Of a stretch of 64,000 bases of DNA, positions 1 to 64,000 are shown piece after piece. Numbering within the stretch: position 1 is the first letter of the stretch; every line of letters starts with the position of its first letter. The position numbers and the translations under genes are program-made. Origin of the DNA: Synechococcus sp. GreenBA-s (GTDB lineage: Bacteria; Cyanobacteriota; Cyanobacteriia; PCC-6307; Cyanobiaceae). The stretch spans positions 1 through 64,000 of the forward strand of contig NZ_JAGQBX010000005.1 of assembly GCF_024345855.1 (NCBI RefSeq), in the 5' to 3' direction. A model generated the notes under the pieces. The model saw only the letters and a list, made by a program, of their open reading frames with translations. It did not search any database and had not been told where the DNA came from.

Positions 1-42
1 GGAGATGGCGCCCTCGGTGTCGGCGGGATGGGTGGTGGTCAT
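1..42 (-). CDS. N-terminal end of an unidentified gene running off the left edge
   Basis: A minus-strand ATG at 42 opens a frame that stays open to the window edge. It gives only 14 residues, beginning MTTTHPADTEG. That is too short to assign to a family. It is divergent from the gene at 159, with about 116 bp between them that contain repeated motifs, so a start here is plausible. I cannot exclude a chance frame. Confidence 0.4.
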   Translation of the reverse strand, partial: MTTTHPADTEGAIS

Positions 43-93
43 GACAGAAGGCGAAGCGAACGCCGGGAGGGGCCCGCAGACCCCGCTCGAGCC

Positions 94-147
94 AACGCTA
101 TAACGCTATCGTTGTTCTGCTGTTTCAACGTTGCGATTTCGTTGCAA
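94..147. promoter_or_regulatory. Repeat-containing divergent intergenic region
   Basis: Between the left-edge gene and the gene at 159, AACGCTAT occurs twice in direct tandem (94-101 and 102-109). It is followed by an imperfect inverted repeat, TTTCAACG (123-130) and CGTTGCAA (140-147), which matches at 7 of 8 positions around a 9-base loop. This stretch is AT-richer than the surrounding coding DNA. A divergent promoter with operator sites is the likely role, but no regulator can be named. Confidence 0.35.
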
Positions 148-158
148 CCCTGCCCGCT

Positions 159-599
159 ATGGCCCCCCAGTCCGCCTCCGCCGCCGTCCCTAGCCACACC
201 GCCGCTTCTGGCCAAGCCGCCACCGCGGCAGCGTCCACAGGTTCCAGCCCGGCAGGTGCAGCAGGCCCAGACGGCTCCCGTCGCCTGGGCCTGCTGCTCG
301 GCCCCCAGGGCCAGCTCAGCGGCGACGGCCAGCTGCGGGAACTGATCCAGGAGCAGCGCGAGCGCAAGGGGGCAGAGGCCGCGATCTGGTATCTGCCGCC
401 GGCCCTGGTGCGGCAGCTGGGTCTGGGCACGGCCGAGGAGGAGGCCGTGGCCTCCGCCGATGCCGCCACACTCACCTGGCTGCAACTGCGCTTCGGTGGG
501 GCCGTCCGCCCCTGCAACCTGCGCCCGGAGGACCTGGCCCAGCAGGCTGCCGCCCTGCCGCCGGCCGCGCCCCTGGCGGGTGTGGGCCTGCGGGGTTGA
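159..599 (+). CDS. Conserved hypothetical protein, 146 aa
   Basis: I do not recognise a named family. The first 45 residues are Ala/Ser/Pro-rich and probably disordered. The remainder (about residues 50-146) looks like a compact domain with a helix rich in charged residues (LRELIQEQRERKG) and a segment ALTWLQLRFGG. There is no signal peptide or membrane segment. The ATG at 159 is the only convincing start. The gene converges on the aldehyde-oxygenase-like gene, and a strong hairpin separates the two. Codon use matches that of the real genes nearby. Confidence 0.6.
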   Translation: MAPQSASAAVPSHTAASGQAATAAASTGSSPAGAAGPDGSRRLGLLLGPQGQLSGDGQLRELIQEQRERKGAEAAIWYLPPALVRQLGLGTAEEEAVASADAATLTWLQLRFGGAVRPCNLRPEDLAQQAAALPPAAPLAGVGLRG

Positions 600-624
600 A
601 ACCGGGAGCCATCCCAATGGCGAA

Positions 625-652
625 GCCCGGGAGACGTTGCGATCTCCCGGGC
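625..652. terminator. Perfect hairpin between convergent genes
   Basis: GCCCGGGAGA (625-634) and TCTCCCGGGC (643-652) form a perfect 10-bp stem around an 8-base loop. It sits between the stop of the plus-strand gene at 599 and the stop of the minus-strand gene at 747. There is no clear T-tract on either side, so it may act as a bidirectional processing or attenuating hairpin rather than a classical intrinsic terminator. Confidence 0.55.
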
Positions 653-746
653 CGAAAGGGCGCTGTGAACAGCAGCGTTTGCGGACCAACGGCGGCGGCG
701 GCGAACCATCTCGCCAACCGCCAACCGCCAGCAGCCTGGTGCCGGC

Positions 747-1472
747 TCAGCCCAAAGAGACGGCGGCCACCGAGCGGAACACCAGCCGGCGGGCCTCGGC
801 TCCGCTGAAGCCGATCGTCACCAGCGACTGCTCGAACAGCTCGCAGAACGCGCCCACCAGATCGGACGGATCCATGCCGATGGTGCGCATGTCCTCAGCC
901 ACGGCCTGGAGGATCTGCAGGGTCACCGGCAGGGCGCTCCGGCAGATCGCCGCCACGGCCTCGGCCACCTCGGCAAAGCGGCCCTGGAGCCACTGCTCGC
1001 CGTAGTTGAGGTGCTCGGCCTCGTCGGCGAGCACCGCCGCGGTGATCGGCTGGGCATAGGCATCAGCCACGGGCAGGTAGGCGCGGTAGGCCGCCACGGC
1101 GAAGCACTCCACGATCAGGCACTGGATCACCAGGCAGCCCGCCAGATCCCGCGAGCGATCGCACTCCTGGAACAGGGCGTGCAGGGGGGCGAACAGCTGC
1201 TTCGCCAGGGCCGCATCGGGCCGCACGCCCAGGTTGGCGCCACAGCCGATGAAGTCGCGGGCGTGACGACCCTCCATCGCCCCGAGGCGCAGGAGCTCGG
1301 CGCCGTCCTCAGGGATGGCGCGGGCCAGCAGCCGGAAATGGCGGTCGGCCAGGCCCTCACCCACAACCACCACACCGTTGATGCGGCTGTAGGCATCGCG
1401 GTAGACAGGGCTGGTGGGATCGGGGCTGGGGGCTGGGGCGCCGCTGAAGGCGACGGATTGGAGCGATGTCAT
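747..1472 (-). CDS. Aldehyde deformylating oxygenase-like ferritin-fold protein
   Basis: This 241-aa protein resembles cyanobacterial aldehyde deformylating oxygenase (ADO), which turns fatty aldehydes into alkanes plus formate. The di-iron ligand pattern is visible: Glu39, Glu67 and His70 (MEGRH), Glu122 (IVECF), Glu151 and His154 (EAEH). The conserved Cys is at 77 (IGCGANLGV), and the segments DAYSRIN and HLNYGEQWL are typical of the family. The length is close to the usual 231 aa. The ATG at 1472 overlaps the stop of the upstream desaturase by 4 bases, indicating translational coupling. Odd: the acyl-ACP reductase that normally accompanies ADO is absent here. It may be a paralogue with a different substrate, so I give no gene symbol. 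Confidence 0.85.
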   Translation of the reverse strand: MTSLQSVAFSGAPAPSPDPTSPVYRDAYSRINGVVVVGEGLADRHFRLLARAIPEDGAELLRLGAMEGRHARDFIGCGANLGVRPDAALAKQLFAPLHALFQECDRSRDLAGCLVIQCLIVECFAVAAYRAYLPVADAYAQPITAAVLADEAEHLNYGEQWLQGRFAEVAEAVAAICRSALPVTLQILQAVAEDMRTIGMDPSDLVGAFCELFEQSLVTIGFSGAEARRLVFRSVAAVSLG

Positions 1473-2452
1473 CGGGACTGGCGAGAGGGGAATGGGCGTG
1501 AGGCCTGCGGCGAGGAGGTGGTGCGTCGGGATGTCGTGGCGCGCGGGGACGTCGCGGCATGGGCCGGCATCGCAGCGTGCAGGGGCGCCGCCAGACGGAT
1601 GCGACGGGCCAGGCCCAGCCGCCGCAACAGGCGGATGTGCTGCCAGGTGAGGTCGACTTCCCACCACTGGAAGCCCATGCGGGCACTGCTGGGGTAGGCG
1701 TGGTGGTTGTTATGCCAACCCTCACCGAAGCTCAGCAGGGCCACCCACCAGTTGTTGCGGGAGCCGTCGCCGCTCGCGTGGCACACATAGCCCCAGCGGT
1801 GGGTGGCGGAGTTCACCAGCCAGGTCACGTGGTAGACGAGCACCAGCCGCAGCGGAATGCCCCACAGCACCAGGGCCCAGCCACCGGCGCCCGTGGCCTC
1901 GCCGAGGGCATAGAGCAGCACCCCAAGCGGCAGCTGCAGCAGCAGGAAGTTGCGGTTGAGCCAGCGGTAGTAGGGCACCCGCTGCAGGTCGGGGGTGAGC
2001 TGGCGCACGTAGCGCTTGGCGGGCACGTCGTGCAGCATCCAGGCGAAGTGGCTCCACCAGAAGCCCAGATGGCTGTTGTGGTGGTCGGCCGGATCGTCGG
2101 AATGCAGGTGGTGGTGGCGATGCAGGCCGGCCCAGTCGATCGGGCCGTGCTGGCAGCTGAGGGTGCCGCAGGTGGTGATCACCGCCTCCAGCCAGCGGGG
2201 CACCTGGAAGGAGCTGTGGGCCAGCAGCCGGTGGTAGCCGAGGGTCACCCCCACACAGGCGGTGAGCCAGTAGAGAACCAGCAGCACCCCCACCGCCATG
2301 GGGCTCCAGAAGCGCGGCAGCAGGGCCACCACCGCAAGAGCATGGATCGCCACCATGAAGGCAACGGTGCCCCAGCTGAAGCGCAGCCGCCGGGGCTCCA
2401 CCGCAATGCCCCGCCGCAGCGGCGGCAGCGGGGCCAGGGACGCTGAACTCAT
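1469..2452 (-). CDS. Acyl-lipid desaturase, DesC-like (delta-9 type)
   Basis: This is a 327-aa membrane desaturase. The three histidine boxes of the acyl-CoA/acyl-lipid desaturase family are all present: HRLLAH, HRHHH within GLHRHHHLHSD, and HNNHH within EGWHNNHHAYPSS. Hydrophobic pairs around residues 28-70 and 170-215 fit the usual four-helix topology. The product would introduce a double bond into membrane fatty acids using O2 and ferredoxin. The last ~40 residues (rich in Ala, Ser, Thr and Arg) are a low-complexity tail. It overlaps the genes on both sides by 4 bases. DesC is the closest general match, but position specificity cannot be read from sequence. The known low-oxygen operon of some cyanobacteria also contains a desaturase. 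Confidence 0.9.
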   Translation of the reverse strand: MSSASLAPLPPLRRGIAVEPRRLRFSWGTVAFMVAIHALAVVALLPRFWSPMAVGVLLVLYWLTACVGVTLGYHRLLAHSSFQVPRWLEAVITTCGTLSCQHGPIDWAGLHRHHHLHSDDPADHHNSHLGFWWSHFAWMLHDVPAKRYVRQLTPDLQRVPYYRWLNRNFLLLQLPLGVLLYALGEATGAGGWALVLWGIPLRLVLVYHVTWLVNSATHRWGYVCHASGDGSRNNWWVALLSFGEGWHNNHHAYPSSARMGFQWWEVDLTWQHIRLLRRLGLARRIRLAAPLHAAMPAHAATSPRATTSRRTTSSPQASRPFPSRQSR

Positions 2453-3516
2453 GCGGCCTCCGCGCTGGCCACCATCGGCTGGCCGAACTGGAGCAGCAGC
2501 AGGCCGGCGAAGCGCACCTGCAGCCCCAGCCTGCGCAGGACGCGGCCCAGGCCGGCGGGCTCCTCGGCGAGGGCCTTGATGGCGCGGTAGGTCTCCACCA
2601 GCCGGTCGCGAAGTTCGAAGTAGGCGCGACCCTGGAGGGCGAACACCACCGGGAAGGCCCGGCGGGCGGTGCGGTTGGTCTGGCGCATCACCTCCTCGTC
2701 GAACAGGGTGGGATCCATGCCGAGCAGCCGGTAGAAGTTGCCCCGCTCACACACCGTGAGGCTGTGGGTGAGGAACACCGACCACAGGAAGAAACGGCTC
2801 AGCAGCCGGCCGCGCAGACCTTGGCGCAGGCCGGGATTGCAGCGGATGAGCACGTTGAAGATGTCGCCGTGGCGGTTCTCGTCCTGGCACCAGGGCTCAA
2901 AGAAGTCGAACAGCGGCGCAAAGCTGTTGCCCGGATGGGCCTTGAGGTGCCGGTCGATCAGGATGTAGCGCCAGTAGCCGATCTTCTCGGAGAGGTACAC
3001 CGAATACAGCACCCAGCTCAGCGGGAACCAGGTGATCGGCCGCTTACCGCTCAGCGAGGGCAGGTCGATCTCGATGCCCTCGGCCACCAGGGCCCGGTTG
3101 AGAAAGCCGGCGTGGCGGGCCTCGTCGCGGGCCATCAGCTGGAACAGGCGGCCCAGCTCGGGGCGGCTGGCCTTGAACAGCCGCCGCGAGAGCTCCTTGA
3201 ACAGCAGGAATCCGGAAAACTCCGACACGCAGGAGCGCACCAGGTAGCTCTCATAGGCCTCCTTCTCGTCAGGGGAGAGGTCCTTGAGGCGGTTGAGGGG
3301 AGCCTTGCGATCGAAGTGGTCGCGGTTGTAGTCGGTCTCCATCTCGCCGAGCATGGCGTCGAAGGCCTGGCGCTGGCCCTCCAGGTCCATGGTCGCGGCC
3401 TTGTCGATCTCAGTGGTGTAAAAGCGCGGTGTGAGCAGGTCTTCCCGCAGGTGGGGGGCCGGGCCGGCGGCGGGTGAGAGGGCGGTGCCCGGGGCAGCAG
3501 GAACAGTGGCGGTCAT
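2449..3516 (-). CDS. acsF: Mg-protoporphyrin IX monomethyl ester oxidative cyclase (AcsF/ChlA type)
   Basis: This 355-aa enzyme forms the fifth ring of chlorophyll using O2. Family landmarks are LLTPRFYTT near residue 28, EFSGFLLFKEL (Glu99, Glu108), DEARHAGFLNRA (Glu132, His135), LSEKIGYWRY, and WCQDENRHGD (Glu213, His216). The length agrees with the family. The ATG at 3516 gives a normal N-terminus; a longer frame upstream is probably not translated. It is the second gene of the di-iron operon and overlaps the desaturase start by 4 bases (ATGA). Cyanobacteria often carry two copies, one induced at low oxygen. The neighbours suggest this is that second form (AcsFII/ChlAII), which is inference. 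Confidence 0.93.
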   Translation of the reverse strand: MTATVPAAPGTALSPAAGPAPHLREDLLTPRFYTTEIDKAATMDLEGQRQAFDAMLGEMETDYNRDHFDRKAPLNRLKDLSPDEKEAYESYLVRSCVSEFSGFLLFKELSRRLFKASRPELGRLFQLMARDEARHAGFLNRALVAEGIEIDLPSLSGKRPITWFPLSWVLYSVYLSEKIGYWRYILIDRHLKAHPGNSFAPLFDFFEPWCQDENRHGDIFNVLIRCNPGLRQGLRGRLLSRFFLWSVFLTHSLTVCERGNFYRLLGMDPTLFDEEVMRQTNRTARRAFPVVFALQGRAYFELRDRLVETYRAIKALAEEPAGLGRVLRRLGLQVRFAGLLLLQFGQPMVASAEAA

Positions 3517-3524
3517 GGCGGCGA

Positions 3525-4052
3525 TCAGGCGGGGGTGACGGCAGAGCTGGCCGCCGTCGCGGAAGCAGCGGCGGCGGTGGCCAGGGCGTAGGCGCTGGCA
3601 TCGGGGCCGACCCGGTGCCGGTCGAACCAGGTCTGGATGGCAAGCAGCCAGTCGAGGCGGGCACAGCGGTCCGGGCCGGCCTGGCCATAGCCCTCGAAGG
3701 CCGCGCGGGCGGCATCGCGGTGGCCGGCACGGTGCCCCGGGCAGAGGCAGCCGCTGGCCTCGAGCCAGCGCTCCTCGAGGCGCAGGTGCAGGCGCAGCTG
3801 CCAGAGCAGGCGGCGGCAGCAGAGGTCCAGGGCCAGCTGGGCGGCCGGGGCCCCACCCGGCCCGGCGGCCATCAGGGGCTGGCTGTACAGCTCCAGCAGC
3901 TCGGCCAGCAGGGCTTCCAGCCGGTCGTGCTGGCGCTCCAGCAGCGGCAGCTGCTCGGCCCACTGCCGCGGCCAGCGGAAGCCGGAGGGCCGATCAAGGG
4001 AGCGGGATGGAGATGGAGGCGACGGCGGCGCCAGGACGGAAACCACGGGCAT
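3525..4052 (-). CDS. Bacteriohemerythrin-like O2-binding protein
   Basis: This 175-aa protein shows the full hemerythrin ligand set: His42 (RQHDRLE), HxxxE at 89-93 (HLRLE), HxxxH at 107-111 (HRAGH) and HxxxxD at 146-151 (HRVGPD). The fold should be a four-helix bundle binding a di-iron centre that reversibly binds O2. Residues 1-30 and 155-175 are low-complexity and probably flexible. There is no membrane segment or fused signalling domain, so it is likely a soluble O2 store, carrier or sensor. It is the first gene of the operon and ends 8 bases before the acsF start. The ATG at 4052 is chosen because the residues upstream look like non-coding sequence. Supplying O2 or iron to the downstream oxygenases is inference. 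Confidence 0.82.
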   Translation of the reverse strand: MPVVSVLAPPSPPSPSRSLDRPSGFRWPRQWAEQLPLLERQHDRLEALLAELLELYSQPLMAAGPGGAPAAQLALDLCCRRLLWQLRLHLRLEERWLEASGCLCPGHRAGHRDAARAAFEGYGQAGPDRCARLDWLLAIQTWFDRHRVGPDASAYALATAAAASATAASSAVTPA

Positions 4053-4100
4053 CGCGGCGGACGGGAACGGACACGCCCCACACCCTACCAGCAAAACAAC

Positions 4101-4124
4101 GTCATCGTGATACTGGGTCACTGG
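4101..4124 (-). promoter_or_regulatory. Putative operator of the di-iron operon, shared with psbA'
   Basis: Read on the minus strand, this site is CCAGTGACCCA followed directly by GTATCACGATGAC. It lies 49-72 bases upstream of the hemerythrin start codon. The DNA upstream of the truncated psbA (6072-6097) carries nearly the same string in the same orientation to its gene: CCA, TGACyCA, GTATC and GATGAC all match, with two small gaps. A shared binding site for one regulator is the simplest reading. The divergent ArsR protein is one candidate. Confidence 0.45.
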
Positions 4125-4205
4125 CAACCGTTGTATCGAGACCCCGTGCTGCCGCGATGTGGGTGCTAGCCTTGGCTCCGGGCCGCGCTTGCGCAACCTG
4201 CTTGA

Positions 4206-4228
4206 GCAAACCGCTAACGCAAACCGCT
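4206..4228. repeat. Direct repeat upstream of the ArsR gene
   Basis: GCAAACCGCT occurs at 4206-4215 and again at 4219-4228, a 13-base period, about 55-77 bases before the ArsR start at 4283. It could be an autoregulatory operator. The region also has several GC-rich steps with no recognisable -10 box. Confidence 0.35.
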
Positions 4229-4282
4229 GCCGCCCACTCCGCCACACCCGACACCTCGCACCCCATTCCCACCCCCGTCCCC

Positions 4283-4588
4283 ATGGAAGCCCTGGCCGAG
4301 TACTTCAAGGTGTTCTCCGAGCCCAACCGCCTGGCGGTGCTCGAAGCCCTGCGCGGCGGCCCGCTCAACGTGACGGCCGTAGTGGACAAGACGGGCCTCA
4401 GCCAGGCCCTGGTGTCCAAGCACCTCAAGCTGCTCACCATCGCCGGTGTGGTGCAGCGCCGGCCCGAGGGCTCGCTCGTGTTCTACGAGGTGATCGACAA
4501 GTCGGTGTTCAAGCTGATCGGCCAGGCCGAGAAGCTGCTGCTGGCCGCCCGGCGCCAGCAGCTCGACGCCCTGGCCGCCATCCTTTGA
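4283..4588 (+). CDS. ArsR-family winged-helix repressor lacking cysteines
   Basis: This 101-aa protein has the ArsR/SmtB helix-turn-helix: FKVFSEPNRLAVLEAL at the N-terminus, then the recognition region TGLSQALVSKHLKLL and the wing RRPEGSLVFYEV. It contains no cysteine and only one histidine, so the usual metal or thiol sensing sites of ArsR proteins are missing and the signal is unknown. It is divergent from the di-iron operon and shares its 230-bp intergenic region, making it the likely regulator. Its stop overlaps the start of the pentapeptide-repeat gene by one base (TGATG), so the two are co-transcribed. Confidence 0.88.
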   Translation: MEALAEYFKVFSEPNRLAVLEALRGGPLNVTAVVDKTGLSQALVSKHLKLLTIAGVVQRRPEGSLVFYEVIDKSVFKLIGQAEKLLLAARRQQLDALAAIL

Positions 4589-5262
4589 TGGCCGCCGCCG
4601 GCATGGCCCCCTCCGGATCGCTGCCGCAGTCGCTGGAGGAGCTGCGCTCCGCCCTCGCCGCCGGCCATCGCTCCTTCCCGGGCCTGCGCCTGCGGGACCT
4701 CGATGGCGTGGATCTCGATCTCGCCGGCTGTGATCTGCAGGACAGCTGCTTCAAGGAGGCCCGCTTCGGTCGGGCCAACCTGAGCGGCGCCAACCTGGAG
4801 CGGTGCAGCTTCCAGCAGGCGCTGCTCTGGGGAGCCGATCTCTCCAGTGCCCAGGCCGGCCACTCGCGATGGCATGAGGCCGATCTCTCCGGGTCGCGAC
4901 TGCAGAGGGCGGATTTCTCCGGCGCCCTGCTGCACCGCGCCTGCCTGCGCGGTGTGGTGGCCGCCGGCAGCCGCTGGGTGGAGGCCCGCCTGGTGGAGGC
5001 CGACTTCCGCAGCGGCCTCGATCAGCTCACCGACCTGGGCGGCGCTGACTTCCGGGGTGCCGACCTGAGCTTTGCCCTGCTCCAGGGTGCCCAGCTGCAT
5101 GGGGCCGACCTGCGCCACACCTGCCTCTACGGCACGGATCTGCGCAATGCCGACCTCCAGGAGGCCGACCTGCGGGGCTGCGACCTGCGCGACTGCGTCC
5201 TGGATGGCTGTCAGCTGGAGGGAGCGCAGCTGGAGGGAGCTCAGCGCCGGCGCTGCAGTTGA
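4588..5262 (+). CDS. Pentapeptide-repeat protein
   Basis: This 224-aa protein consists largely of A(D/N)Lxx-type repeats, for example ANLSG ANLER, ADLSG, ADFRG ADLSF and ADLRN ADLQE ADLRG. They should fold into a right-handed quadrilateral beta-helix. A short N-terminal part (about 1-45) is not repetitive. There is no membrane segment or signal peptide. It overlaps the ArsR stop by one base and so is in the same transcript. Cyanobacteria have many such proteins, mostly of unknown function. Confidence 0.85.
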   Translation: MAAAGMAPSGSLPQSLEELRSALAAGHRSFPGLRLRDLDGVDLDLAGCDLQDSCFKEARFGRANLSGANLERCSFQQALLWGADLSSAQAGHSRWHEADLSGSRLQRADFSGALLHRACLRGVVAAGSRWVEARLVEADFRSGLDQLTDLGGADFRGADLSFALLQGAQLHGADLRHTCLYGTDLRNADLQEADLRGCDLRDCVLDGCQLEGAQLEGAQRRRCS

Positions 5263-5427
5263 GCGTTCGCGCTGGGGCGACCTCCACAGCGGCGGCGCCC
5301 CGGCCGTCCCGTCCCCATGGGTGGGCCTGCCTTGGAGGGGCATCGCCAGACTCAATCAGCGGCTCCGCCTGGCCAGGGGGCGGGAGATCGGGCCTCCATG
5401 GCCCGTGGGGCAAGGGGGACCAGTCCC

Positions 5428-6054
5428 TCATGCCGCTGCCGGCACGGCCCTGACGGCCGCACCAGAGCCCGCTTCGCGGATGAGCTGCTCGGCGAGCTCC
5501 CGCAGCGCCATCACCTGGTCCGGGCCCAGGGTGAGCTCTGCATCGGGAGCGGCGTCCACGGTCTCCAGAGGCACCTGCAGGCGCAGGGGCAAGAAACCAG
5601 TCGGCGCCGGCTGCAGCCCAGCCGCATCAAACTGCGCCGCCGTGGGCGGCAACGGCGCCGGACCCACCGGCACCAATTCCTGGCTGAGGTTGGCCAGCTC
5701 CCAGACACCTCCCTGCCCATCCTCCAGGCGCAGGGGGCGCTGATGGTCGAGCGGGCGCTGGCCCCCCATGGCGTTCAGACGCAGGCGCCATCCAGGGGGA
5801 TAGGAGCGGTCGGACTGACTCAGCAGCACCAGCCCCCAGCGACCGCCCAAACGGTCCTGGAGCGTCCAGCGCGTGGGGGATTCCAAGGCCTGAACGGGAG
5901 CCACGCGGCACCAGGTCAAGAACCAGAGCAGCAGCACAAAAGCACCGCCCCGCCAGGCCAGGCCCAGAGGGCGCCCCAGCCCCGGCCCCGGCCCCAGAGA
6001 ACACCTCAGGCGCAGGCCAAGGCCAAACCAAAGAGAACCAGCGCCAATACCCAT
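5428..6054 (-). CDS. Secreted or thylakoid-lumen protein, probably DUF3122 family
   Basis: This 208-aa protein has a long Gly/Leu-rich signal-like N-terminus with a hydrophobic segment around residues 36-48 (GGAFVLLLWFLTW) and a likely cleavage near VQA-LES. The mature part contains RWGLVLLSQSDRSYPPGWRLRL and DHQRPLRLEDGQGGVWELANLS. These resemble the cyanobacterial DUF3122 family, whose function is not known. It converges on the pentapeptide gene and is divergent from the psbA fragment, with the palindrome at 6070-6087 between them. The family assignment is from memory and moderately sure. Confidence 0.7.
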   Translation of the reverse strand: MGIGAGSLWFGLGLRLRCSLGPGPGLGRPLGLAWRGGAFVLLLWFLTWCRVAPVQALESPTRWTLQDRLGGRWGLVLLSQSDRSYPPGWRLRLNAMGGQRPLDHQRPLRLEDGQGGVWELANLSQELVPVGPAPLPPTAAQFDAAGLQPAPTGFLPLRLQVPLETVDAAPDAELTLGPDQVMALRELAEQLIREAGSGAAVRAVPAAA

Positions 6055-6069
6055 TCAGATATCTCTTGC

Positions 6070-6097
6070 TACCATGACTCAATGGTATCGTGATGAC
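6070..6097 (+). promoter_or_regulatory. Palindromic operator-like site upstream of psbA'
   Basis: TACCAT (6070-6075) and ATGGTA (6082-6087) form a perfect inverted repeat around GACTCA, followed by TCGTGATGAC to 6097. It lies about 95 bases before the psbA start and just upstream of the divergent DUF3122 gene (start 6054). The block from CCA (6072) to GATGAC (6097) closely matches the site upstream of the hemerythrin-acsF operon, supporting co-regulation. Confidence 0.5.
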
Positions 6098-6192
6098 AGA
6101 CTGACAAAAGGATCGGTGCGCCGCCGGGTGGCTCTCCACGCCGCGGGGCCCTCGGCCCCACCATCAGCCCGCTCCCGCGTCCTCATCCAGCC

Positions 6193-6525
6193 ATGACGAC
6201 AACCACCCTCGCCCCAGCCCAGGGCCATCGCTGGGGGGCCTTCAAGGACTGGATCACCAGCACCAACAACCGCCTGTACATCGGCTGGTTCGGCGTGCTG
6301 ATGATCCCGACCCTCCTGACGGCAGCCAGCTGCTTCATCCTCGCCTTCATCGCCGCACCGCCCGTTGACATCGACGGCATCCGCGAGCCGATCAGCGGCA
6401 GCCTGCTCTACGGCAACAACATCATCACGGCCGCTGTGGTGCCCAGCTCCAACGCCATCGGCCTGCACTTCTATCCCATCTGGGGGGCCAGCAGCCTCGA
6501 TGAGTGGCTCTACAACGGCGGCCCA
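6193..6525 (+). pseudogene. psbA: Truncated psbA encoding the N-terminal third of a low-oxygen-type D1'
   Basis: Residues 1-111 are clearly photosystem II D1: [53 protein letters not shown] and [11 protein letters not shown]. Homology stops abruptly after NGGP at 6525, where YQLVVFHF would normally follow. The frame then runs on with unrelated residues to a stop at 6738, antisense to the methyltransferase. The water-oxidation and quinone-site regions are missing, so it cannot be functional D1. Residues 79-80 are Thr-Ala where standard D1 has Ser-Gly; Ala80 is one of the substitutions that mark the microaerobic D1' form. Gly replaces Glu in the usual PIWEAAS (PIWGASS). A deletion or an assembly join could explain the break. 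Confidence 0.85.
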
Positions 6526-6554
6526 GGACAAGCCCCAGATCTACAGGCGTTGCT

Positions 6555-7271
6555 TCAGGGCGCTGAACATGGTGCGTCCTCCAGCTGGTGCGGGGATGGG
6601 GACTGGAGCGACTTGCGCCACAGCCCCAGCCATTCATCGCTGCGCTGGGCCACCGATCCCTGGGCCGGCTCCCACAGCTCGGGCACCAGGCCGGTCTGGC
6701 GCCATTGGCGGGCCAGCTCCTCGGGGTCGCTGCCGTAGGGGGGACCCCCTTCGCGGCTGTGGCACAGAAACAGCCCCAGCAGCCAGCCACCGGGCTTCAG
6801 CAGCCGCAGCACCGTGGCCCGATAGGCCGCGCGTTGCCGGGGATCAATGGCGCAGAAGCAGGTGTGCTCCACCACGCCGTCCAGGCTCCCCTTCCCCAGG
6901 CCAGCAGCCGCCAGGGCCGCCGCGTCGAACAGGTCGGCCTGCAGCCAGCGCAGCTGCGGGCGATCAGGGCCATACCACCGGCGCGCCTCCCGGACGGCCT
7001 CGCCGCTGAAATCCAGCCCCACCACGGAGTAGCCCAGCTCCGCCAGCAGCGCGGCCTCATGCCCGCGGCCGCACCCGGGCACGAGCACCTTCCCCTCCCG
7101 CTGGGGCGCCAGGGGATGCCGACGCAGAAACATCGCCAGGGGCGGAGCGGGCTGGCCGAGCTCCCAGCCATCGCTGCCGTCGCGATAGCGCTGGTCCCAG
7201 CGTGCGGCCTCACTCTCCGAGGCCTGGCGAACGCCGGGGACGGGGGACGAAGCGCTGGAGGACTGGCCCAT
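6555..7271 (-). CDS. SAM-dependent methyltransferase, thiopurine methyltransferase family
   Basis: This 238-aa enzyme begins with the [21 protein letters not shown] segment typical of TPMT-like methyltransferases, followed by the SAM-binding motif I ([16 protein letters not shown]), the acidic residue VVGLDFSG, and [14 protein letters not shown]. The family methylates thiols, halides or small metabolites. The ATG at 7271 is taken because the longer frame upstream has no conserved residues. It sits between two truncated genes, psbA' and the DsbD-like fragment. The substrate cannot be inferred; cyanobacterial homologues are usually just annotated as methyltransferases. Confidence 0.85.
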
Positions 7272-7312
7272 GGCTTCAATGTGCCCGGGTCTGGCCTCTG
7301 CGGCCCGGTTCG

Positions 7313-7651
7313 ATGGGGCGCGATCACCGCCCTGGCCCACCGATCGCGGGGGTGGCCGCCCTGGCGGTGGTGTTGAAAGCGGCGGAGCTGCTCTGCAGCG
7401 CCGGCATCCCGGCGCTCTACACGGCGGTGCTCAGCCAGCAGAACCTGCCGGCCTGGGCCCACTACGGCTACCTGGGGCTCGACATCGTGGGCTCCATGGC
7501 CGATGACGCCCTGATGGTGACGCTGGCGGTGCTGGCCCTCAGCAGCAGCCGCCTCACGGAGCGCGGCGGCCGCTGGCTGAAGCTGCTGAGCGGGGCGGTG
7601 ATGCTGCTGCTGGGCCTGGCGTTGCTGCTGCGTCCCGGCTGGCTGCTGTAG
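7313..7651 (+). pseudogene. C-terminal fragment of a DsbD/CcdA-like membrane protein
   Basis: These 112 residues match only the last three membrane helices of a thioredoxin-linked transmembrane electron carrier family (cytochrome c biogenesis / DsbD-like). Visible parts are the helix with its single Cys (KAAELLCSAGIPALYTAVL), then AHYGYLGLDIVGSMADDAL, and the C-terminal signature SRLTERGGRWLKLLSG. The N-terminal half, with the partner cysteine (NPC in relatives), is absent, and the DNA upstream is occupied by the methyltransferase. It is probably a 5'-truncated gene, though a short stand-alone membrane protein cannot be excluded. The start at ATG 7313 is arbitrary. Confidence 0.6.
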
Positions 7652-7683
7652 AGCCCTGCCGACCTGGCGCGTCAATCCCGCGA

Positions 7684-8022
7684 CTAAGCCGCCGAGAGCT
7701 GCTGCAGCTGGGCCTGGAGGCGCTGGCGCAGCCGGTTCTGCACCAGGGCGCAGAGGTCATCCACAAGGGCATTGTCGGCACTCCAGATCGTGCGCACGCC
7801 ATCGCGCTCGCAGCTCACCAGGCCGGCGCGCTGCAGCTGGCCCAGCTGGCGGCTGATGTGCGACTGGGAAAAGCCGGTGGCCGCGATCAGGCTGGCCACA
7901 TCCATCGGGCCCTGCTTGAGCTGGCAGAGCAGCTGCAGACGGGCGGGCTCACTCAGGAGCCGGAAGAACTGGCTGTACTCCTCCAGCAGCTGGGGGCTGG
8001 GCATGGAGCCGGCGGCGCCCAT
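7684..8022 (-). CDS. ArsR-family repressor, probable persulfide-responsive (BigR/SqrR-like role)
   Basis: This 112-aa winged-helix protein has LLSEPARLQLLCQLKQGPMDVASLIAATGFSQSHISRQL-type ArsR architecture. It has three cysteines: in LLCQL, VSCERDG and DLCALV. It is divergent from persulfide dioxygenase, rhodanese and TauE genes, the same partners controlled by BigR/SqrR repressors that sense persulfides through a Cys pair. The exact cysteine spacing does not let me confirm the same sensor site. ATG starts at 8022 and 8004 are both possible. Confidence 0.85.
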   Translation of the reverse strand: MGAAGSMPSPQLLEEYSQFFRLLSEPARLQLLCQLKQGPMDVASLIAATGFSQSHISRQLGQLQRAGLVSCERDGVRTIWSADNALVDDLCALVQNRLRQRLQAQLQQLSAA

Positions 8023-8046
8023 GACGACTGCGGTATGACGATAGAC

Positions 8047-8197
8047 GCATTATGCACCCCTTGGCCGAGGGCCGACGCCTGCCGCCCGCCCCGCTGCGGA
8101 CCCAGACCCTGAGGCGGCCCTCCCGTCGAGGCCCCGCTGATCGAGCCGGAGGGCCGACCAACACCGCAGGCTTGCCAAGCATGCGTTATGCGCATAA
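8047..8197. promoter_or_regulatory. Paired operator-like sites in the divergent sulfur-cluster promoter
   Basis: The 202-bp gap between the ArsR gene and the dioxygenase gene holds GCATTATGC (8047-8055) next to the repressor start. Next to the dioxygenase it holds GCGTTATGC (8183-8191), which is part of a perfect 12-base palindrome TTATGCGCATAA (8186-8197). The two sites match at 8 of 9 bases, as expected for operators bound by one dimeric repressor on each side of a divergent promoter. Confidence 0.5.
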
Positions 8198-8224
8198 GCT
8201 CATAAGAGCTCTCGGGTTCCGGCC

Positions 8225-9361
8225 TTGGCTCCTTCTCCTGCAACTCCCCTGCTGCAGCAGGCCGCCGGCGGCGGTCCCCTGCTGCTGCGCCAGCTGTTCG
8301 ATGCCGCCACCGGCACCTTCACCTACCTGCTGGCCGATGTGACCAGCGGCGAGGGGGTGCTGATCGATCCGGTATTCGAGCAACACGCCCGCGATCTGGC
8401 CCTGGTCCAGGAACTGGGGATCGAGCTGATGGCCTCGATCGACACCCACGCCCACGCCGACCACGTGACCGGCAGCTGGCTGATGCACGAGGCCACCGGC
8501 TGCGCCATCGGCCTGGCCGCCGCCGCCCGCGCCGAACACGTGACCCTGCCGCTGCACCACGGCGACCGGGTGCGCTTCGGCGTCCGCTCGCTGGAGGTGC
8601 GCAGCACCCCCGGCCACACCGATGGCTGTGTCAGCTATGTGCTCGACGACCAGTCGATGGCCTTCACGGGCGATGCCCTGCTGGTACGCGGTTGCGGCCG
8701 CTGCGACTTCCAGCAGGGCAACGCCCACACCCTCTGGCGCTCGATCACCGAGCAGCTGTTCAGCCTGCCCGACAGCTGCCTGCTCTACCCCGGCCACGAC
8801 TACACCGGCCGCACGGTCACCTCGGTGGCCGAGGAGAAGGCCTTCAACGCCCGCCTGGGCGGCGCCGCCACCGAGCGCGACTTCGTGGGCCACATGGAGT
8901 CGATGAAACTGCCGCACCCCAACAGGATTGCGGAGGCCCTGCCGGGCAACCTGCGCTCCGGCAAGCCGCGCGAGGCCTCCCCCGCAGCGGCCGCCGGCTG
9001 GGCACCGCTGCAGCGCAGCTACGCCGGTCTGCCGGAGCTGCCGCCCGCCTGGGTGGCGGACCACCGCAGCGCCCTCACCATCCTCGATGTGCGCTCCCGC
9101 GAGGAGGCCGAGGGCCCCGACGGGCGCATCGGCGGCAGCCTGCTGATCCCCCTGCCGGAGCTGGAGGACCACCTCGGCGACATCCCCGTCGATCGGCCCG
9201 TGGTGGTGGTGTGCCATTCCGGCAGCCGCTCGGCCCTCGCCACCCAGCAGCTGCTCAAGGCCGGCCTGTCCCAGGTGGCCAACCTGCGCGGCGGCCTGGC
9301 CGGCTGGCAGGCCAAGGGCTACCCGATCGCGCACGCCACCGCTGAATCCCCCTCCCCGTAA
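8225..9361 (+). CDS. Persulfide dioxygenase (ETHE1-like) fused to rhodanese
   Basis: This 378-aa protein has two domains. Residues ~20-235 are a metallo-beta-lactamase fold with THAHADHVTG (HxHxDH), the STPGHTDGCVSYVL metal ligand and LYPGHDYTG; this type oxidises glutathione persulfide to sulfite with O2 and iron. Residues ~270-370 are a rhodanese with the active cysteine in VVCHSGSRS and the ILDVRSREE entry motif. Fusion of the two is known for sulfide detoxification enzymes. No ATG precedes the conserved part, so a TTG at 8225 is the best start. It leads the operon opposite the ArsR gene. Confidence 0.92.
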   Translation: MAPSPATPLLQQAAGGGPLLLRQLFDAATGTFTYLLADVTSGEGVLIDPVFEQHARDLALVQELGIELMASIDTHAHADHVTGSWLMHEATGCAIGLAAAARAEHVTLPLHHGDRVRFGVRSLEVRSTPGHTDGCVSYVLDDQSMAFTGDALLVRGCGRCDFQQGNAHTLWRSITEQLFSLPDSCLLYPGHDYTGRTVTSVAEEKAFNARLGGAATERDFVGHMESMKLPHPNRIAEALPGNLRSGKPREASPAAAAGWAPLQRSYAGLPELPPAWVADHRSALTILDVRSREEAEGPDGRIGGSLLIPLPELEDHLGDIPVDRPVVVVCHSGSRSALATQQLLKAGLSQVANLRGGLAGWQAKGYPIAHATAESPSP

Positions 9362-9391
9362 ACCAGCCCACCCCTCTCCACCCGCAGACCC

Positions 9392-9946
9392 ATGAGCAGC
9401 CTCCACAGCCCGATCCGCCCGTCCTCCGTCACGACGGGACGGGTCAGCGCCCACGCCCTGGCCGATCAGCTGACCAGCCAGGCCGTCACCGTGATCGACG
9501 TGCGCGAGCCGATGGAATACGCCGGCGGCCACATCGCCGGCAGCCTGAATGTGCCCCTCTCCCGCCTCACCCAGGCCGACCTGCCCCAGGGGCCCCTGGT
9601 GCTGGTGTGCCAGAGCGGCAACCGCAGCCAGCAGGGCCTGCGGGAGCTGCTGCAGCGTGGCCACCGCCATCTCCTCAGCGACCTGGAGGGCGGCATCCCC
9701 GCCTGGCAGCAGGCCGGCCTGCCGATGCGCAAGCTCAAGAACGCGCCGCTGCCGCTGATGCGCCAGGTGCAGATCGCCGCCGGCGCGCTGGTGCTGCTGG
9801 GGCTGATCCTCAGCAACACCGTGGCCCCGGCCTGGATTCTGCTCACCTGGTTTGTGGGCGGGGGCCTGGTATTCGCCGGCGTCAGCGGCTTCTGCGGCAT
9901 GGCCCGCCTGCTCGCCGTGATGCCCTGGAACAGGGTGAGCCTCTGA
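9392..9946 (+). CDS. Membrane-anchored rhodanese (YgaP-like)
   Basis: This 184-aa protein has an N-terminal rhodanese (VIDVREPMEYAGGHIAGSLNVPL, active Cys in LVCQSGNRS, then DLEGGIPAWQQAG). Two C-terminal membrane helices (~residues 127-170) follow, of the DUF2892 type that ends YgaP-like sulfurtransferases. It would move sulfane sulfur at the membrane. It starts 30 bases after the dioxygenase stop, and its TGA overlaps the ATG of the TauE gene by one base. Confidence 0.9.
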   Translation: MSSLHSPIRPSSVTTGRVSAHALADQLTSQAVTVIDVREPMEYAGGHIAGSLNVPLSRLTQADLPQGPLVLVCQSGNRSQQGLRELLQRGHRHLLSDLEGGIPAWQQAGLPMRKLKNAPLPLMRQVQIAAGALVLLGLILSNTVAPAWILLTWFVGGGLVFAGVSGFCGMARLLAVMPWNRVSL

Positions 9947-10815
9947 TGCTGATGGGCCTCTCGCTCGGCAGCGTGCTGCTGCTCGGCACCGGCGGCGGCC
10001 TGATCGGCTTTCTGCTCTCGGTGCTCGGAGCCGGCGGCTCGATCCTGCTGCTGCCGTTGCTGGTGAGCGGCGCGGGCCTGCCCACCCGGGAGGCCGTTCC
10101 CCTCTCGCTGCTGGTGGTGATGCTGCTGGCCCTGGCCAACCTGGGGCCCACCATCCGTCGCGGTCAGTTCGCCCCACGGCCGGCCCTGATCCTGGGGATT
10201 CCGGCGCTGGCCGGCAGCTGGATCGGCGGCAGCTGGGTGAAGGCCGGCCACATCCCCGAGCCGGTGCAGCTGGCGGTGTTCGCCGTGGCCGCTCTGGTGG
10301 CCTCCTGGCTGCTCAACCGCCACCCGCCAGGCCGGGCCGGTGGCGAGACGCCGGCGGAGCAGCCCGTGCTGCTGGGCCTGCAGGGGGTGCTGGTGGGCCT
10401 GCTCACCGGCATCGCCGGGGTGGGCGGCGGTTTCGCGATCGTGCCGGCCCTGGTGCTGCTGGCCGACTTGCCGATGGCCCTGGCCAGTGGCACCAGCCTG
10501 CTGCTGCTTGCGGTGAATGCCCTGGTGGCCCTCGCTGCCCAGGGCCACTGGCCCGCCGCCGGCCTGCCGCTGCTGCTGCCCCTGCTGGGCGGCGGCGCCA
10601 TCGGGGCCGTGCTGGGCCAGCACCTGGCCCCGCACCTGAGCGATCGATCCCTGCGCCAGGGCTTCTCGCTGTTGCTGATCGGCTCGGCGCTGCTCACAGG
10701 CGGCGAGGCCTGGCGCAGGCATCAACAGCGGGAAACCAGACCCCAGGCCGCCACAAGCGGCCGAACGCTTCCCCCTGCGTCCAGGACCAACCCTCGCGCC
10801 AACAGCCACCCATGA
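9946..10815 (+). CDS. TauE/SafE-family sulfite/anion exporter
   Basis: This 289-aa protein has about eight membrane helices in two homologous halves. The glycine-rich repeats are GFLLSVLGAGGSILLLPLL in the first half and GLLTGIAGVGGGFAIVPALV in the second. The family exports sulfite, sulfoacetate or related anions; after the upstream persulfide dioxygenase the natural cargo is sulfite. The ATG at 9946 overlaps the rhodanese stop. The last 30 residues are an Arg/Thr/Pro-rich cytosolic tail. It overlaps the following small ORF by 4 bases. Confidence 0.88.
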   Translation: MLMGLSLGSVLLLGTGGGLIGFLLSVLGAGGSILLLPLLVSGAGLPTREAVPLSLLVVMLLALANLGPTIRRGQFAPRPALILGIPALAGSWIGGSWVKAGHIPEPVQLAVFAVAALVASWLLNRHPPGRAGGETPAEQPVLLGLQGVLVGLLTGIAGVGGGFAIVPALVLLADLPMALASGTSLLLLAVNALVALAAQGHWPAAGLPLLLPLLGGGAIGAVLGQHLAPHLSDRSLRQGFSLLLIGSALLTGGEAWRRHQQRETRPQAATSGRTLPPASRTNPRANSHP

Positions 10816-11000
10816 GGACCCGCAGCTTCCGCATCCGCCTCGATGGGAACGCCAGCCTCGAGAAACGCCAGCTCGCCGATGCCGAGGCGATCGCCGACCT
10901 GCAGGAGCGGATGAAGCTCTGCCCGATCGCGCGCTACGTGCCCGAGGACGTGAGCCAACCCGTGGAGCAGCTGCAGCACCGGCACCGGCACCGGCACTAA
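10812..11000 (+). CDS. Small His-tailed protein, possibly an OsmC C-terminal remnant
   Basis: This 62-aa protein has its ATG overlapping the TauE stop (ATGA), so it belongs to the operon. The middle (RIRLDGNASLEKRQLADAEA, then LCPIARYV) has a faint resemblance to the C-terminal part of OsmC-like peroxiredoxins, including a single Cys-Pro. OsmC genes often accompany persulfide dioxygenases. It ends in alternating His-Arg (HRHRHRH). It is too short to be a full OsmC domain. The family link is weak; the operon position is the stronger evidence that it is real. Confidence 0.45.
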   Translation: MRTRSFRIRLDGNASLEKRQLADAEAIADLQERMKLCPIARYVPEDVSQPVEQLQHRHRHRH

Positions 11001-11215
11001 GTCCCAACGCACAACAGTGAAGACCAGTGCGCCATCGCCGTGTCTGGACGGCTGGGCTTCACGGTCCCAGCCCGGCCCTGAGGGCCCCTGGGCGGGCTGC
11101 CTCCAAGGCTTCAGATGGAGTTTGTTTCGTCGACTGGCCTAGACGACAAGCATCACGCCCTTGGCCTGCAGGATCCGCAGCCATCCCGCCTGAAGGTCCC
11201 CTCGCCCTCCCGCCC

Positions 11216-11620
11216 ATGAACCCGATCCTGATCACCGATACGGGCAAAGCCTTCGAAGAGACCTGTACTGACCTTCAGAAGGCTGTTGTTGCCCATGGTT
11301 TCGGGGTGTTGGCCATCCACGATCTGGGGGCCACGCTGCGGAACAAGGGCATCAGCTTCGCCGAGAACTGCCGGGTCTTTGAAGTGTGCAACCCCCAGCA
11401 AGCTGCCCAGGTGCTGGCGGCAGACATGGCGCTGACCGTGGCCTTGCCATGCCGGATCTCCGTCTACACCGAAGCCGGCCACACCCGCCTGGCCATGATC
11501 CGGCCTGCGGAGATGCTCCAGAACCTCTCCAGCGATCCGGAGCTGATGGACGTGGCCAAGCAAGTGGAAGTCGCCACCACGGCCATGATCCAGGAGGCGG
11601 CCACTCCAATCCCGGACTGA
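11216..11620 (+). CDS. DUF302-family protein
   Basis: This 134-aa protein matches the DUF302 fold: FEETCTDLQKAVVAHGFGVLAIHDLGATL at the N-terminus, FEVCNPQQAAQVLAAD in the middle, and LPCRISVYTEAGHTRLAMIRP near residue 82. The family function is uncertain; members often lie with sulfur, metal or heme genes, as here. A 215-bp gap separates it from the TauE operon, so it may have its own promoter. There is no signal peptide. Glutathione reductase follows 64 bases downstream. Confidence 0.82.
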   Translation: MNPILITDTGKAFEETCTDLQKAVVAHGFGVLAIHDLGATLRNKGISFAENCRVFEVCNPQQAAQVLAADMALTVALPCRISVYTEAGHTRLAMIRPAEMLQNLSSDPELMDVAKQVEVATTAMIQEAATPIPD

Positions 11621-11684
11621 GCGAGTACTGCTGGACACTGGTGGTGAGATCCCGTTCGGGGCCCTCCCCTCACCGCACTGACCC

Positions 11685-13064
11685 ATGCAGGACCGTCCCA
11701 TGCAGGACCACTTCGATCTGATCGTGCTCGGGGCCGGCTCCGGCGGTCTGGCCGCCGCCAAGCGCGCCGCCAGCTACGGCGCCCGCGTCGCGATCGTGGA
11801 GGGCGACCGGGTGGGCGGGACCTGCGTGATCCGCGGCTGCGTGCCCAAGAAACTGCTGGTGTACGGCTCGGCCTACCGCCACCTGCTCGCCGATGCCGCC
11901 AGCTACGGCTGGGAGCTGGGCGACGTGCGCCTCGAGCCCTCCCGCCTGCTCGCCAACGTGCGTGCCGAGGTGGATCGACTCAACAGCCTGCACATCGGCT
12001 TCCTGGAGAAGGCCAGCGTGGAACTGGTGCGGGGCTGGGGCCGCTTCAGCAGCGCCAACGGCGTGGTGGTGACCGCCGCCGATGGCAGTGAGCGGCAGCT
12101 GGAGGCCGAGCGGATCCTGATCGCCGTGGGCGGCCGTCCCAGCCGGCCCGAGATCCCGGGCGCCGAGCTCGGCTGGGTGAGCGACGACCTGTTCGAGCTG
12201 GAGTCGCTTCCCGAGGCGGTGGTGGTGGTGGGCGCCGGCTTTATCGCCTGCGAGTTCGCCTGCATCCTCAACGGACTGGGCGTGCAGGTGACCCAGCTGG
12301 TGCGCGGCGACCACCTGCTGCGCGGCTTCGACCGCGAAGCCAGCGAGGCGGTGCGGGTCGCCATGGAGGCCAAGGGCATCGCGATCCGCCTGGCCCACTC
12401 GCCCTCCGCGATCACCGGCCAGTGCGCCCCCGGAGAACTCACGGTCACCACCCAGAGCGGCGAGGCGATCGCCTGCGGCGGCGTGCTGCTGGCCACCGGC
12501 CGCCACCCCTTCCTGCAGGGGCTCAACCTGGAGGCCGCCGGCGTGGCGGTGGAGGGACCACGCATTCCGGTGGATGCCGATCAGCGCACCAACGTGCCGG
12601 GAATCTATGCGGTGGGCGATGTGACCGACCGGATCAACCTCACGCCAGTGGCGGTGGATGAGGGCCGCGCCTTTGCCGACACGGTGTACGGCCACAGGCC
12701 CCGCCAGGTGGACCACAACCTGGTGGCCAGCGCCGTGTTCTCCCAGCCGGAGCTGGCGAGCGTGGGGCTCACCGAGGCGCAGGCAATCGCCGGCTGCGGC
12801 GTGGAGGGCATCCGGGTGCACCGGGCCCGGTTCCGGCCCATGAGCCAGGCCCTGCCGGCACGGGATCCCAAGGTGCTACTGAAGCTGATCGTGGACGCCG
12901 CCAGCAACCGGGTGCTGGGGGCCCACATGGTGGGCGAGCACGCCGCCGAGATCATCCAGATGGCCGCCATCGCCATCGGCATGGGCGCCACCAAGGCCGA
13001 CTTCGACCGCACCATGGCCCTGCACCCCTCGGTGGCCGAGGAGTTCGTGACCATGCCCGGCTGA
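11685..13064 (+). CDS. gor: Glutathione reductase
   Basis: This 459-aa flavoprotein reduces glutathione disulfide with NAD(P)H. It shows the FAD-binding IVLGAGSGGLAAAKRA, the redox-active disulfide in GGTCVIRGCVPKK, the NAD(P)-binding VVVGAGFIACEFA, the second FAD motif YAVGDVTDRINLTPVA, and the C-terminal dimer-interface motif MALHPSVAEEFVTM with its catalytic His. The start lies in a short tandem duplication (ATGCAGGACC at 11685 and 11700), so translation could begin at either ATG. The location after the persulfide genes fits, since glutathione persulfide is their substrate. Confidence 0.95.
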   Translation: MQDRPMQDHFDLIVLGAGSGGLAAAKRAASYGARVAIVEGDRVGGTCVIRGCVPKKLLVYGSAYRHLLADAASYGWELGDVRLEPSRLLANVRAEVDRLNSLHIGFLEKASVELVRGWGRFSSANGVVVTAADGSERQLEAERILIAVGGRPSRPEIPGAELGWVSDDLFELESLPEAVVVVGAGFIACEFACILNGLGVQVTQLVRGDHLLRGFDREASEAVRVAMEAKGIAIRLAHSPSAITGQCAPGELTVTTQSGEAIACGGVLLATGRHPFLQGLNLEAAGVAVEGPRIPVDADQRTNVPGIYAVGDVTDRINLTPVAVDEGRAFADTVYGHRPRQVDHNLVASAVFSQPELASVGLTEAQAIAGCGVEGIRVHRARFRPMSQALPARDPKVLLKLIVDAASNRVLGAHMVGEHAAEIIQMAAIAIGMGATKADFDRTMALHPSVAEEFVTMPG

Positions 13065-13422
13065 GACCCCGACGCCCCATCCGCCAGCCGGGAAGGCTGT
13101 TCTGCGACACAGACCGAGTCCAGATCCGCCCCTCCGCTGGAGTCGATCCGATCGCATGGATGGCCAGCACAAGGGAACAGCGGCGACAGGGAGGCCACGG
13201 CCACGATCCTGCGGCCGCAGCGCAGCTTGGCGCATGGAACTGGCACGGGAGGATCACACCTGCAGCTCACCACCTCCTGCTCGGTGGAGCAGCTGTTCAA
13301 CTTGAACGATGGCACGCTGCGAGCGGATGCTAAGTTGCTTGAAGGATGCAGTTCCGCCTTGGAGTCAGACAGTGCTCTACACACTGTTCTGCAACATCAT
13401 CGCAGCAAAGCTATTGCGGCAA

Positions 13423-13444
13423 CGTCATCCCTAGAGCGTCATCC
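13423..13444. promoter_or_regulatory. Direct repeat in the 480-bp gap before the decarboxylase
   Basis: The stretch 13065-13546 holds no convincing gene; the short frames in it look random. CGTCATCC occurs at 13423-13430 and 13437-13444, a 14-base period, about 100-125 bases before the decarboxylase start. It may be a regulator site for the downstream four-gene locus. This gap is AT-richer than its surroundings. Confidence 0.3.
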
Positions 13445-13546
13445 TTTGAAGCTTCAACAGACCATCCAGCATCCAAGCAGGACGCCACGCTCTCCCGCAC
13501 GGTCCCGCAGACAGATCCAACCGTTCGGCGCTGAGCGGATCAGCGG

Positions 13547-14716
13547 ATGACCTACGACCCCTGGAGCCAGCATGAACGGCGCTTCCCCGGCGACGTGGCT
13601 GCGGCTCGACTGATGGCGCTGAAATCCCACTTCGTGGAACGCTCAGCGCACTACATCGGCTTCCCCAACAGTCGCCTGCTGTCTTTTGCGGCGCTGGCCG
13701 ATTTCCTCAAGTTCAATATCAACAATATTGGCGATCCATTCCATCCCAATGATGGGATCAACACCTGTGATTTTGAGCGTGAGGTGATCGCCTTCTGGTC
13801 GACAGCCTTGCACCTCGATCCAGCTGTCGGCTGGGGCTACATCACCAACGGCAGCACCGAGGGCATCATGTACGGGATTGCCCAGGGCCGCGATCGCTAC
13901 GAAGACTCCGTCCTGATCTTCTCCGAGCAATCCCATTACTGCCTCTACAAGATCGCCCATCTGCTGCGGCTGCCCCACCGGGTGATTCCCAGCCATCCAG
14001 ACGGCAGCCTCAACCTGGAGGCCCTGACCACGACGCTGGCGGAGCTGGGAGGCCGCCCCTTCATCCTCAACCTCACCGTGGGCACCACCTTCCACGGCGC
14101 GATCGAGTCGCCGCAGCAGGTGCTGGAGCTACTGGAGCAGCGGCACTGCCACGACTTCCATCTGCACGTGGATGCCGCCCTCTACGGTCCGATGCACTGC
14201 TGGATCCCCGGGTCGCCCCTGTTCGATTTCCGCCTGCCGATTCATACCCTCTCCTTTTCCGGCCACAAATTTCTGGGCTCACCGATTCCCTGCGGGCTGG
14301 TGCTCAGCCACCGCGACCCCATCCAACCCTTTGCGGGCAGCGCCGAGTACGTGGGATCTCTGGACACCACCTTGTCGGGCTCGCGCGATGGCTTCTCTGC
14401 CCTGGCGCTCTGGCTGGTGATCCAGCAACTGGGTCCCCAGGGGCTGGCCGAGCTGGCGGCCGAATCGCTGCAGAGGGCCGTGGAGCTGGTGCGTCAGCTG
14501 CAGGAGGCCGGCATCGCTGCGACCCGCCATCCCCACGGCTGCATTGTGGTGTTCCCCAGACCGGATCAGGCCATGGCCAGGCGCTGGCAACTGGCCACCT
14601 ACGGCGACTCTGCCCATATTGTGACCGTGCCGGGCGTGACCCAGGAGATGATCGCAACGTTCATCACAGAGCTGGTGGAGGCTGAAACACAACCGGCCGC
14701 CAGCCTGGTGCACTGA
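13547..14716 (+). CDS. PLP-dependent histidine decarboxylase family (possibly serine decarboxylase)
   Basis: This 389-aa enzyme closely follows bacterial pyridoxal-phosphate histidine decarboxylase: GYITNGSTEGIMYG, the cofactor-stacking His130 (SEQSHYC), NLTVGTTFHGAIE, HLHVDAALYGPM (Asp209 binding the pyridine nitrogen) and the Schiff-base Lys241 in SFSGHKFLGSPIPCG. The length is as expected. Relatives include plant serine decarboxylase, so the product may be histamine or ethanolamine. It begins a tandem with a Cache sensor 2 bases downstream, an MFS carrier and a ligand-gated channel. The ATG at 13547 gives a normal N-terminus. Confidence 0.88.
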   Translation: MTYDPWSQHERRFPGDVAAARLMALKSHFVERSAHYIGFPNSRLLSFAALADFLKFNINNIGDPFHPNDGINTCDFEREVIAFWSTALHLDPAVGWGYITNGSTEGIMYGIAQGRDRYEDSVLIFSEQSHYCLYKIAHLLRLPHRVIPSHPDGSLNLEALTTTLAELGGRPFILNLTVGTTFHGAIESPQQVLELLEQRHCHDFHLHVDAALYGPMHCWIPGSPLFDFRLPIHTLSFSGHKFLGSPIPCGLVLSHRDPIQPFAGSAEYVGSLDTTLSGSRDGFSALALWLVIQQLGPQGLAELAAESLQRAVELVRQLQEAGIAATRHPHGCIVVFPRPDQAMARRWQLATYGDSAHIVTVPGVTQEMIATFITELVEAETQPAASLVH

Positions 14717-14718
14717 CC

Positions 14719-16095
14719 ATGGGCAGTCTTCCGATCAAACGTCGATGGTTCTGGAATCCGGCGGTGGAGGGAATCCTGTTTGCCCTCGCCTGGCTGGCAA
14801 TCACCAACGTCACCATCTACTTCATCTACGTGCGGGCGGTGGAAGCGGTGAAGGAACAGATCCGTGAGGGGCTGTTGCGCAATGTGAGCGCAGCCGCCAC
14901 CGTGATCGATGGCGATCAGCACCGGACGTTCACCTCCAAGGCTTCCAAGAACGATCCGACCTATCAGAGCTTCATCCAACGCCTGGAGCGGCTGCGCCGG
15001 GCCTCGCAAGACGTCCGCTATGCGTACACCAACATCCTCAAGGATGGAAAGGTGTACTTCATCGCCAACGGCAGCCTCCAGAACGACAACGACAAGGACG
15101 GCCGCCCCGATGAGGCGCCGCAGCTGATGGATCCCTATCCCGATGCCGGCCAGGCTCTGCTCGAGGCCCTGCGCCTCCACAAGCCCACCGTCGATCGCGA
15201 GCCCTACACCGACGCCTGGGGCACCTTCTACAGCGCCTACGCCCCCTTCAAGGATTCCAAGGGCCGGTTCGTCGGCACCCTCGGCATGGATCTCGAGCTG
15301 GTCACCTTGAAGGCGCGGCTGGTGCCGATCGGCATTGCGGCCCAGCGGGCAGCCTTCACCTCCGGCATCCTGGCGTTCCTGTTCGGAACCGCCGTCTGGT
15401 ATTTCCGCAGCCGCAACAGCATCCTGGAGGTCCAGCGCCGCAAGGGCCTGGACCGGATCGGCACGCTGGAATCGGAGCGCAGCCAGGAGCGCACCGCTGC
15501 CGCGATCCAGCTGGAGGCTGTGGCTTCCAGGATTCACGAGACAACGGCCCCTGAGCTCGGCGTGGCACCGGCCGGCCAGGCGCGCACCTACGCGACGGCC
15601 CTGAGGCGATACGCCCTCGCCAGGCAGGGGCTGCGATCCAGCCATGGCGAAAACTTCGATCCGGCCCAGCAGATCCGATCGGCTCTGCCGATGGAGATCC
15701 CTGTCGAGATCTGCCGCGACGTTCCCGCCAGGCTGTTCGGTGACCCCGGTGAAATGACGGAGATCCTTCAATCCCTGTGTTTCAATCCCTTCAGCAACAC
15801 GATTCTGGGATCGTTACAGCAGGTCAGTCTTGAGGCAAGCCGCGAACAGCTCAACAGTCTGGATCTTGTGGTCACGCTGCGCTTCTGCGGGGCCCTGGAG
15901 GGTCGCAGCAGTGGCGGAAGCCTGATCCAGGACCCGGACCACCCCGAGCACGTGTTCGATGAGAACTCCCTGCAGTTCGCCACCTGCTGCGAACAGGTCC
16001 GCGCCCTGGGGGGCAGCCTCTCCCACGTTCAGGATGGGGAAGACGTAGAGCTTGTTCGGCTGAGTCTGCCCTTCGAGAAGTTCCGGGAAACCTGA
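14719..16095 (+). CDS. Cache-domain membrane receptor with degenerate histidine-kinase-like module
   Basis: In this 458-aa protein, residues 16-38 are a membrane helix and ~40-200 an extracytoplasmic Cache/PDC sensor (IDGDQHRTF, DVRYAYT, DNDKDGRPDEAP, VDREPYTDAWGTFYSAYAPFKDSKG and LGMDLE). A second helix lies at ~210-230. Residues ~290-458 resemble a kinase ATPase domain (LFGDPGEMTEILQSLCFNP and a final ALGGSLSHV plus LPF), but there is no phospho-accepting His box. The N-box Asn-Ala and the DxGxG loop are replaced (CFNPFSN, FCGALEG). It may be a pseudokinase receptor. It starts 2 bases after the decarboxylase and ends 3 bases before the MFS gene. The Cache ligand may be an amine or amino acid. 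Confidence 0.75.
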   Translation: MGSLPIKRRWFWNPAVEGILFALAWLAITNVTIYFIYVRAVEAVKEQIREGLLRNVSAAATVIDGDQHRTFTSKASKNDPTYQSFIQRLERLRRASQDVRYAYTNILKDGKVYFIANGSLQNDNDKDGRPDEAPQLMDPYPDAGQALLEALRLHKPTVDREPYTDAWGTFYSAYAPFKDSKGRFVGTLGMDLELVTLKARLVPIGIAAQRAAFTSGILAFLFGTAVWYFRSRNSILEVQRRKGLDRIGTLESERSQERTAAAIQLEAVASRIHETTAPELGVAPAGQARTYATALRRYALARQGLRSSHGENFDPAQQIRSALPMEIPVEICRDVPARLFGDPGEMTEILQSLCFNPFSNTILGSLQQVSLEASREQLNSLDLVVTLRFCGALEGRSSGGSLIQDPDHPEHVFDENSLQFATCCEQVRALGGSLSHVQDGEDVELVRLSLPFEKFRET

Positions 16096-16098
16096 ACC

Positions 16099-17277
16099 AT
16101 GGCGCAGGCAAACCAGGCCACGGATAGCAGAGGAACGCTGGTGGCGGTGGCGGCCCTGGTCCTCGCCACGGCGGTTGTACAGGCGGCGGTTGGCTTCAAC
16201 ACCGTGCTCTTCCCGGTGCGCCTTGAGGCCTACGGGTTCAGCAAGGGTCTGATCGGCCTCTGCCTGGCCTTCGAGATGGGAGCGGTGGTGGCGATCGTCT
16301 CCTCGATCGACTGGATCCTCGCCCGTCTGGGCCTCGTGGGCACCATGGCCCTGGCGACCGGTGTACGCCTGGCCGTGCTGCTGCTGCTCCCCGGCAGCAA
16401 CAGCCTGCCGCTCTGGTGCCTGGGGGTGTTCTGCTTCGGCATCGGCACGTACCTGTGCCTGATCTCGCTGCAGACCTGGGTGAACGCCGTGCCCCTGGGC
16501 CGCCTGCGCGGTGTGGTGAGCGGCTGCTACAGCTCTGCCCTGTCGCTGGGTACCGCCAGCGGGCCGATCCTGTTCAACCAAGTGGGATCGGCGGCAGGCA
16601 GCCAGGCCTTTCAGGCCAACATGCTGATCGTGGTCCTCGCCCTTCTCCTTGTTGTTCCGTTCCTGAATCGGCAGCCGCGGATCGCCAGCCAGGGCCGCCT
16701 GCGCCTGGGTTACGCCATCCGCATGGCGAAGGTGCCGATGCTCTCCTCCTTTGTCGGAGGCGTCACGTTCTTCGGCCTGCCGGCATTCCTGACGCTTTAC
16801 GGGATGATGAACGGTCTCTCGGTGCAGCGCGCCTCGTTGCTGCTGACGGCCTTCATGCTCGGCTCTGTGAGCCTGGGGCTGCTGATTTCCAGCCTCTCGG
16901 ATCGCATCAACCGCACCCTGCTGACGATTCTCTGCGTGCTGGTCGGCGTGGTCTGCGCTGTCTATCTGCCACTGGGCATCTACAACTACGGCATCGCCCT
17001 GGGCCTGCTGTTTGTCTGGGGAGGAGCTGCAGGAGGCATCTACGCCACGGGCCTGGCCACGGTGGCCGATCTGTTCAGGCAGGAGGATCAGGTCTCCGCC
17101 AATGTGGCCTACTCCATTCTGGACAATGTGGGCGGCATCTTCGGCGTGCTGCTGATCGGTGCGCTGATGGGAGCAGGCATCGCCGATGGCATCGTGTATG
17201 TGATTGTACTGACCGCCTTGAGCTATTTCATCTACTGCCTGGCCCAACTTCTGCACAACCCAGACCATGCGATCTGA
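16099..17277 (+). CDS. MFS transporter
   Basis: This 392-aa protein has twelve predicted membrane helices in two halves joined by a short loop (~residues 192-210, LNRQPRIASQGRLR). Features typical of MFS carriers are the first-helix FNTVLFPVRLEAYGFSKGLIGLC, the glycine-rich helices and GRLRGVVSGCYSSALSLGTASGP. The substrate cannot be read from sequence. Tight spacing after the decarboxylase and Cache genes suggests export of the amine or exchange of amino acid for amine. The next gene, the ion channel, begins 75 bases later on the same strand. Confidence 0.85.
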   Translation: MAQANQATDSRGTLVAVAALVLATAVVQAAVGFNTVLFPVRLEAYGFSKGLIGLCLAFEMGAVVAIVSSIDWILARLGLVGTMALATGVRLAVLLLLPGSNSLPLWCLGVFCFGIGTYLCLISLQTWVNAVPLGRLRGVVSGCYSSALSLGTASGPILFNQVGSAAGSQAFQANMLIVVLALLLVVPFLNRQPRIASQGRLRLGYAIRMAKVPMLSSFVGGVTFFGLPAFLTLYGMMNGLSVQRASLLLTAFMLGSVSLGLLISSLSDRINRTLLTILCVLVGVVCAVYLPLGIYNYGIALGLLFVWGGAAGGIYATGLATVADLFRQEDQVSANVAYSILDNVGGIFGVLLIGALMGAGIADGIVYVIVLTALSYFIYCLAQLLHNPDHAI

Positions 17278-17352
17278 CCGCTCAGGCACAGGCAACCAGC
17301 AACGACACCCAGGACAACTCTGCTGCGTTCTCCACCGCAAGCCCAACCGTCG

Positions 17353-18603
17353 ATGAACCCACAAGAGCCACGCCGCAGAGTGCGACAACGCACCAGCCTG
17401 CAGAAGCCCTGGAACCTTTCAGCCCTGCTGATGGCGATCATCGCCATCGGCCTGATGCTCCTGGCCGTTCTGACGACGGATAAACCCAGCACGAAAACGG
17501 GCGACTACCTCGAGCTCTCAGGCAGCAACAGCCAAGCGATCATTCAGCGCAAGAAAGGCCTCAGCCAACTCCTGAAACGCGACCACAACGGCTATCAGCG
17601 ATCCGGCACGGGCAAAGCGGGCCCCACCGAGCCGGGTGCGATGAAAGTCAAGATGGGGATTTATGCCATGAACAACTATGGCGTCAATCTCCAGGTACCC
17701 TCCTTCGAGAGTTCAGGCTATTGGTGGCTCAAGTGGGACGATGATCTCCAGACCTACCTGACCCAGAACGACCTCAAGATCTGGAAGGTTCTGACACCCG
17801 TCAACCTGCTGGACATTCCCCAGTCCGCCGATTCAGTGTTTGTCCCCACCGGCAAGGACGAACCGATCCGCATGAAGGATGGCAGCTGGTATATGACAGG
17901 GGCCTACAGCGGCATCTTCTTCATTGATCGCAGCGACTTCCGCCGCCACCCCTTCACGACCCTCAGCCTTCCGATCATGATCGAGGCAGACGATATCGTG
18001 CTGAGCAATAACAAACTGCAGATCGTGCCCGATGTACAGGGAAGCGGCATCGGCCAGTTCATTGACGCCAACTCAGGATGGGTCAACCAGGGCTGGACGC
18101 TGGCATCCTACAAACACCATTACGACACTGATTTCGGCTTTGGCGAAGGCGCCTCGGACTACAGCCAGCTGGTGTTCGAAGTGAAGTATGCCTCCAGCAG
18201 CTGGTCAGCTTTCTGGAAAGTGCTGGTGCCACTGCTGATCGTGATGGCCATGATCGCTGGCGCCACAAAACTGGATACCACGCATTACGACGTTCGCCTC
18301 ACGCTGCCCGTCACCGTGCTGCTGACCCTGGTGTTCCTGCAACAGACGCACGACAGCGATCTACCACGACTTCCCTATCTCACCTTCCTGGATGAAGTCT
18401 ATGTCGTTGCCTACATCCTCACCCTTGGGGCCTTTGTCATGATGCTCTGGGCCTGTCGGCGCTACTACAAGGCGCTGCAAATCAAAGACCCGCTCGAGCA
18501 AGAGCTGGAAATGAAAAAGCTGGACAAGTCAGACGATTACTGGCCCACCTATGTGATCGGCGCAGGCATCATCTCGTTGACCATCAGCTGGTTTACGGGG
18601 TGA
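17353..18603 (+). CDS. Pentameric ligand-gated ion channel (prokaryotic Cys-loop-like)
   Basis: This is a 416-aa channel subunit. Residues 22-41 are a signal/anchor helix. The extracellular beta-sandwich (~95-285) has the strand MKVKMGIYAMNNYGVNL, the family motif YWWLKWDDDLQ (124-133) and the loop DFRRHPFTTLSLPIMIE, which corresponds to the FPFD loop with the Asp replaced by Thr. Four helices follow: M1 ~287-305, M2 ~313-333 (RLTLPVTVLLTLVFLQQ), M3 ~345-368 and M4 ~399-414. The M2-M3 link DLPRLPYLTFLDE is diagnostic. No Cys-loop cysteines are present, as in other prokaryotic members. Adjacency to an amine-producing decarboxylase suggests an amine ligand, which is inference. Confidence 0.88.
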   Translation: MNPQEPRRRVRQRTSLQKPWNLSALLMAIIAIGLMLLAVLTTDKPSTKTGDYLELSGSNSQAIIQRKKGLSQLLKRDHNGYQRSGTGKAGPTEPGAMKVKMGIYAMNNYGVNLQVPSFESSGYWWLKWDDDLQTYLTQNDLKIWKVLTPVNLLDIPQSADSVFVPTGKDEPIRMKDGSWYMTGAYSGIFFIDRSDFRRHPFTTLSLPIMIEADDIVLSNNKLQIVPDVQGSGIGQFIDANSGWVNQGWTLASYKHHYDTDFGFGEGASDYSQLVFEVKYASSSWSAFWKVLVPLLIVMAMIAGATKLDTTHYDVRLTLPVTVLLTLVFLQQTHDSDLPRLPYLTFLDEVYVVAYILTLGAFVMMLWACRRYYKALQIKDPLEQELEMKKLDKSDDYWPTYVIGAGIISLTISWFTG

Positions 18604-18608
18604 TCAAG

Positions 18609-18650
18609 ACAGTGGATGACAGACAGTGGATGACAGACAGCGGATGGCAG
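18609..18650. repeat. Three tandem 14-bp repeats after the channel gene
   Basis: ACAGTGGATGACAG is repeated exactly at 18609-18622 and 18623-18636, then as ACAGCGGATGGCAG at 18637-18650. The array begins 6 bases after the channel stop and runs into the hairpin at 18642-18670. It may have arisen by slippage at the edge of an inserted segment. Confidence 0.7.
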
Positions 18651-18670
18651 CGCCGAACAGGCTGCCATCC
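18642..18670. terminator. Perfect 10-bp hairpin between convergent genes
   Basis: GGATGGCAGC (18642-18651) pairs exactly with GCTGCCATCC (18661-18670) around a 9-base loop. It sits between the stop of the channel gene and the stop of the convergent DUF3386 gene. No T-tract follows, so it is a probable but unproven transcription end for the four-gene locus. Confidence 0.5.
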
Positions 18671-18699
18671 AGAGGGAGAGTGCTGCAGGGGCAGGGGCC

Positions 18700-19392
18700 T
18701 CAGACCAGGGGCGCGAGCTCCTCGAAGCGGAACGCCTGGCGGCCGGCGGGGGTATCGCCGTGGGCCTCCGTCTCCACCACCCGCTCGCTGAGCACCCAGG
18801 GGCCGGCCTCGGCCAGGGGCACGAAGGTGTCGGTGAAGCGGCTCTTGCCGCCCTTGGCGGCGCCGGTGGCGGGATCGGCGTACTGGCTGGTGTAGGTGTG
18901 GCTGAGGTAGCCGGCACCAGTGTCGGTGGTGGATTCGGTGAAGATCGTCACCACGGTGCCGTGGATATGGCGGTGCACCATCGTCACCACATCGCCCTTG
19001 ATGCGGTAGCGATCGCCGGCGTTCTTGCCGCCCACGATCACCTCGGTTCCCACCGCATCGGTGTCACCGGCGGTGAAGGTGTTCTCGCCGTGGGTCTGCT
19101 CGAAGCTGCGGCGCACCCGGTGGATCGCCACCTCCCAGAGCTGGGAGGCCACGGCCTTGTGGATCTCGGCGTCGTCGATGCCCTCCACGGTGGCCTTGAG
19201 GTCAGCGCCCACCTGGAAGCGGCCCTCCACCCGGCGGTCGTCCTGCTCCCACACGGCCCGGCCCTGGTAGCCGCCGAAGCCCGGATCCCAGGTGTAGCGG
19301 TTCGCGTAGGCGGCGCGGAAGGCCGTGGTGCAGTCGGCCCCGGGGGCGATGGCGCTGCTGGGGGCGGTCGGATGGCCGATCGAGATGGGCAT
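18700..19392 (-). CDS. DUF3386-family cyanobacterial protein
   Basis: This 230-aa protein begins its conserved part with AFRAAYANRYTWDPGFGGYQGRAVWE, the hallmark of DUF3386, followed by RVEGRFQVGADLKATVEG and the strand-rich KGDVVTMVHRHIHGTVVTIF. No catalytic motif is evident; the family is found in cyanobacteria and plants and its role is unknown. The ATG at 19392 (MPISIGHP) is preferred over the longer frame. It is not linked to the channel locus, since it converges on it. Confidence 0.82.
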   Translation of the reverse strand: MPISIGHPTAPSSAIAPGADCTTAFRAAYANRYTWDPGFGGYQGRAVWEQDDRRVEGRFQVGADLKATVEGIDDAEIHKAVASQLWEVAIHRVRRSFEQTHGENTFTAGDTDAVGTEVIVGGKNAGDRYRIKGDVVTMVHRHIHGTVVTIFTESTTDTGAGYLSHTYTSQYADPATGAAKGGKSRFTDTFVPLAEAGPWVLSERVVETEAHGDTPAGRQAFRFEELAPLV

Positions 19393-19456
19393 GGGGAAGG
19401 GCTGGGGGCAGGCTGCCTCCAACCCTAAGCAGCGCCAGGACTCAGAGGCTGCCGCC

Positions 19457-22762
<3,306 letters not shown>

Positions 22763-22891
22763 GGGCGGGGGGATGGCGGCCAAACCTGGCTAGCCTCTCA
22801 CGCGCCGTCTCGGCCCACCGTTCAGCCAGGGCCAAGGGTGCTGGCTGCGGTGGCTAGTGTTGACACCACGACCAAGCCCTCCACCACCTCC

Positions 22892-23527
22892 ATGAGCGAA
22901 CTCCAGCGCCTGAAGGGGCTGCTGCCCCCGGAAATGCAGAGCTGGGTGTTCGTGGAAGCCGCCGCCTCCGCCGATCCCCCGCTGATCACCATCGAGGAGA
23001 TCGGCCGCGATGAGGTGGAGATCCAGGTGGACCTGGAGAAGTGGGACCAACTGGCCCTGGACCACCGCAACCTGCTCTTCTGGCACGAGGTGGGCCGCAT
23101 CCAGAACGACGCGGTGCCCCGCGACGGGTGGGAGATGGCGGCCCTGGCCATCGGCCTCGGCGGCGCCATCGGCGAGCTGTGGGTGCAGGACGGCCTGCTG
23201 CTGGTGATGGCCCTCGGGCTCTCGGGCTTCGCCGGCTACCGCCTCTATCTCAAGAACAACTCCGAGAAGCGCCTCCAGGACGCGATCACGGCCGACGAGC
23301 GGGCGATCGATCTGGCCTGCCGCTTCGGGTACACCCTCCCCAACGCCTACAAGAGCCTGGGCGGCGCCCTCAAGGAGCTGGTGGAGCAGACCCGCAAGAA
23401 GAAGAAACGGGCCTTCTACGAAGACCGGCTGGAGGCGCTGCGCAAGAGTGCCGGCAAGGCCCGGGCCGAGATGGCCCAGCAACAGGGGTCCCGTCAATCC
23501 GTGAGCAGCGAGAACGTCTATGGCTGA
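22892..23527 (+). CDS. DUF3318-family membrane protein
   Basis: This 211-aa protein is conserved in cyanobacteria: LKGLLPPEMQSWV at the N-terminus, IEEIGRDEVEIQVDLEKWDQLALD, HRNLLFWHEVGRIQND, then two adjacent membrane helices (~residues 85-125, AALAIGLGGAIGELWVQDGLLLVMALGLSG region). A basic helical C-terminal part follows (KKKKRAFYEDRLEALRKSAGKARAEM). Function unknown. It overlaps the rsfS start by 8 bases, so the two are in one transcript with the genes that follow. Confidence 0.88.
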   Translation: MSELQRLKGLLPPEMQSWVFVEAAASADPPLITIEEIGRDEVEIQVDLEKWDQLALDHRNLLFWHEVGRIQNDAVPRDGWEMAALAIGLGGAIGELWVQDGLLLVMALGLSGFAGYRLYLKNNSEKRLQDAITADERAIDLACRFGYTLPNAYKSLGGALKELVEQTRKKKKRAFYEDRLEALRKSAGKARAEMAQQQGSRQSVSSENVYG

Positions 23528-23993
23528 GGCCAGCACATCCGGGACCAGCCCCTCCCAGGCCAGCGGCCCAGGGGTCCCCAGCGCCAAGCCCAGCCCCGAC
23601 CCCAGCCGCCCCCGCCTCGATCCCAACGACAGCAAGGCCCTGGCCCTGCTGGCGGCCGAGGCCTGCGACGACCGCAAGGCCGCCGACATCGTGCTGATCC
23701 GGGTGGAGGAGATCTCCTCGATCGCCGACTGGTTCGTGATCGCCAGCGGCTTCTCCGACGTGCAGGTGCGCGCCATCGCCCGCTCGGTGGAGGACAAGGT
23801 GGAGGAGGCCAGCGGCCGGCTGCCGCTGCGCAAGGAGGGCCAGACCGAGGGCCGCTGGGTGCTGCTCGATTACGGCGAGGTGATCGTGCACGCCCTCACC
23901 CCCGATGAGCGCAGCTACTACGACCTGGAGTCCTTCTGGGGCCACGGCGAAAAGGAGACCTACCTAGGCTCGGCCCCAGACGCGCCGGCCTGA
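23520..23993 (+). CDS. rsfS: Ribosomal silencing factor RsfS
   Basis: This 157-aa protein binds ribosomal protein uL14 on the 50S subunit and blocks subunit joining when nutrients are short. The family core is clear: ALLAAEACDDRKAADIVLIRVEEISSIADWFVIASGFSDVQVRAIA, then EGRWVLLDYGEVIVHALTPDERSYYDLESFWG. The first 35 residues are a Ser/Pro-rich extension. It overlaps the DUF3318 gene by 8 bases and ends 13 bases before the CGLD27-like gene. Confidence 0.95.
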   Translation: MAEASTSGTSPSQASGPGVPSAKPSPDPSRPRLDPNDSKALALLAAEACDDRKAADIVLIRVEEISSIADWFVIASGFSDVQVRAIARSVEDKVEEASGRLPLRKEGQTEGRWVLLDYGEVIVHALTPDERSYYDLESFWGHGEKETYLGSAPDAPA

Positions 23994-24006
23994 GGGCCGA
24001 GACCCC

Positions 24007-24531
24007 ATGGCCGCTCCTGGTCCCCCCGATCCCGGTGCGGTGGCGACGGCGGCCTGCCCGGTGCCACCGGCCCAGCGGCCCCTGGAGCAGTACCGCGAGC
24101 TGGCGAATTCCTGGTTCTTCGCCTGGCCCCACGCCAGCTTCGCGAGCCTGCTGCGGCCGCTGGCCGTGTGTTGGCTGCTGCTGCTGCCCGGGGCCTGGCT
24201 GGTGGCCAGCGGCAGCGTGGCCCTGCGCCACGATCCGCCGCGGCTGGTGGCGGCCGGTGCCGTGGCGGCCCTGGTGCTGCCGCTGCTGCTGCTGACGCGC
24301 CAGTGGCTGGGCTGGACCAGCATCCAGCGCCGCCTGGTGGCCACGGCGGTGGAGTACGAGGAATCGGGCTGGTACGACGGCCAGGTGTGGGAGAAACCCC
24401 TGGCCTGGCGGGAGCAGGACCTGCTGGTGGCCACCCACCAGGTGCGGCCGGTGCTGGAGCGCCTGCAGCGGGCCCTGGCGATCGCCGCCGTGCTGCTCCT
24501 GGCCGGGGCGAGCCTCTGTCAGGCTCTCTGA
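24007..24531 (+). CDS. CGLD27-like membrane protein (DUF1230)
   Basis: This 174-aa protein has the conserved PLEQYRELANSWFFAW motif (~residues 25-40) of CGLD27/DUF1230, a family kept in cyanobacteria and chloroplasts of green algae and plants. Two or three membrane helices follow (~45-65, ~75-95 and ~155-172), with the loop WTSIQRRLVATAVEYEESGWYDGQVWEKP between them. The role is not firmly known; plant homologues are tied to photosynthesis or iron status. It is co-directional with rsfS and the asparaginase gene. Confidence 0.87.
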   Translation: MAAPGPPDPGAVATAACPVPPAQRPLEQYRELANSWFFAWPHASFASLLRPLAVCWLLLLPGAWLVASGSVALRHDPPRLVAAGAVAALVLPLLLLTRQWLGWTSIQRRLVATAVEYEESGWYDGQVWEKPLAWREQDLLVATHQVRPVLERLQRALAIAAVLLLAGASLCQAL

Positions 24532-24547
24532 GCCAGCCACCGCGGCG

Positions 24548-25528
24548 ATGACCTTCTCCAGCAGCTTCGGCTCCCCCCAGCGCCCCGGAGTGCCGCCACT
24601 GGAGGTGCGCCTGCGCCGCAACGGCATCACCGAATCGGTGCACCGGGTGCATGCGGTGGTGTGCGACCAGCGGGGCCGGGTGCTGATGCGCGCCGGTGAT
24701 CCCCAGAAGCTGAGCTTCATCCGCTCGGCCCTCAAGCCCTTCCAGGCCCAGGTGTTCGTGGGCAGCGGCACGGCCGATGCCGCCGGCGCCGACGACCGCG
24801 CCCTGGCCATCGCCTGCGCCTCCCACGCCGGTGAGGCCCACCAGGCCCGCGAGGCCTTCAAGATCCTCTGGCAGTCGGACCTGGAGACCGACCAGCTGCA
24901 GTGCCCGGTGCCGGCGGGCGCCAGCAGCCGGCTCGAGCACAACTGCTCCGGCAAGCACGCCGCCTTCCTGGCCACCTGCAAGCGCATGCACTGGCCGCTG
25001 GAGTCGTACCTGCAGGGGGACCATCCGCTGCAGCAGCAGGTGCTCAAGCAGGTGGGCGAGCTGCTGGGCATGCCCGGCGCCGAGCTGGTGATGGCCCGCG
25101 ACGACTGCGGCGCCCCCACCCTGCAGCTGCAGCTGGCCCAGATGGCCCTGCTGTTCGCCCACCTGGGGGCGGGCCAGCAGCCGGAGCTGGAGCGCCTCAG
25201 CCGCGCCATGCTCGCCCACCCCGATCTGGTGGCGGGCGAAGGCCGCTTCGACACGGCCCTGATGCGGGGCGGCCACGGCCAGGTGATCAGCAAGGGCGGC
25301 GCCGAGGGCATCCAGTGCCTGAGCCGCGTGGGCGAGGGGCTGGGCCTGGCGATCAAGGTGGAGGACGGCGCCAGCCGCGCCAAGCACGCCGTCGCCCTGC
25401 ACCTGCTGCGCCAGCTGGAGTGGCTCACCCCCTTCACCCTGGAGGAGCTGAGTCAGCAGTTCCTCCACCCCAACGACGCCGTGGATCTGCAGGTGAGCGG
25501 CGAGCTGCGCTTCGACGCCAGCCGCTGA
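24548..25528 (+). CDS. Asparaginase II family protein
   Basis: This 326-aa protein begins PPLEVRLRRNGITESVHRVHAVVCDQRGRVL and contains SFIRSALKPFQAQ, AIACASHAGEAHQ, the NCSGKHAAFLATC motif, MARDDCGAPTLQLQL and GGHGQVISKGGAEG. All of these belong to the thermolabile asparaginase (asparaginase II, Rhizobium-type) family that hydrolyses asparagine to aspartate. The length matches. It starts 16 bases after the CGLD27-like gene and is probably in the same transcript. Confidence 0.92.
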   Translation: MTFSSSFGSPQRPGVPPLEVRLRRNGITESVHRVHAVVCDQRGRVLMRAGDPQKLSFIRSALKPFQAQVFVGSGTADAAGADDRALAIACASHAGEAHQAREAFKILWQSDLETDQLQCPVPAGASSRLEHNCSGKHAAFLATCKRMHWPLESYLQGDHPLQQQVLKQVGELLGMPGAELVMARDDCGAPTLQLQLAQMALLFAHLGAGQQPELERLSRAMLAHPDLVAGEGRFDTALMRGGHGQVISKGGAEGIQCLSRVGEGLGLAIKVEDGASRAKHAVALHLLRQLEWLTPFTLEELSQQFLHPNDAVDLQVSGELRFDASR

Positions 25529-25537
25529 GCGGCCGGG

Positions 25538-26260
25538 CTAGCCCCCCAGGGCATCACGCTCGAACTGCTCGGCGGCGGCCGTCGTGGCGGTGCTGGCGAA
25601 CAGTCCGGCGGCAATCGCGGGGCTGATGGTGAAGGTGTCGAGGCCCTCGGCGGCCAGGCGGGCCAGATCCTGGGGCTGCCGCAGGCTGGCCACCAGCAGC
25701 CGCAGCGGCGAGCCGATCCCCGCCACGCAGCGCTGCATCGCCGCCAGTTCGGCGTGGCCATCGCGGCCCAGATCGCCGATGCGGCCCAGGTAGGGGGCGA
25801 TGTAGTCGGCGCCGAGGGCCGCGGCGAGCAGCACCTGGGCGGGCTCGTAGCAGGCGGTGAAGGTGATCGGGATGGCCTCCTCCAGCAGCTGCCGGGCCGC
25901 CAGGGCTCCGGCGCGGGTGATCGGCAGCTTCACCCAGACGCGGCGGGGAGCCAGGGCCGCCAGGGCGCGGCCGCAGGCCAGGTAGCGCTCGGCCTGGGCT
26001 TCCGGGGCCTGGGCCCCAGGCGCCTGGCCGGCGGCTGACCCGGGACCCGCGCCGATCCCGACCCAGGCCTGCAGGTGCACCTCCCGCGCCCCCAGCGCCA
26101 GGGCCCGCTCGGTGAGTGCCGCCAGGTGGTCGAGGCGGCAGGGCTGGCCGGCCCGGCGCAGCAGCGTGGGGTTGGTGGTGACGCCGTGGAAGAGGCCACT
26201 CGGCAGCCACTCCGCCCAGGCGGCGGGGTCGGCGGAGTCGAGCAGCAGACGCAGGGCCAT
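25538..26260 (-). CDS. Transaldolase / fructose-6-phosphate aldolase family protein
   Basis: This 240-aa TIM-barrel protein shows LLLDSADPAAWAEWL at the start, FHGVTTNPTLLRRAG, VWVKLPITRAGALAARQL with the Schiff-base Lys, ITFTACYEPAQVLLAAALGADYIAPYLGRIGDLG, and LDTFTISPAIAAGLF. It is a short transaldolase-like enzyme rather than the full TalB type. An Ala/Gly/Pro insert (~residues 70-90) is unusual. It ends 9 bases from the asparaginase stop (convergent) and starts 9 bases downstream of the DUF475 gene on the same strand, so the two are likely co-transcribed. Confidence 0.87.
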   Translation of the reverse strand: MALRLLLDSADPAAWAEWLPSGLFHGVTTNPTLLRRAGQPCRLDHLAALTERALALGAREVHLQAWVGIGAGPGSAAGQAPGAQAPEAQAERYLACGRALAALAPRRVWVKLPITRAGALAARQLLEEAIPITFTACYEPAQVLLAAALGADYIAPYLGRIGDLGRDGHAELAAMQRCVAGIGSPLRLLVASLRQPQDLARLAAEGLDTFTISPAIAAGLFASTATTAAAEQFERDALGG

Positions 26261-26269
26261 GGCGGTTGC

Positions 26270-27316
26270 TCAGGCGGGCGGCAGGACGGCGGCGCCCTGG
26301 CGGCGGCTGTGGCGCAGGGAATCCCCCAGGGCCAGCAGCAGCAGCACCACGCCGATCAGTCCGCTCAGCCACTCCGGCACATGCTGACCCCAGCGGGCCA
26401 GCACCACACCGGCGAGCATCAGCAGCCCCAGGGCGCCGATGGCGTAGTGGGCACCATGCTCCAGGTAGATCAGCTGCTCGAGGGCCCGCTCGCGGCTGAG
26501 CATCACCGTGAGCGAGCGGATGAACAGGGCCCCCAGGCCCAGGCCGATCAGGATCAGCACCAGCTGGTTGGTGATCGCGAAGGCGCCGATCGTGCCATCG
26601 AGGCTGAAGGAGGCATCGAGCAGCTCCAGATACACCAGGCTGGCCAGGCCGCCGCCGGCCGCCATCCGCCCCGCAGCCTCCTCCTCAGCGCCGAAGAACT
26701 CAGCCAGGGACGTGCTGAGGATCTGCAGCACCAGGCCCAGCAGTCCACTGAACAGGATCGCGGCCTGCTGGCCCCCGGGCGCGGCGGCGCTGACCGCCAG
26801 CAGCAGCACCAGGGCCAGGGCCACCTCCAGCGACTCCACCCGGCCGGCACGGCTCAGCCGCGATTCCACCACCTGGACCCAGTGCAGGGTCTTGGCCTCA
26901 TCGAAGAAGTAGCGCAGGAAGACCAGCAGCAGGAACATGCCGCCGAAGGCCAGGATGCGCGGCTCGGCCACCTCCAGCAGCTGGTGGTAGCGCTCGGGGT
27001 GGTGCATCGCCGCCTCGAACGCCTCGCCGAGGCCGATCCCCCCCGCCAGGGCCACGAGCACCAGGGGCCCCAGGAAGCGCACGCCGAACACCGGGATCAC
27101 CAGGCCCCAGGTGAGGAAGAAGCGCTGTTGGGGCGGAGTGAGCCGCTCGAGCACCCGGGCATTGACCACGGCGTTGTCGAAGGAGAGGCTGATCTCCAGG
27201 GCCAGCAGCACCAGGGTCACCCAGGCGGCCTCAAGGCCGCGGGCGATCAGCACGGCGACGAGCCCGACCCCGCAGCAGAGCAGGGGGAACCGCACGTAGC
27301 GGAGGTAGCGGGTCAT
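26270..27316 (-). CDS. DUF475-family integral membrane protein
   Basis: This 348-aa protein has about nine membrane helices. Landmarks are LALEISLSFDNAVVNARVLERL near residue 40, GLVIPVFGVRFLGPLVLV, ILAFGGMFLLLVFLRYFFDEAKTLHW, LEVALALVLLLAV, and a second SFDN-like segment, LELLDASFSLDGTIGAFAITNQ. These acidic repeats (EISLSFDN / DASFSLDG) are shared with TerC-like proteins, suggesting metal or ion handling, but the function is unproven. The ATG at 27316 is the only good start. Confidence 0.87.
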   Translation of the reverse strand: MTRYLRYVRFPLLCCGVGLVAVLIARGLEAAWVTLVLLALEISLSFDNAVVNARVLERLTPPQQRFFLTWGLVIPVFGVRFLGPLVLVALAGGIGLGEAFEAAMHHPERYHQLLEVAEPRILAFGGMFLLLVFLRYFFDEAKTLHWVQVVESRLSRAGRVESLEVALALVLLLAVSAAAPGGQQAAILFSGLLGLVLQILSTSLAEFFGAEEEAAGRMAAGGGLASLVYLELLDASFSLDGTIGAFAITNQLVLILIGLGLGALFIRSLTVMLSRERALEQLIYLEHGAHYAIGALGLLMLAGVVLARWGQHVPEWLSGLIGVVLLLLALGDSLRHSRRQGAAVLPPA

Positions 27317-27474
27317 GGGCGCTGGCGGCAGCCCTCCATCCTGCTGGCCGGCTGCGCCGCCATCCCGATCAAGGCCCTGGGGAACGACCCGAGGAACGAC
27401 CCGAGGAGCGCCCCGCCCCGAGAACGGGCCGGATTGCGGCCCCGAAGCCCCGTGTTGTATGGTTCACAGGTCGC

Positions 27475-27551
<77 letters not shown>

Positions 27552-27559
27552 ACTCCCGA

Positions 27560-27592
27560 AACCCCGGCCTTCCCTGAAGTGCCGGGGTTTTT
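27560..27592 (+). terminator. Intrinsic terminator after tRNA-fMet
   Basis: AACCCCGGC (27560-27568) pairs with GCCGGGGTT (27581-27589) and is followed by a run of T. The loop is 12 bases. It is a textbook rho-independent terminator 8 bases after the CCA end of the tRNA. Confidence 0.9.
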
Positions 27593-27700
27593 CGTTGGGG
27601 GATTGCCTGGCATTCGCACGCTGGCTTGCCCACCTGGATCACCTGCCACCTGGGACGCCTCCCGCCTGGATCTCCTCCCGAAACGCTGCCCCGCATCGCC

Positions 27701-27994
27701 ATGGATTCCTTCCCGACGTCCAGCCCGAGTGCTCAGGCCGGTGACGGCGCCAGCGCCGCGGCGACGGACGCCGCCACCGCCCCCGCTGGACCTGCAGGAA
27801 CGCCGACGGGCGCAGGCCGGCGCCCCGAACACCCCGTGATCTGGCTGGCGCTGCTGGTGTGGCTCAGCGTCGAGGCGATCGGCGAGGGGCTCGTGGCCCT
27901 CAGCACCCTGCTGGCGGACTCCACCCCCACGGCCACGGCCAGCGCCGCCACCACGGCCGAGGCCCTGCCCACCCCCCAGGTGACCCCCTCCTGA
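27701..27994 (+). CDS. Small single-helix membrane protein upstream of the GMC oxidoreductase
   Basis: This 97-aa protein has residues 1-42 as an Ala/Thr/Pro/Gly-rich, probably disordered segment. One membrane helix, VIWLALLVWLSVEAIGEGLVALSTLL, follows at ~45-70, then an Ala/Thr-rich tail. No family is recognised. Its TGA overlaps the ATG of the GMC oxidoreductase by one base, implying joint translation. It may be a membrane anchor for that enzyme, which is inference from position only. Confidence 0.55.
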   Translation: MDSFPTSSPSAQAGDGASAAATDAATAPAGPAGTPTGAGRRPEHPVIWLALLVWLSVEAIGEGLVALSTLLADSTPTATASAATTAEALPTPQVTPS

Positions 27995-29649
27995 TGGCCC
28001 AGGGTCCCGACGCGATCGTCGTCGGCTCCGGCGCCACCGGCGGCGTGGCGGCCATGGTGCTGGCCCAGGCCGGCCTGCGGGTGCTGGTGCTCGAGGCCGG
28101 CCCGGAGCTCAGCGCCCGACGCGCCTTCGGCAGTGAGCCCCTCAACACGGCCCGCCGCATCGCCGCCCTCAGCAGCGGCCACCAGCGCCATGCCAGCCAC
28201 CACCCCGGCTACTGGAAGGCCAACCCGGAGCTGTTCGTCGACGAGCGTCAGAACCCCTACAGCACGCCGGCCGAGCGGCCCTTCCTCTGGACCCGTGGCC
28301 GCCAGGTGGGCGGCAAGAGCCTCACCTGGGGCGGCATCACCCTGCGCCTCTCCGACTACGAATTCAAGGCGGCCGAGCGGGATGGCCACGGCCGCAGCTG
28401 GCCGATCGGCCACGCCGACCTGGCCCCCTATTACGCCCGGCTGGAAACCCTGCTGCAGGTCCACGGCCAGGCCGATGGCCTGCCCCAGCTGCCCGATGGC
28501 GTCTACCAGGATCCCCTGCCCTTCACCCCCGCGGAGGCGACGCTGCAGCGGGCGGTGGCCCGGGAGCTGGGCCTGCCCCTGATCCACTCCCGCGGCTTCG
28601 CGCTGCACCGCGCCGGCGCCGGGCCCTGGCCCCGCTCCAGCTCCCAGGGGGGCTGCCTGGCCGCCGCCCTGGCCACGGGGCGGGTGGAGCTGCGCAGCGG
28701 CGCGGTGGTGAGCCACGTGGAGGTCGACCCGGGCACGGGGCGTGCCCAGGGGGTGGTCTACGTGGAGGCGTCCAGCGGCAGGCGCCAGCGGGTCCAGGCC
28801 GCCCTGGTGGTGCTGTGCGCCTCCACGATCGAGAGCGTGCGGCTGCTGCTGCACAGCGTCCAGCAGGGCGGCCTGGAGGATCCCTCCGGCAGCCTCGGGC
28901 GCGGCCTGATGGACCACATCTCCACCAGCCGCTTCTTCGCCCTGCCGCACCAGCCGCCCGCGGGGCCCAGCGAGCTCTCCGGCGCCGGCAGCGTCTTCCT
29001 GCCCAACACCGTGAACCTGGGCGATGGCGGCCCAGGCGCCACCAGCAGCGACGGCGCCACCGACTTCCTGCGCGGCTATGGCCTCTGGGCCGGCATCCAG
29101 CGCTTCGATCCGCCGGCGCCGTTCAGGCGGGAGCGGGATGCGGCGGTGGGCTTCCTGATCGGCCACGGCGAGGTGCTGGCCCAGGACCACAATCGCGTGA
29201 GCCTGGATCCGCAGCGCACCGATGCCTGGGGCCTTCCGATCGCCCACATCGACTGCCGCTGGGGCGAGAACGAGCGGCGCATGGTGGCCCACATGCAGGC
29301 CCGCATGCAGGCGGTGGTGGCCAGCGCCGGTGGCCGGATCGCCCCCCTCACGGATCTGTTCGTGTTTCCGCTGCTGGAGCCCCTGGTGAAGGGCAGCCTG
29401 GCGGTGGCCCCGGACGCGCCGCCACCCGGCTATTACATCCACGAGCTGGGCGGTGCACCGATGGCCGCCCGCGACGACGGCGGCGTGGTCAACCCCTGGA
29501 ACCAGCTGTGGCGCACCCCCAACCTGCTGGTGACCGACGGTTCCTGCTGGCCCAGCGCCGGCTGGCAGAGCCCCACCCTCACGGAGATGGCGATCACCTG
29601 GCGGGCCTGTGAGCAGGCCGCCGCCGCCCTGCGGCGCGGCGATCTCTGA
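27994..29649 (+). CDS. GMC-family FAD oxidoreductase
   Basis: This 551-aa flavoprotein starts with the FAD-binding DAIVVGSGATGGVAAMVLAQAGLRVLVLEAG, followed by GRQVGGKSLTWGGITLRLS. The C-terminal half has YYIHELGGAPM and NLLVTDGSCWPSAGWQSPTLTEMAITWRACE, the cholesterol-oxidase / gluconate-dehydrogenase type GMC signature. It would oxidise an alcohol or sugar, with a cytochrome or quinone as likely acceptor. It has no signal peptide of its own and is translationally coupled to a small membrane protein. The substrate is unknown. A strong terminator lies about 125 bases after its stop. Confidence 0.9.
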   Translation: MAQGPDAIVVGSGATGGVAAMVLAQAGLRVLVLEAGPELSARRAFGSEPLNTARRIAALSSGHQRHASHHPGYWKANPELFVDERQNPYSTPAERPFLWTRGRQVGGKSLTWGGITLRLSDYEFKAAERDGHGRSWPIGHADLAPYYARLETLLQVHGQADGLPQLPDGVYQDPLPFTPAEATLQRAVARELGLPLIHSRGFALHRAGAGPWPRSSSQGGCLAAALATGRVELRSGAVVSHVEVDPGTGRAQGVVYVEASSGRRQRVQAALVVLCASTIESVRLLLHSVQQGGLEDPSGSLGRGLMDHISTSRFFALPHQPPAGPSELSGAGSVFLPNTVNLGDGGPGATSSDGATDFLRGYGLWAGIQRFDPPAPFRRERDAAVGFLIGHGEVLAQDHNRVSLDPQRTDAWGLPIAHIDCRWGENERRMVAHMQARMQAVVASAGGRIAPLTDLFVFPLLEPLVKGSLAVAPDAPPPGYYIHELGGAPMAARDDGGVVNPWNQLWRTPNLLVTDGSCWPSAGWQSPTLTEMAITWRACEQAAAALRRGDL

Positions 29650-29775
29650 ACGGCGGTTGGTGAGGAGGCGCTCACGCCCAGGGCAGAGCGGTGTGCATCA
29701 CCACAGTTTTCAACGGCGGTCGCCCCCACACTCTGCGGGCGACCTCACAAGGGTCGGGCAAGGGAGAAACAGACG

Positions 29776-29804
29776 GGCGGGGGTTCGGAACCCCCGCCTT
29801 TTTT
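29776..29804. terminator. Strong terminator between convergent genes
   Basis: GGCGGGGGTTC and its complement GAACCCCCGCC form an 11-bp stem, followed on the plus strand by TTTTTT. It ends transcription of the GMC gene. The hairpin lies only 10 bases from the stop of the opposite DUF2811 gene and could serve both. Confidence 0.88.
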
Positions 29805-29813
29805 CTTGGCCGG

Positions 29814-30242
29814 TCAGTCGCCGGGTCGCATGAACAGGCCGTTGAGGTAGTGCTGGGCCACGCAGCGGTCGCTGCAGCCGTTCTGGAACAGGAAGCCGGC
29901 CAGGGCGGAGGTGATCACCCGGTACTGGTCCCACTCGGGGCGGGCGCTGAGGAAGTTGCGCATGCCCTCGAACAGGGCTTCGGGCACCTCGGCCTCCAGG
30001 CTGACGCGCGGGGCCTGCGGGGCGCCGCTGGGCTCCTCGGCAGCCGCTGCCGTGGAGAGGGAGGCCGCAGGGGTGGCGTCGTCGCGCTCCAGGCAGCGGC
30101 GCAGCTGATCGCGCTGGGGCAGGCGGCGCGGTGCTTCGGAGCGCTGGGGACGGGCCTGGGCGTGGCCAGGGCCGGGGTGGTCGTGGCCGCTGCGCCCCAG
30201 GGCACCTGGCTCCTGCGTCCCCCGATCCCAACCCATGCCCAT
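29814..30242 (-). CDS. DUF2811 domain protein
   Basis: This 142-aa protein has the conserved domain in its C-terminal 65 residues: VSLEAEVPEALFEGMRNFLSARPEWDQYRVITSALAGFLFQNGCSDRCVAQHYL, which matches the cyanobacterial DUF2811. Residues 1-75 are low-complexity and differ from typical short members. ATGs at 30242 and 30236 are equivalent. Function unknown; there are two conserved cysteines (NGCSDRC). Confidence 0.82.
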   Translation of the reverse strand: MGMGWDRGTQEPGALGRSGHDHPGPGHAQARPQRSEAPRRLPQRDQLRRCLERDDATPAASLSTAAAAEEPSGAPQAPRVSLEAEVPEALFEGMRNFLSARPEWDQYRVITSALAGFLFQNGCSDRCVAQHYLNGLFMRPGD

Positions 30243-30500
30243 GTCTGCGTCCAAGCGTCTCACGTCCGTCCTGCCGACCAAGAAAGCCACAGCCCACCCC
30301 CCGACGTCAAAGGGCGGGCCGCGGGCGTGAACCCAGGTCGATCCAGCGTGAGACAGGCCGCCGGCACTGGCGCATCCCCGGGGCTGTGGCCCTGGCGGCA
30401 CGCTCGCCTAGCAGCAAGGAACCGCCTGTCAAGTGCGCGGTTGGCCGATCAGCGCAATCCCCAACACCCTCGCTCCGACCGCCGCTTTTCCTCCGAATCC

Positions 30501-30565
30501 TGTGGAAAACCCCCCATAAAGCTGGGGAAAAAGCACTTCAACTGGGGAAATCCACTTTGGATAAG
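30501..30565 (-). other. Cluster of DnaA-box-like 9-mers in an AT-richer gap
   Basis: The 460-bp gap 30243-30700 contains no convincing gene. It holds TGTGGAAAA (30501-30509, complement TTTTCCACA, a cyanobacterial-type DnaA box), TGGGGAAAA (30523-30531), TGGGGAAAT (30543-30551) and TGGATAAG (30558-30565). All are in the same orientation with 15-22-base spacing. Only the first is a strong match. It could be a DnaA-binding or titration site; no dnaA or dnaN gene is nearby to support an origin. Confidence 0.4.
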
Positions 30566-30700
30566 CAGGGCTTATGTCGCTGGATCTCATGGGACCCGGA
30601 GCCTCCGAGACGGATGAGGCAGGGGCCGATCCCGCAGGCGGCCCGTCGGTTCCAGCCGTGCTGGCCAGGGGGCCAGCCGAGTCGGCTCCCGCAGCCCTGC

Positions 30701-31939
30701 TCAGGCGGCCCCATCCGGCCGCTGGGCCGACCGCTGCAGGGTGCGGGGGCCCAGGGGATGGTCGGCGTGGGGATAGGGGGCATGGCCGTGGTCATGGCTG
30801 TGGTCGTGGCCGGAGCCGGGGCCGTGATCGTGGCCGTGCCCATGGCTGTGCCCATGGGCGCCGTCCTGGGCGTCGTGGTGGGCGTGGCCGTGGTCCGGCC
30901 CCTCAGCGGGGGCGTGGTGGTGGTGGCCCAGGGGGATCGGGATGCCATCGGGCTGGCAAGCACCGGTGCACTCGTGCTCGCAGAGGGTGCAGCCCTCCAC
31001 CAGGCCCTCCACATGGTGGTGGTGGCTGCGCTGGGGTGCCCCCACTTCGGCCTCGAAGCCCAGCACCTGGGCCCGGTACTTGCAGAGGGAGCAGTTCATC
31101 TGGGTCTCGCCGCGCACCACCTCCAGCACCCGCTGGCGGAAGGTCTCGATCACCAGCGGGTGATCGCCCAGGTAGGAGGCCTCCACGAACTCCAGCTCGG
31201 GATGGTCCGCCGCCACCAGGGCCGTGTGCTGGCGGATGCGGCTCACCAGCACCCCGGAGAACAGGAAATAGGGGAACACCAGGATCCGCCGGAAGCCGAG
31301 GCGCACCGCATGGCGCAGGCCCGGCTCCACCAGCGGGAAGGTGACGCCGGAATAGAGCGTCTCGCCCCAGCCGAAGCCGAAGCCCTCCACCAGCATCCGC
31401 GTCACCTTGGACACATTGGAATTGGCATCGGGGTCCGACGAGCCGCGGCCCACCACCACCAGCAGGGTCTCGGCCAGGGGCACGGGCTGGTCGCCGCGGG
31501 CGCTGGCGGCGACATCGGCGCGATCGAGGGCCTGGCGCAGGCGGGCGCCGGCGGCCTGGATCATCTGCAGATCCACCCCCAGCTCGCGGCCGTAGTCCAC
31601 CCGCAGGCCGGTCTCGGCGGCATAGGTGTTGAGCACCGAGGGGATGTCGTTCTTGGCGTGGCCGGCGGCGAACAGCATTCCCGGCACCGCCAGCACCCGC
31701 CGCACCCCCTGGGCGCGCAGGTCATCGAGGGCATCGCGCAGCACGGGCCGGGCGAACTCCAGGTAGCCGTAGGCCACCGGCAGCGTGGGCATCAGGGCCC
31801 GCAGGCCCTCGGCGAGCTGGGCAAACTCGGCGACGGCCTGGCGGTTGCGGCTGCCGTGGCCGCAGATCAGAACCCCGATCGGACCGCCCTCCAGCGCCTG
31901 GAGCTCGAGCAAATCCTGTTGCGCTGCGGTGGATGTCAT
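30701..31939 (-). CDS. cbiX: Sirohydrochlorin chelatase CbiX-like with His-rich tail
   Basis: This 412-aa protein has two CbiX/CbiK halves. The first starts IGVLICGHGSRNRQAVAEFAQLAEGL and has the FAAGHAKNDIPSV metal-site His; the second has LLVVVGRGSSDPDANSNV. Two Cys motifs follow (MNCSLCKYRAQVLGFE and GCTLCEHECTGAC), as in Fe-S-containing CbiX. The C-terminus is a very long His/Asp/Gly-rich stretch (~residues 345-400) that would bind metal, perhaps as a store. It inserts Co, Ni or Fe into sirohydrochlorin for B12, F430-like or siroheme cofactors. The ATG at 31939 is chosen from homology. Confidence 0.92.
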   Translation of the reverse strand: MTSTAAQQDLLELQALEGGPIGVLICGHGSRNRQAVAEFAQLAEGLRALMPTLPVAYGYLEFARPVLRDALDDLRAQGVRRVLAVPGMLFAAGHAKNDIPSVLNTYAAETGLRVDYGRELGVDLQMIQAAGARLRQALDRADVAASARGDQPVPLAETLLVVVGRGSSDPDANSNVSKVTRMLVEGFGFGWGETLYSGVTFPLVEPGLRHAVRLGFRRILVFPYFLFSGVLVSRIRQHTALVAADHPELEFVEASYLGDHPLVIETFRQRVLEVVRGETQMNCSLCKYRAQVLGFEAEVGAPQRSHHHHVEGLVEGCTLCEHECTGACQPDGIPIPLGHHHHAPAEGPDHGHAHHDAQDGAHGHSHGHGHDHGPGSGHDHSHDHGHAPYPHADHPLGPRTLQRSAQRPDGAA

Positions 31940-32079
31940 GGGGTGCTCTGCCTGAAACGACCCTATCGCCGCCCCAGCCAGCACCAGGGATTCCACATCT
32001 TTGGAGTGATAGCCGCTCCCTGCGGCCGTCAAGCCAGCGCAAGAACTCGTTACATTTGCCCCATCGCCGCACCTGTCCC

Positions 32080-32307
32080 ATGACCAGCAGCCCCGCCGTC
32101 TCCCCCAGCGCCAGCGACAGCTGGTTCCAGGCCGCGGCCACCGCCCAGATCCACGCCGAACAGCTCCAGCGCGTGGAGCTCTTCAACGGCCGGGCCGCCA
32201 TGCTCGGCTTCCTGATCGGCGTGCTCACCGAGGCCCTCACCGGCCAGGGGATCCTGCACCAGATCGGCCTGGCCACCCTGCTCGGCCCCGGCGGCGGCCT
32301 CGGCTGA
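32080..32307 (+). CDS. High-light-inducible protein (HLIP / SCP)
   Basis: This 75-aa single-helix protein has the chlorophyll-binding signature ELFNGRAAMLGFLIGVLTEALTGQGIL (residues ~31-57). It sits in the thylakoid membrane and protects photosystem assembly or quenches excess light. The N-terminal 30 residues are polar. A start at ATG 32080 fits. It is divergent from cbiX with about 140 bp between them. Confidence 0.93.
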   Translation: MTSSPAVSPSASDSWFQAAATAQIHAEQLQRVELFNGRAAMLGFLIGVLTEALTGQGILHQIGLATLLGPGGGLG

Positions 32308-32375
32308 CCGCCAGGCCCTGGAACCCTGGCAGCGGCAGCTCACGGCCCTAGATTGCCGGTCTACAGAGGCCTGTC

Positions 32376-34508
32376 TTGGCCAGTCCGGAGTCCCAGCGCG
32401 AGGTGAGCATGGCGGCGCCGCTCGGAGCAGCCGCCACTGCCATCGCCCTCCCAGATCGGGCGGCCCTCTACCGCCATCTTCTTGATCTCGTCGACGGGGC
32501 CTGCACGATCCTCGACGCCGACAGCGGCAGGATCCTCGACTGCAACGTCGCCGCCCATGAGCAGCTTGGCTACAGCCGGGAGCAATACCTGGCGATCACC
32601 CCCAGTGCGCTCCAGGCCGACCCGGCCCATGACCGGGCCTGGGTGGAGGCGGTACTCGCGGAGCTGCGCCAGCGCGGCCGACTGAGCTTCAGCACCAGCC
32701 ACCGGCACCGCAACGGCAGCGCCGTAGCCGTGGAGGTGCACCTGGAGCTGGCGCACTGCGGCGGCCAGGTCCTGCTGCTGGCCGCCACCAGCGAACGCCC
32801 CGAGCTGCTGCGCATCCAGGAGGACCTGGAACGCTCGAATCGCCAGCTGCTGGAGGCCGAGCAGCTGGCCCAGCTGGGCAGCTGGCAGCTGCCCAGCCTG
32901 CACGGGCCGATCCGCTGGTCGCCCCAGATCGCGCAGATCCTCGAGCTCTCCGACAGCCACCGTCCCCAGCTGCGTTTCTATCTCTCCCGGGTTCACCCCG
33001 ACGATCGAGGGGGGCTGCGGCAGGCCATCCGCGAGCTCGCCAAGGCGGGCCGTCCGCTGGAGTTAGAGCAGCGCCTGCGGCTCGCCAACGGTAAGCGCAA
33101 GGTCGTGGTGCTGCGCGCCCGCATGAACGCCGACAGGCTCGGCCGCCCCATCGGCGTGGTCGGCACCCTCCAGGACGTAACGGCCGCCAACGCCCTGAAG
33201 GAGCAGCTGGAGCAGACCGCTTACCGCGACGTGGTGACCGGCCTGCCGAACCGGGCCGCCAGCCATCGCCACCTGGACCAGCTGCTGCGGGAGCTGCCCC
33301 GCACCTCCAACCTGGCGGCGATCTGCCTGGACATCGACGACTTCCAGGCGATCAACGACAGCTTCGGCATCGCCGTGGGCAACCGCGTGCTCGAGGAGAC
33401 CGGCCGCCGGCTCCAGCAGCTGCTGGGCCCGGCCGACTGGGTGGCCCGCACGGGCAGCGATGAATTCCTGGTGTTGAGCCCCCACCGGCACAGCATCGGC
33501 GAGGCCCGCAGCCTGGCGATGGAGCTGCAGCGCCAGCTGGCCCGGCCCCTGCCGATCCAGGACCACCTCGCCGTGACCCTGGCCGTCACGGTGGGGGTGA
33601 GCGTGTGGCCCGAGCACGGCGGCGATCCACTGGAGCTGCTGCAGCGGGCCAACACCGCCCTCACCGAGGCCAAGCAGCGGGGGCCGCGCCAGCTCGAGGT
33701 GTACTCCAACCTGATCAGCGCCCGCCTGCTGGCGCGCACCCAGCTGGAGCAGGAGCTGGCCCGGGCGGTGGACCGGGAACAGCTGCGGCTGGTGTTCCAG
33801 CCCCAGACCGACGGCCACGGCCGGGTGGTGGGGGCCGAGGCGCTGCTGCGCTGGATCGATCAGCGCGGCCAGGCCCAGTCGCCCGCCAATTTCATCCCGC
33901 TGGCGGAGCGCACCGGCCTGATCCACGCCATCGGCCAGTGGGTGCTGGAGGAGAGCTTCCGCCAGCTGGCGGCCTGGCGGAAGCAGGGGCTACAGCTGCC
34001 GCTGCTCTCGATCAACCTCTCCTCCATCCAGCTGCAGGACCCGGAGCGCAAGCTCAGCCGCTTCATCCACACCTGCAGCCGGCAGTACGGCATCGAGCCG
34101 CAGCAGCTGGAATTCGAGCTCACCGAAACGGCGATCCAGCGGGATGCGGTCCTGGTGACCGAGCAGCTGCAGGAGCTGGCCGGCCTGGGCTTCAAGCTCG
34201 CCCTCGACGACTTCGGCACGGGCTATTCCTCCCTGGAGGTGCTGCACCGCCTGCCGCTGGACAAGCTGAAGATCGATCGCTGCTTCATCGATCCGCTGGT
34301 GGACCGCCACACCGACCGCAGCATCGTGGCGGCCACCATCGCCATGGCGCGCCAGCTGGGTCTGACGCCCCTGGCCGAGGGGGTGGAGAACGCCGGCCAG
34401 GTGGAGCTGCTGCTGGAGCTGGGCTGCGAGCTCTTCCAGGGCTACCACTTCGGCAGGCCCATGGAGGCGGGCGAGCTGGGGGAGCGGCTCGCCGCCCAGG
34501 GCCAATAG
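32376..34508 (+). CDS. PAS-GGDEF-EAL c-di-GMP signalling protein
   Basis: This is a 710-aa protein. Residues ~25-145 and ~150-275 are two PAS domains (ILDADSGRILDCNVAAHEQLGYSREQYLAI; LAQLGSWQLPSLHGPIRWSPQI). The GGDEF domain (~280-440) has GSDEF instead of GGDEF, so cyclase activity is doubtful. The EAL domain (~450-700) keeps EALLRW, the Asp-rich LALDDFGTGYSSLEVL and the ELTET motif, so it is probably an active phosphodiesterase. The start is uncertain: TTG 32376 or ATG 32409. No membrane segment. PAS ligands are unknown. Confidence 0.9.
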   Translation: MASPESQREVSMAAPLGAAATAIALPDRAALYRHLLDLVDGACTILDADSGRILDCNVAAHEQLGYSREQYLAITPSALQADPAHDRAWVEAVLAELRQRGRLSFSTSHRHRNGSAVAVEVHLELAHCGGQVLLLAATSERPELLRIQEDLERSNRQLLEAEQLAQLGSWQLPSLHGPIRWSPQIAQILELSDSHRPQLRFYLSRVHPDDRGGLRQAIRELAKAGRPLELEQRLRLANGKRKVVVLRARMNADRLGRPIGVVGTLQDVTAANALKEQLEQTAYRDVVTGLPNRAASHRHLDQLLRELPRTSNLAAICLDIDDFQAINDSFGIAVGNRVLEETGRRLQQLLGPADWVARTGSDEFLVLSPHRHSIGEARSLAMELQRQLARPLPIQDHLAVTLAVTVGVSVWPEHGGDPLELLQRANTALTEAKQRGPRQLEVYSNLISARLLARTQLEQELARAVDREQLRLVFQPQTDGHGRVVGAEALLRWIDQRGQAQSPANFIPLAERTGLIHAIGQWVLEESFRQLAAWRKQGLQLPLLSINLSSIQLQDPERKLSRFIHTCSRQYGIEPQQLEFELTETAIQRDAVLVTEQLQELAGLGFKLALDDFGTGYSSLEVLHRLPLDKLKIDRCFIDPLVDRHTDRSIVAATIAMARQLGLTPLAEGVENAGQVELLLELGCELFQGYHFGRPMEAGELGERLAAQGQ

Positions 34509-34776
34509 ACCAGCGGGGACTGGGGCGATCAGCCCAGAGACGATCAGCCCGGAAGCGATCCGCTCAGCGGCGATCCCACCAGCGGCAAGGCAGCGAGGGA
34601 GCCCAGACGGGTCAGCAGACCCTGATGCAGCCAGGCCCCCACGAAGCCGAGCGGACGCAGGGGGTAGCCCACGAAGTCCGACAGCAGCTCGAGCGGATCC
34701 AGAAACACGGGCAGCCGGGCGATTAAAACCACTGTAACGAATCATTGCCATTCTGAGAGCCTGGGAGAATGGCGAC

Positions 34777-36132
34777 ATGTCCAGCCCCGTCCCTGCGGCC
34801 GCCGGCTCCGGCGGCAACCGCGGCCCCGGCAACAGCAACAGCCCCGGCAGCAGCCCTGCCCCCGGCTCCCTTGCCGTGATCGGCGCCGGTGCGGCGGGCT
34901 GCGCCTGCGTCGCGGCGCTGCGGCGCCAGGGCTGGGCGGGGCCGATCTCCCTCTGGGACAGCGGCCGGGGGCCGGGGGGGCGCACCGCCACCCGCCGCTC
35001 CCGCAGCGACCCCGGGCTGCGCATCGACCACGGCGCGCCCCTGTTCAACCTCACGGCCAGCCCGCCGCCCACGCTGCTGGAGCCGCTGCTGGCCGGCGGC
35101 TGGATCGAGCCCTGCACCGACCCCATCGCCCAGCTCGACGGCCAGGGGCAGCTGCTTCCCGGCGGCAGCGCCCCCTACGGCCTCGGCAGCCTCTACCGGG
35201 GCCAGGGGGGCATGGAGCAGCTCTGCCGCGGCCTGCTGGAACAGGCCGGCGCCGGCGTGGAGACCCACTTCGCTCAGCTGGTGCGCCATCTGGAGATCAC
35301 GCCGCAGCGGCGCTGGCGCCTGCTGGGCCCGGATCGCCAGAGCCTGGCGGAGGTGGACTGGCTGGTGCTGAGCGGCACCCTGCTGGCCCACCCCCGCAGC
35401 CGGCTGCTGCTCGACTGGCCGGAGGTGCCCCTGGCCGCCGCCGCCGCCCAGCTGCAGGCCCCCCAGCTGCAGCACGTGCTCGCCGTGCTGGCCTCGATCC
35501 AGTCGGAGGCGCGCAGCAACCTGCTGCTGCTGGTGCCCGCCGCCGCCGCCGCCCCCTGGCGCAAGCTGCCGTTCCGGCTGCTGGAGTTCTCGAATGCGGC
35601 CCAGCTGCGCTGGAACCTGTCGCGGCTGTCGGTGCAGCCCCTGGCCGATGGGCGCTGCGCCGTGGTGGCCCACTCCAGCGCCACCTTCGCCTCCGAACAC
35701 CTGAGCGTGTACGGCTCGCGCTCCTCGATCGCCAGCCAGCTGGGGGTGACGCCGCGGCCCGAGCAGGAGCAGGCCGTGATCGAGGCCCTCACCGCCGCCC
35801 TGCGGGACGCCCTGGGCCAGGCCCTGGGCCGCTGGTTTTCCGCCGCGGCCCTGCGCCGCTCCCTGGCGGGCGAGCGCCAGCTGATGCGCTGGGGCGCCGC
35901 CTTCCCCCGGGCCCCGGGCCTGCCGCTGGAGCTGGCCCTCTGCCCCGCCAGCCGGGTGGGCTTCTGTGGCGACTACGTGGCCGGCCCGGGCTTCGGGCGC
36001 GTGGAGGGGGCCCTGCGCAGCGCCGAGGCCCTCGCGGGCCGGCTGCTGGTCGCCGCCGGTGGGGAGTCGGCCGGTGCCGCCGTCAACAACCGTTGCGACT
36101 CCAGACGCGGACCGACGCCCTTGCTTGGCTGA
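34777..36132 (+). CDS. FAD-dependent oxidoreductase, renalase-like
   Basis: This 451-aa protein opens with an unstructured Gly/Ser/Pro stretch (~1-30), then the Rossmann motif LAVIGAGAAGCACVAALRRQG, with ISLWDSGRGPGGRTATRR and IDHGAPLFNL. It ends with a FAD-proximal motif, RVGFCGDYVAGPGFGRVEGALRSAEALAGRLL. This is the pattern of renalase-type or small amine-oxidase-like flavoproteins of cyanobacteria. No substrate can be inferred. It lies 268 bp after the c-di-GMP gene and 22 bp before the acetyltransferase. Confidence 0.85.
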   Translation: MSSPVPAAAGSGGNRGPGNSNSPGSSPAPGSLAVIGAGAAGCACVAALRRQGWAGPISLWDSGRGPGGRTATRRSRSDPGLRIDHGAPLFNLTASPPPTLLEPLLAGGWIEPCTDPIAQLDGQGQLLPGGSAPYGLGSLYRGQGGMEQLCRGLLEQAGAGVETHFAQLVRHLEITPQRRWRLLGPDRQSLAEVDWLVLSGTLLAHPRSRLLLDWPEVPLAAAAAQLQAPQLQHVLAVLASIQSEARSNLLLLVPAAAAAPWRKLPFRLLEFSNAAQLRWNLSRLSVQPLADGRCAVVAHSSATFASEHLSVYGSRSSIASQLGVTPRPEQEQAVIEALTAALRDALGQALGRWFSAAALRRSLAGERQLMRWGAAFPRAPGLPLELALCPASRVGFCGDYVAGPGFGRVEGALRSAEALAGRLLVAAGGESAGAAVNNRCDSRRGPTPLLG

Positions 36133-36154
36133 GGCCAGCACGCGCGAGGGAGCG

Positions 36155-38988
36155 ATGGCGGCCGACGCAGCAGCGGCGCCCCTGCAGAGCGACCCCACCT
36201 ACGACATCCTGCGCGCTCCCAGCGCCAGCCGCTGTCGGCCCTGTTCCGGCCGCGCACGGTGGCGGTGATCGGCGCCACGGAGCGGCCCGGCAGCGTGGGC
36301 CGCACCTTGCTCTGGAACCTGATCAGCCATCCCTTCGGCGGCACCGTGTTTCCGGTGAACCCGAAACGCCACAGCGTGCTGGGCATCCGCGCCTACGCCG
36401 CCGTGGGGGAGATTCCCGAGCCGGTGGACCTGGCGGTGATCGCCACCCCCGCCGCCGGCGTGCCGGACCTGGTGAGCGCCTGTGCCGCCGCCGGCGTCAA
36501 GGCGGTGGTGGTGCTCTCGGCGGGCTTCCGCGAGGTGGGGCCAGGCGGGCTGGCCCTGGAGACGGAGCTGCGCGAGCGGCTGCGGCGCAGCCCGATGCGC
36601 CTGCTGGGGCCCAACTGCCTGGGGCTGATGAACCCGCGCCTGGGGCTGAATGCCACCTTCGCCGGCGCCATGGCCAAGCCGGGCCACGTGGGCTTCCTGA
36701 GCCAGTCGGGGGCGATCTGCACGGCGGTGCTCGACTGGAGCCAGCGCCAGAACGTGGGCTTCAGCGCCTTCGTGTCGATGGGCTCGATGCTCGATGTGGG
36801 CTGGGGCGACCTGATCACCGCCCTGGGCGATGACCCCGACACCCACAGCATCGTGATCTACATGGAGTCGATCGGCGATGCGCGGGCCTTCGTGTCGGCG
36901 GCGCGGGAGGTGGCACTCACCAAGCCGATCGTGGTGATCAAGGGGGGCCGCACCGCCGAGGCCGCCCAGGCCGCCGCCTCCCACACCGGCGCCCTCGCCG
37001 GCAGCGACGCGGTGCTGGAGGCGGCCTTCCGCCGCTGCGGCGTGCTGCGGGTGGATCGCCTCTCCGATCTGTTCGACCTGGCCGAGGTGCTGGCCAAGCA
37101 GCCGCACCGCCCCGCCGGCCCGCGGCTCACGATCGTGACCAACGCCGGCGGGCCAGGGGTGCTCGCCACCGACGCCCTGGTGATGACCGGCGGCGAGCTG
37201 GCGCGCCTGGCCCCCGAGACCCTGGCCCGCCTCAACGAGCGGCTGCCGCCCCAGTGGAGCCATGGCAACCCGATCGACATCCTCGGCGACGCCGATCCCC
37301 AGCGCTACGCCGACGCCATCGCCGCCGTGCTCGACGATCCCAACAGCGACGGCCTGCTGGTGGTGCTCACCCCCCAGGCGATGACGGACCCCACCGCCAC
37401 GGCCCAGCGGCTGCGCCAGCTGGCGGCCACCAGCCAGAAGCCCCTGGTGGCCAGCTGGATGGGCGGCGACGAGGTGGCCGCCGGAGAGGCGATCCTCAAC
37501 GGCACCGGCATCGCCACCAACCGCTACCCCGACGCCGCCGCGCGCCTGTTCAACGCCCTCTGGCGCTACAGCTACAACCTGCGGGGCATCTACGAGACAC
37601 CGGAGCTGCTGCCGGAGGCGGAATCCGGTGCGCCCGGATCCGGCGGGCCCGGCGAGCATCCGCAGGTGCGCCGGATCCTGAGCGAGGCCCAGGCCCAGGG
37701 CCGCCGGCTGCTCAGCGAGATCGAGGCCAAGCAGATCCTCGCGGCCTACGCCATCCCGGTGGTGGAGACGCACCTGGCCACCACGGCCGAGCAGGCGGTG
37801 GCCGCCGCCGCCGCCATCGGCTACCCGGTGGTGGTGAAGCTGCACAGCACCAGCATCAGCCACAAGAGCGAGGTGGAGGGGGTGCAGCTCAACCTGCAGG
37901 GCCCCGCCGAGGTGGAGCAGGCCTTCCGCACCATGGAGCAGCGCCTCGGCGAGCGCCTCGGCACGGCGGCCTTCAGGGGCGTGACGGTGCAGCGGATGCT
38001 GCGGCTGCAGGGGGCGATCGAGCTGATCGTGGGCAGCAGCATCGATCCCGAGTTCGGGCCGGTGATCCTGTTCGGCACCGGCGGCACCCTGGTGGAGGTC
38101 TACCGCGACAGCGCCGTGGCCCTGCCGCCCCTCAACACCACCCTGGCCCGGCGGCTGATGGAGCAGACCAAGGTGTACGGCGCCCTGCAGGGGGCGCGGG
38201 GCCGGCCGGCAGCAAACCTGGCGGAGCTGGAGAAGCTGCTGGTGCGGGTGAGCCAGCTGGTGCTGGAGCAGCCCCTGATCCGCGAACTCGACATCAACCC
38301 CCTGCTCGTCACCTGGAGCGTCGGGGAGCACGACGGTGGGGACGTCGACGGCCAGCCGAGCACGACCCAACTGGTGGCCCTCGATGCCCGCATCGTGCTG
38401 GCCGACGCCGCCGGCGACAGCTGCGGGCTGCCCAGGCCGGCGGTGCGGCCCTACCCCAGCCAATACGTGAAGGCCTGGCGGCTGCACGACGGCACGGCGG
38501 TGACGATCCGGCCGATCCGGCCCGAGGACGAACCGCTCCTGGTGGCCTTCCACCGCACCCTCTCGGAGGAGAGCGTCTACACCCGCTACTTCCACATGAT
38601 GTCGCTGAGCAGCCGCATCACCCACGAGCGGCTGGTGCGCATCTGCTTCACCGACTACGACCGCGAGATGGCCCTGGTGGTGGACCGGCGCGATCCCGGG
38701 TCGGGCCTGCACACGGTGCTGGCCGTGGGGCGGCTCAGCCGCAGCCATGCCAGCGCCAGCGCCGAGTTCTCGCTGCTGGTGAGCGATCCCTACCAGCACC
38801 AGGGCCTCGGCACCGAGCTGCTAGGCCAGCTGCTGCGCATCGGCCGCGACGAGGGCCTGGCGGAGGTGACCGCCGAGATCCTGCACGAGAACGGCGCCAT
38901 GCAGCGGGTCTGCCAGAAGCTGGGCTTCAGCCTGACCTCCACGCCGGACGTGGTGGAGGCCCGCATCAGCCTGCTGGAGCCGGCCTAG
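36155..38988 (+). CDS. Protein acetyltransferase, NDP-forming acyl-CoA synthetase-like fused to GNAT, with apparent N-terminal frameshift
   Basis: The main frame (GTG 36259 to TAG 38988) contains a CoA-binding domain ([37 protein letters not shown]), a ligase-CoA domain, an ATP-grasp domain (~residues 440-700) and a C-terminal GNAT domain ([32 protein letters not shown]). This is the Pat-type architecture that acetylates acetyl-CoA synthetase and other proteins. The homologous start DPTYDILR lies in another frame beginning ATG 36155. The two frames would join if one C were added near 36223. It may be a real mutation or a sequence error; a GTG 36259 start would lose ~35 residues. Confidence 0.85.
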
Positions 38989-39965
38989 GTGCCGGGCTCC
39001 AGGGGCTCGCGCCGCTCCACCGGCTCCAGCAGGGCCGCCACGTGGGCCGCCGCCGAGCGGGCCAGGCCGGCCAGGTCGTAGCCGCCCTCCAGCACCGACA
39101 CCAGCCGGCCACCGGCATGGCGCTCGGCGATGCCGCGCACCAGCCGGGTCAGCTCCCCAAAGTCGACATCCAGCAGCAGGAAGTCGCCCAGGGGATCGCC
39201 GAGGGCCCCATCGAAGCCGGCGGACACCAGCACCAGCTCGGGCCGGAAGGCCTCGGCCGCCGGCAGCAGCTGCTGCCGCAGGGCCCCGAGCACCGCCGCG
39301 CGGCCGGAGCCCGGCGGCAGGGGGCAGTTGATCGTGAACCCCTCGCCGGCGCCGCCGCCCCGCTGGCTCGCCGCCCCCGTGCCCGGATAGAGGGGCCACT
39401 GGTGCACGCTGAAATACAGCACGCTGGGATCGTCCCAGAAGATCGCCTGGGTGCCGTTGCCGTGGTGCACGTCCCAGTCGACGATCAGCACGCGGCCGAC
39501 GCCCAGGGCCGCCTGGGCGTGGCGGGCGGCGATGGCCACGTTGTTGAACAGGCAGAAGCCCATGCCCCGCTCCGGCTCGGCGTGGTGGCCGGGCGGCCGC
39601 ACCGCCGCGAAGGCATTGGCCACCTCACCCGCCTGCACCGCCTCCACGGCCGCCAGCAGGCCGCCGGCCGCCAGCCGGGCCACCTCCTCGGAGTGGTCGC
39701 CCAGGGGCGTGTCGCCGGTGGAGAGCTGCTCACGGCCGTAGGCGATGTCGCGCTGCACGGTCTGCAGGTAGCGGCGGCTGTGGCAGCGCAGCAGCTCGGC
39801 ATCGGTGGCGGGCCGGGGCGCAATCGCCCGGCAGCGCTGGCGCAGGCCGGCTGTCTCCAGGCCCTGGATCAGGGCCTCGAGCCGCTGGGGCGATTCGGGG
39901 TGGCCCGCGCCGGTGTCGTGCAGCCCGAAGACCGGATCGAACACCAGACCGGTGCACTGCCCCAT
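38985..39965 (-). CDS. Histone-deacetylase-family protein (AcuC-like)
   Basis: This 326-aa protein has the arginase/deacetylase fold: [59 protein letters not shown] (the active-site His pair), [20 protein letters not shown] (zinc ligands) and [14 protein letters not shown]. It would remove acetyl groups from lysines or polyamines. It converges on the acetyltransferase gene; the two stops share the four bases CTAG (38985-38988). Writer and eraser side by side recall the acuABC arrangement. Confidence 0.93.
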
Positions 39966-39975
39966 GGACCGCGGC

Positions 39976-40242
39976 TCAGGCCGCCAGCTCGCTGGTCTGG
40001 AGGGAATTCAGATAGCGCTTGCGCTGGCCCGAGGCCCAGGGTTCATCGGGGCCCACCAGGGCGGGGGCGGCGTGGAGCCCGCGGGCGGCACCGGCACGCC
40101 ATTCGCTGGAGCTCGGGATGGAGGCTGAAGCCGTAGACGAAGAAGCGCTAGACGAAGAAATCGTGGAGGCCGAAGAAGTGGAGGCGGGTAGGGACGTGGA
40201 CGCGAGAGGGCCGCTCTGCGGCGCTGCTGAAAACTGAGCCAT
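39976..40242 (-). CDS. Small Ser/Ala-rich hypothetical protein, 88 aa
   Basis: Residues 1-48 are Ser/Thr/Ala/Pro-rich and surely disordered. The C-terminal 40 residues ([20 protein letters not shown] region) look more conserved. No family is recognised. It sits 10 bases upstream of the deacetylase on the same strand and might be co-expressed with it. Codon use is similar to neighbours. It could be spurious. Confidence 0.45.
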
Positions 40243-40398
40243 GCCAGGACCCTAGGGCGATTTCCCGGAAATTCCGTATCGGCCCACACGCTGTCGCAGT
40301 CGGCGGGAACACCGACCGGCGCAGACCCGCCACCTCGTGACGGCCATAGCGGGGGCCTCCAGGTCCTGCCTACGGTGAAGCTGCCCCCCGAGGCCTGG

Positions 40399-45045
<4,647 letters not shown>

Positions 45046-45307
45046 CCTAAGCTGGGGCTTGGCAACAGGCTCCATCCCCCGGAGGCCTTGGCCCACCTGC
45101 TCCCGCGGTCCCACCGCGTGGCCACCTCAAGCTGCGCACCCCTGAGGTCTGGGTTCGCATCGTTCCGCGCCGGAGCAGCCCCACGATCAGCACGCCGCCC
45201 CAGCTCCACCGGCCCTTGGCCCGGCCCAGCCCCATCCGGCTGTCCCCGCCACCAGGACCCTGCCAGGCCCCACGGCCTGCCGACTGCGAACCCCTCGATC
45301 GAAACCC

Positions 45308-45559
45308 ATGAGCGAACAGCCTTCCCTGACGATCGGTGAACTCGAGTCGAAGTACTACCTCTACAGGCGGGCGATGAAGATGCTGGTGCAGGAGGGCCGT
45401 GGCGCCAGCACGATCCAGCGCACCCTCTGCTGGAGCCGCCTGGCGACCCTGCACCACTGCCTGCCCCGGCGCTACAAGTCGCCGGACCACATCCTCAACC
45501 AGGTGCGACGCGAGGTGGAGGAGGAGCAGGCCTCGGCCCTGCTGGTGGCCGAGGGCTGA
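45308..45559 (+). CDS. Small conserved hypothetical protein, 83 aa
   Basis: The protein begins MSEQPSLTIGELESKYYLYRRAMKMLVQEG and continues CWSRLATLHHCLPRRYKSPDHIL, with an acidic C-terminal helix VRREVEEEQASALL. It looks like an ordered helical protein with no membrane segment and no known domain. The start ATG at 45308 follows a 262-bp gap in which I see nothing definite. I expect it to be a cyanobacterial conserved protein of unknown function. Confidence 0.65.
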   Translation: MSEQPSLTIGELESKYYLYRRAMKMLVQEGRGASTIQRTLCWSRLATLHHCLPRRYKSPDHILNQVRREVEEEQASALLVAEG

Positions 45560-45613
45560 AGCCCGACCCCCGGGGTCAGCCCAGCGGCGCGAGCTGGCCC
45601 CGGCACCCCGGCC

Positions 45614-45680
45614 GGGGACCACGACTCCGGGGACCACGACTCCGGGGACGACGACGCAGGGGACCACGACGCAGGGGACC
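45614..45680. repeat. 15-bp tandem repeat array
   Basis: Units are GGGGACCACGACTCC (45614-45628 and 45629-45643), GGGGACGACGACGCA (45644-45658), GGGGACCACGACGCA (45659-45673) and the start of a fifth. The array lies after the small gene and before the terminator of the RNA-binding protein gene. No coding role is evident. Confidence 0.75.
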
Positions 45681-45693
45681 ATGCACAACAAAA

Positions 45694-45718
45694 AACCGCC
45701 CCCGAACTGGGGACGGTT
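45694..45718 (-). terminator. Intrinsic terminator of the RNA-binding protein gene
   Basis: On the minus strand AACCGTCCCC pairs with GGGGGCGGTT around a 5-base loop and is followed by a run of T (AAAAAA on the plus strand at 45689-45695). It lies about 145 bases after the stop of the RRM gene. Confidence 0.85.
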
Positions 45719-45862
45719 GAGTGGGTCGCCGATCTGGATCGGACACCCACCAGTGAGCGAAAGAGAGGTCCATCCCTGGGGCCCGCGTGGAGCGGACCGG
45801 AGGGGATGGAGGAATTCAGACGCTCGGGGATCAGAAGCCGAGTGGGTCAGCAGCCCGGAGGC

Positions 45863-46225
45863 TCAGTAGCGGTTGCCGCCGCCACCACCGCCGTAGCCGC
45901 CACCGCCACCACCACCGCCGCCGTAACCACCGCCGCCGCCGCCGTAGCCGCCGCGACCGCCGCCGCCACCACCACCGCCGCCGGTGCGGGGCTCAGCCTT
46001 GTTGACACGGATGTTGCGGCCCATCCACTCCACGTCCTGGAGATCGCTGATCGCCTTGTCTTCATCGGCCGCGTTGGCCATGTCCACAAAGGCGAAACCG
46101 CGCTTGCGACCGGTGTCGCGGTCGAGGGGAAGGGTGCACTTGCTCACCTGGCCGTACTCGGTGAACAGGTGCTCGAGATCGGCCACTTCGGCGTCGAAGG
46201 ACAGATTCCCAACGTAAATTGTCAT
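45863..46225 (-). CDS. RNA-binding protein, RRM plus Gly-rich tail (Rbp type)
   Basis: This 120-aa protein has one RNA-recognition motif (residues 1-78) with RNP2 MTIYVGNL and RNP1 RGFAFVDM, followed by a Gly/Tyr/Arg-rich tail of GGGGG and GGYGGG repeats. Cyanobacterial Rbp proteins of this form are often cold-induced and bind mRNA or localise photosystem transcripts. The 5' side (46226-46371) is AT-rich, as in regulated 5' leaders. A terminator lies downstream. Confidence 0.95.
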   Translation of the reverse strand: MTIYVGNLSFDAEVADLEHLFTEYGQVSKCTLPLDRDTGRKRGFAFVDMANAADEDKAISDLQDVEWMGRNIRVNKAEPRTGGGGGGGGGRGGYGGGGGGYGGGGGGGGGYGGGGGGNRY

Positions 46226-46371
46226 GAACTAGAAAACTATGAACCGACTCGTCGACAGCCCTAAAGAAAGTTGCGAGCTTGCTGGAGAGAAATCTTTGAA
46301 TCGGCTTTCAAACTAGCACGGGGCAAGGCGCCTCGTGGTTCATCGGCCGGGGCGACCGGGCCCCCACAGCC

Positions 46372-46617
46372 TCAATCGAGCTTGACCACATCCACCGGCC
46401 CCTGGCCGAGCCGGTTGAGTTCCTCGGCGGCCCGCAGGGCGGCCTCATGGGTGTGGAAGCGGTGGGCGGCCAGGGCATCGGCCACATCCTCGAGGTGCTG
46501 GTCCTCCCCGGCGATGGCCACGAAGGTGCCCCCCTCCAGACGCGTGAGCACGTAGTGCTCCGCCTGGGTGCAGTCCATCGGGTGGGCGGGATCGATCTCG
46601 GGAGCCCAGAAGTGCAT
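46372..46617 (-). CDS. Small conserved hypothetical protein, 81 aa
   Basis: The sequence begins MHFWAPEIDPAHPMDCTQAEHYVL and has EGGTFVAIAGEDQHLEDVADAL and HRFHTHEAALRAAEELN. It looks like a small alpha/beta protein with three or four histidines. No named family is recognised. It sits upstream of the RRM gene on the same strand with 146 bp between them. The start ATG at 46617 is clean. Confidence 0.65.
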   Translation of the reverse strand: MHFWAPEIDPAHPMDCTQAEHYVLTRLEGGTFVAIAGEDQHLEDVADALAAHRFHTHEAALRAAEELNRLGQGPVDVVKLD

Positions 46618-46748
46618 CGCTGCAGTGCGTCTGCCTGTGCAGGCTAGGGACGATCGACTGGGATGCAGCGCTCCGGGTGGAGTGCAACACTCCCGCCCCG
46701 GCGGAAGCTCCTAGCGTGCGACACACGACGCTCGGGGTTGGCTCCTCC

Positions 46749-47936
46749 ATGGGACTGGTGGAGATCTCGCTGCTGGTGCGCTGGCTGCTGGGCTGGTTTC
46801 TCTGCCTGCGCATGCCGGTCCTGCCCGAGGCCTCCGGCGCCATGGATGTCGACCCCCTGGGGGAACAGCGCTTCGAGGCACAGCCCCTAGAGGCACAGCC
46901 ACTCGAGGCACAGCCACTCGAGGCAGGGCCCCTGGAGGGGCGGCACGCCGAGCTGCGGCCGTCGGTGCTGATCCCGGCCCGCAACGAGGAGGCCACCCTG
47001 CCCCACCTGCTGGCGGCCCTGGCCCGGCAGAGCCTGCGGCCCCTGGAGGCGATCGTGATCGACGACCACTCGAGCGACGCCACGGCCGCCGTGGCCAGCG
47101 GCGCCGGCGCGCGGGTGATCCAGGCCCCGCCACTGCCGGCCGGCTGGTGCGGCAAGACCTGGGCGCTACAGCAGGGCGTGCTCGCCAGCGGCGGCGAGTG
47201 CCTGGTGTTCCTCGATGCCGACACCGTGCCCGGGCCCCGCTTCCTGGAACACCTGCTGGCCGCCCGGCAGCGGCTGGGTGGCCTGGTGTCGGTGCAGCCG
47301 TTCCACCGCACGGAGAAGCCCTATGAGCAGCTCTCGCTGCTGTTCAACCTGGTGGGCCTGATGGCGGTGCCCCTGGGGCCCAACGTGGGCGTGGCCTTCG
47401 GGCCGGCGATGGCCACCAGCCGCGCCGACTACCAGCGCAGCGGCGGCCACGCGGCCGTGGCGGGGCAGGTGGTGGAGGACTGGTTCCTGGCCCACCGCTA
47501 CGAGCGGGCCGGCCTGCCGGTGAGCGCCTTCATCGGCCGGGGCCAGATCGAGTACCGCATGTACCCCGGTGGCCTGCGGGACATGGTGATCGGCTTCGGC
47601 AAGAACTTCGCCACCGCCGCCGCCGAGGTGCGCTGGCCCTGGCTGCTGGGGGTGCTGCTGTGGCTCTCGGGCCTGTTCTGGGCCGCCTGGTGCCTGCCGG
47701 CCGCCCTGCTGGGCTGGCCCCTGGTGGGCAATTCCGATCCCTGGCTGAATGCGGCGATCTACGGCGCCTTCGCCCTGCAGCTGGGGGTGCTGTCGCGGCG
47801 GGTGGGGGCCTTCGGCTGGATCAACCTGGTGTTCCCGGTCCCGGTGCTGTTCTTCCTGGGGGTGTTCGTGACGGCGATCCTCAATCTGGAGCGCGGCACG
47901 ATCGAGTGGAAGGGCCGCCGCATCCCCACCCGCTGA
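46749..47936 (+). CDS. Family-2 glycosyltransferase, membrane bound
   Basis: This 395-aa protein has one N-terminal hydrophobic segment, then a repeat linker (EAQPL x3), then the GT-A fold: PSVLIPARNEEATLPHLLAALARQ, VIDDHSSDAT, ECLVFLDADTVPGP (DxD) and VVEDWFLAHRYERAG (ED). Three or four C-terminal helices follow. The organisation resembles carotenoid or lipid glycosyltransferases (CrtQ-like). The donor and acceptor are unknown. The ATG at 46749 is chosen; the longer frame adds no conserved residues. Confidence 0.85.
   Translation: MGLVEISLLVRWLLGWFLCLRMPVLPEASGAMDVDPLGEQRFEAQPLEAQPLEAQPLEAGPLEGRHAELRPSVLIPARNEEATLPHLLAALARQSLRPLEAIVIDDHSSDATAAVASGAGARVIQAPPLPAGWCGKTWALQQGVLASGGECLVFLDADTVPGPRFLEHLLAARQRLGGLVSVQPFHRTEKPYEQLSLLFNLVGLMAVPLGPNVGVAFGPAMATSRADYQRSGGHAAVAGQVVEDWFLAHRYERAGLPVSAFIGRGQIEYRMYPGGLRDMVIGFGKNFATAAAEVRWPWLLGVLLWLSGLFWAAWCLPAALLGWPLVGNSDPWLNAAIYGAFALQLGVLSRRVGAFGWINLVFPVPVLFFLGVFVTAILNLERGTIEWKGRRIPTR
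46875..46934 (+). repeat. 15-bp in-frame tandem repeat in the glycosyltransferase gene
   Basis: GAGGCACAGCCCCTA, GAGGCACAGCCACTC (twice) and GAGGCAGGGCCCCTG follow one another, coding EAQPL EAQPL EAQPL EAGPL. Repeat number could vary between strains without breaking the frame. The segment links the membrane part to the catalytic domain. Confidence 0.85.
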
Positions 47937-47948
47937 CTCACGGGCGAG

Positions 47949-49886
47949 CTAGGTCCAGTCGCTGAGCGGGGTGGGCCGGCCGAACAGGTAGCCCTGGCCC
48001 ACCTGGCAGCCCATGGCCAGCAGCATCTGGCGCTGCTGCTCGGTCTCGATGCCCTCGGCCACCACCACCAGGCCCAGCTCCTTGAACACCCGCACGAAGC
48101 CGCGGATCAGGGTGGCGCAGCGGGCATCGTCACCGATCTGGCGGATGTACGACTGATCCAGCTTGACGATGTCCACCGGCAGCTGGCTCAGCCAGGAGAG
48201 GCTGGAGTAGCCGGTGCCGAAGTCGTCGAGGGCGATGCAGACGCCCGCCTGCTTGAGGGCCGAGAGGTCGTGGAACGCCTGGGCGTGCTCCCGCAGCAGC
48301 ACCGTCTCGGTCACTTCGATGCGCAGGCCGGCCAGGTCCACGCCGGTGCGCTGCCGCTGCTCGAGCAGCTCCTGCACCAGGGTGCCCTTCTCCAGGTGAT
48401 GGGGGCTCACGTTGATCGACAGCCGCCAGGGCCTGCCCTGGCGCTGCCACTCCCGCAGGGTGTCGATGGCACAGGCGAGCACCCAGCGCTCCATCGGCAC
48501 GATCAGGCCGGTGCGCTCGGCCATGGGAATGAACCGATCCGGCGGGATCAGGGCGCCGTCGGCCCCCTGCAGGCGCACCAGGGCCTCGGCCCCGAGGATC
48601 GCCCCGTCCTCCAGGTTCACGATCGGCTGGTAGTGCAGCAGCAGCCGGTCGTGGCGCAGGCCCTGCTCCAGCTGCTGCCGCAGGCCCACGCTCGCCTGCA
48701 CCGCCTGATCCACATCGGCGTCGTAGACGGCCACCCCGTCGCGACCTGCGAGCTTCACCTGATACATGGTGAGATCGGCGCGGCGCATCAGCTCCTCGGC
48801 CGAGGTGCGGCCGTGGGTGCACATCGCCACCCCCATGCTCATCGACAGCGACAGCTCCTCGCCGCCGTGGCGCCAGGGCTCCACCAGGCAGTCCTGCAGG
48901 CGCTGGGCCAGCTGCACCGCATCGTCCTCGCTGGCCAGGGTGTCCACCAGCACCACGAACTCATCGCCCCCCAGGCGGGCCAGGGTGTCGTGGCTGCGCA
49001 GCACGGTCTGCAGGCGGTGCGTGACCTCCAGCAGCAGGGCATCGCCGGTGGCGTGGCCGTAGCGGTCGTTCACCTCCTTGAAGCGGTCGAGATCGCAGAA
49101 GAGCAGCGCCAGCAGGCCTGGACGGCGCTGCAGCCGGGCCAGGGCCAGCTCGATCCGCTCGGCCAGGCCGCGCCGGTTGGGCAGGCCGGTGAGCGGATCG
49201 CTGAGGGCCTGCTGGGCGAGCGCCTGCTCCCCGGCCCGCCGATCCGACACATCCCGCTGCACCGACACCCAGTGGGTGAACCAGCCGTCGCCGTCGGCCA
49301 GCGGCGCCACCTTGAGCTCGATCCAGTAGGGATTGCCGGCGCAGTCGTAGTTGAGCACCTCCATGGCGGGGGAGTCCCAGCGCCGCAGGGCCGCGCCGAA
49401 GGCCGCCGTGACGGTGGGGTCGGTGTCTGGCCCCTGGAACAGGCGCGGACTGCGGCCCAGCAGCTGCTCGCGGCTGAAGCCGGTGTCGCGCAGCAGGGTC
49501 TCGTTGGCATACACAATCACCGGACCTGGCCGGTCCGTCGGCTCGGCCAGGGTGATCAACACGGCGTCCTGGATCGTGTTGAGCAGGCCCTCGAACAACT
49601 GCAGCCGCGGGTCGGCGCTGGCCTCTGCCGCCGGCTCGGCCAGCAGGCCCACCCCCACCCCATCGTCCGTGCGGAACAGGCGCAGGTGCCGTTGGCCCTG
49701 GGGCGAGGGCAGCTCCAGGTCCAGGGGCCCCTGCTCCAGGGCGTCGCGGTGCCCGGCGATCAGCTCGGCCAGCTCGGGCCACACGGCCGGCAGGGGGGCC
49801 TGCTCCAGCTGCGCCGCCCGGCTGCCGAGCAGCGCCCGGGCGGTGCGATCCACGTGCAGCACCGCCAGGGCCTCCGACACCAGCAC
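47949..49886 (-). CDS. PAS(LOV-like)-GGDEF-EAL c-di-GMP protein
   Basis: This 645-aa protein starts with an incomplete PAS (~1-90). A LOV-like PAS follows (~100-220: VYANETLLRDTGFSREQL, GRSPRLFQGPDTD, NYDCAGNPYWIELKVAPL), then GGDEF with an intact LGGDEF and EAL with GAEALVRL and LDDFGTGYSS. The LOV flavin-binding Cys is replaced by Pro. The GTG at 49886 is listed as start, but PAS-like residues (YGFLLLPGDGLVLVSEAL) continue in frame upstream, so the true N-terminus is probably further out. The 217 bp up to 50103 holds no other gene. Confidence 0.87.
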   Translation of the reverse strand: MLVSEALAVLHVDRTARALLGSRAAQLEQAPLPAVWPELAELIAGHRDALEQGPLDLELPSPQGQRHLRLFRTDDGVGVGLLAEPAAEASADPRLQLFEGLLNTIQDAVLITLAEPTDRPGPVIVYANETLLRDTGFSREQLLGRSPRLFQGPDTDPTVTAAFGAALRRWDSPAMEVLNYDCAGNPYWIELKVAPLADGDGWFTHWVSVQRDVSDRRAGEQALAQQALSDPLTGLPNRRGLAERIELALARLQRRPGLLALLFCDLDRFKEVNDRYGHATGDALLLEVTHRLQTVLRSHDTLARLGGDEFVVLVDTLASEDDAVQLAQRLQDCLVEPWRHGGEELSLSMSMGVAMCTHGRTSAEELMRRADLTMYQVKLAGRDGVAVYDADVDQAVQASVGLRQQLEQGLRHDRLLLHYQPIVNLEDGAILGAEALVRLQGADGALIPPDRFIPMAERTGLIVPMERWVLACAIDTLREWQRQGRPWRLSINVSPHHLEKGTLVQELLEQRQRTGVDLAGLRIEVTETVLLREHAQAFHDLSALKQAGVCIALDDFGTGYSSLSWLSQLPVDIVKLDQSYIRQIGDDARCATLIRGFVRVFKELGLVVVAEGIETEQQRQMLLAMGCQVGQGYLFGRPTPLSDWT

Positions 49887-50103
49887 CAGGCCATCACCCG
49901 GCAGCAGCAGGAAGCCGTAGCGGGAGGGGTCCCAGGCGCTGCGGGTGGGCGTGGGCTCCAGTGCGTCGCCCTGAGGATCGGGGGGGTGGGGGATCAGGGG
50001 GGAGTGGCGGAGTGGCGGGCCAGCGGGGTTTCGGACCGACCTTGGCCGGCAGGGTTCACCCGAGGCGTTGAGGCATTCTCAGGCCTGGACGGGTGGGCCC
50101 GGC

Positions 50104-51003
50104 TCAGGCCGGCGCGCCGCCCGTGCCCAGGGCGCCGGCGGCAACGGCACCCACGGCCGGCGCGCCATTCACCGCCACCGGGATGCTGGGCACCGGGAAG
50201 CCGTGGCGGCCGAGCACGTCCACGATCAGGCGGTTGGTGTCGAAGTAGACCTGCCAGTAGTGGTCGGTGTGGGTGTAGGGGCGCACGGCCAGGCGCGGGC
50301 CGCGCTCGCTGAACTCCAGGATCTCCACATCGGCGGGATGGCCCTCGGCCTGGTTGGGAATCGCCTTGAGGGCCTCCTGAAGCAGGGCAATGGCCTGGGG
50401 CACGTCGGCCTTGTTGTCGAGCTGGGCCACGAGATCCACCCGGCGGAAGGGGTGCACCGAATAGTTCTGGATGTTGTCGCCGAACAGCTTGCCGTTGGGA
50501 ATGATGTTGCGCACGTTGTCAGGCGACTGAACCGAACTGACAAACATGCCGATTTCCTCAACTGTGCCGGTGACGCCTCCGGCAGTGATGAAGTCGCCCA
50601 CACTGAAGGGCCGGAACACCTGCAGGAACACGCCCGCCGCGAAGTTGCCGAGCATGCCGCTCCAGGCGGCGCCAATGGCCACGCCGGCACCGGCCAGCAG
50701 GGCGGCGAAGCTGGCGGTCTGGATGCCGAAGAAGCCCAGGATCGCCACCACGAGGATCACCCGCAGCACCGCCCCCAGCACGTTCAGCAGGTAGCTGATG
50801 ACGGTGGCATCGAGGCTGCTGTGCACCAGGCTGCGGCGCAGGATGCGCAGGGCGAACTGGATCAGCCAGCCGCCCACGATCCAGAGGGCGATCGCCCCCA
50901 CCAGTTTGAAGATGAAGGGAACGACCGTGTTGGCCACGATCGCGGGCGCGCTTTCCAGCACAGAGCATTCCGCTTGGGGTGGGGCTATCTGAACCGTTGC
51001 CAC
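50104..51003 (-). CDS. MscS-family mechanosensitive channel
   Basis: This 299-aa protein has three membrane helices (~residues 20-45, 68-85 and 90-115). The third carries the Gly/Ala-rich pore pattern AALLAGAGVAIGAAWSGMLGNFAAGVF, followed by the MscS beta domain FRPFSVGDFITAGGVTGTVEEIGMF and IIPNGKLFGDNIQNYS. It protects against hypo-osmotic shock. It starts at GTG 51003. The C-terminal ~25 residues are an Ala/Gly/Val-rich tail. Confidence 0.93.
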   Translation of the reverse strand: MATVQIAPPQAECSVLESAPAIVANTVVPFIFKLVGAIALWIVGGWLIQFALRILRRSLVHSSLDATVISYLLNVLGAVLRVILVVAILGFFGIQTASFAALLAGAGVAIGAAWSGMLGNFAAGVFLQVFRPFSVGDFITAGGVTGTVEEIGMFVSSVQSPDNVRNIIPNGKLFGDNIQNYSVHPFRRVDLVAQLDNKADVPQAIALLQEALKAIPNQAEGHPADVEILEFSERGPRLAVRPYTHTDHYWQVYFDTNRLIVDVLGRHGFPVPSIPVAVNGAPAVGAVAAGALGTGGAPA

Positions 51004-51102
51004 CGGACCTTGTCAACCAGACCTCAAGGGACCCTGACTGATGTAACGCCGCAGCTGGCCTCCCTAGGATTCACTGTGTCGTTGCGGTGTGGCGTTGCGG
51101 CG

Positions 51103-51138
51103 CCGGTGCCTGCCCCGGTGCCTGCCCCGGTGCCTGAC
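51103..51138. repeat. 12-bp tandem repeat upstream of the secreted-protein gene
   Basis: CCGGTGCCTGCC occurs at 51103-51114 and 51115-51126, and as CCGGTGCCTGAC at 51127-51138. It lies 31 bases before the start at 51169, where it could affect the 5' leader. Confidence 0.7.
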
Positions 51139-51168
51139 TCTGTCCACGTCCTTGCTGTGCCCTCGCCC

Positions 51169-51507
51169 ATGGCTGATCTGAAGCGGCTGGCTGTGCTCCA
51201 CCCCCAGGCGGTGGCGAGCCCCCTGGCTGCAGTCCGGAGCTGGGGGCTGTCGTCTGCTCTGCCGCTGCTGGCCCTGGCCGCGGCGCTGCAGCCCCAGCCG
51301 GCCCGCGCCGGCCTGGGCGAGACCGTGCAGCAGTGGATCGATCGGCCCGGGTACCAGCGCAGCCAGTGCCTGGCCCTGCAGGAGGGCCGCCTCAGCTACC
51401 AGCACGGCCTGGCGAAGCTGGGGATCGAGCCCAGCACCCGGGCGAACGCCAGTCTCTATGCGCTCTGCCGCGAGGTGGGGGCGCCCTTCTTCGCCAGCGG
51501 CCGTTAG
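51169..51507 (+). CDS. Small secreted hypothetical protein
   Basis: This 112-aa protein has a signal peptide (basic start, then SSALPLLALAAALQP, cleavage near ARA-G at ~48). The mature part is about 64 residues (GLGETVQQWIDRPGYQRSQ) with two cysteines (SQCLAL and ALCREVG) that could form a disulfide. No family recognised. Its stop overlaps the stop of the YccF gene by 4 bases (convergent). Confidence 0.65.
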   Translation: MADLKRLAVLHPQAVASPLAAVRSWGLSSALPLLALAAALQPQPARAGLGETVQQWIDRPGYQRSQCLALQEGRLSYQHGLAKLGIEPSTRANASLYALCREVGAPFFASGR

Positions 51508-51914
51508 CGGCTGCGCTCCAGCGGCACCACCGCCATGCCCACCGGCGTCAGGGCGATCAGGGCCAGCTTGAGGTGCTGGATGCCGAAGGGGATGCCGATG
51601 ATCGTCACGAAGCAGGCCAGGGCGGAGCTGATGTGGCCGATCGCCAGCCACCAGCCGGCCAGCAGAAACCAGATCACGTTGCCCACCAGGCCCAGGGGAC
51701 CGGTGCCCAGGTCGCCGCGGCCGGTGAGCTCACGGCGGCTCACCGCCTCCTGGCCGAAGGGCCAGAAGGAGAAGTTGCCGATCACGAAACAGGCCCGGGC
51801 CCAGGGCAGACCCACGATCGTGATGGCGGCCACCAGCCCGGCCAGCCACCAGCCCAGGCCCATCAGCAGACCGCCGCAGACAAACCAGATGACGTTGGCC
51901 AGGAAGCGGAGCAT
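51504..51914 (-). CDS. YccF-family membrane protein
   Basis: This 136-aa protein has the double YccF motif: NVIWFVCGGLLMGLGWWLAGLVAAITIVGLPWARACF in the first half and GNVIWFLLAGWWLAIGHISSALACFVTIIGIPFGIQHLKLA in the second, each a pair of helices. The role of YccF proteins is not known. The ATG at 51914 gives the expected MLRFLANVIWF N-terminus. Confidence 0.92.
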   Translation of the reverse strand: MLRFLANVIWFVCGGLLMGLGWWLAGLVAAITIVGLPWARACFVIGNFSFWPFGQEAVSRRELTGRGDLGTGPLGLVGNVIWFLLAGWWLAIGHISSALACFVTIIGIPFGIQHLKLALIALTPVGMAVVPLERSR

Positions 51915-52016
51915 GGGTCGCGGGCGGGGCCATCGCTGGACCGCAGCGTAGGCGCGCAGAACGGAGGGGCCGGAGGGGTCTGCCCCGCCCGGTGGCCGAG
52001 GGCCCTCCCATGCGAA

Positions 52017-52051
52017 GACCGCCTGCGGAAGCGAAGCTCCTGCAGGCGGTC
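52017..52051. terminator. Hairpin downstream of the short HLIP gene
   Basis: GACCGCCTGC (52017-52026) pairs with GCAGGCGGTC (52042-52051) with a 15-base loop. It lies 34 bases after the stop of the minus-strand HLIP gene. The T-tract is weak (TCTTCGC), but the position suits a transcription end. Confidence 0.6.
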
Positions 52052-52084
52052 TGGGGGCTGATCAGCTCAGCCCGGTCGGCGGGT

Positions 52085-52231
52085 TCAGCCGAGGCCGATC
52101 TGGGTGAGGATGCCCTGGCCGGTCAGCAGCTCGGTGCCCAGGCCGATCACGAAGCCGAGCATGGCGAGACGACCGTTCCAGGTCTCGGCGAAGGCCACGA
52201 AACCGAAGCGGGAGGTGGTGGAGTCGGCCAT
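52085..52231 (-). CDS. High-light-inducible protein, 48 aa
   Basis: This short single-helix protein, too short for ordinary ORF cut-offs, reads MADSTTSRFGFVAFAETWNG followed by RLAMLGFVIGLGTELLTGQGILTQIGLG. The ETWNGRLAMLGFVIG signature binds chlorophyll. The ATG at 52231 has a normal spacing to the AT-rich region upstream (52235-52260), which probably contains the promoter. This is the second HLIP in the window. Confidence 0.95.
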   Translation of the reverse strand: MADSTTSRFGFVAFAETWNGRLAMLGFVIGLGTELLTGQGILTQIGLG

Positions 52232-52491
52232 GGTGGAGGCGAGTTACGAAACTTGAAGTGAGCGTAACACCCTGTTAAGCCGGCGGGTGTGTCGGTCGAT
52301 GCCATTGGGCCCTGGGCCTGGGTGTGGACGCTGAAGCCCGACCGGCGGCGCCGCTGCGCCTTTGACCCAGCTTCATGGGGCAATGCAACGACTGGTATGG
52401 CTCCGTGACAGGGGCGTTCCCCGCCCGTGGGGCCTGGCTAACCAGGCAGTGGAGAGCCCAGCCAACCCCGGCGGGCCACCGGAGACGCGCC

Positions 52492-53190
52492 ATGGCACCA
52501 GGCCCTACCAGCAACCGCTCCAGCGGTTCCCGGGCGAGCAGTTCCCGGGCGGGCGGCATGCCCGCCGGCGGCGCGGCGTCCAATGGCAACCGCGCCAGCG
52601 GGACGCGCTCCAGCGGAGAGCGCAGCAGCGGCGGCCATGGCCGCTGCCTCGACCCGGAGGTCGACGCCAGCGGGGGCAAGCCCAGCCGTCGCTGCAGCCA
52701 GGAGATCGTGGAGGCGGCCACCCGCTACTTCGAGGCCCACTACGGCGAGCCGATCGCCACCGGCGACGTGGCCCGTCACCTGGGCATTTCCGAGGGCTGC
52801 CTGGCGAGCAGCTTCGATCAATGCCGGCGCCGCACCCCCTTCGAGGCCCTGGAGAGCTTCCGGCTGGGCCAGCTGTTCCAGCGGGTGCGAGAGCACCCCA
52901 CCGACTCCCTGGCGACCCAGGTGCGCCAGTGCGGCCTGCCGACGCTGGCCCGCACCGATCGGCTGTTCGAGGCCAACTTCGGCATCGGTCTGGCCCCGTT
53001 CCGCCACACCAGCCGCCGCGCCGCCGAAGACCGGGCCTTCCGGGTCGCCCACCCCGACCCGGAGGATCTGGTGGTGCCCCCGGACGGCGCCCGCCGTGGC
53101 GGGTATCAGGCCACCCCGTTGGCGCGGAACCAGACCAGCAGCCGCTGCCAGCCCTCGGCGGCCTCCCTGGCGCGGAAGCTGGGGCGGTAG
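52492..53190 (+). CDS. AraC-family regulator with low-complexity N-terminus
   Basis: This is a 232-aa protein. Residues 1-65 are Ser/Gly/Arg-rich with no domain. Residues ~70-175 form the AraC double helix-turn-helix: EIVEAATRYFEAHYGEPIATGDVARHLGISEGCLASSF, then FEALESFRLGQLFQRVREHPTDSLATQV and FEANFGIGLAPFRHTS. No ligand-binding domain is evident. The ATG at 52492 has a GGAG box about 9 bases upstream. The last ~28 codons are antisense to a dienelactone hydrolase remnant, so the natural C-terminus may differ. Confidence 0.75.
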   Translation: MAPGPTSNRSSGSRASSSRAGGMPAGGAASNGNRASGTRSSGERSSGGHGRCLDPEVDASGGKPSRRCSQEIVEAATRYFEAHYGEPIATGDVARHLGISEGCLASSFDQCRRRTPFEALESFRLGQLFQRVREHPTDSLATQVRQCGLPTLARTDRLFEANFGIGLAPFRHTSRRAAEDRAFRVAHPDPEDLVVPPDGARRGGYQATPLARNQTSSRCQPSAASLARKLGR

Positions 53191-53395
53191 TCGGCGCGGA
53201 AGCCGTGGGCCGCGTCAGGGAAGACCACGATGGCGCTGCGGCTGCCGGCGGCCTAAAGGCCTGCTGCATGCGCGTCACCGACTCCAGGGGGACGCCGTCG
53301 TCCTGGCCGCCGTAGAGACCCAGCACCGGCGCCTTGAGGCGAGCCGCCTGATCGCGGGGATCGCTGGGCCGCAGGGCTGGCGAAGCCGGCGCCAA
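53106..53395 (-). pseudogene. Dienelactone hydrolase, C-terminal remnant with frameshift
   Basis: The minus strand encodes the family C-terminus in two frames: RLKAPVLGLYGGQDDGVPLESVTRMQQAF, then after a one-base shift near 53255 SAIVVFPDAAHGFRADYRPSFRAREAAEGWQRLLVWFRANGVA and a stop. The catalytic Asp (GGQDDG) and His (AHGF) regions are recognisable, but the N-terminal half with the nucleophile is missing and the cupin gene follows directly. It is a degraded gene. The 5' limit is approximate. Confidence 0.75.
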
Positions 53396-53412
53396 GGACA
53401 GCGCGCAGCCGC

Positions 53413-53835
53413 TCAGGCGGCGAGGGCCCGCCAGGCCGGCAGCAGGGCGCCCGGCACCTGGCGCGGCCGGTAGTCGCGCGGGTCGCTGGGGCCGTGGCGC
53501 AGCACCGCATTGACCACCACCGCCGATGTGCGGCCGCGGTTGATGGCGCCGTGGGGCACCCCCGGGGGGATGCACACCCAGGATGCCTCGTCCTCCCGCA
53601 GGCGAATGCGGCGCAGCTGGCGGTCCTCCAGCACCACCAGATCGATGGCGCCGCGCAGCACCATCAGCTGATCGGTCTGGTGGCGGTGGCAGAACAGTTC
53701 ACAGGCTTGGTCCGGCGAGATTTCGGCGATCTGGGTCTCGTCGCTGGGGCGGGGGGCCGAAAACAGGGCATGGCCCGATCGGGAGCGCTCCAGCGGCACG
53801 ATCTCGACCCGACGGGGGCTGGACATGGCATCCAT
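53413..53835 (-). CDS. Cupin-domain protein
   Basis: This 140-aa protein has the two cupin motifs: FCHRHQTDQLMVLRGAIDLVVLEDRQ and VCIPPGVPHGAINRG. The His residues (CHRHQ and PHG) fit a metal site. It could be a small sugar-epimerase-like, dioxygenase-like or regulatory cupin; the function is not clear. ATGs at 53835 and 53823 (MSSPRR) are both possible. The gap to the glycosyltransferase gene (53836-54078) holds no convincing gene. Confidence 0.8.
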   Translation of the reverse strand: MDAMSSPRRVEIVPLERSRSGHALFSAPRPSDETQIAEISPDQACELFCHRHQTDQLMVLRGAIDLVVLEDRQLRRIRLREDEASWVCIPPGVPHGAINRGRTSAVVVNAVLRHGPSDPRDYRPRQVPGALLPAWRALAA

Positions 53836-54078
53836 GGCAAGTCCATGAACATTCGCGACGAAACCCAGCGGCGGTCGTGCGAACCGCTACTCACCGGCTC
53901 CGCCTGTCAGGACATCCACGTGACGGTGGCGGCACTTTCTGCAGGCCCCTGGCGCGACCGCCCCCCGCGCCCTCCGCCAGCAGCTGACCAGCGGTGGAGC
54001 TGGCACTGGCACTGGCGCTGACGATCGGCTTAGCTTCGTTGCCCTGCCAGCCAGGGCGGTCGCCGCCCCCCGACGCCG

Positions 54079-56118
54079 ATGCGGCTGCCGTGGGCGGTGC
54101 TGCTGCTCACCCTGCTGGGGGGCCGCTACCTGGGCTGGCGCCTGGGCAGCACCCTCAACCTCGACAGCCCCCTGGCCGCGGCCCTGAGCCTGACGATGCT
54201 GCTGGCGGAGCTGGCGCTGCTGGCCACGGCCTTCCTGCAGCTCTGGTTCACCCTCACGCCCGATCCGGACATCGCCGCCCTCACCGAGCGGGCCGCCACC
54301 GCGCTGGAACAACGCCGCAGCCGGGATCCCGCCACGCTGCCGGCGGTGGATGTGCTCGTGCCCAGCTACGGCGAACCGCTGGAGCTGATCGGCCGCTGCC
54401 TGCGCGGTTGCCTGGCCATCGACTACCCCAACCACGTCGTGTGGCTGCTGGATGACAGCGGCCGGCCCGACCTGGAGCAGCTGTGCGCCGCCCTGGGCTG
54501 CCGCTACCTGGCCCGCGGGCAGCGCGAGCACGCCAAGGCCGGCAACCTCAACCACGCCCTGCCCCACCTCCAGGGCGACCTGCTGGCGGTATTCGACGCC
54601 GACGTGGTGCCCCAGGGCAGCTTCCTGGCCCGCACCGCCGGGCTGTTCGCCGATCCGGCCGTGGGCTTCGTGCAGACGCCCCAGAGCTACATGAACGCCG
54701 ATCCCGTGATCCGCAACCTGCGGCTCGAGCACTGGCTGATGCCCGACGAGGAGACCTTCTACCGCTGGGTGGAACCGGTGCGCCAGGGGCTGAACGCGGT
54801 GGTGTGCGCCGGCACCTCCTTCGTGATGCGCCGCTCGGCCCTGCTGCAGGTGGGGGGCTTCGAGACCGGCACCCCCTCGGAGGACCTGGCCACCGGCATC
54901 CGCCTGGCGGCCGCTGGCTACCGCAACCTGTTCGTGGGCGAGAAGCTCAGCGCGGGGCTGGCCCCCTTCACCCTGGCGGCGATGGCGCGGCAGCGCTGCC
55001 GCTGGGCCAGCGGCACCCTGCAGACCCTGCGCACCGGCGCCAGTCCGTTCACGATTCCCGGCCTGAGCCCCCTGCAGCGCCTGGCCTTCCTCGAGGGGAT
55101 CCTGCACTGGTGCAACGTGCTGCCCCAGCTGCTGTTGCTGCTGATGCCCCTGAGCATCGGCGTGCTGGGGGTGGCCCCGCTGCGGGTGAGCGGCGAGGGC
55201 CTGCTGGCCTACGCGCTGCCCTTCTACACAGCCCAGCTGCTGCTGGCCCGCTGGTTCAGCGGCCAGGCCCGCACGGCCCTGCTGCCGGAGCTCTACCGCT
55301 GGGTGTTCCTGGTGCCCCTGGCCGCCGCCGTGCTGGCCACGCTGCTGGGCAGGCCCCAGCGCTTCCGCGTCACCCCCAAGGCCCCGACCGCCGGCCGCCG
55401 GCTCGGCGCCGAGCGGCGCCTGCTGCTGCCCCTGCTGGCGATGCTGAGCCTGCTGAACCTGCTGCCCCGCGGCGGTCTGGCGCTGGCACCGATCTCCACG
55501 GCCACCCTGGCCCTGACGCTGGTGTGGGCCGCCTTCAACGGGCTGCTGCTGCTGCTGGCGATCCGCACCTGCTGGGACCGCAGCGGCGGCGATGGCACCC
55601 CCTGGTTCGCCGTGGACCGGCCCAGCGCCCTGCAGGACGCGGCGGGAGTTCCCGGGTGGCCCGTGCGGGTGCGGGCGATCAGCGCTGCCGGGGTGGAGCT
55701 GGAGCTGGTGAGGAGCGCGGCGGCCCAGGGTCAGCCACGATCCGCCGCGGGCTCTGGAGCCGCTGACACCCCACCCCGCCCGCTCACCGAACCGCTGGCG
55801 ATCGCGCTGCCTGGCCTGGCCACACCCCTGCCCCTGCGCCTGGCGGCCCGGCGGGGCCAGCGCCTCGGGGCCCTCTGGGGCGAGCTCAGCGCCGGGCAGC
55901 GGACTCAGCTGGAGCGCCAGCTCTATCAGCAGCCCGGGCTGTGGCCCCAGCGCCGGGCTCCGTTCGAGCCCCTGGCCCTGCTGGCGGTGCTGCGACGGCT
56001 GCTGCAGCCGATCCCGCCGGAGGACTGGTTTTCCCGCAGCCTGCTGCCCCAGGTCAGCGCCGCTGACCGCACCCGATCCCCCAGCCGGGCACCGGCCAGC
56101 CGGGCGGCACCCCGATGA
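54079..56118 (+). CDS. Cellulose-synthase-like glycosyltransferase (GT2)
   Basis: This 679-aa membrane protein has two N-terminal helices. The catalytic domain follows with VDVLVPSYGEPLELI, VVWLLDDSGRPD, LLAVFDADVVPQ (DxD), TPSEDLATGIRLAAAG and the acceptor-site QRCRW, then about five or six helices. A C-terminal portion (VRVRAISAAGVELEL region) faintly resembles a PilZ domain but lacks the RxxxR arginine pattern, so c-di-GMP binding is doubtful. It would polymerise or attach sugars in an exopolysaccharide. It overlaps the DUF805 start by 4 bases. Confidence 0.9.
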   Translation: MRLPWAVLLLTLLGGRYLGWRLGSTLNLDSPLAAALSLTMLLAELALLATAFLQLWFTLTPDPDIAALTERAATALEQRRSRDPATLPAVDVLVPSYGEPLELIGRCLRGCLAIDYPNHVVWLLDDSGRPDLEQLCAALGCRYLARGQREHAKAGNLNHALPHLQGDLLAVFDADVVPQGSFLARTAGLFADPAVGFVQTPQSYMNADPVIRNLRLEHWLMPDEETFYRWVEPVRQGLNAVVCAGTSFVMRRSALLQVGGFETGTPSEDLATGIRLAAAGYRNLFVGEKLSAGLAPFTLAAMARQRCRWASGTLQTLRTGASPFTIPGLSPLQRLAFLEGILHWCNVLPQLLLLLMPLSIGVLGVAPLRVSGEGLLAYALPFYTAQLLLARWFSGQARTALLPELYRWVFLVPLAAAVLATLLGRPQRFRVTPKAPTAGRRLGAERRLLLPLLAMLSLLNLLPRGGLALAPISTATLALTLVWAAFNGLLLLLAIRTCWDRSGGDGTPWFAVDRPSALQDAAGVPGWPVRVRAISAAGVELELVRSAAAQGQPRSAAGSGAADTPPRPLTEPLAIALPGLATPLPLRLAARRGQRLGALWGELSAGQRTQLERQLYQQPGLWPQRRAPFEPLALLAVLRRLLQPIPPEDWFSRSLLPQVSAADRTRSPSRAPASRAAPR

Positions 56119-56513
56119 CAAAGCACTCCAGCGGGGATGACAAGGCCAGCGGCCCTGGCAACAGTGCGGTGTCGCCCTTGCCCCACGGGGATTTCACCAT
56201 GAACGCCTACATCGAGGCCTGGAAGCGCTCCTTCGACTACACCGGCCGCAGCAGCCGCCCCGACTACTGGCTGTTCGAGCTGGTGAACATCATCGTGATC
56301 GTGGTGCTGGCCGTGATCGCGGGCAAGGTGGAGGCGATCCAGTCCCTGGCCACGCTCTACACGGTGGCCCAGATCGTGCCGCACCTGCCCGTGACCGTGC
56401 GGCGCCTGCGCGATTCCGGCAAGGAATGGCCCTGGATCTTCATCGGCCTGGTGCCGGTAATCGGCGGCATCTGGCTGATCGTGTTGCTGGTCATGCCCAC
56501 CGTTGCAGGCTGA
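56115..56513 (+). CDS. DUF805-family membrane protein
   Basis: This 132-aa protein has the family pattern AYIEAWKRSFDYTGRSSRPDYWLFELVNIIVIVVLAVIAG, then VAQIVPHLPVTVRRLRDSGKEWPWIFIGLVPVIGGIWLIVLLV: three or four helices with the conserved RRLRDSGK loop. The function of DUF805 proteins is unknown. The start could be ATG 56115 (overlapping the glycosyltransferase stop) or the internal ATG 56200, where homology begins. Confidence 0.9.
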   Translation: MTKHSSGDDKASGPGNSAVSPLPHGDFTMNAYIEAWKRSFDYTGRSSRPDYWLFELVNIIVIVVLAVIAGKVEAIQSLATLYTVAQIVPHLPVTVRRLRDSGKEWPWIFIGLVPVIGGIWLIVLLVMPTVAG

Positions 56514-56543
56514 GCACCAGCGGGCTGATCGGTGACGGGCTGA

Positions 56544-57359
56544 TCAGCTCGAAGCCGAGGTGTAGAAGCGCAGGGCAAAGCGCCAGAAGGCCCGGCTGAG
56601 CAGCAGAAATCCCGCCGCCACGCCGAGGCTGGCCAGGGCCCAGGGGCCGCTGACGCGGCCCAGCACCGCCTCGGCCGGCACCGTGGTGAGGAACGCCACC
56701 GGCAGCACCAGCGTGAACAGGGTGCGCAGCCCCGCCGGATAGGCCGTGATCGGGTAGCGCCCCGCCGCCAGGGCGGCCCTCAGCACCTCGGTGGCATTCC
56801 AGGTCTTGACGAACCAGATGCTGGTGGTGGCCAGCAGAAACCAGAGGGCGTAGAGGATCAGCGTGCTGGAGAGCAGCAGCACCGCCACCAGCGCCAGCGT
56901 CGTCGCATCCAGGCGCGTGCCGGCCTTCAGCCCGGCCCCCAGCATCAGCGCCAGTCCCACGGCGATCTCCGGCAGCCCCGCCGGCGACACGGTGCGGGCC
57001 GAGAGCCAGAACTGGCTGTCGATCGGCTTGAGCAGCACGAAATCCAGGGTGCCCTCCTGCACGTGGGTCACGATGCGGCTGAGGTTGGGCCGCAGCAGGG
57101 TGCTGGAGACCCCATCCAGCAGGGTGTAGACCCCCAGCACCACCATGGCCTCCGGCCAGCTCCAGCCCCCCAGGCCCGTGCCGGCGCCACCGCTGGAGTT
57201 GCCGTAGAACAGCGACAGCACGAACAGGCTGCCGGCCAGGTTGCCGACCATGGCCAGCAGCTCGATCAGCAGGTTGAGCTGATACTCCAGCTGGCCGGCC
57301 AGGGCCGTGCCCCAGAACCGGCGCAGCGTGCGGGCATAACGGCGCCAGTCGCTCGCCAT
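56544..57359 (-). CDS. ABC-2-type transporter permease
   Basis: This 271-aa protein has six membrane helices and the ABC-2 permease pattern (YQLNLLIELLAMVGNLAGSLFVLSLFYG, LLRPNLSRIVTHVQEGTLDFVLLKPIDSQFWLSAR). The ATG at 57359 overlaps the stop of the second permease. It is the last gene of a three-gene minus-strand transporter operon. The substrate is unknown; drug or polysaccharide export is possible. Confidence 0.9.
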   Translation of the reverse strand: MASDWRRYARTLRRFWGTALAGQLEYQLNLLIELLAMVGNLAGSLFVLSLFYGNSSGGAGTGLGGWSWPEAMVVLGVYTLLDGVSSTLLRPNLSRIVTHVQEGTLDFVLLKPIDSQFWLSARTVSPAGLPEIAVGLALMLGAGLKAGTRLDATTLALVAVLLLSSTLILYALWFLLATTSIWFVKTWNATEVLRAALAAGRYPITAYPAGLRTLFTLVLPVAFLTTVPAEAVLGRVSGPWALASLGVAAGFLLLSRAFWRFALRFYTSASS

Positions 57360-58201
57360 CAGCCCCCCATCGCCGTGTAGCGACGCACGCCGGCGCGCCA
57401 GGCCAGGGCCGTGAGCGGCAGCAGCAGCGCGATCCAGCCCGCCATCGCCGCAAAGCTGGAGGCGATCGGCACCTCGAGGCCCGCCAGCAGCTGGGCCGGG
57501 AAGCCGATCATGTAGGGGAACGGCGTGAGGAAGGCCACCTGCCGCACCCCCGGCGGGAACGCGGCCAGGGGGGCCACCAGGCCCGAGAGAAACAGGTAGG
57601 GGATGAACAGCAGCCGTTCGAGGGCCTGGGCCCGCTCGCTCCAGAAGCAGAGGATCGCGATCAGGCTCTGCAGCAGGAAGTGGATCGCAAAGGCCATCCA
57701 GATCGCCGGCAGCGCCAGCAGGAGCCGTGCCGGCGAGGGCAGGGCGAAGGCGGCTGGCTGCTGCAGGAAGAACAGGGCCGCGATCACCACCACGAACGGC
57801 AGGCGTGTGGCCTGCTCGGCGAGGTGGGCGGCCACGTAGCGCCACAGGGGCTGGAGCGGCTGCAGTAGGTAGGGGGAGAGGCGTCCCGCCACGCTGTCTT
57901 CCTCAAAGGCCCACACCACCCACACCACGGTGAACTGACGGGCGATGAAGGCCCCCAGGAAGTAGCGGGCCAGCTCGGCCTGGCTGAGGCCCAGCCCCAG
58001 GCCGGCGGCGCCACCGCCCCCCGTCAGGGCCGCGCTCCAGACCCCCAGCATGATGAAGGGCAGCACCCCCGACAGCGCCCACAGGGCGATCTCGGCCCGG
58101 TACTCGAGCATGTAGGCGTATTGCGTCACCAGCAGCACCCGGGCGATGCGCAGGCCGCGAGCCAGTTCGGGGGCCAGGGCCCTGGGCCAGCGCCTGTTCA
58201 C
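57359..58201 (-). CDS. ABC-2-type transporter permease
   Basis: This 280-aa protein has six helices, beginning LRIARVLLVTQYAYMLEYRAEIALWALSGVLPFIML and containing FEEDSVAGRLSPYLLQPLQPLWRYVAAHLAEQATRLPF, a typical DUF990-like/ABC-2 permease pattern. It overlaps the ATPase stop by 4 bases and the next permease start by one base, so all three are co-translated. It pairs with the other permease to form the membrane part of the exporter. Confidence 0.9.
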   Translation of the reverse strand: MNRRWPRALAPELARGLRIARVLLVTQYAYMLEYRAEIALWALSGVLPFIMLGVWSAALTGGGGAAGLGLGLSQAELARYFLGAFIARQFTVVWVVWAFEEDSVAGRLSPYLLQPLQPLWRYVAAHLAEQATRLPFVVVIAALFFLQQPAAFALPSPARLLLALPAIWMAFAIHFLLQSLIAILCFWSERAQALERLLFIPYLFLSGLVAPLAAFPPGVRQVAFLTPFPYMIGFPAQLLAGLEVPIASSFAAMAGWIALLLPLTALAWRAGVRRYTAMGG

Positions 58202-59199
58202 GCCACCACCCCCTTGCGGAACAGCCGGCCGATCAGCTCCTCGATCGGCGGATCGCTCACCTCCAGGTCCAGCACGGGCAGCTCATTGAGCAGGCGGGCC
58301 ACGGCCTCGGTGAGCTGTTGCCGCGGAATCAGCAACCGCACCGCGGCGCCGTCCAGGCTCTCCAGCTCGCCATAGGGGTGGAACGTCTCGGCGGGCAGGG
58401 GCTGGGCCAGCTCCAGCCGCACCTGGCGCCAGGGGGCCAGCCGCTCGCTCAGCCGGGCCAGCCGTCCGTCGTAGAAGAGCCGGCCCCCGTGGATCAGCAG
58501 CACCCGCGGGCACAGGGCCGTGATGTCGGCCATGTAGTGGCTGGTGAGCAGCACGGTGGCGCCGGTGCGGCGGTTGTAGTCGACCAGGAACTGGCGCACC
58601 CGGGCCTGGGCGTTCACATCCAGCCCCAGGCTGGGTTCGTCGAGGAACAGCACCGCCGGCCGGTGCAGCAGGGCCGCCATCAGCTCGGCCTTCATCCGCT
58701 GGCCCAGCGACAGCTTGCGCACCGGCCGGGTCAGCTCCTCACCCAGCTCCAGCATCTCGGCCAGTTCGTCGATCCGGCGTTTGGCCTCGCTGTCGTCGAG
58801 GCCGTAGACGGCGGCGTTGACCCGCAGCGAGTCGAGGGGCGGCAGATCCCAGATCAGCTGCTGCTTCTGGCCCATCACCAGGGTGATCGCCGTGAGGAAG
58901 CCGCGCTGGCGCCGATGGGGCGTGTAGCCCGCCACCGTGGCCGATCCGGCCGTGGGGTGGATCAGGCCGGTGAGCATCTTGAGGGTGGTGGTCTTGCCGG
59001 CGCCATTAGGCCCGAGGAAGCCCACGATCTCGCCGGGCTGGATCGTGAAGCTCACGTCGGTCACCGCGGGCACATCGCGGTGGCGGCGCCGCAGGAAATG
59101 GCGCAGGGTGCCGCCCAGGCCCGGCTGCTTGTCGGCCACCCGGTAGGTCTTGCCGAGGCCGCGGGCGACCACGATCGGCTCCAAGGGGGTCTGGGGCAC
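58198..59199 (-). CDS. ABC transporter ATP-binding protein
   Basis: This ~333-aa protein has Walker A (FLGPNGAGKTTTLKML), the Q-loop (VMGQKQQLIWDLPP), the signature LSLGQRMKAELMAALLH, Walker B (VLFLDEPSLGLD) and the H-loop (LTSHYMADI). The N-terminal start is uncertain: a GTG at 59199 is taken, with the conserved part beginning IVVARGLGKTYRV. The C-terminal 80 residues form a small domain typical of the NatA/CcmA-like exporters that pair with ABC-2 permeases. Confidence 0.93.
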   Translation of the reverse strand: MPQTPLEPIVVARGLGKTYRVADKQPGLGGTLRHFLRRRHRDVPAVTDVSFTIQPGEIVGFLGPNGAGKTTTLKMLTGLIHPTAGSATVAGYTPHRRQRGFLTAITLVMGQKQQLIWDLPPLDSLRVNAAVYGLDDSEAKRRIDELAEMLELGEELTRPVRKLSLGQRMKAELMAALLHRPAVLFLDEPSLGLDVNAQARVRQFLVDYNRRTGATVLLTSHYMADITALCPRVLLIHGGRLFYDGRLARLSERLAPWRQVRLELAQPLPAETFHPYGELESLDGAAVRLLIPRQQLTEAVARLLNELPVLDLEVSDPPIEELIGRLFRKGVVA

Positions 59200-59363
59200 G
59201 GGCGGCGCGGCGCTGACGGCACGGGTCCAGCATCCCCCGCCAGCGGGGCGAGCGCGCCGGCGCTGAGGGGCCCCAGTGCCGCGGATCGGGATCGTGCCCC
59301 GCAACGCGGGATTGACGACCCGGAAACCGACCTAGCGTCCAAGCAGAGCCCAAACCCGAGCCC

Positions 59364-59600
59364 ATGGAGATCAACCACCCCAGTGCCCGGCCCCTGACGC
59401 CAGAGGAGCAGGTGGTGTTTGAGGAGTTCCGCCAGTGGCTGCACCAGAAGGCCCTGGCCGGTGGCCTCTACAACGACGACATCCAGCGGCTGGTGGCCGG
59501 CATCCGCGCCCATCCCGACGCCAGCGAGGCGATCGTGGACGCCGTGGCGGAGGAGGTGCGCAGCCTCGGCCAGCCCCTGGTGGATCTCCGCTGGGACTGA
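59364..59600 (+). CDS. Small conserved hypothetical protein, 78 aa
   Basis: The sequence MEINHPSARPLTPEEQVVFEEF and WLHQKALAGGLYNDDIQRLVAGIRAHPDASEAIVDAVAEEVRSLG predicts a three-helix soluble protein. No family recognised. The clear ATG and normal codon use support it as real. It is divergent from the ABC transporter operon. Confidence 0.65.
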   Translation: MEINHPSARPLTPEEQVVFEEFRQWLHQKALAGGLYNDDIQRLVAGIRAHPDASEAIVDAVAEEVRSLGQPLVDLRWD

Positions 59601-59621
59601 GCGGCGCCGGCCGGCCCGGCC

Positions 59622-59822
59622 TCAGGGGCCCTGGAAGAAGCCCCGACTGTTGAGCCACGCCAGCACCAGGGCCCCGGGCAGGAACACCGCCGCCAGGATC
59701 TGCAAACGCAGCCGCAGACCCGAGTCCGGATCGGCGCCGCCCGCCGCAGCGGACCCGCTGGCGGGACCAGGCCCGGCGGGCGACCGATGCCGAACCTTCT
59801 TGCGGCGGGCCTTGGCGGCCAT
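59622..59822 (-). CDS. Small membrane protein, 66 aa
   Basis: It has a basic, Ala/Gly-rich N-terminus (MAAKARRKKVRHRSP) and one membrane helix near the end (LQILAAVFLPGALVLAWLNSRGF). It converges on the 78-aa gene with 21 bp between the stops. No family is recognised. The ATG at 59822 is clean. Confidence 0.55.
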   Translation of the reverse strand: MAAKARRKKVRHRSPAGPGPASGSAAAGGADPDSGLRLRLQILAAVFLPGALVLAWLNSRGFFQGP

Positions 59823-59919
59823 GGGCGGAGGGCGATGGGGGACGGTCGTCCAGTGTCCTCCGCCGCGCGCCATCCTGGGTCGAAGCCCGCGGCCCAGGGG
59901 CCGCCCTGCCACCGCCGCC

Positions 59920-60144
59920 ATGACCGGAAACCTCGCCGCCATCGGCTTCATGGTCAGCTGGGTGCTGGGCTGGGGGATCGGTGGCTCCCTGATCGATGCG
60001 GGCCTGATCCAGGCCGGCGTGTACAGCCTGGAAACGGGCCAGCTGGGCACGGCCACCACCTTCGCCGCCTGGACCCTGGCCTGGGGCGGCTTCGGCTGGT
60101 GGCTGTACGGCCGCTTCACCCGCCCCACCCCGCCGGGCGCCTGA
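59920..60144 (+). CDS. Small membrane protein, 74 aa
   Basis: Two helices are predicted: NLAAIGFMVSWVLGWGIGGSLIDAGL (4-29) and TTFAAWTLAWGGFGWWLYGRF (46-66). The pattern of Gly and Trp residues is conserved-looking, but no family is recognised. It is divergent from the 66-aa gene and lies 35 bp before the kinase-like gene on the same strand. Confidence 0.6.
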   Translation: MTGNLAAIGFMVSWVLGWGIGGSLIDAGLIQAGVYSLETGQLGTATTFAAWTLAWGGFGWWLYGRFTRPTPPGA

Positions 60145-60179
60145 ACCGCTGCCAACATGCAGGCCCCCGCCGCAGCCCC

Positions 60180-61385
60180 GTGAGCGCGTCCGCTGCCCCC
60201 ACCGCTCCAGAGGCCGCCGGCGCCGCGGCCCGCGACCTGGTGGCCATCGCCGAGGGATTCGCCCTGCCGGCCCCGGTGGCCGCGGTGGAGCCCCTCGGCC
60301 AGGGCAACGTCAACGACACCTACCTGGTGAGCCTGCGGGGCGAGGGCCAGCCCCGCTTCGTGCTGCAGCGCCTGAACACGCGGGTGTTCCGCCGGCCCGA
60401 GCTGGTGATGGGCAACATCAGCGCCGTGTGCCGGCACGTGGGGCAGCGCCTGGACCAAGAGCCAGCTCAGCCCGGCCGGCTCGCCTGGCAGGTGCCCCAG
60501 GTGGTACCGGCCCGGGGCAGCTCCACGCCCTGGCTGGTGCGGGGCGAGGCGTTCTGGCGCACCCTCAGCTTCATCGAGGACAGCTGCAGCCACGAGACGA
60601 TCACGGATCTGGAGCACGCCCGCGAGATCGGCTACGGCCTAGGCCGCTTCCACAGCCTGATCAGCGACCTGCCCGCCGCCGAGCTGGCCGACACCCTGGA
60701 GGGCTTTCACATCACCCCCGCCTATCTGGCCGACTACGAACGGGTGCTGGCGAAGAGCACGGCGGGGCGCAGCGCCGAGGCGGAGCAGTGCATCGCCTTC
60801 GTGGAGCAGCGCCAGGGCCTGGCCCCGGTGCTGGAGCAGGCCCGCGCCGCCGGACGGCTGCAGCTGCGGCCGATCCACGGCGACCCCAAGATCAACAACC
60901 TGCTGATGGCCAGCGGGGCGGGCCGTGGCGTCGCAGCGGGCAGTGGCAATCGTGCGGGCAGCGGCCAGGCCATCGCCCTGGTGGATCTCGACACGGTCAA
61001 GCCCGGCCTGGTGCATTACGACATCGGCGACTGCCTGCGCTCGGCCTGCAACCGCCTCGGCGAGGAGACCCGCGACTGGCAGGCGGTGACGTTCGACCTG
61101 GAGCTGGCCGAGGCCCTGCTGGAGGGCTACCTCGGCCAGGCCCGGGCCTTCCTCACCCCCGACGACTTCGCCCACATCGCCGATGCGATCCGCCTGATCC
61201 CCTTTGAGCTGGGCCTGCGCTTCCTCACCGACCACCTGGCGGGCGACGTGTACTTCAAGGTGAGCCATCCGGGCCACAACCTGGAGCGGGCCCTGGTGCA
61301 GTTCCAGCTGACCCGCAGCATCGAAGCCCAGCTGCCGGCCATCCAGGCGATCGTGGAGCGGCTCCAGGCCGAGGTGGCGCCATGA
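60180..61385 (+). CDS. Aminoglycoside-phosphotransferase-like sugar kinase
   Basis: This 401-aa protein has the APH-like kinase fold. The N-lobe has EPLGQGNVNDTYLVSL and FVLQRLNTRVFRRPELVMGNI; the catalytic loop is LRPIHGDPKINNLLM, and the metal-binding Asp is in IALVDLDTVKPGLVHYDIGDCLRS. Relatives are annotated as mucin desulfatase or N-acetylhexosamine 1-kinase. It starts at GTG 60180. It overlaps the DOMON-like gene by 4 bases. Confidence 0.85.
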   Translation: MSASAAPTAPEAAGAAARDLVAIAEGFALPAPVAAVEPLGQGNVNDTYLVSLRGEGQPRFVLQRLNTRVFRRPELVMGNISAVCRHVGQRLDQEPAQPGRLAWQVPQVVPARGSSTPWLVRGEAFWRTLSFIEDSCSHETITDLEHAREIGYGLGRFHSLISDLPAAELADTLEGFHITPAYLADYERVLAKSTAGRSAEAEQCIAFVEQRQGLAPVLEQARAAGRLQLRPIHGDPKINNLLMASGAGRGVAAGSGNRAGSGQAIALVDLDTVKPGLVHYDIGDCLRSACNRLGEETRDWQAVTFDLELAEALLEGYLGQARAFLTPDDFAHIADAIRLIPFELGLRFLTDHLAGDVYFKVSHPGHNLERALVQFQLTRSIEAQLPAIQAIVERLQAEVAP

Positions 61386-61957
61386 CGGAGACCCCCCGGA
61401 CTCCCCAGGCCTTCCGCCTGGTGCCCTTCGATCCCGCCGCCGCCCCGGCCGGGGTGCAACTGGAGGGCGACCTGCAGCGAACCGACGGCCGGCTACAGCT
61501 CCGCTACCAGCTGGCGGATCCCAGCGGCGCCATCCGCATCCCGCCGGCGACCCCCGTCCCCGCCCGCCGCGACGGGCTCTGGAACCGCACCTGCCTGGAG
61601 CTGTTTCTGGCGGTGCCCGGCGCAGCGCCCTACTGGGAGTTCAACCTCTCCCCATCCGGCGACTGGAACGTCTACCGGCTCAGCGGCTACCGCCAGGGGC
61701 TGGCGCCGGAGCCGGCCGTCGTGGCCCTGCCCTTTGCCGTGGCACGCCGCGGCGACGGGCTGGAGCTGGAGCTGACGGTCCAGCTGGCGCCGCTGGTGGC
61801 GGCCGATCAGCCGCTGCAGGTGGCCGTCACGGCGGTGCTGGAGCAGCACGCCCCGGCCGGCGACAGCGGCGAGGGGCCGCTCTCCTTCTGGGCCCTGGGC
61901 CATCCGGGCCCCGAGGCGGACTTCCACGGGCGGGCCGGCTTCCTGCTGCGGATCTGA
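61382..61957 (+). CDS. DOMON-like domain protein
   Basis: This 191-aa protein shows the cyanobacterial DOMON-like pattern: FRLVPFDPAAAPAGVQLEGDLQR, the strand LQLRYQLADPSGAIRIP, RRDGLWNRTCLELFLAVPGAAPYWEFNLSPSGDWNVYRLSGYR, and a C-terminal FWALGHPGPEADFHGR. DOMON folds bind heme or sugars. It is coupled to the kinase-like gene (ATGA overlap), which suggests a joint role with sugar derivatives. Confidence 0.85.
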   Translation: MTETPRTPQAFRLVPFDPAAAPAGVQLEGDLQRTDGRLQLRYQLADPSGAIRIPPATPVPARRDGLWNRTCLELFLAVPGAAPYWEFNLSPSGDWNVYRLSGYRQGLAPEPAVVALPFAVARRGDGLELELTVQLAPLVAADQPLQVAVTAVLEQHAPAGDSGEGPLSFWALGHPGPEADFHGRAGFLLRI

Positions 61958-61999
61958 GCCCCACCCCGTACGCTGCCCCCCGACGCAAGCGGCAGCCCT

Positions 62000-62677
62000 G
62001 TGGCGAACGACGAATCCAGCAGAGCAGAGGAACTGAAGGGTCTGGGCTGGTCCGCCGAGGACGTGCGCCGCTACGAGGAGCTCTGGGAGTACCGCCAACG
62101 CTGGGGCGCCATCAACCTGGAGCGGGAGGACCGGCTGTTCCTGCGCAAGGCTGAAGCCGCCCTGCCCAAGCGCCTCAGCGGCAAGGCCGCCGCCCGCAAG
62201 AGCACCCAGGACAAGTCGTACTACCGCTGGCTGCAGCTGTTCCTCGACGCCATGGTCGCCGGGCCCGAGGCGGAGCTGGCGGACGGTGAGATCGGCGCCT
62301 GGCGGATGCTGCTGGAGGAGGAGCTGCGCGCCCTCGACTACTACGAGCCGGTGCTGGGCCTGCCCGACACCCTCAAGGCCAAGACCTTCAGCCCCACCCG
62401 CGAGGCCTGGATCCAGGAGGCCGCCGCCCAGGGCCGCGCGCTCGCCTTCGACTTCGCCGCCGTGCTGGAGCAGCACAAGGCCATGCAGACGAGCAACTGG
62501 AAGCCCCTGCGCGAGTCGGCCCCGGAGGACACCAGCTATCCGGTGCTGGAGGGCGCCGCGGCCGAGGCCTTCCGCGCCAAGGTGCGCCAGGCGGTGCTGG
62601 AGCTCACCCGCAGCACCTTCCCCTCCCTGGCGGAGACGGACAAGCCCGCCCCCGCCGACGACTGGCAGCGGGGCTGA
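62000..62677 (+). CDS. Conserved hypothetical protein, 225 aa
   Basis: It starts at GTG 62000. The sequence is helical and polar: LKGLGWSAEDVRRYEELWEYRQRWGAINLEREDRLFLRKAEAALPKR, KSYYRWLQLFLDAMVAG and KTFSPTREAWIQEAAAQGRALAFDFAAVLEQHKAMQTSNWKPLRES. No domain is recognised, and there is no membrane segment. It is likely a cyanobacterial conserved protein. It lies in tandem after the kinase and DOMON genes. Confidence 0.7.
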   Translation: MANDESSRAEELKGLGWSAEDVRRYEELWEYRQRWGAINLEREDRLFLRKAEAALPKRLSGKAAARKSTQDKSYYRWLQLFLDAMVAGPEAELADGEIGAWRMLLEEELRALDYYEPVLGLPDTLKAKTFSPTREAWIQEAAAQGRALAFDFAAVLEQHKAMQTSNWKPLRESAPEDTSYPVLEGAAAEAFRAKVRQAVLELTRSTFPSLAETDKPAPADDWQRG

Positions 62678-62699
62678 GGCGCCGCCTTCAGGCCGCCCG

Positions 62700-63113
62700 C
62701 TAGCCCGCCAGCAGCAGGTCGCGGGCGGCGTTGATGGCCTGCATGGTGCCGTGGTGGCCGCCGCGGTCGGGGTGGTGCTCGGCCGCCGCCTGCTTCCAGG
62801 CCCTGTTCACCGCCAGCGGGCTGAGCCGGCCCGCCAGGGCTAGGCCGAGCCGATGGCGGGCCTGGATCGCCTCCAGGTCGGGGCTGCGGCCCAGGGGCCC
62901 GCGATCGGCGGCCGTCAGGCCCGTGCCGCGGCGCTTGCGGCCCTTGCCGGAGCCCTTGCCGGTGGCCTTGCCGGAGGCCTTGCCAAAACCGCGGCTGGCG
63001 GGTTCGGCAGCCTCCGGCTGACGGCGGGAGTCTGCGGCAGCCGGCGGCGCCACCAGGCCCGCCACCCGCTCGGCGGCCAGGTCAACGGGGCGGTGCTGGA
63101 GGGTCTGGGGCAT
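62700..63113 (-). CDS. Short DnaJ-domain-like protein
   Basis: In this 137-aa protein, the C-terminal half (~80-137) contains a partial J domain with NRAWKQAAAEHHPDRGGHHGTMQAINAARDLLL, including the HPD motif. The N-terminal half has a basic Gly/Lys repeat (GKASGKATGKGSGKGRKRRG). Only the C-terminal two helices of a J domain are obvious. It could stimulate DnaK ATPase activity; the client is unknown. Confidence 0.8.
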   Translation of the reverse strand: MPQTLQHRPVDLAAERVAGLVAPPAAADSRRQPEAAEPASRGFGKASGKATGKGSGKGRKRRGTGLTAADRGPLGRSPDLEAIQARHRLGLALAGRLSPLAVNRAWKQAAAEHHPDRGGHHGTMQAINAARDLLLAG

Positions 63114-63209
63114 CAGAGCGGGGCCGCGGTCATCTCCCCAGCCTCTCCCATGGCCGAGCGGGGCGATCACGATGGAGGGGCCTGCCTGCGGCCCTGAGCC
63201 CCTGCGCCG

Positions 63210-63644
63210 ATGCCCAACCTCTGGTCCAGCTGGCCGATCTGGGCCGTGCTGGCAGCCCTGTTCGCGGCCGTCACCGCCCTGCTGGCCAAGCTGGGGGTGG
63301 AGGGCATCCCCAGCAACCTGGCCACCCTGCTGCGCACCGTGGTGGTGCTGGCGCTGCTGGCCGGCGTCGTGGCGGTGCGGGGCGAATGGCAGCCCCTGGC
63401 GGCGTTGCCGCGGCGCAGCCTGGTGTTTCTGCTGCTCTCGGGCCTGGCCACCGGCGTCTCGTGGCTCTGCTACTTCCGGGCCCTGGCCGTGGGCCCCGTG
63501 TCGCGGGTGGCCCCGATCGACAAGATCAGCGTGGTGATCGTGGCGGTGCTGGGGGTGCTGCTGCTGGGCGAATCCCTGGATCCCCGCCACTGGCTGGGGG
63601 TGGGATTGATGGCGGTGGGGGCAGTACTGCTGGCGCTGCCGTGA
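63210..63644 (+). CDS. EamA-family half transporter
   Basis: This 144-aa protein has about five membrane helices and one EamA repeat: PIWAVLAALFAAVTALLAKLGVEGIPSNLATLLRT, then LVFLLLSGLATGVSWLCYFRALAVGPVSRVAPIDKISVVIVAVLGVLLLGE. It is half the usual ten-helix drug/metabolite transporter and probably works as a dimer. The substrate is unknown. Confidence 0.9.
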   Translation: MPNLWSSWPIWAVLAALFAAVTALLAKLGVEGIPSNLATLLRTVVVLALLAGVVAVRGEWQPLAALPRRSLVFLLLSGLATGVSWLCYFRALAVGPVSRVAPIDKISVVIVAVLGVLLLGESLDPRHWLGVGLMAVGAVLLALP

Positions 63645-63824
63645 GGCCCAGCAGCGGCCATCCCCATCCCCGGCGATAGCCCAGGGGGGGTGGCCCTGAA
63701 CTAGAGCAGCCCGGGAATCAGGGCAACGGGCTGCAGCCCATGGATGGCGCTTTCAGCGCACCAGCTCCTCAGCAATTGAGGGCGGTTCGATAGGCTCTGC
63801 CGGTCAGTCATTCCACTGCGATCC

Positions 63825-64000
63825 ATGCTCACAGGCTCCGATCTGCTCGCCAAGGTGAAGGATTTAGGCGATGCCAGCAAAAGCGAGCTCGTGCGCAGCT
63901 GCGGCTACGTGTCCACCAAGAAAGACGGCAGCGAGCGGCTGAACTTCACGGCCTTCTATGAGGCTCTGCTGGAGGCCAAGGGCCTCAGCCTCGGGGGCGA
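63825..64000 (+). CDS. cyAbrB-family transcriptional regulator (partial)
   Basis: The first 58 residues read MLTGSDLLAKVKDLGDASKSELVRSCGY and VSTKKDGSERLNFTAFYEALLEAKGLSL. This is the N-terminal part of cyanobacterial AbrB-like regulators, which control carbon/nitrogen balance genes. The gene runs off the right edge. The 180-bp gap before it probably holds the promoter; I see no clear operator. Confidence 0.92.
   Translation, partial: MLTGSDLLAKVKDLGDASKSELVRSCGYVSTKKDGSERLNFTAFYEALLEAKGLSLGG

Follow-up and report, generated by a model that had tools for sequence, protein, structure and literature searches.

An ArsR-linked gene cluster of Synechococcus sp. GreenBA-s carries second copies of oxygen-dependent enzymes and probably belongs with the acsFII-ho2-hemN low-oxygen clusters

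We analyzed positions 1-64,000 of contig NZ_JAGQBX010000005.1 of Synechococcus sp. GreenBA-s (GCF_024345855.1), a stretch of 64,000 nucleotides referred to here as the window. Within positions 747-4052 lies an operon of four genes, which encode, in series, a hemerythrin-like protein (Hr), an AcsF-type cyclase (AcsF2), a desaturase and an ADO-like protein (ADO2). The features of the locus, together with the hemN gene found on another contig, are as follows.

1..42, minus strand: first 14 codons of ho2 (heme oxygenase 2), cut by the contig end
100..115, no strand: second operator-like dyad, perfect match, between ho2 and the Ycf54-like gene
159..599, plus strand: Ycf54-like protein, an overlooked gene; candidate dedicated AcsF2 subunit
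747..1472, minus strand: ADO2; overlaps the desaturase gene by 4 bases
1469..2452, minus strand: desaturase; overlaps the AcsF2 gene by 4 bases
2449..3516, minus strand: AcsF2; 8-base gap after Hr
3525..4052, minus strand: Hr, a divergent bacteriohemerythrin-like protein; first gene of the operon
4096..4111, no strand: operator-like 16-bp dyad AYMACG-N4-CGTKRT, perfect match, between arsR and the operon
4283..4588, plus strand: ArsR/SmtB-family regulator, divergent from the operon and cysteine-free
4588..5262, plus strand: pentapeptide-repeat protein (Pfam Pentapeptide); overlaps arsR
6193..6738, plus strand: psbA remnant, truncated to about 108 codons of D1, with Ala80 as in D1'
Contig C76, 12-1451: hemN, starting 12 bases into the contig and 95% identical to that of a relative

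The four-gene series, with its 8-base gap and two 4-base overlaps, agrees with the original prediction, which had not picked up the Ycf54-like gene, the ArsR/pentapeptide pair, the operator or the D1'-type psbA remnant. Alignments confirmed that the di-iron ligand sets of Hr, AcsF and the ADO-like protein are intact, and the desaturase carries all three His boxes (HRLLAH, HRHHH and HNNHH). AcsF2, the desaturase and ADO2 are second copies of housekeeping O2-dependent enzymes, the counterparts of which are encoded on contigs C10, C4 and C24, respectively. Absence of the gene order from every relative had been named as grounds for refutation; when sought in other genomes, the same order was found in many, and because of this recurrence the Hr-acsF2-des-ado2 arrangement is not due to chance. 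The cluster occurs in about 70 of 334 Cyanobiaceae genomes.

It had further been proposed that Hr and the ADO-like protein take the place of the heme oxygenase and HemN of known low-oxygen operons. This substitution was ruled out by the ho2 start at the window edge, the hemN contig and the synteny of relatives. The 14 codons read from window position 42 to 1, MTTTHPADTEGAIS, match the start of ho2 in a related locus (L039), whose HO2 matches PF01126, and relatives show an intact Hr-acsF2-des-ado2-...-ho2-hemN series. Within 8 kb, the cluster is syntenic with ho2 in 57 of 74 genomes and with hemN in 54 of 74; this synteny suggests that contigs C45 and C76 are joined in the present genome. A compact operon would fit the fact that the window itself shows nothing past its edge, but ho2 reads on the minus strand with an operator of its own and hemN sits at a contig edge, and we give this reading practically no credence.

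The other part of the original claim, kinship with the acsFII-ho2-hemN-desaturase operons, was borne out by shared genes and synteny. Low O2 induces known clusters that combine acsFII, ho2, hemN and desF (PMC4500134). With chlR-chlAII(acsFII)-ho2-hemN-desF of Synechococcus PCC 7002 and chlAII-ho2-hemN of Synechocystis PCC 6803 (PMC4500134), the present cluster shares AcsF-II, HO2, HemN, a DesC-type desaturase and a regulator divergent from acsFII. A second AcsF copy of type II is present and, given the suggested contig join, so is the linkage to ho2 and hemN, whereas the divergent chlR is not: the MarR-type ChlR is replaced by an ArsR/SmtB protein with a pentapeptide-repeat partner, and a MarR search for ChlR gave matches in every genome, controls included. 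In contrast to the known clusters, Hr, ADO2 and the Ycf54-like protein are added, some genomes further encode a GT8 glycosyltransferase, a separate operator copy precedes ho2-hemN, and the desaturase is closer to the genome's own DesC than to the desaturases of the other clusters. Hr and a second ADO were absent from 20 examined clusters of other cyanobacteria. What is new is thus Hr plus the second ADO, the Cys-less ArsR/pentapeptide pair and its dyad in place of chlR, the D1' psbA and the remote Ycf54; the open-licence literature searched gave no account of this Hr/ADO2/ArsR version. The ho2 start, the hemN contig and the intact series in relatives together indicate an expanded acsFII-ho2-hemN low-oxygen cluster, and the four genes probably make up the first arm of a micro-oxic island under ArsR control that is akin to this class.

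AcsF2 scored above the cutoffs of NCBIfam TIGR02029 (363.8 bits; cutoff, 192.5) and PRK13654 (430 bits; cutoff, 391), and its ligands E99, E132-x2-H135, E177 and E213-x2-H216 were invariant among 70 aligned AcsFs. The protein is 45% identical to AcsF1 of the same genome, encoded on C10, and a quick, unrooted tree separated it from the AcsF-I clade and placed it next to those AcsFs of other cyanobacteria that are linked to ho2/hemN. Relatives of AcsF2, at 61-66% identity, are the sole cyclase in 41 genomes, and these have no canonical Ycf54; in those examined of the 41, the Ycf54-like gene adjoins acsF.

The product of gene 159-599 had no Pfam match itself, and three relatives scored 12 to 16.8 bits with PF10674, below the cutoff of 25. 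A profile search of the PDB nevertheless returned Ycf54 entries as all of its top five matches, HHalign against Ycf54 gave a probability of 96.3%, and the top eight Foldseek chains for the AlphaFold (AF2) fold were all Ycf54. By sequence and fold kinship, the protein is thus a remote Ycf54. It shares with Ycf54 (PF10674), the auxiliary subunit of AcsF, the fold, the core size, the link to AcsF and the E22/E26/R82-type positions (here E61, E65 and R111), but it falls under the Pfam cutoff, is linked to AcsF2 only and occurs in genomes lacking canonical Ycf54. This linkage and complementary distribution make it a candidate binding partner of AcsF2, although only 43 of 74 clusters have the gene nearby. 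We lean toward the view that AcsF2, with a Ycf54-like subunit of its own, constitutes an additional class of O2-dependent cyclase in picocyanobacteria, that it is housed in a micro-oxic island under ArsR control into which hemerythrin, a second ADO and D1' were also recruited, and that low-light Prochlorococcus-type lineages kept AcsF2 as their sole cyclase while losing AcsF1 and canonical Ycf54. If this is true, the universality of Ycf54 in oxygenic phototrophs needs qualifying.

Hr contains the hemerythrin ligand pattern H...HxxxE...HxxxH...HxxxxD, and the ligands H42, H89, E93, H107, H111, H146 and D151 were invariant in 32 sequences, apart from one H89Q. The protein scored under the Pfam PF01814 gathering threshold (19.8 bits; cutoff, 25.3), and phmmer against PDB sequences gave no useful match. 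Its AF2 model (pLDDT 86.8) matched best the structure of DcrH-Hr (Z 13.2), followed by hemerythrin 4xpx (Z 12.4); the top seven Z scores were all hemerythrins (13.2 to 12.3), other helical bundles following at about 11 (from 11.2). Hr thus resembles the bacteriohemerythrin 4xpx and DcrH-Hr (2awc) in its four-helix fold and seven Fe ligands but is only 14-20% identical to them, falls below the Pfam cutoff and is located in a chlorophyll/lipid operon.

ADO2 matched Pfam Ald_deCOase (PF11266) with 215.8 bits and fell just under the cutoff of the ADO equivalog TIGR04059 (216.2 versus 222.65 bits). It is about 40% identical to the canonical ADO of the same genome, encoded on C24, and shares with it its length and the six Fe ligands, yet forms a separate group with altered tunnel and AAR-contact residues. 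With positions taken in the NpADO numbering presumed for the review PMC9743570, the ligands E33, E61, H64, E116, E145 and H148 were each conserved in 45 or more of the 47 ADO2s, and all six in the window protein. The AAR-contact position 201 was acidic in none of 47 ADO2s versus 22 of 25 ADO1s, and position 197 in 3 of 47 versus 21 of 25; the AAR-docking position 202 was acidic in 27 of 47. The window ADO2 has S, G and A at 197, 201 and 202, so the AAR-docking acids are not kept, and in ADO2 Phe83 and Phe87 are changed to Leu, Asn39 to His and Tyr40 to Phe. ADO2 is present in 52 of 74 clusters and gave no match in phages. A second ADO homologue was already known, with no context given, in Cyanobium gracile PCC 6307, CB0101 and RS9917 (PMC3903477).

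The divergent regulator scored 73.4 bits with NF033788 (cutoff, 55) and is present in 66 of 74 clusters. Metals or thiols are the usual signals for ArsR proteins, and regulators of the family often sense persulfides. Here, the protein was Cys-less in 66 of 67 sequences, the exception probably being a different ArsR; a Cys-less ArsR has no visible O2 sensor. In its pentapeptide-repeat partner, C48, C119, C179 and C198 were nearly invariant among 65 homologues. The dyads at 4096 and 100 are the only two perfect matches in the 64 kb. Within one mismatch, the dyad was found in 59 of 68 arsR-operon intergenic regions, compared with 0.23 in shuffles, and upstream of ho2 at 37 of 62 loci, compared with 0.3; it also occurs, more weakly, before psbA genes that neighbor the cluster. 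We infer that this conserved dyad is a putative operator to which ArsR may bind. A genome-wide scan with a degenerate pattern gave 4 to 12 sites per genome versus 0 to 5 for a reversed control. Since sites with an ATAACG half were, as judged by eye, confined to the cluster, no further regulon member is claimed. In the clusters of other cyanobacteria, the dyad search gave just scattered one-mismatch sites; no sigma-70-like promoter was found, and Rfam detected nothing in the window except a tRNA.

The psbA remnant matched Photo_RC with 62.5 bits over the N-terminus only. Eight relatives carry an intact psbA beside the cluster with A80/L158/A286, the residues common to D1', the microaerobic psbA product (Synechocystis psbA1, T. 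elongatus psbA2). An Ala286-type psbA2 is induced microaerobically (PMC9709244). In contrast to the D1' systems, psbA is physically linked to a pigment cluster in the eight genomes, while the window has a remnant only.

Synthesis of chlorophyll, bilins and unsaturated lipids requires O2. The cluster looks like a low-oxygen kit of spare O2-using enzymes for these pathways, which also holds a possible O2 carrier, a dedicated accessory subunit for making chlorophyll and a DNA switch, and it is predicted to be induced at low O2. In air, ArsR would sit on the dyads before the Hr operon, before ho2 and before a neighboring D1'-type psbA, and would release them as O2 falls. The low-O2 isozymes AcsF2 (chlorophyll), HO2 (bilins), the DesC paralog (lipids) and ADO2 (probably aldehyde/alkane) would then be made, together with the O2-independent HemN. 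Ycf54-like would replace Ycf54 as the partner of AcsF2, and Hr is predicted to bind O2 and to buffer it or pass it to the di-iron enzymes.

For the role of Hr, another reading carries some weight: the low-O2 isozyme set would stand, but Hr would act in sensing, or scavenge iron, NO or peroxide, and would not supply O2. Only 31 of 74 clusters, less than half, contain Hr; the enzymes thus function in its absence, and because 43 of 74 lack it, it is not required. Bacterial hemerythrin domains also serve in sensing, and the closest fold match, DcrH, is a domain of a chemotaxis protein. However, wherever Hr occurs, in 31 clusters, its gene heads an operon for di-iron enzymes that use O2, and no signaling domain is attached, which leaves us somewhat doubtful of this alternative. 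Comparable reserve applies to the idea that ADO2 is no longer an alkane enzyme but a di-iron oxygenase that has taken on a different substrate, perhaps a lipid or tetrapyrrole. The near loss of the acids at 201 and 197 and the replaced Phe83, Phe87, Asn39 and Tyr40 speak for it, as does the apparent lack of an aar gene in the cluster. The six Fe ligands are retained, however, an ADO2-clade protein is deposited as an aldehyde decarbonylase (PDB 5ux2), and each remaining O2-using enzyme of the cluster is an isozyme of a housekeeping enzyme, which makes a low-O2 ADO with probable aldehyde/alkane chemistry the simpler reading.

As to the signal, the cluster might respond to sulfide or another anoxia-linked stress and not to O2 itself: a few kilobases off, the window encodes another ArsR, a rhodanese fusion of ETHE1-like type, TauE and rhodaneses, and persulfide sensing is frequent in the regulator's family. 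The cluster ArsR is cysteine-free, however, and the sulfur genes fall outside the block conserved across genomes, making this response unlikely.

The means by which cyanobacteria sustain pigment and lipid synthesis at low O2 matter for life in oxygen-minimum zones and anoxic lakes. The Cyanobiaceae island would represent a separate solution: regulator and operator differ, the operon includes a protein of the O2-binding type, ADO is present a second time, and the cyclase has a putative partner of its own. Two questions can thereby be addressed directly, namely whether di-iron enzymes receive O2 from hemerythrin and by what route low-light Prochlorococcus, which lacks canonical Ycf54, produces chlorophyll.

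The desaturase (Pfam FA_desaturase, 66.6 bits) is a putative delta-9-type acyl-lipid desaturase paralog, DesC-like and functionally DesF-like. It is 67% and 61% identical to the genome's own DesC copies on C4 versus about 41-49% to the desaturases of other cyanobacterial low-O2 clusters; these identities suggest that it may have been recruited to the cluster independently, the desaturase tree being long-branched.

The GreenBA-s cluster is a real, conserved and expanded variant of the known low-oxygen clusters (described in PMC4500134), and its chief novelty is the pair of AcsF2 and a Ycf54-like protein with the surrounding ArsR/operator system, not the four-gene row.

42-1, minus strand: start of ho2 (heme oxygenase 2), the final 14 minus-strand codons of the window, reading MTTTHPADTEGAIS
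159-599, plus strand: unannotated small gene, Ycf54-like (remote Ycf54)
4588-5262, plus strand: pentapeptide-repeat protein, overlapping arsR, four nearly invariant cysteines
6193-6738, plus strand: truncated psbA remnant, ~108 D1 codons with Ala80, then unrelated sequence
7684-13064: second ArsR, ETHE1-like beta-lactamase-rhodanese fusion, rhodanese with a YgaP-like membrane part, TauE exporter, DUF302 protein and disulfide reductase
contig C76, from base 12: hemN, 95% identical to that of Vulcanococcus limneticus

The placement of the four genes in the original prediction was borne out (minus strand, a gap of 8 bases and two 4-base overlaps). Family searches assigned one product to AcsF, one to the fatty-acid desaturases and one to the ADO family, and a housekeeping copy of each enzyme lies elsewhere in the genome. 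The hemerythrin-like protein (Hr) scored below the Pfam cutoff; its seven ligands are all kept in an alignment of 32 sequences, save one H89Q, and its AlphaFold model (pLDDT 86.8) best fits hemerythrins (Z of 13.2 for DcrH-Hr and 12.4 for 4xpx). Since helical bundles match easily, fold and ligands are to be taken jointly. The second ADO paralog, ADO2, whose clade includes PDB 5ux2, retains all six Fe ligands, and its AAR-contact positions and several tunnel positions are altered (numbering from PMC9743570); judged by sequence, it would be either a low-O2 ADO with a different aldehyde supply or an enzyme with a new substrate.

Hr and ADO2 had also been proposed to replace heme oxygenase and HemN. 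Base 1 of the window is base 1 of its contig, C45, and MTTTHPADTEGAIS matches the N-terminus of the heme oxygenase (PF01126) placed after ado2 in V. limneticus. The remainder of ho2 was not found in the GreenBA-s assembly, and hemN begins at base 12 of C76, which suggests that the missing ho2 falls in an assembly gap. With ho2 cut at the contig end and hemN heading C76, the proposed replacement is therefore an edge effect.

AcsF2 turned up in ~70 of the 334 Cyanobiaceae genomes, with copies at about 68-95% identity. Among 74 fetched loci, where counts are lower bounds because some contigs stop early, we found divergent ArsR and pentapeptide genes in 66, ho2 within reach in 57, hemN likewise in 54, ADO2 in 52, the Ycf54-like gene in 43, Hr in 31, a GT8 glycosyltransferase in 27 and the desaturase in 20; the plainest form is acsF2-ho2-hemN. 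The GT8 gene lies between acsF2 and ado2 (L149, L120, L112 and other loci), mostly in the slot occupied elsewhere by the desaturase. One genome (G026, locus L046) carries two AcsF2-type cyclases, one per subtype, and only a weak Ycf54 match. The 20 AcsF-II loci examined from other cyanobacteria mostly have ho2 and hemN, and sometimes a desaturase, whereas none contains Hr, GT8 or the Ycf54-like gene, and ADO2 is absent from the cluster; one ADO (45% identity) lies 5.5 kb from one of them. ArsR and pentapeptide genes, arranged differently, also occur near AcsF-II in L227 and L237, from outside the family.

A Pfam search with the 159-599 protein gave no match, and its relatives gave sub-threshold matches to Ycf54. 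With a ten-member family profile, the top five of 177,635 PDB sequences were five Ycf54 entries (best E 2.5e-4); HHalign against Ycf54 gave 96.3%. Among 350,542 chains compared with the predicted fold, the top eight were all Ycf54; their Z scores were 7.5-8.2, versus 5.6 for the next match. Ycf54 has been termed ubiquitous in oxygenic phototrophs (PMC7319587). Canonical Ycf54 was found in 270 of 334 Cyanobiaceae genomes and in 0 of 41 whose sole AcsF is of the AcsF2 type (Fisher p about 2e-36, the genomes not being independent), and the Ycf54-like gene adjoins acsF in all 11 fetched sole-AcsF2-type genomes. Low-light Prochlorococcus-type genomes lacking canonical Ycf54 conserve the Ycf54-like gene next to their single AcsF.

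The gap between arsR and the operon holds an operator-like dyad, AYMACG-N4-CGTKRT, present at ≤1 mismatch in 59 of 68 such regions versus 0.23 in shuffles; a second copy lies upstream of ho2 at 37 of 62 loci versus 0.3. As the pattern was built on the arsR-operon region and the window's ho2 region, it is the ho2 regions of other genomes that test it independently. Within the window the pattern is matched perfectly at just two places, 4096-4111 and 100-115. Because the cluster ArsR has no cysteine and the pentapeptide protein has four conserved ones, we speculate that the latter is a candidate redox partner.

Full-length D1 with A80, L158 and A286, a triad we take to mark the microaerobic type D1', is encoded by psbA genes adjoining the cluster in eight relatives. 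These genes carry a dyad copy with 1-3 mismatches (≤2 in 7 of 8, background about 6%; the eight are not independent). A microaerobically induced psbA2 has Ala286 (PMC9709244). The genes at 7684-13064 are likely a sulfide/persulfide detoxification set.

Follow-up and report, generated by a model that had tools for sequence, protein, structure and literature searches.

A four-gene unit of picocyanobacteria related to the ELIC operon of Dickeya and its probable role as an amine module

The 64-kb window, which is the whole stretch of DNA analysed here, contains four consecutive genes, hereafter the cassette, that encode a decarboxylase, a Cache-type receptor, a transporter of the MFS type and a predicted pentameric ligand-gated ion channel (pLGIC). 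The evidence supports a functional, transferable unit, which is probably an amine module that makes and exports a product, with both the Cache receptor and the channel sensing it. In Dickeya, relatives of all four genes form the operon that encodes the channel ELIC; this suggests that pLGICs of bacteria operate alongside a pathway dedicated to amine production. Both ELIC and GLIC serve as standard models in structural work on nerve receptors. In a survey of 2016, a biological role was known for no pLGIC of a unicellular organism (PMC4795631).

Results

The four-gene locus

The four open reading frames (Table 1) lie on the same strand and are separated by 2, 3 and 75 bases, in agreement with the initial annotation. 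The locus, with a G+C content of 61.9% against 71.5% in the remainder of the window, is indeed richer in A+T than its flanks, as had been stated. That it is bounded by repeats remains mostly unconfirmed: the only clear repeat, a 14-bp unit in three copies, is present 3' of the channel gene, while a repeat matching 18607-18650 was sought at the 5' end of the locus and was not found, and flanking repeats that could be the ends of an element were likewise absent. Ka/Ks values of 0.08-0.18 for the four cassette genes correspond to purifying selection on all of them. There is no regulator gene within the four-gene unit, and inspection by eye revealed no upstream regulatory motif conserved across cassettes. 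Anti-phage defence or a phage origin was rejected, with no PADLOC matches and a PHROGs match for the MFS protein only.

Table 1 Features of the cassette and of the segment that carries it.
Feature	Position	Strand	Basis
Inserted segment between gor and DUF3386 gene	13065..18702		Flanking genes adjacent in related genomes L145, L147
PLP-dependent group II amino acid decarboxylase, histidine/serine type, 389 aa	13547..14716	+	PF00282, NCBIfam PRK02769, nearest structures
Substrate-pocket motif FPN, residues 39-41, at AtSerDC YPY (Tyr111) position	13661..13669	+	Alignment
PLP-binding Lys241 within SGHK (predicted)	14267..14269	+	Aligned with SGHK of AtSerDC, PpHDC
Active-site loop GSRDGF, residues 278-283	14378..14395	+	GSRNGH/M in free-standing enzymes
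Membrane receptor, 458 aa: Cache/PDC-like extracytoplasmic sensor; cytoplasmic part derived from a histidine kinase, non-catalytic	14719..16095	+	Hybrid-kinase sensor, hhalign, tree
Conserved acidic sensor loop DNDKDGRPDE, DxDxDG type	15085..15114	+	Motif common to cassettes; Dickeya DNDGDGLPD
MFS transporter, 392 aa	16099..17277	+	PF07690 2.4e-20
Pentameric ligand-gated ion channel subunit (predicted), 416 aa, no Cys-loop cysteines	17353..18603	+	Profile, Foldseek
Glu211, counterpart of ELIC amine-binding Glu131	17983..17985	+	ELIC alignment; invariant
Loop C region: Tyr257, Tyr270, equivalents of ELIC Tyr174, Phe187	18121..18162	+	ELIC alignment
M2 helix, pore-lining (predicted), residues 312-334; Asp313 at GLIC Glu222 position	18286..18354	+	Model secondary structure, alignment
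14-bp tandem repeat, 3.1 copies, immediately 3' of channel gene	18607..18650		TRF

Decarboxylase and transporter

The decarboxylase matches Pfam PF00282 (4.8e-19) and reaches 358.7 bits with NCBIfam PRK02769 (cut-off 305), which upholds the histidine/serine type assigned initially; PRK02769 also accepts a cyanobacterial enzyme with a serine-type YPY pocket (536 bits). The nearest solved structures are the serine decarboxylase of Arabidopsis (AtSerDC, 8jg7, 4e-73) and the histidine decarboxylase of Photobacterium (PpHDC, 7erv, 1e-59). Lys241 of the SGHK motif is the predicted PLP-binding residue of this family member. The pocket motif FPN is invariant in 9/9 cassettes, and the same position is occupied by YPY in AtSerDC, YPE in PpHDC and GFQT in Dickeya. 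The active-site loop has the form SRDG[FLV] in the cassettes, SRPGL in the enzymes of the Dickeya operon and SRNG[HM] in all references. Plant-type serine decarboxylases are recognised by a tyrosine at the position of Tyr111 (PMC11407765); the counterpart in all nine cassettes is Asn41. The pocket of the characterised histidine decarboxylase is also absent, with YPE replaced by FPN and NGH by DG[FLV]. Histamine or ethanolamine, which had been put forward as the product, was rejected as unsupportable from the pocket residues, which fit neither histidine nor serine decarboxylases.

The MFS carrier was correctly recognised in the initial annotation: it matches MFS_1 with 73 bits (cut-off 33.4; Table 1), and its identity to the MFS protein of the ELIC operon is 38-39% (1e-64). 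In samples of 198 genomes from the order of Dickeya and 349 from its phylum, no other gene matched at E<=1e-45, and no plasmid copies of the ELIC-operon MFS gene were found.

Cache-type receptor

The Cache protein alone has no significant Pfam match, and its relatives match PDC/Cache domains only below threshold (E 0.0004-0.03). Profile comparison with hybrid histidine kinases that have the same sensor gave 1e-34 over 432 columns, and a remnant of the HATPase domain is recognisable with hhalign. HisKA and HATPase gave no match at E 0.1, and alignment with the kinase relatives shows that the phosphoacceptor histidine and the N, G1 and G2 (ATP) boxes are lost. A functional histidine kinase was rejected on these grounds, and the decayed kinase module proposed earlier is borne out. 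A Ka/Ks of 0.20 indicates purifying selection on the cytoplasmic part. The DxDxDG-type loop of the sensor may, judging from its sequence, bind Ca2+.

The protein could be an accessory subunit of the channel, presenting or sensing the ligand and tuning the pore, rather than an independent receptor; we regard this as a real but tentative possibility, and it is compatible with an amine module. It is favoured by the selection on a cytoplasmic part that has lost the kinase residues in the cassette, and in whose Dickeya relative a kinase domain was not detected, and by the description of bacterial pLGICs that share a polypeptide or an operon with Cache domains (PMC549065). The structural model of the Cache protein is of low confidence (pLDDT 49) and lends it no support.

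Channel

The channel sequence alone has no Pfam match. The family profile matches ELIC, its closest solved relative, at 6e-20 and reaches about 1e-12 to 1e-14 for GLIC. Foldseek aligns the AlphaFold2 model (pLDDT 74) to GLIC, sTeLIC and ELIC at 1e-16 to 1e-18 with probability 1.00; the pentameric ligand-gated channel proposed initially is thus confirmed at the level of profile and fold. The model is composed of an extracellular β-sandwich and four membrane helices, with an extra N-terminal helix (residues 19-42). Residues P200 and F201 of the Pro-loop (PF, β6-β7) and L324, the 9' leucine of M2, are all invariant.

Residues Glu131, Tyr174, Phe187 and Tyr38 of the ELIC amine site correspond to Glu211, Tyr257, Tyr270 and Tyr123 in the window channel. 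At the positions of N103 and D175 in ELIC, which are T182 and D258 in the window channel, operon-linked channels have polar residues, and unlinked cyanobacterial ones mostly do not. Glu77 and Phe133, both essential for the amine response of ELIC, are not kept, the former being replaced by Thr148 and the latter having no aromatic counterpart. The window channel hence does not have the full ELIC amine site (Glu77, Glu131, Phe133, Tyr174, Phe187), and its ligand may therefore differ. In the AU test, a single clade of the cassette channel and ELIC was rejected (p 2.4e-5), and with it a channel orthologous to ELIC and inherited together with the rest of an ELIC-like operon. The window channel may act like ELIC, yet it is not an ELIC orthologue, and therefore either the pairing with a channel originated repeatedly or one channel replaced another.

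The proton-gated GLIC and the alkali-gated sTeLIC are both among the top fold matches, which is consistent with a role in acid or ion homeostasis, where decarboxylation would consume protons, the MFS protein would act as an amine/amino acid exchanger and the channel would pass cations or protons according to pH. Classical decarboxylase-antiporter pairs confer acid resistance. However, known acid-resistance antiporters of such type are mostly APC and not MFS proteins, the channel of the sister operon, ELIC, is amine-gated, and the opening of a cation channel would counteract acid resistance; we consider this role improbable.

Non-cassette picocyanobacterial channel genes adjoin type I periplasmic binding protein genes in divergent orientation (PF13458, 1e-58), and such pairs were read as chemoreceptors by Tasneem et al. 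(PMC549065). They lend some weight to the sensing and use of environmental compounds, in which the MFS protein would import an amino acid or amine, the decarboxylase would degrade the amino acid, and the Cache protein and the channel would report the presence of the compound in the surroundings, with no self-signalling. Cache domains usually detect external small molecules, and the habitat of Dickeya, plant tissue, is rich in amino acids. This reading is nevertheless unlikely, as a decarboxylase produces amines and is not an entry to metabolism, and genes for amine oxidase, transaminase or assimilation are absent from the unit in both phyla.

Occurrence among picocyanobacteria

The same four-gene set, in unchanged order and on one strand, is found in 9 of the roughly 400 genomes sampled from the family. 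These belong to three genera, and the order is retained despite differing flanks and a protein divergence of 30-40%. Among 151 genomes, the decarboxylase (E<=1e-20) occurs in three, exactly the ones that also carry a close channel and the Cache protein of the cassette (chance probability 1.8e-6). The initial annotation had named as evidence against it that channel and decarboxylase never occur together elsewhere; nine picocyanobacterial and seven Dickeya genomes hold both. The transfer as a unit that it suggested is supported, and horizontal acquisition of the picocyanobacterial unit is rather likely. The closest non-cassette channel (L063, 55% identical) has no decarboxylase, Cache or MFS neighbours among its ORFs. 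Free-standing cyanobacterial homologues of the decarboxylase (L098-L104) were rejected as the same system, since nothing in their flanks, analysed over up to about 10 kb, matched the other three genes.

The clear insertion at a variable site, with a composition unlike its surroundings, could also be expected if the genes were chance neighbours or functionally unlinked passengers on one mobile segment. Against this stand the gene order kept over such divergence, the purifying selection on all genes, and the homologous set with another channel lineage in a second phylum, which leave it very little probability.

The ELIC operon of Dickeya

Relatives of all four cassette proteins are encoded in a tightly packed array at the ELIC locus of Dickeya. 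The identity to the cassette is 40% for the Cache protein (4e-53) and 27% for the decarboxylase (2e-31). The order decarboxylase, ELIC, Cache, MFS is present in seven of nine Dickeya species; in the remaining two, ELIC and the MFS gene are both missing. The Cache proteins of the cassette and of Dickeya form a clade apart from kinases (97/96), and the decarboxylases of both operons group weakly (68/85). Thus a core of decarboxylase, Cache and MFS genes is joined with two channel lineages, an arrangement that points to a functional need for a channel.

The ligands that open ELIC are small primary amines, and several of these arise by decarboxylation; Zimmermann and Dutzler proposed in 2011 that the amino acid decarboxylase in its operon processes the ligand (PMC3119659). 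The initial claim that no such system had been described consequently stands only in part: the decarboxylase beside ELIC was noted in that paper, and the Cache and MFS partners go unmentioned as a conserved set in the text of the pLGIC literature considered here.

Discussion

The amine link made in the initial annotation is the best reading. We consider it rather likely that the picocyanobacterial unit is a counterpart of the Dickeya ELIC operon and a horizontally acquired amine module. In such a module, the decarboxylase would convert an amino acid to a small primary amine in the cytosol, and the MFS protein would carry the amine across the inner membrane or exchange it for the amino acid. 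Binding of the periplasmic amine to the pentameric channel would open a cation pore. The amine would also be read by the Cache receptor, which has no enzymatic output and would probably signal by contact with another protein, perhaps the channel itself. The net result would be a loop of synthesis, export and sensing.

More tentatively, and with less confidence than in the amine module as such, the operon may be described as a transmitter-like circuit, which comprises an amine-making enzyme, a releasing transporter and two receptors that read the amine, one of them ionotropic and from the nerve-receptor superfamily. If true, this circuit would show what ELIC and other prokaryotic pLGICs do in nature. 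The four-gene unit, found in two phyla and with two channel lineages, names the likely partners of the channel and makes the question of what ELIC is for experimentally addressable.

Comparison with known systems

The cassette decarboxylase belongs to the same group II PLP family as the plant serine and Photobacterium histidine decarboxylases (8jg7, 7erv), and the lysine, the histidine and the loop tyrosine are retained. However, its pocket (FPN against YPY/YPE) and its loop (SRDG[FLV] against SRNGH) differ, and the substrate of these enzymes therefore cannot be carried over. The Cache protein shares the extracytoplasmic sensor, the transmembrane layout and the HATPase remnant with hybrid histidine kinases of related genomes (L035-L046), but has no HisKA phosphoacceptor, G boxes or receiver. 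The nearest relatives of the channel, at about 36-44% identity, are picocyanobacterial channels (L065-L068 and others) whose genes lie beside one for a type I periplasmic binding protein. These are also paired with an extracytoplasmic sensor protein, but their loci are divergently oriented and without such a decarboxylase or MFS gene, and the channels have a leucine at the position of ELIC Asn103.

The ELIC operon is similar to the cassette in having four homologues on one strand, for a PLP decarboxylase, a pentameric channel, a Cache-type receptor without kinase and an MFS protein, and the relative order of decarboxylase, Cache and MFS is common to both. It differs in phylum, in the pocket of its decarboxylase, at 27% identity, and in the cytoplasmic part of its Cache protein, which has no clear sequence relation to that of the cassette. 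The channel, which is last in the cassette, is second in the ELIC operon and comes from a different pLGIC lineage.

The four genes and their segment

As the initial annotation proposed, four genes lie in tandem on one strand of the window, with gaps of 2, 3 and 75 bases, and they are hereafter referred to as the cassette. The AT-richness noticed there was also seen, with a G+C content of 61.9% in the segment and 71.5% in the remainder of the window. Of the repeats said to bound the segment, a 14-bp unit that occurs three times past the channel gene was found, but it is the sole notable repeat. No integrase and no end repeats were detected in the inserted segment (13065-18702). Elsewhere, the window encodes a 1556-residue protein that combines CheB, CheR, PAS, GGDEF and EAL domains (40375-45042) and two more GGDEF-EAL proteins (32376-34505 and 47952-49886).

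Genes of the cassette and basis of their assignment
Feature	Position	Strand	Basis
PLP decarboxylase	13547-14716	+	family searches confirm
Membrane protein with extracytoplasmic sensor (Cache)	14719-16095	+	sub-threshold PDC matches in relatives
MFS transporter	16099-17277	+	family searches confirm
Pentameric ligand-gated ion channel (pLGIC) subunit	17353-18603	+	profile match to ELIC; structure match to GLIC, sTeLIC and ELIC

Conservation and insertion site

Within the same family, searches turned up nine genomes, from three genera, that share the order and strand of the four genes: the window genome and G177; G062, G250, G363, G347, G262 and G163; and G105, in which a contig end interrupts the array. 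The initial annotation expected the channel and the decarboxylase to occur together elsewhere, and they do so in these picocyanobacteria and in seven of nine Dickeya species. The decarboxylase was present in three of 151 sampled genomes, precisely the three that also encode the cassette Cache protein and a closely related channel; the probability of this coincidence by chance is 1.8e-6. A channel of the cassette clade is found without the decarboxylase in two further genomes, G032 and G074 (the latter incomplete). Comparison of the window genome with G177 shows purifying selection on each of the four genes (Ka/Ks 0.18, 0.12, 0.08 and 0.10), and also on the Cache protein's non-catalytic cytoplasmic portion (0.20).

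The window genome and G177 both carry the unit between gor, which is glutathione-reductase-like, and a DUF3386 gene. The ends of these two genes are 16 bp and 49 bp apart in two unit-free relatives (loci L145 and L147), where the interval is empty, and different genes occupy it in other related genomes, which makes it a variable insertion site. Among the loci compared (L138-L147), its other contents are a Na/alanine symporter with a short-chain dehydrogenase, or an ABC transporter. The cassette flanks examined in other genera have neither gor nor the DUF3386 gene. Gene content, including the DUF3386 gene and a protochlorophyllide-reductase-like gene in a relative, suggests that the window comes from a picocyanobacterium; that its phylum differs from that of Dickeya is also indicated by the two phylum samples, whose listed genomes do not overlap.

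Homologous operon in Dickeya and gene trees

Small primary amines open ELIC, the pLGIC of Dickeya, and Zimmermann and Dutzler (2011) reported an amino acid decarboxylase in its operon that may process the ligand (PMC3119659). The ELIC locus in Dickeya undicola (L096) has homologues of all four window proteins, with identities of 27% for the decarboxylase (2e-31), 40% across the sensor of the Cache protein (4e-53), 39% for the MFS protein (1e-64) and about 20% for the channel. Adjacent Dickeya genes are separated by a single base or overlap by 4 bases. In the remaining two of the nine Dickeya species, both the MFS gene and ELIC are missing. Sampling 198 genomes of the order to which Dickeya belongs, and 349 of its phylum, brought up no other copy of this MFS subfamily in the remaining genomes. 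On a short Anaerolineales contig, too short to reveal an operon, a channel is 34% identical to ELIC (L097:1169-2437).

Cache proteins of the cassettes and of Dickeya fall into one clade (97/96), apart from the hybrid histidine kinases that share the sensor, and the operon decarboxylases group together weakly (68/85). The cassette channels group with other picocyanobacterial channels and not with ELIC. A single clade of cassette channels and ELIC was rejected (p 2.4e-5), a result to be read with some caution given the long branches. The simplest reading of these trees and of the gene order is that a three-gene core acquired its channel or exchanged it for another, in which case a pLGIC would be functionally required.

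The encoded proteins

The decarboxylase retains the PLP lysine, the SHY histidine and the loop tyrosine. All nine cassette enzymes have Asn (FPN) at the specificity position, which is Tyr in serine decarboxylase (Tyr111; PMC11407765), Phe in alanine decarboxylase and Glu in Photobacterium histidine decarboxylase; the Dickeya operon enzyme has GFQT. Furthermore, SRDG[FLV] of the cassette enzymes is SRPGL in Dickeya and SRNG[HM] in all free-standing relatives. Both operon decarboxylases have therefore departed from the known pockets.

The Cache fold is likely rather than proven, since it was assigned from sub-threshold PDC matches in relatives. The protein can be aligned with hybrid histidine kinases along 432 columns, where neither the phosphoacceptor nor the ATP-binding boxes remain; the Dickeya Cache protein gave no kinase-domain match. 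Four cassette Cache proteins (L084-L087) have an extra domain of about 150 residues inserted in the decayed kinase domain near the lost G1 box, which by eye is Calx-beta-like. The conserved loop DNDKDGRPDE resembles loops that bind calcium and may do so itself.

No Pfam model matches the channel, whose sequence has diverged too far. A search profile built from the channel and related sequences has ELIC as its top match (6e-20), followed by GLIC, and the predicted structure (pLDDT 74) matches the same two channels and sTeLIC. In the alignment, counterparts of ELIC Glu131, Tyr174, Phe187 and Tyr38 are present, while Glu77 and Phe133 are not retained. In operon-linked channels from either lineage, the pocket positions of ELIC Asn103 and Asp175 are polar; in the unlinked cyanobacterial channels they mostly are not, a pattern that is no more than suggestive. 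An acidic residue at the GLIC Glu222 position fits cation selectivity, of which it is, according to a published survey, an unsafe predictor in prokaryotes.

Non-cassette picocyanobacterial pLGIC genes adjoin a divergent type I periplasmic binding protein gene (PF13458) at about 14 loci of related genomes (L065-L068, L073-L081), which makes another conserved pairing of channel and sensor. Just upstream of the cassette, two loci (L085:5639-6304, incomplete, and L086:4590-5810) have an additional pLGIC gene of this type; in L084 one lies just downstream. Another pLGIC, a distant one (36%), is encoded in the window genome (L069:10334-11461, contig C89); its subfamily retains the equivalent of ELIC Glu77, and its two neighbours matched no Pfam family.

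Proposed function and comparison with the ELIC operon

The best-supported reading of the four genes is an amine module, in which the decarboxylase would make an amine, the MFS protein would move it, and the channel and the Cache protein would both read it in the periplasm. We favor it because two phyla show the gene association, each with its own channel lineage, and because ELIC is known to be gated by amines. Two rival readings are that environmental compounds are sensed and used, and that the unit serves acid or ion homeostasis. That the four genes are neighbours by chance is very unlikely.

The initial annotation knew of no described system of this kind. The decarboxylase beside ELIC had, however, already been published (PMC3119659); in the literature searched, we came across no account of the conserved unit including the Cache and MFS genes, of its presence in a second phylum or of the change of channel lineage. 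In both phyla the decarboxylase, Cache and MFS genes follow one another in that relative order, while the channel gene is last in the cassette and second in Dickeya, where seven of the nine species have the order decarboxylase, ELIC, Cache, MFS.
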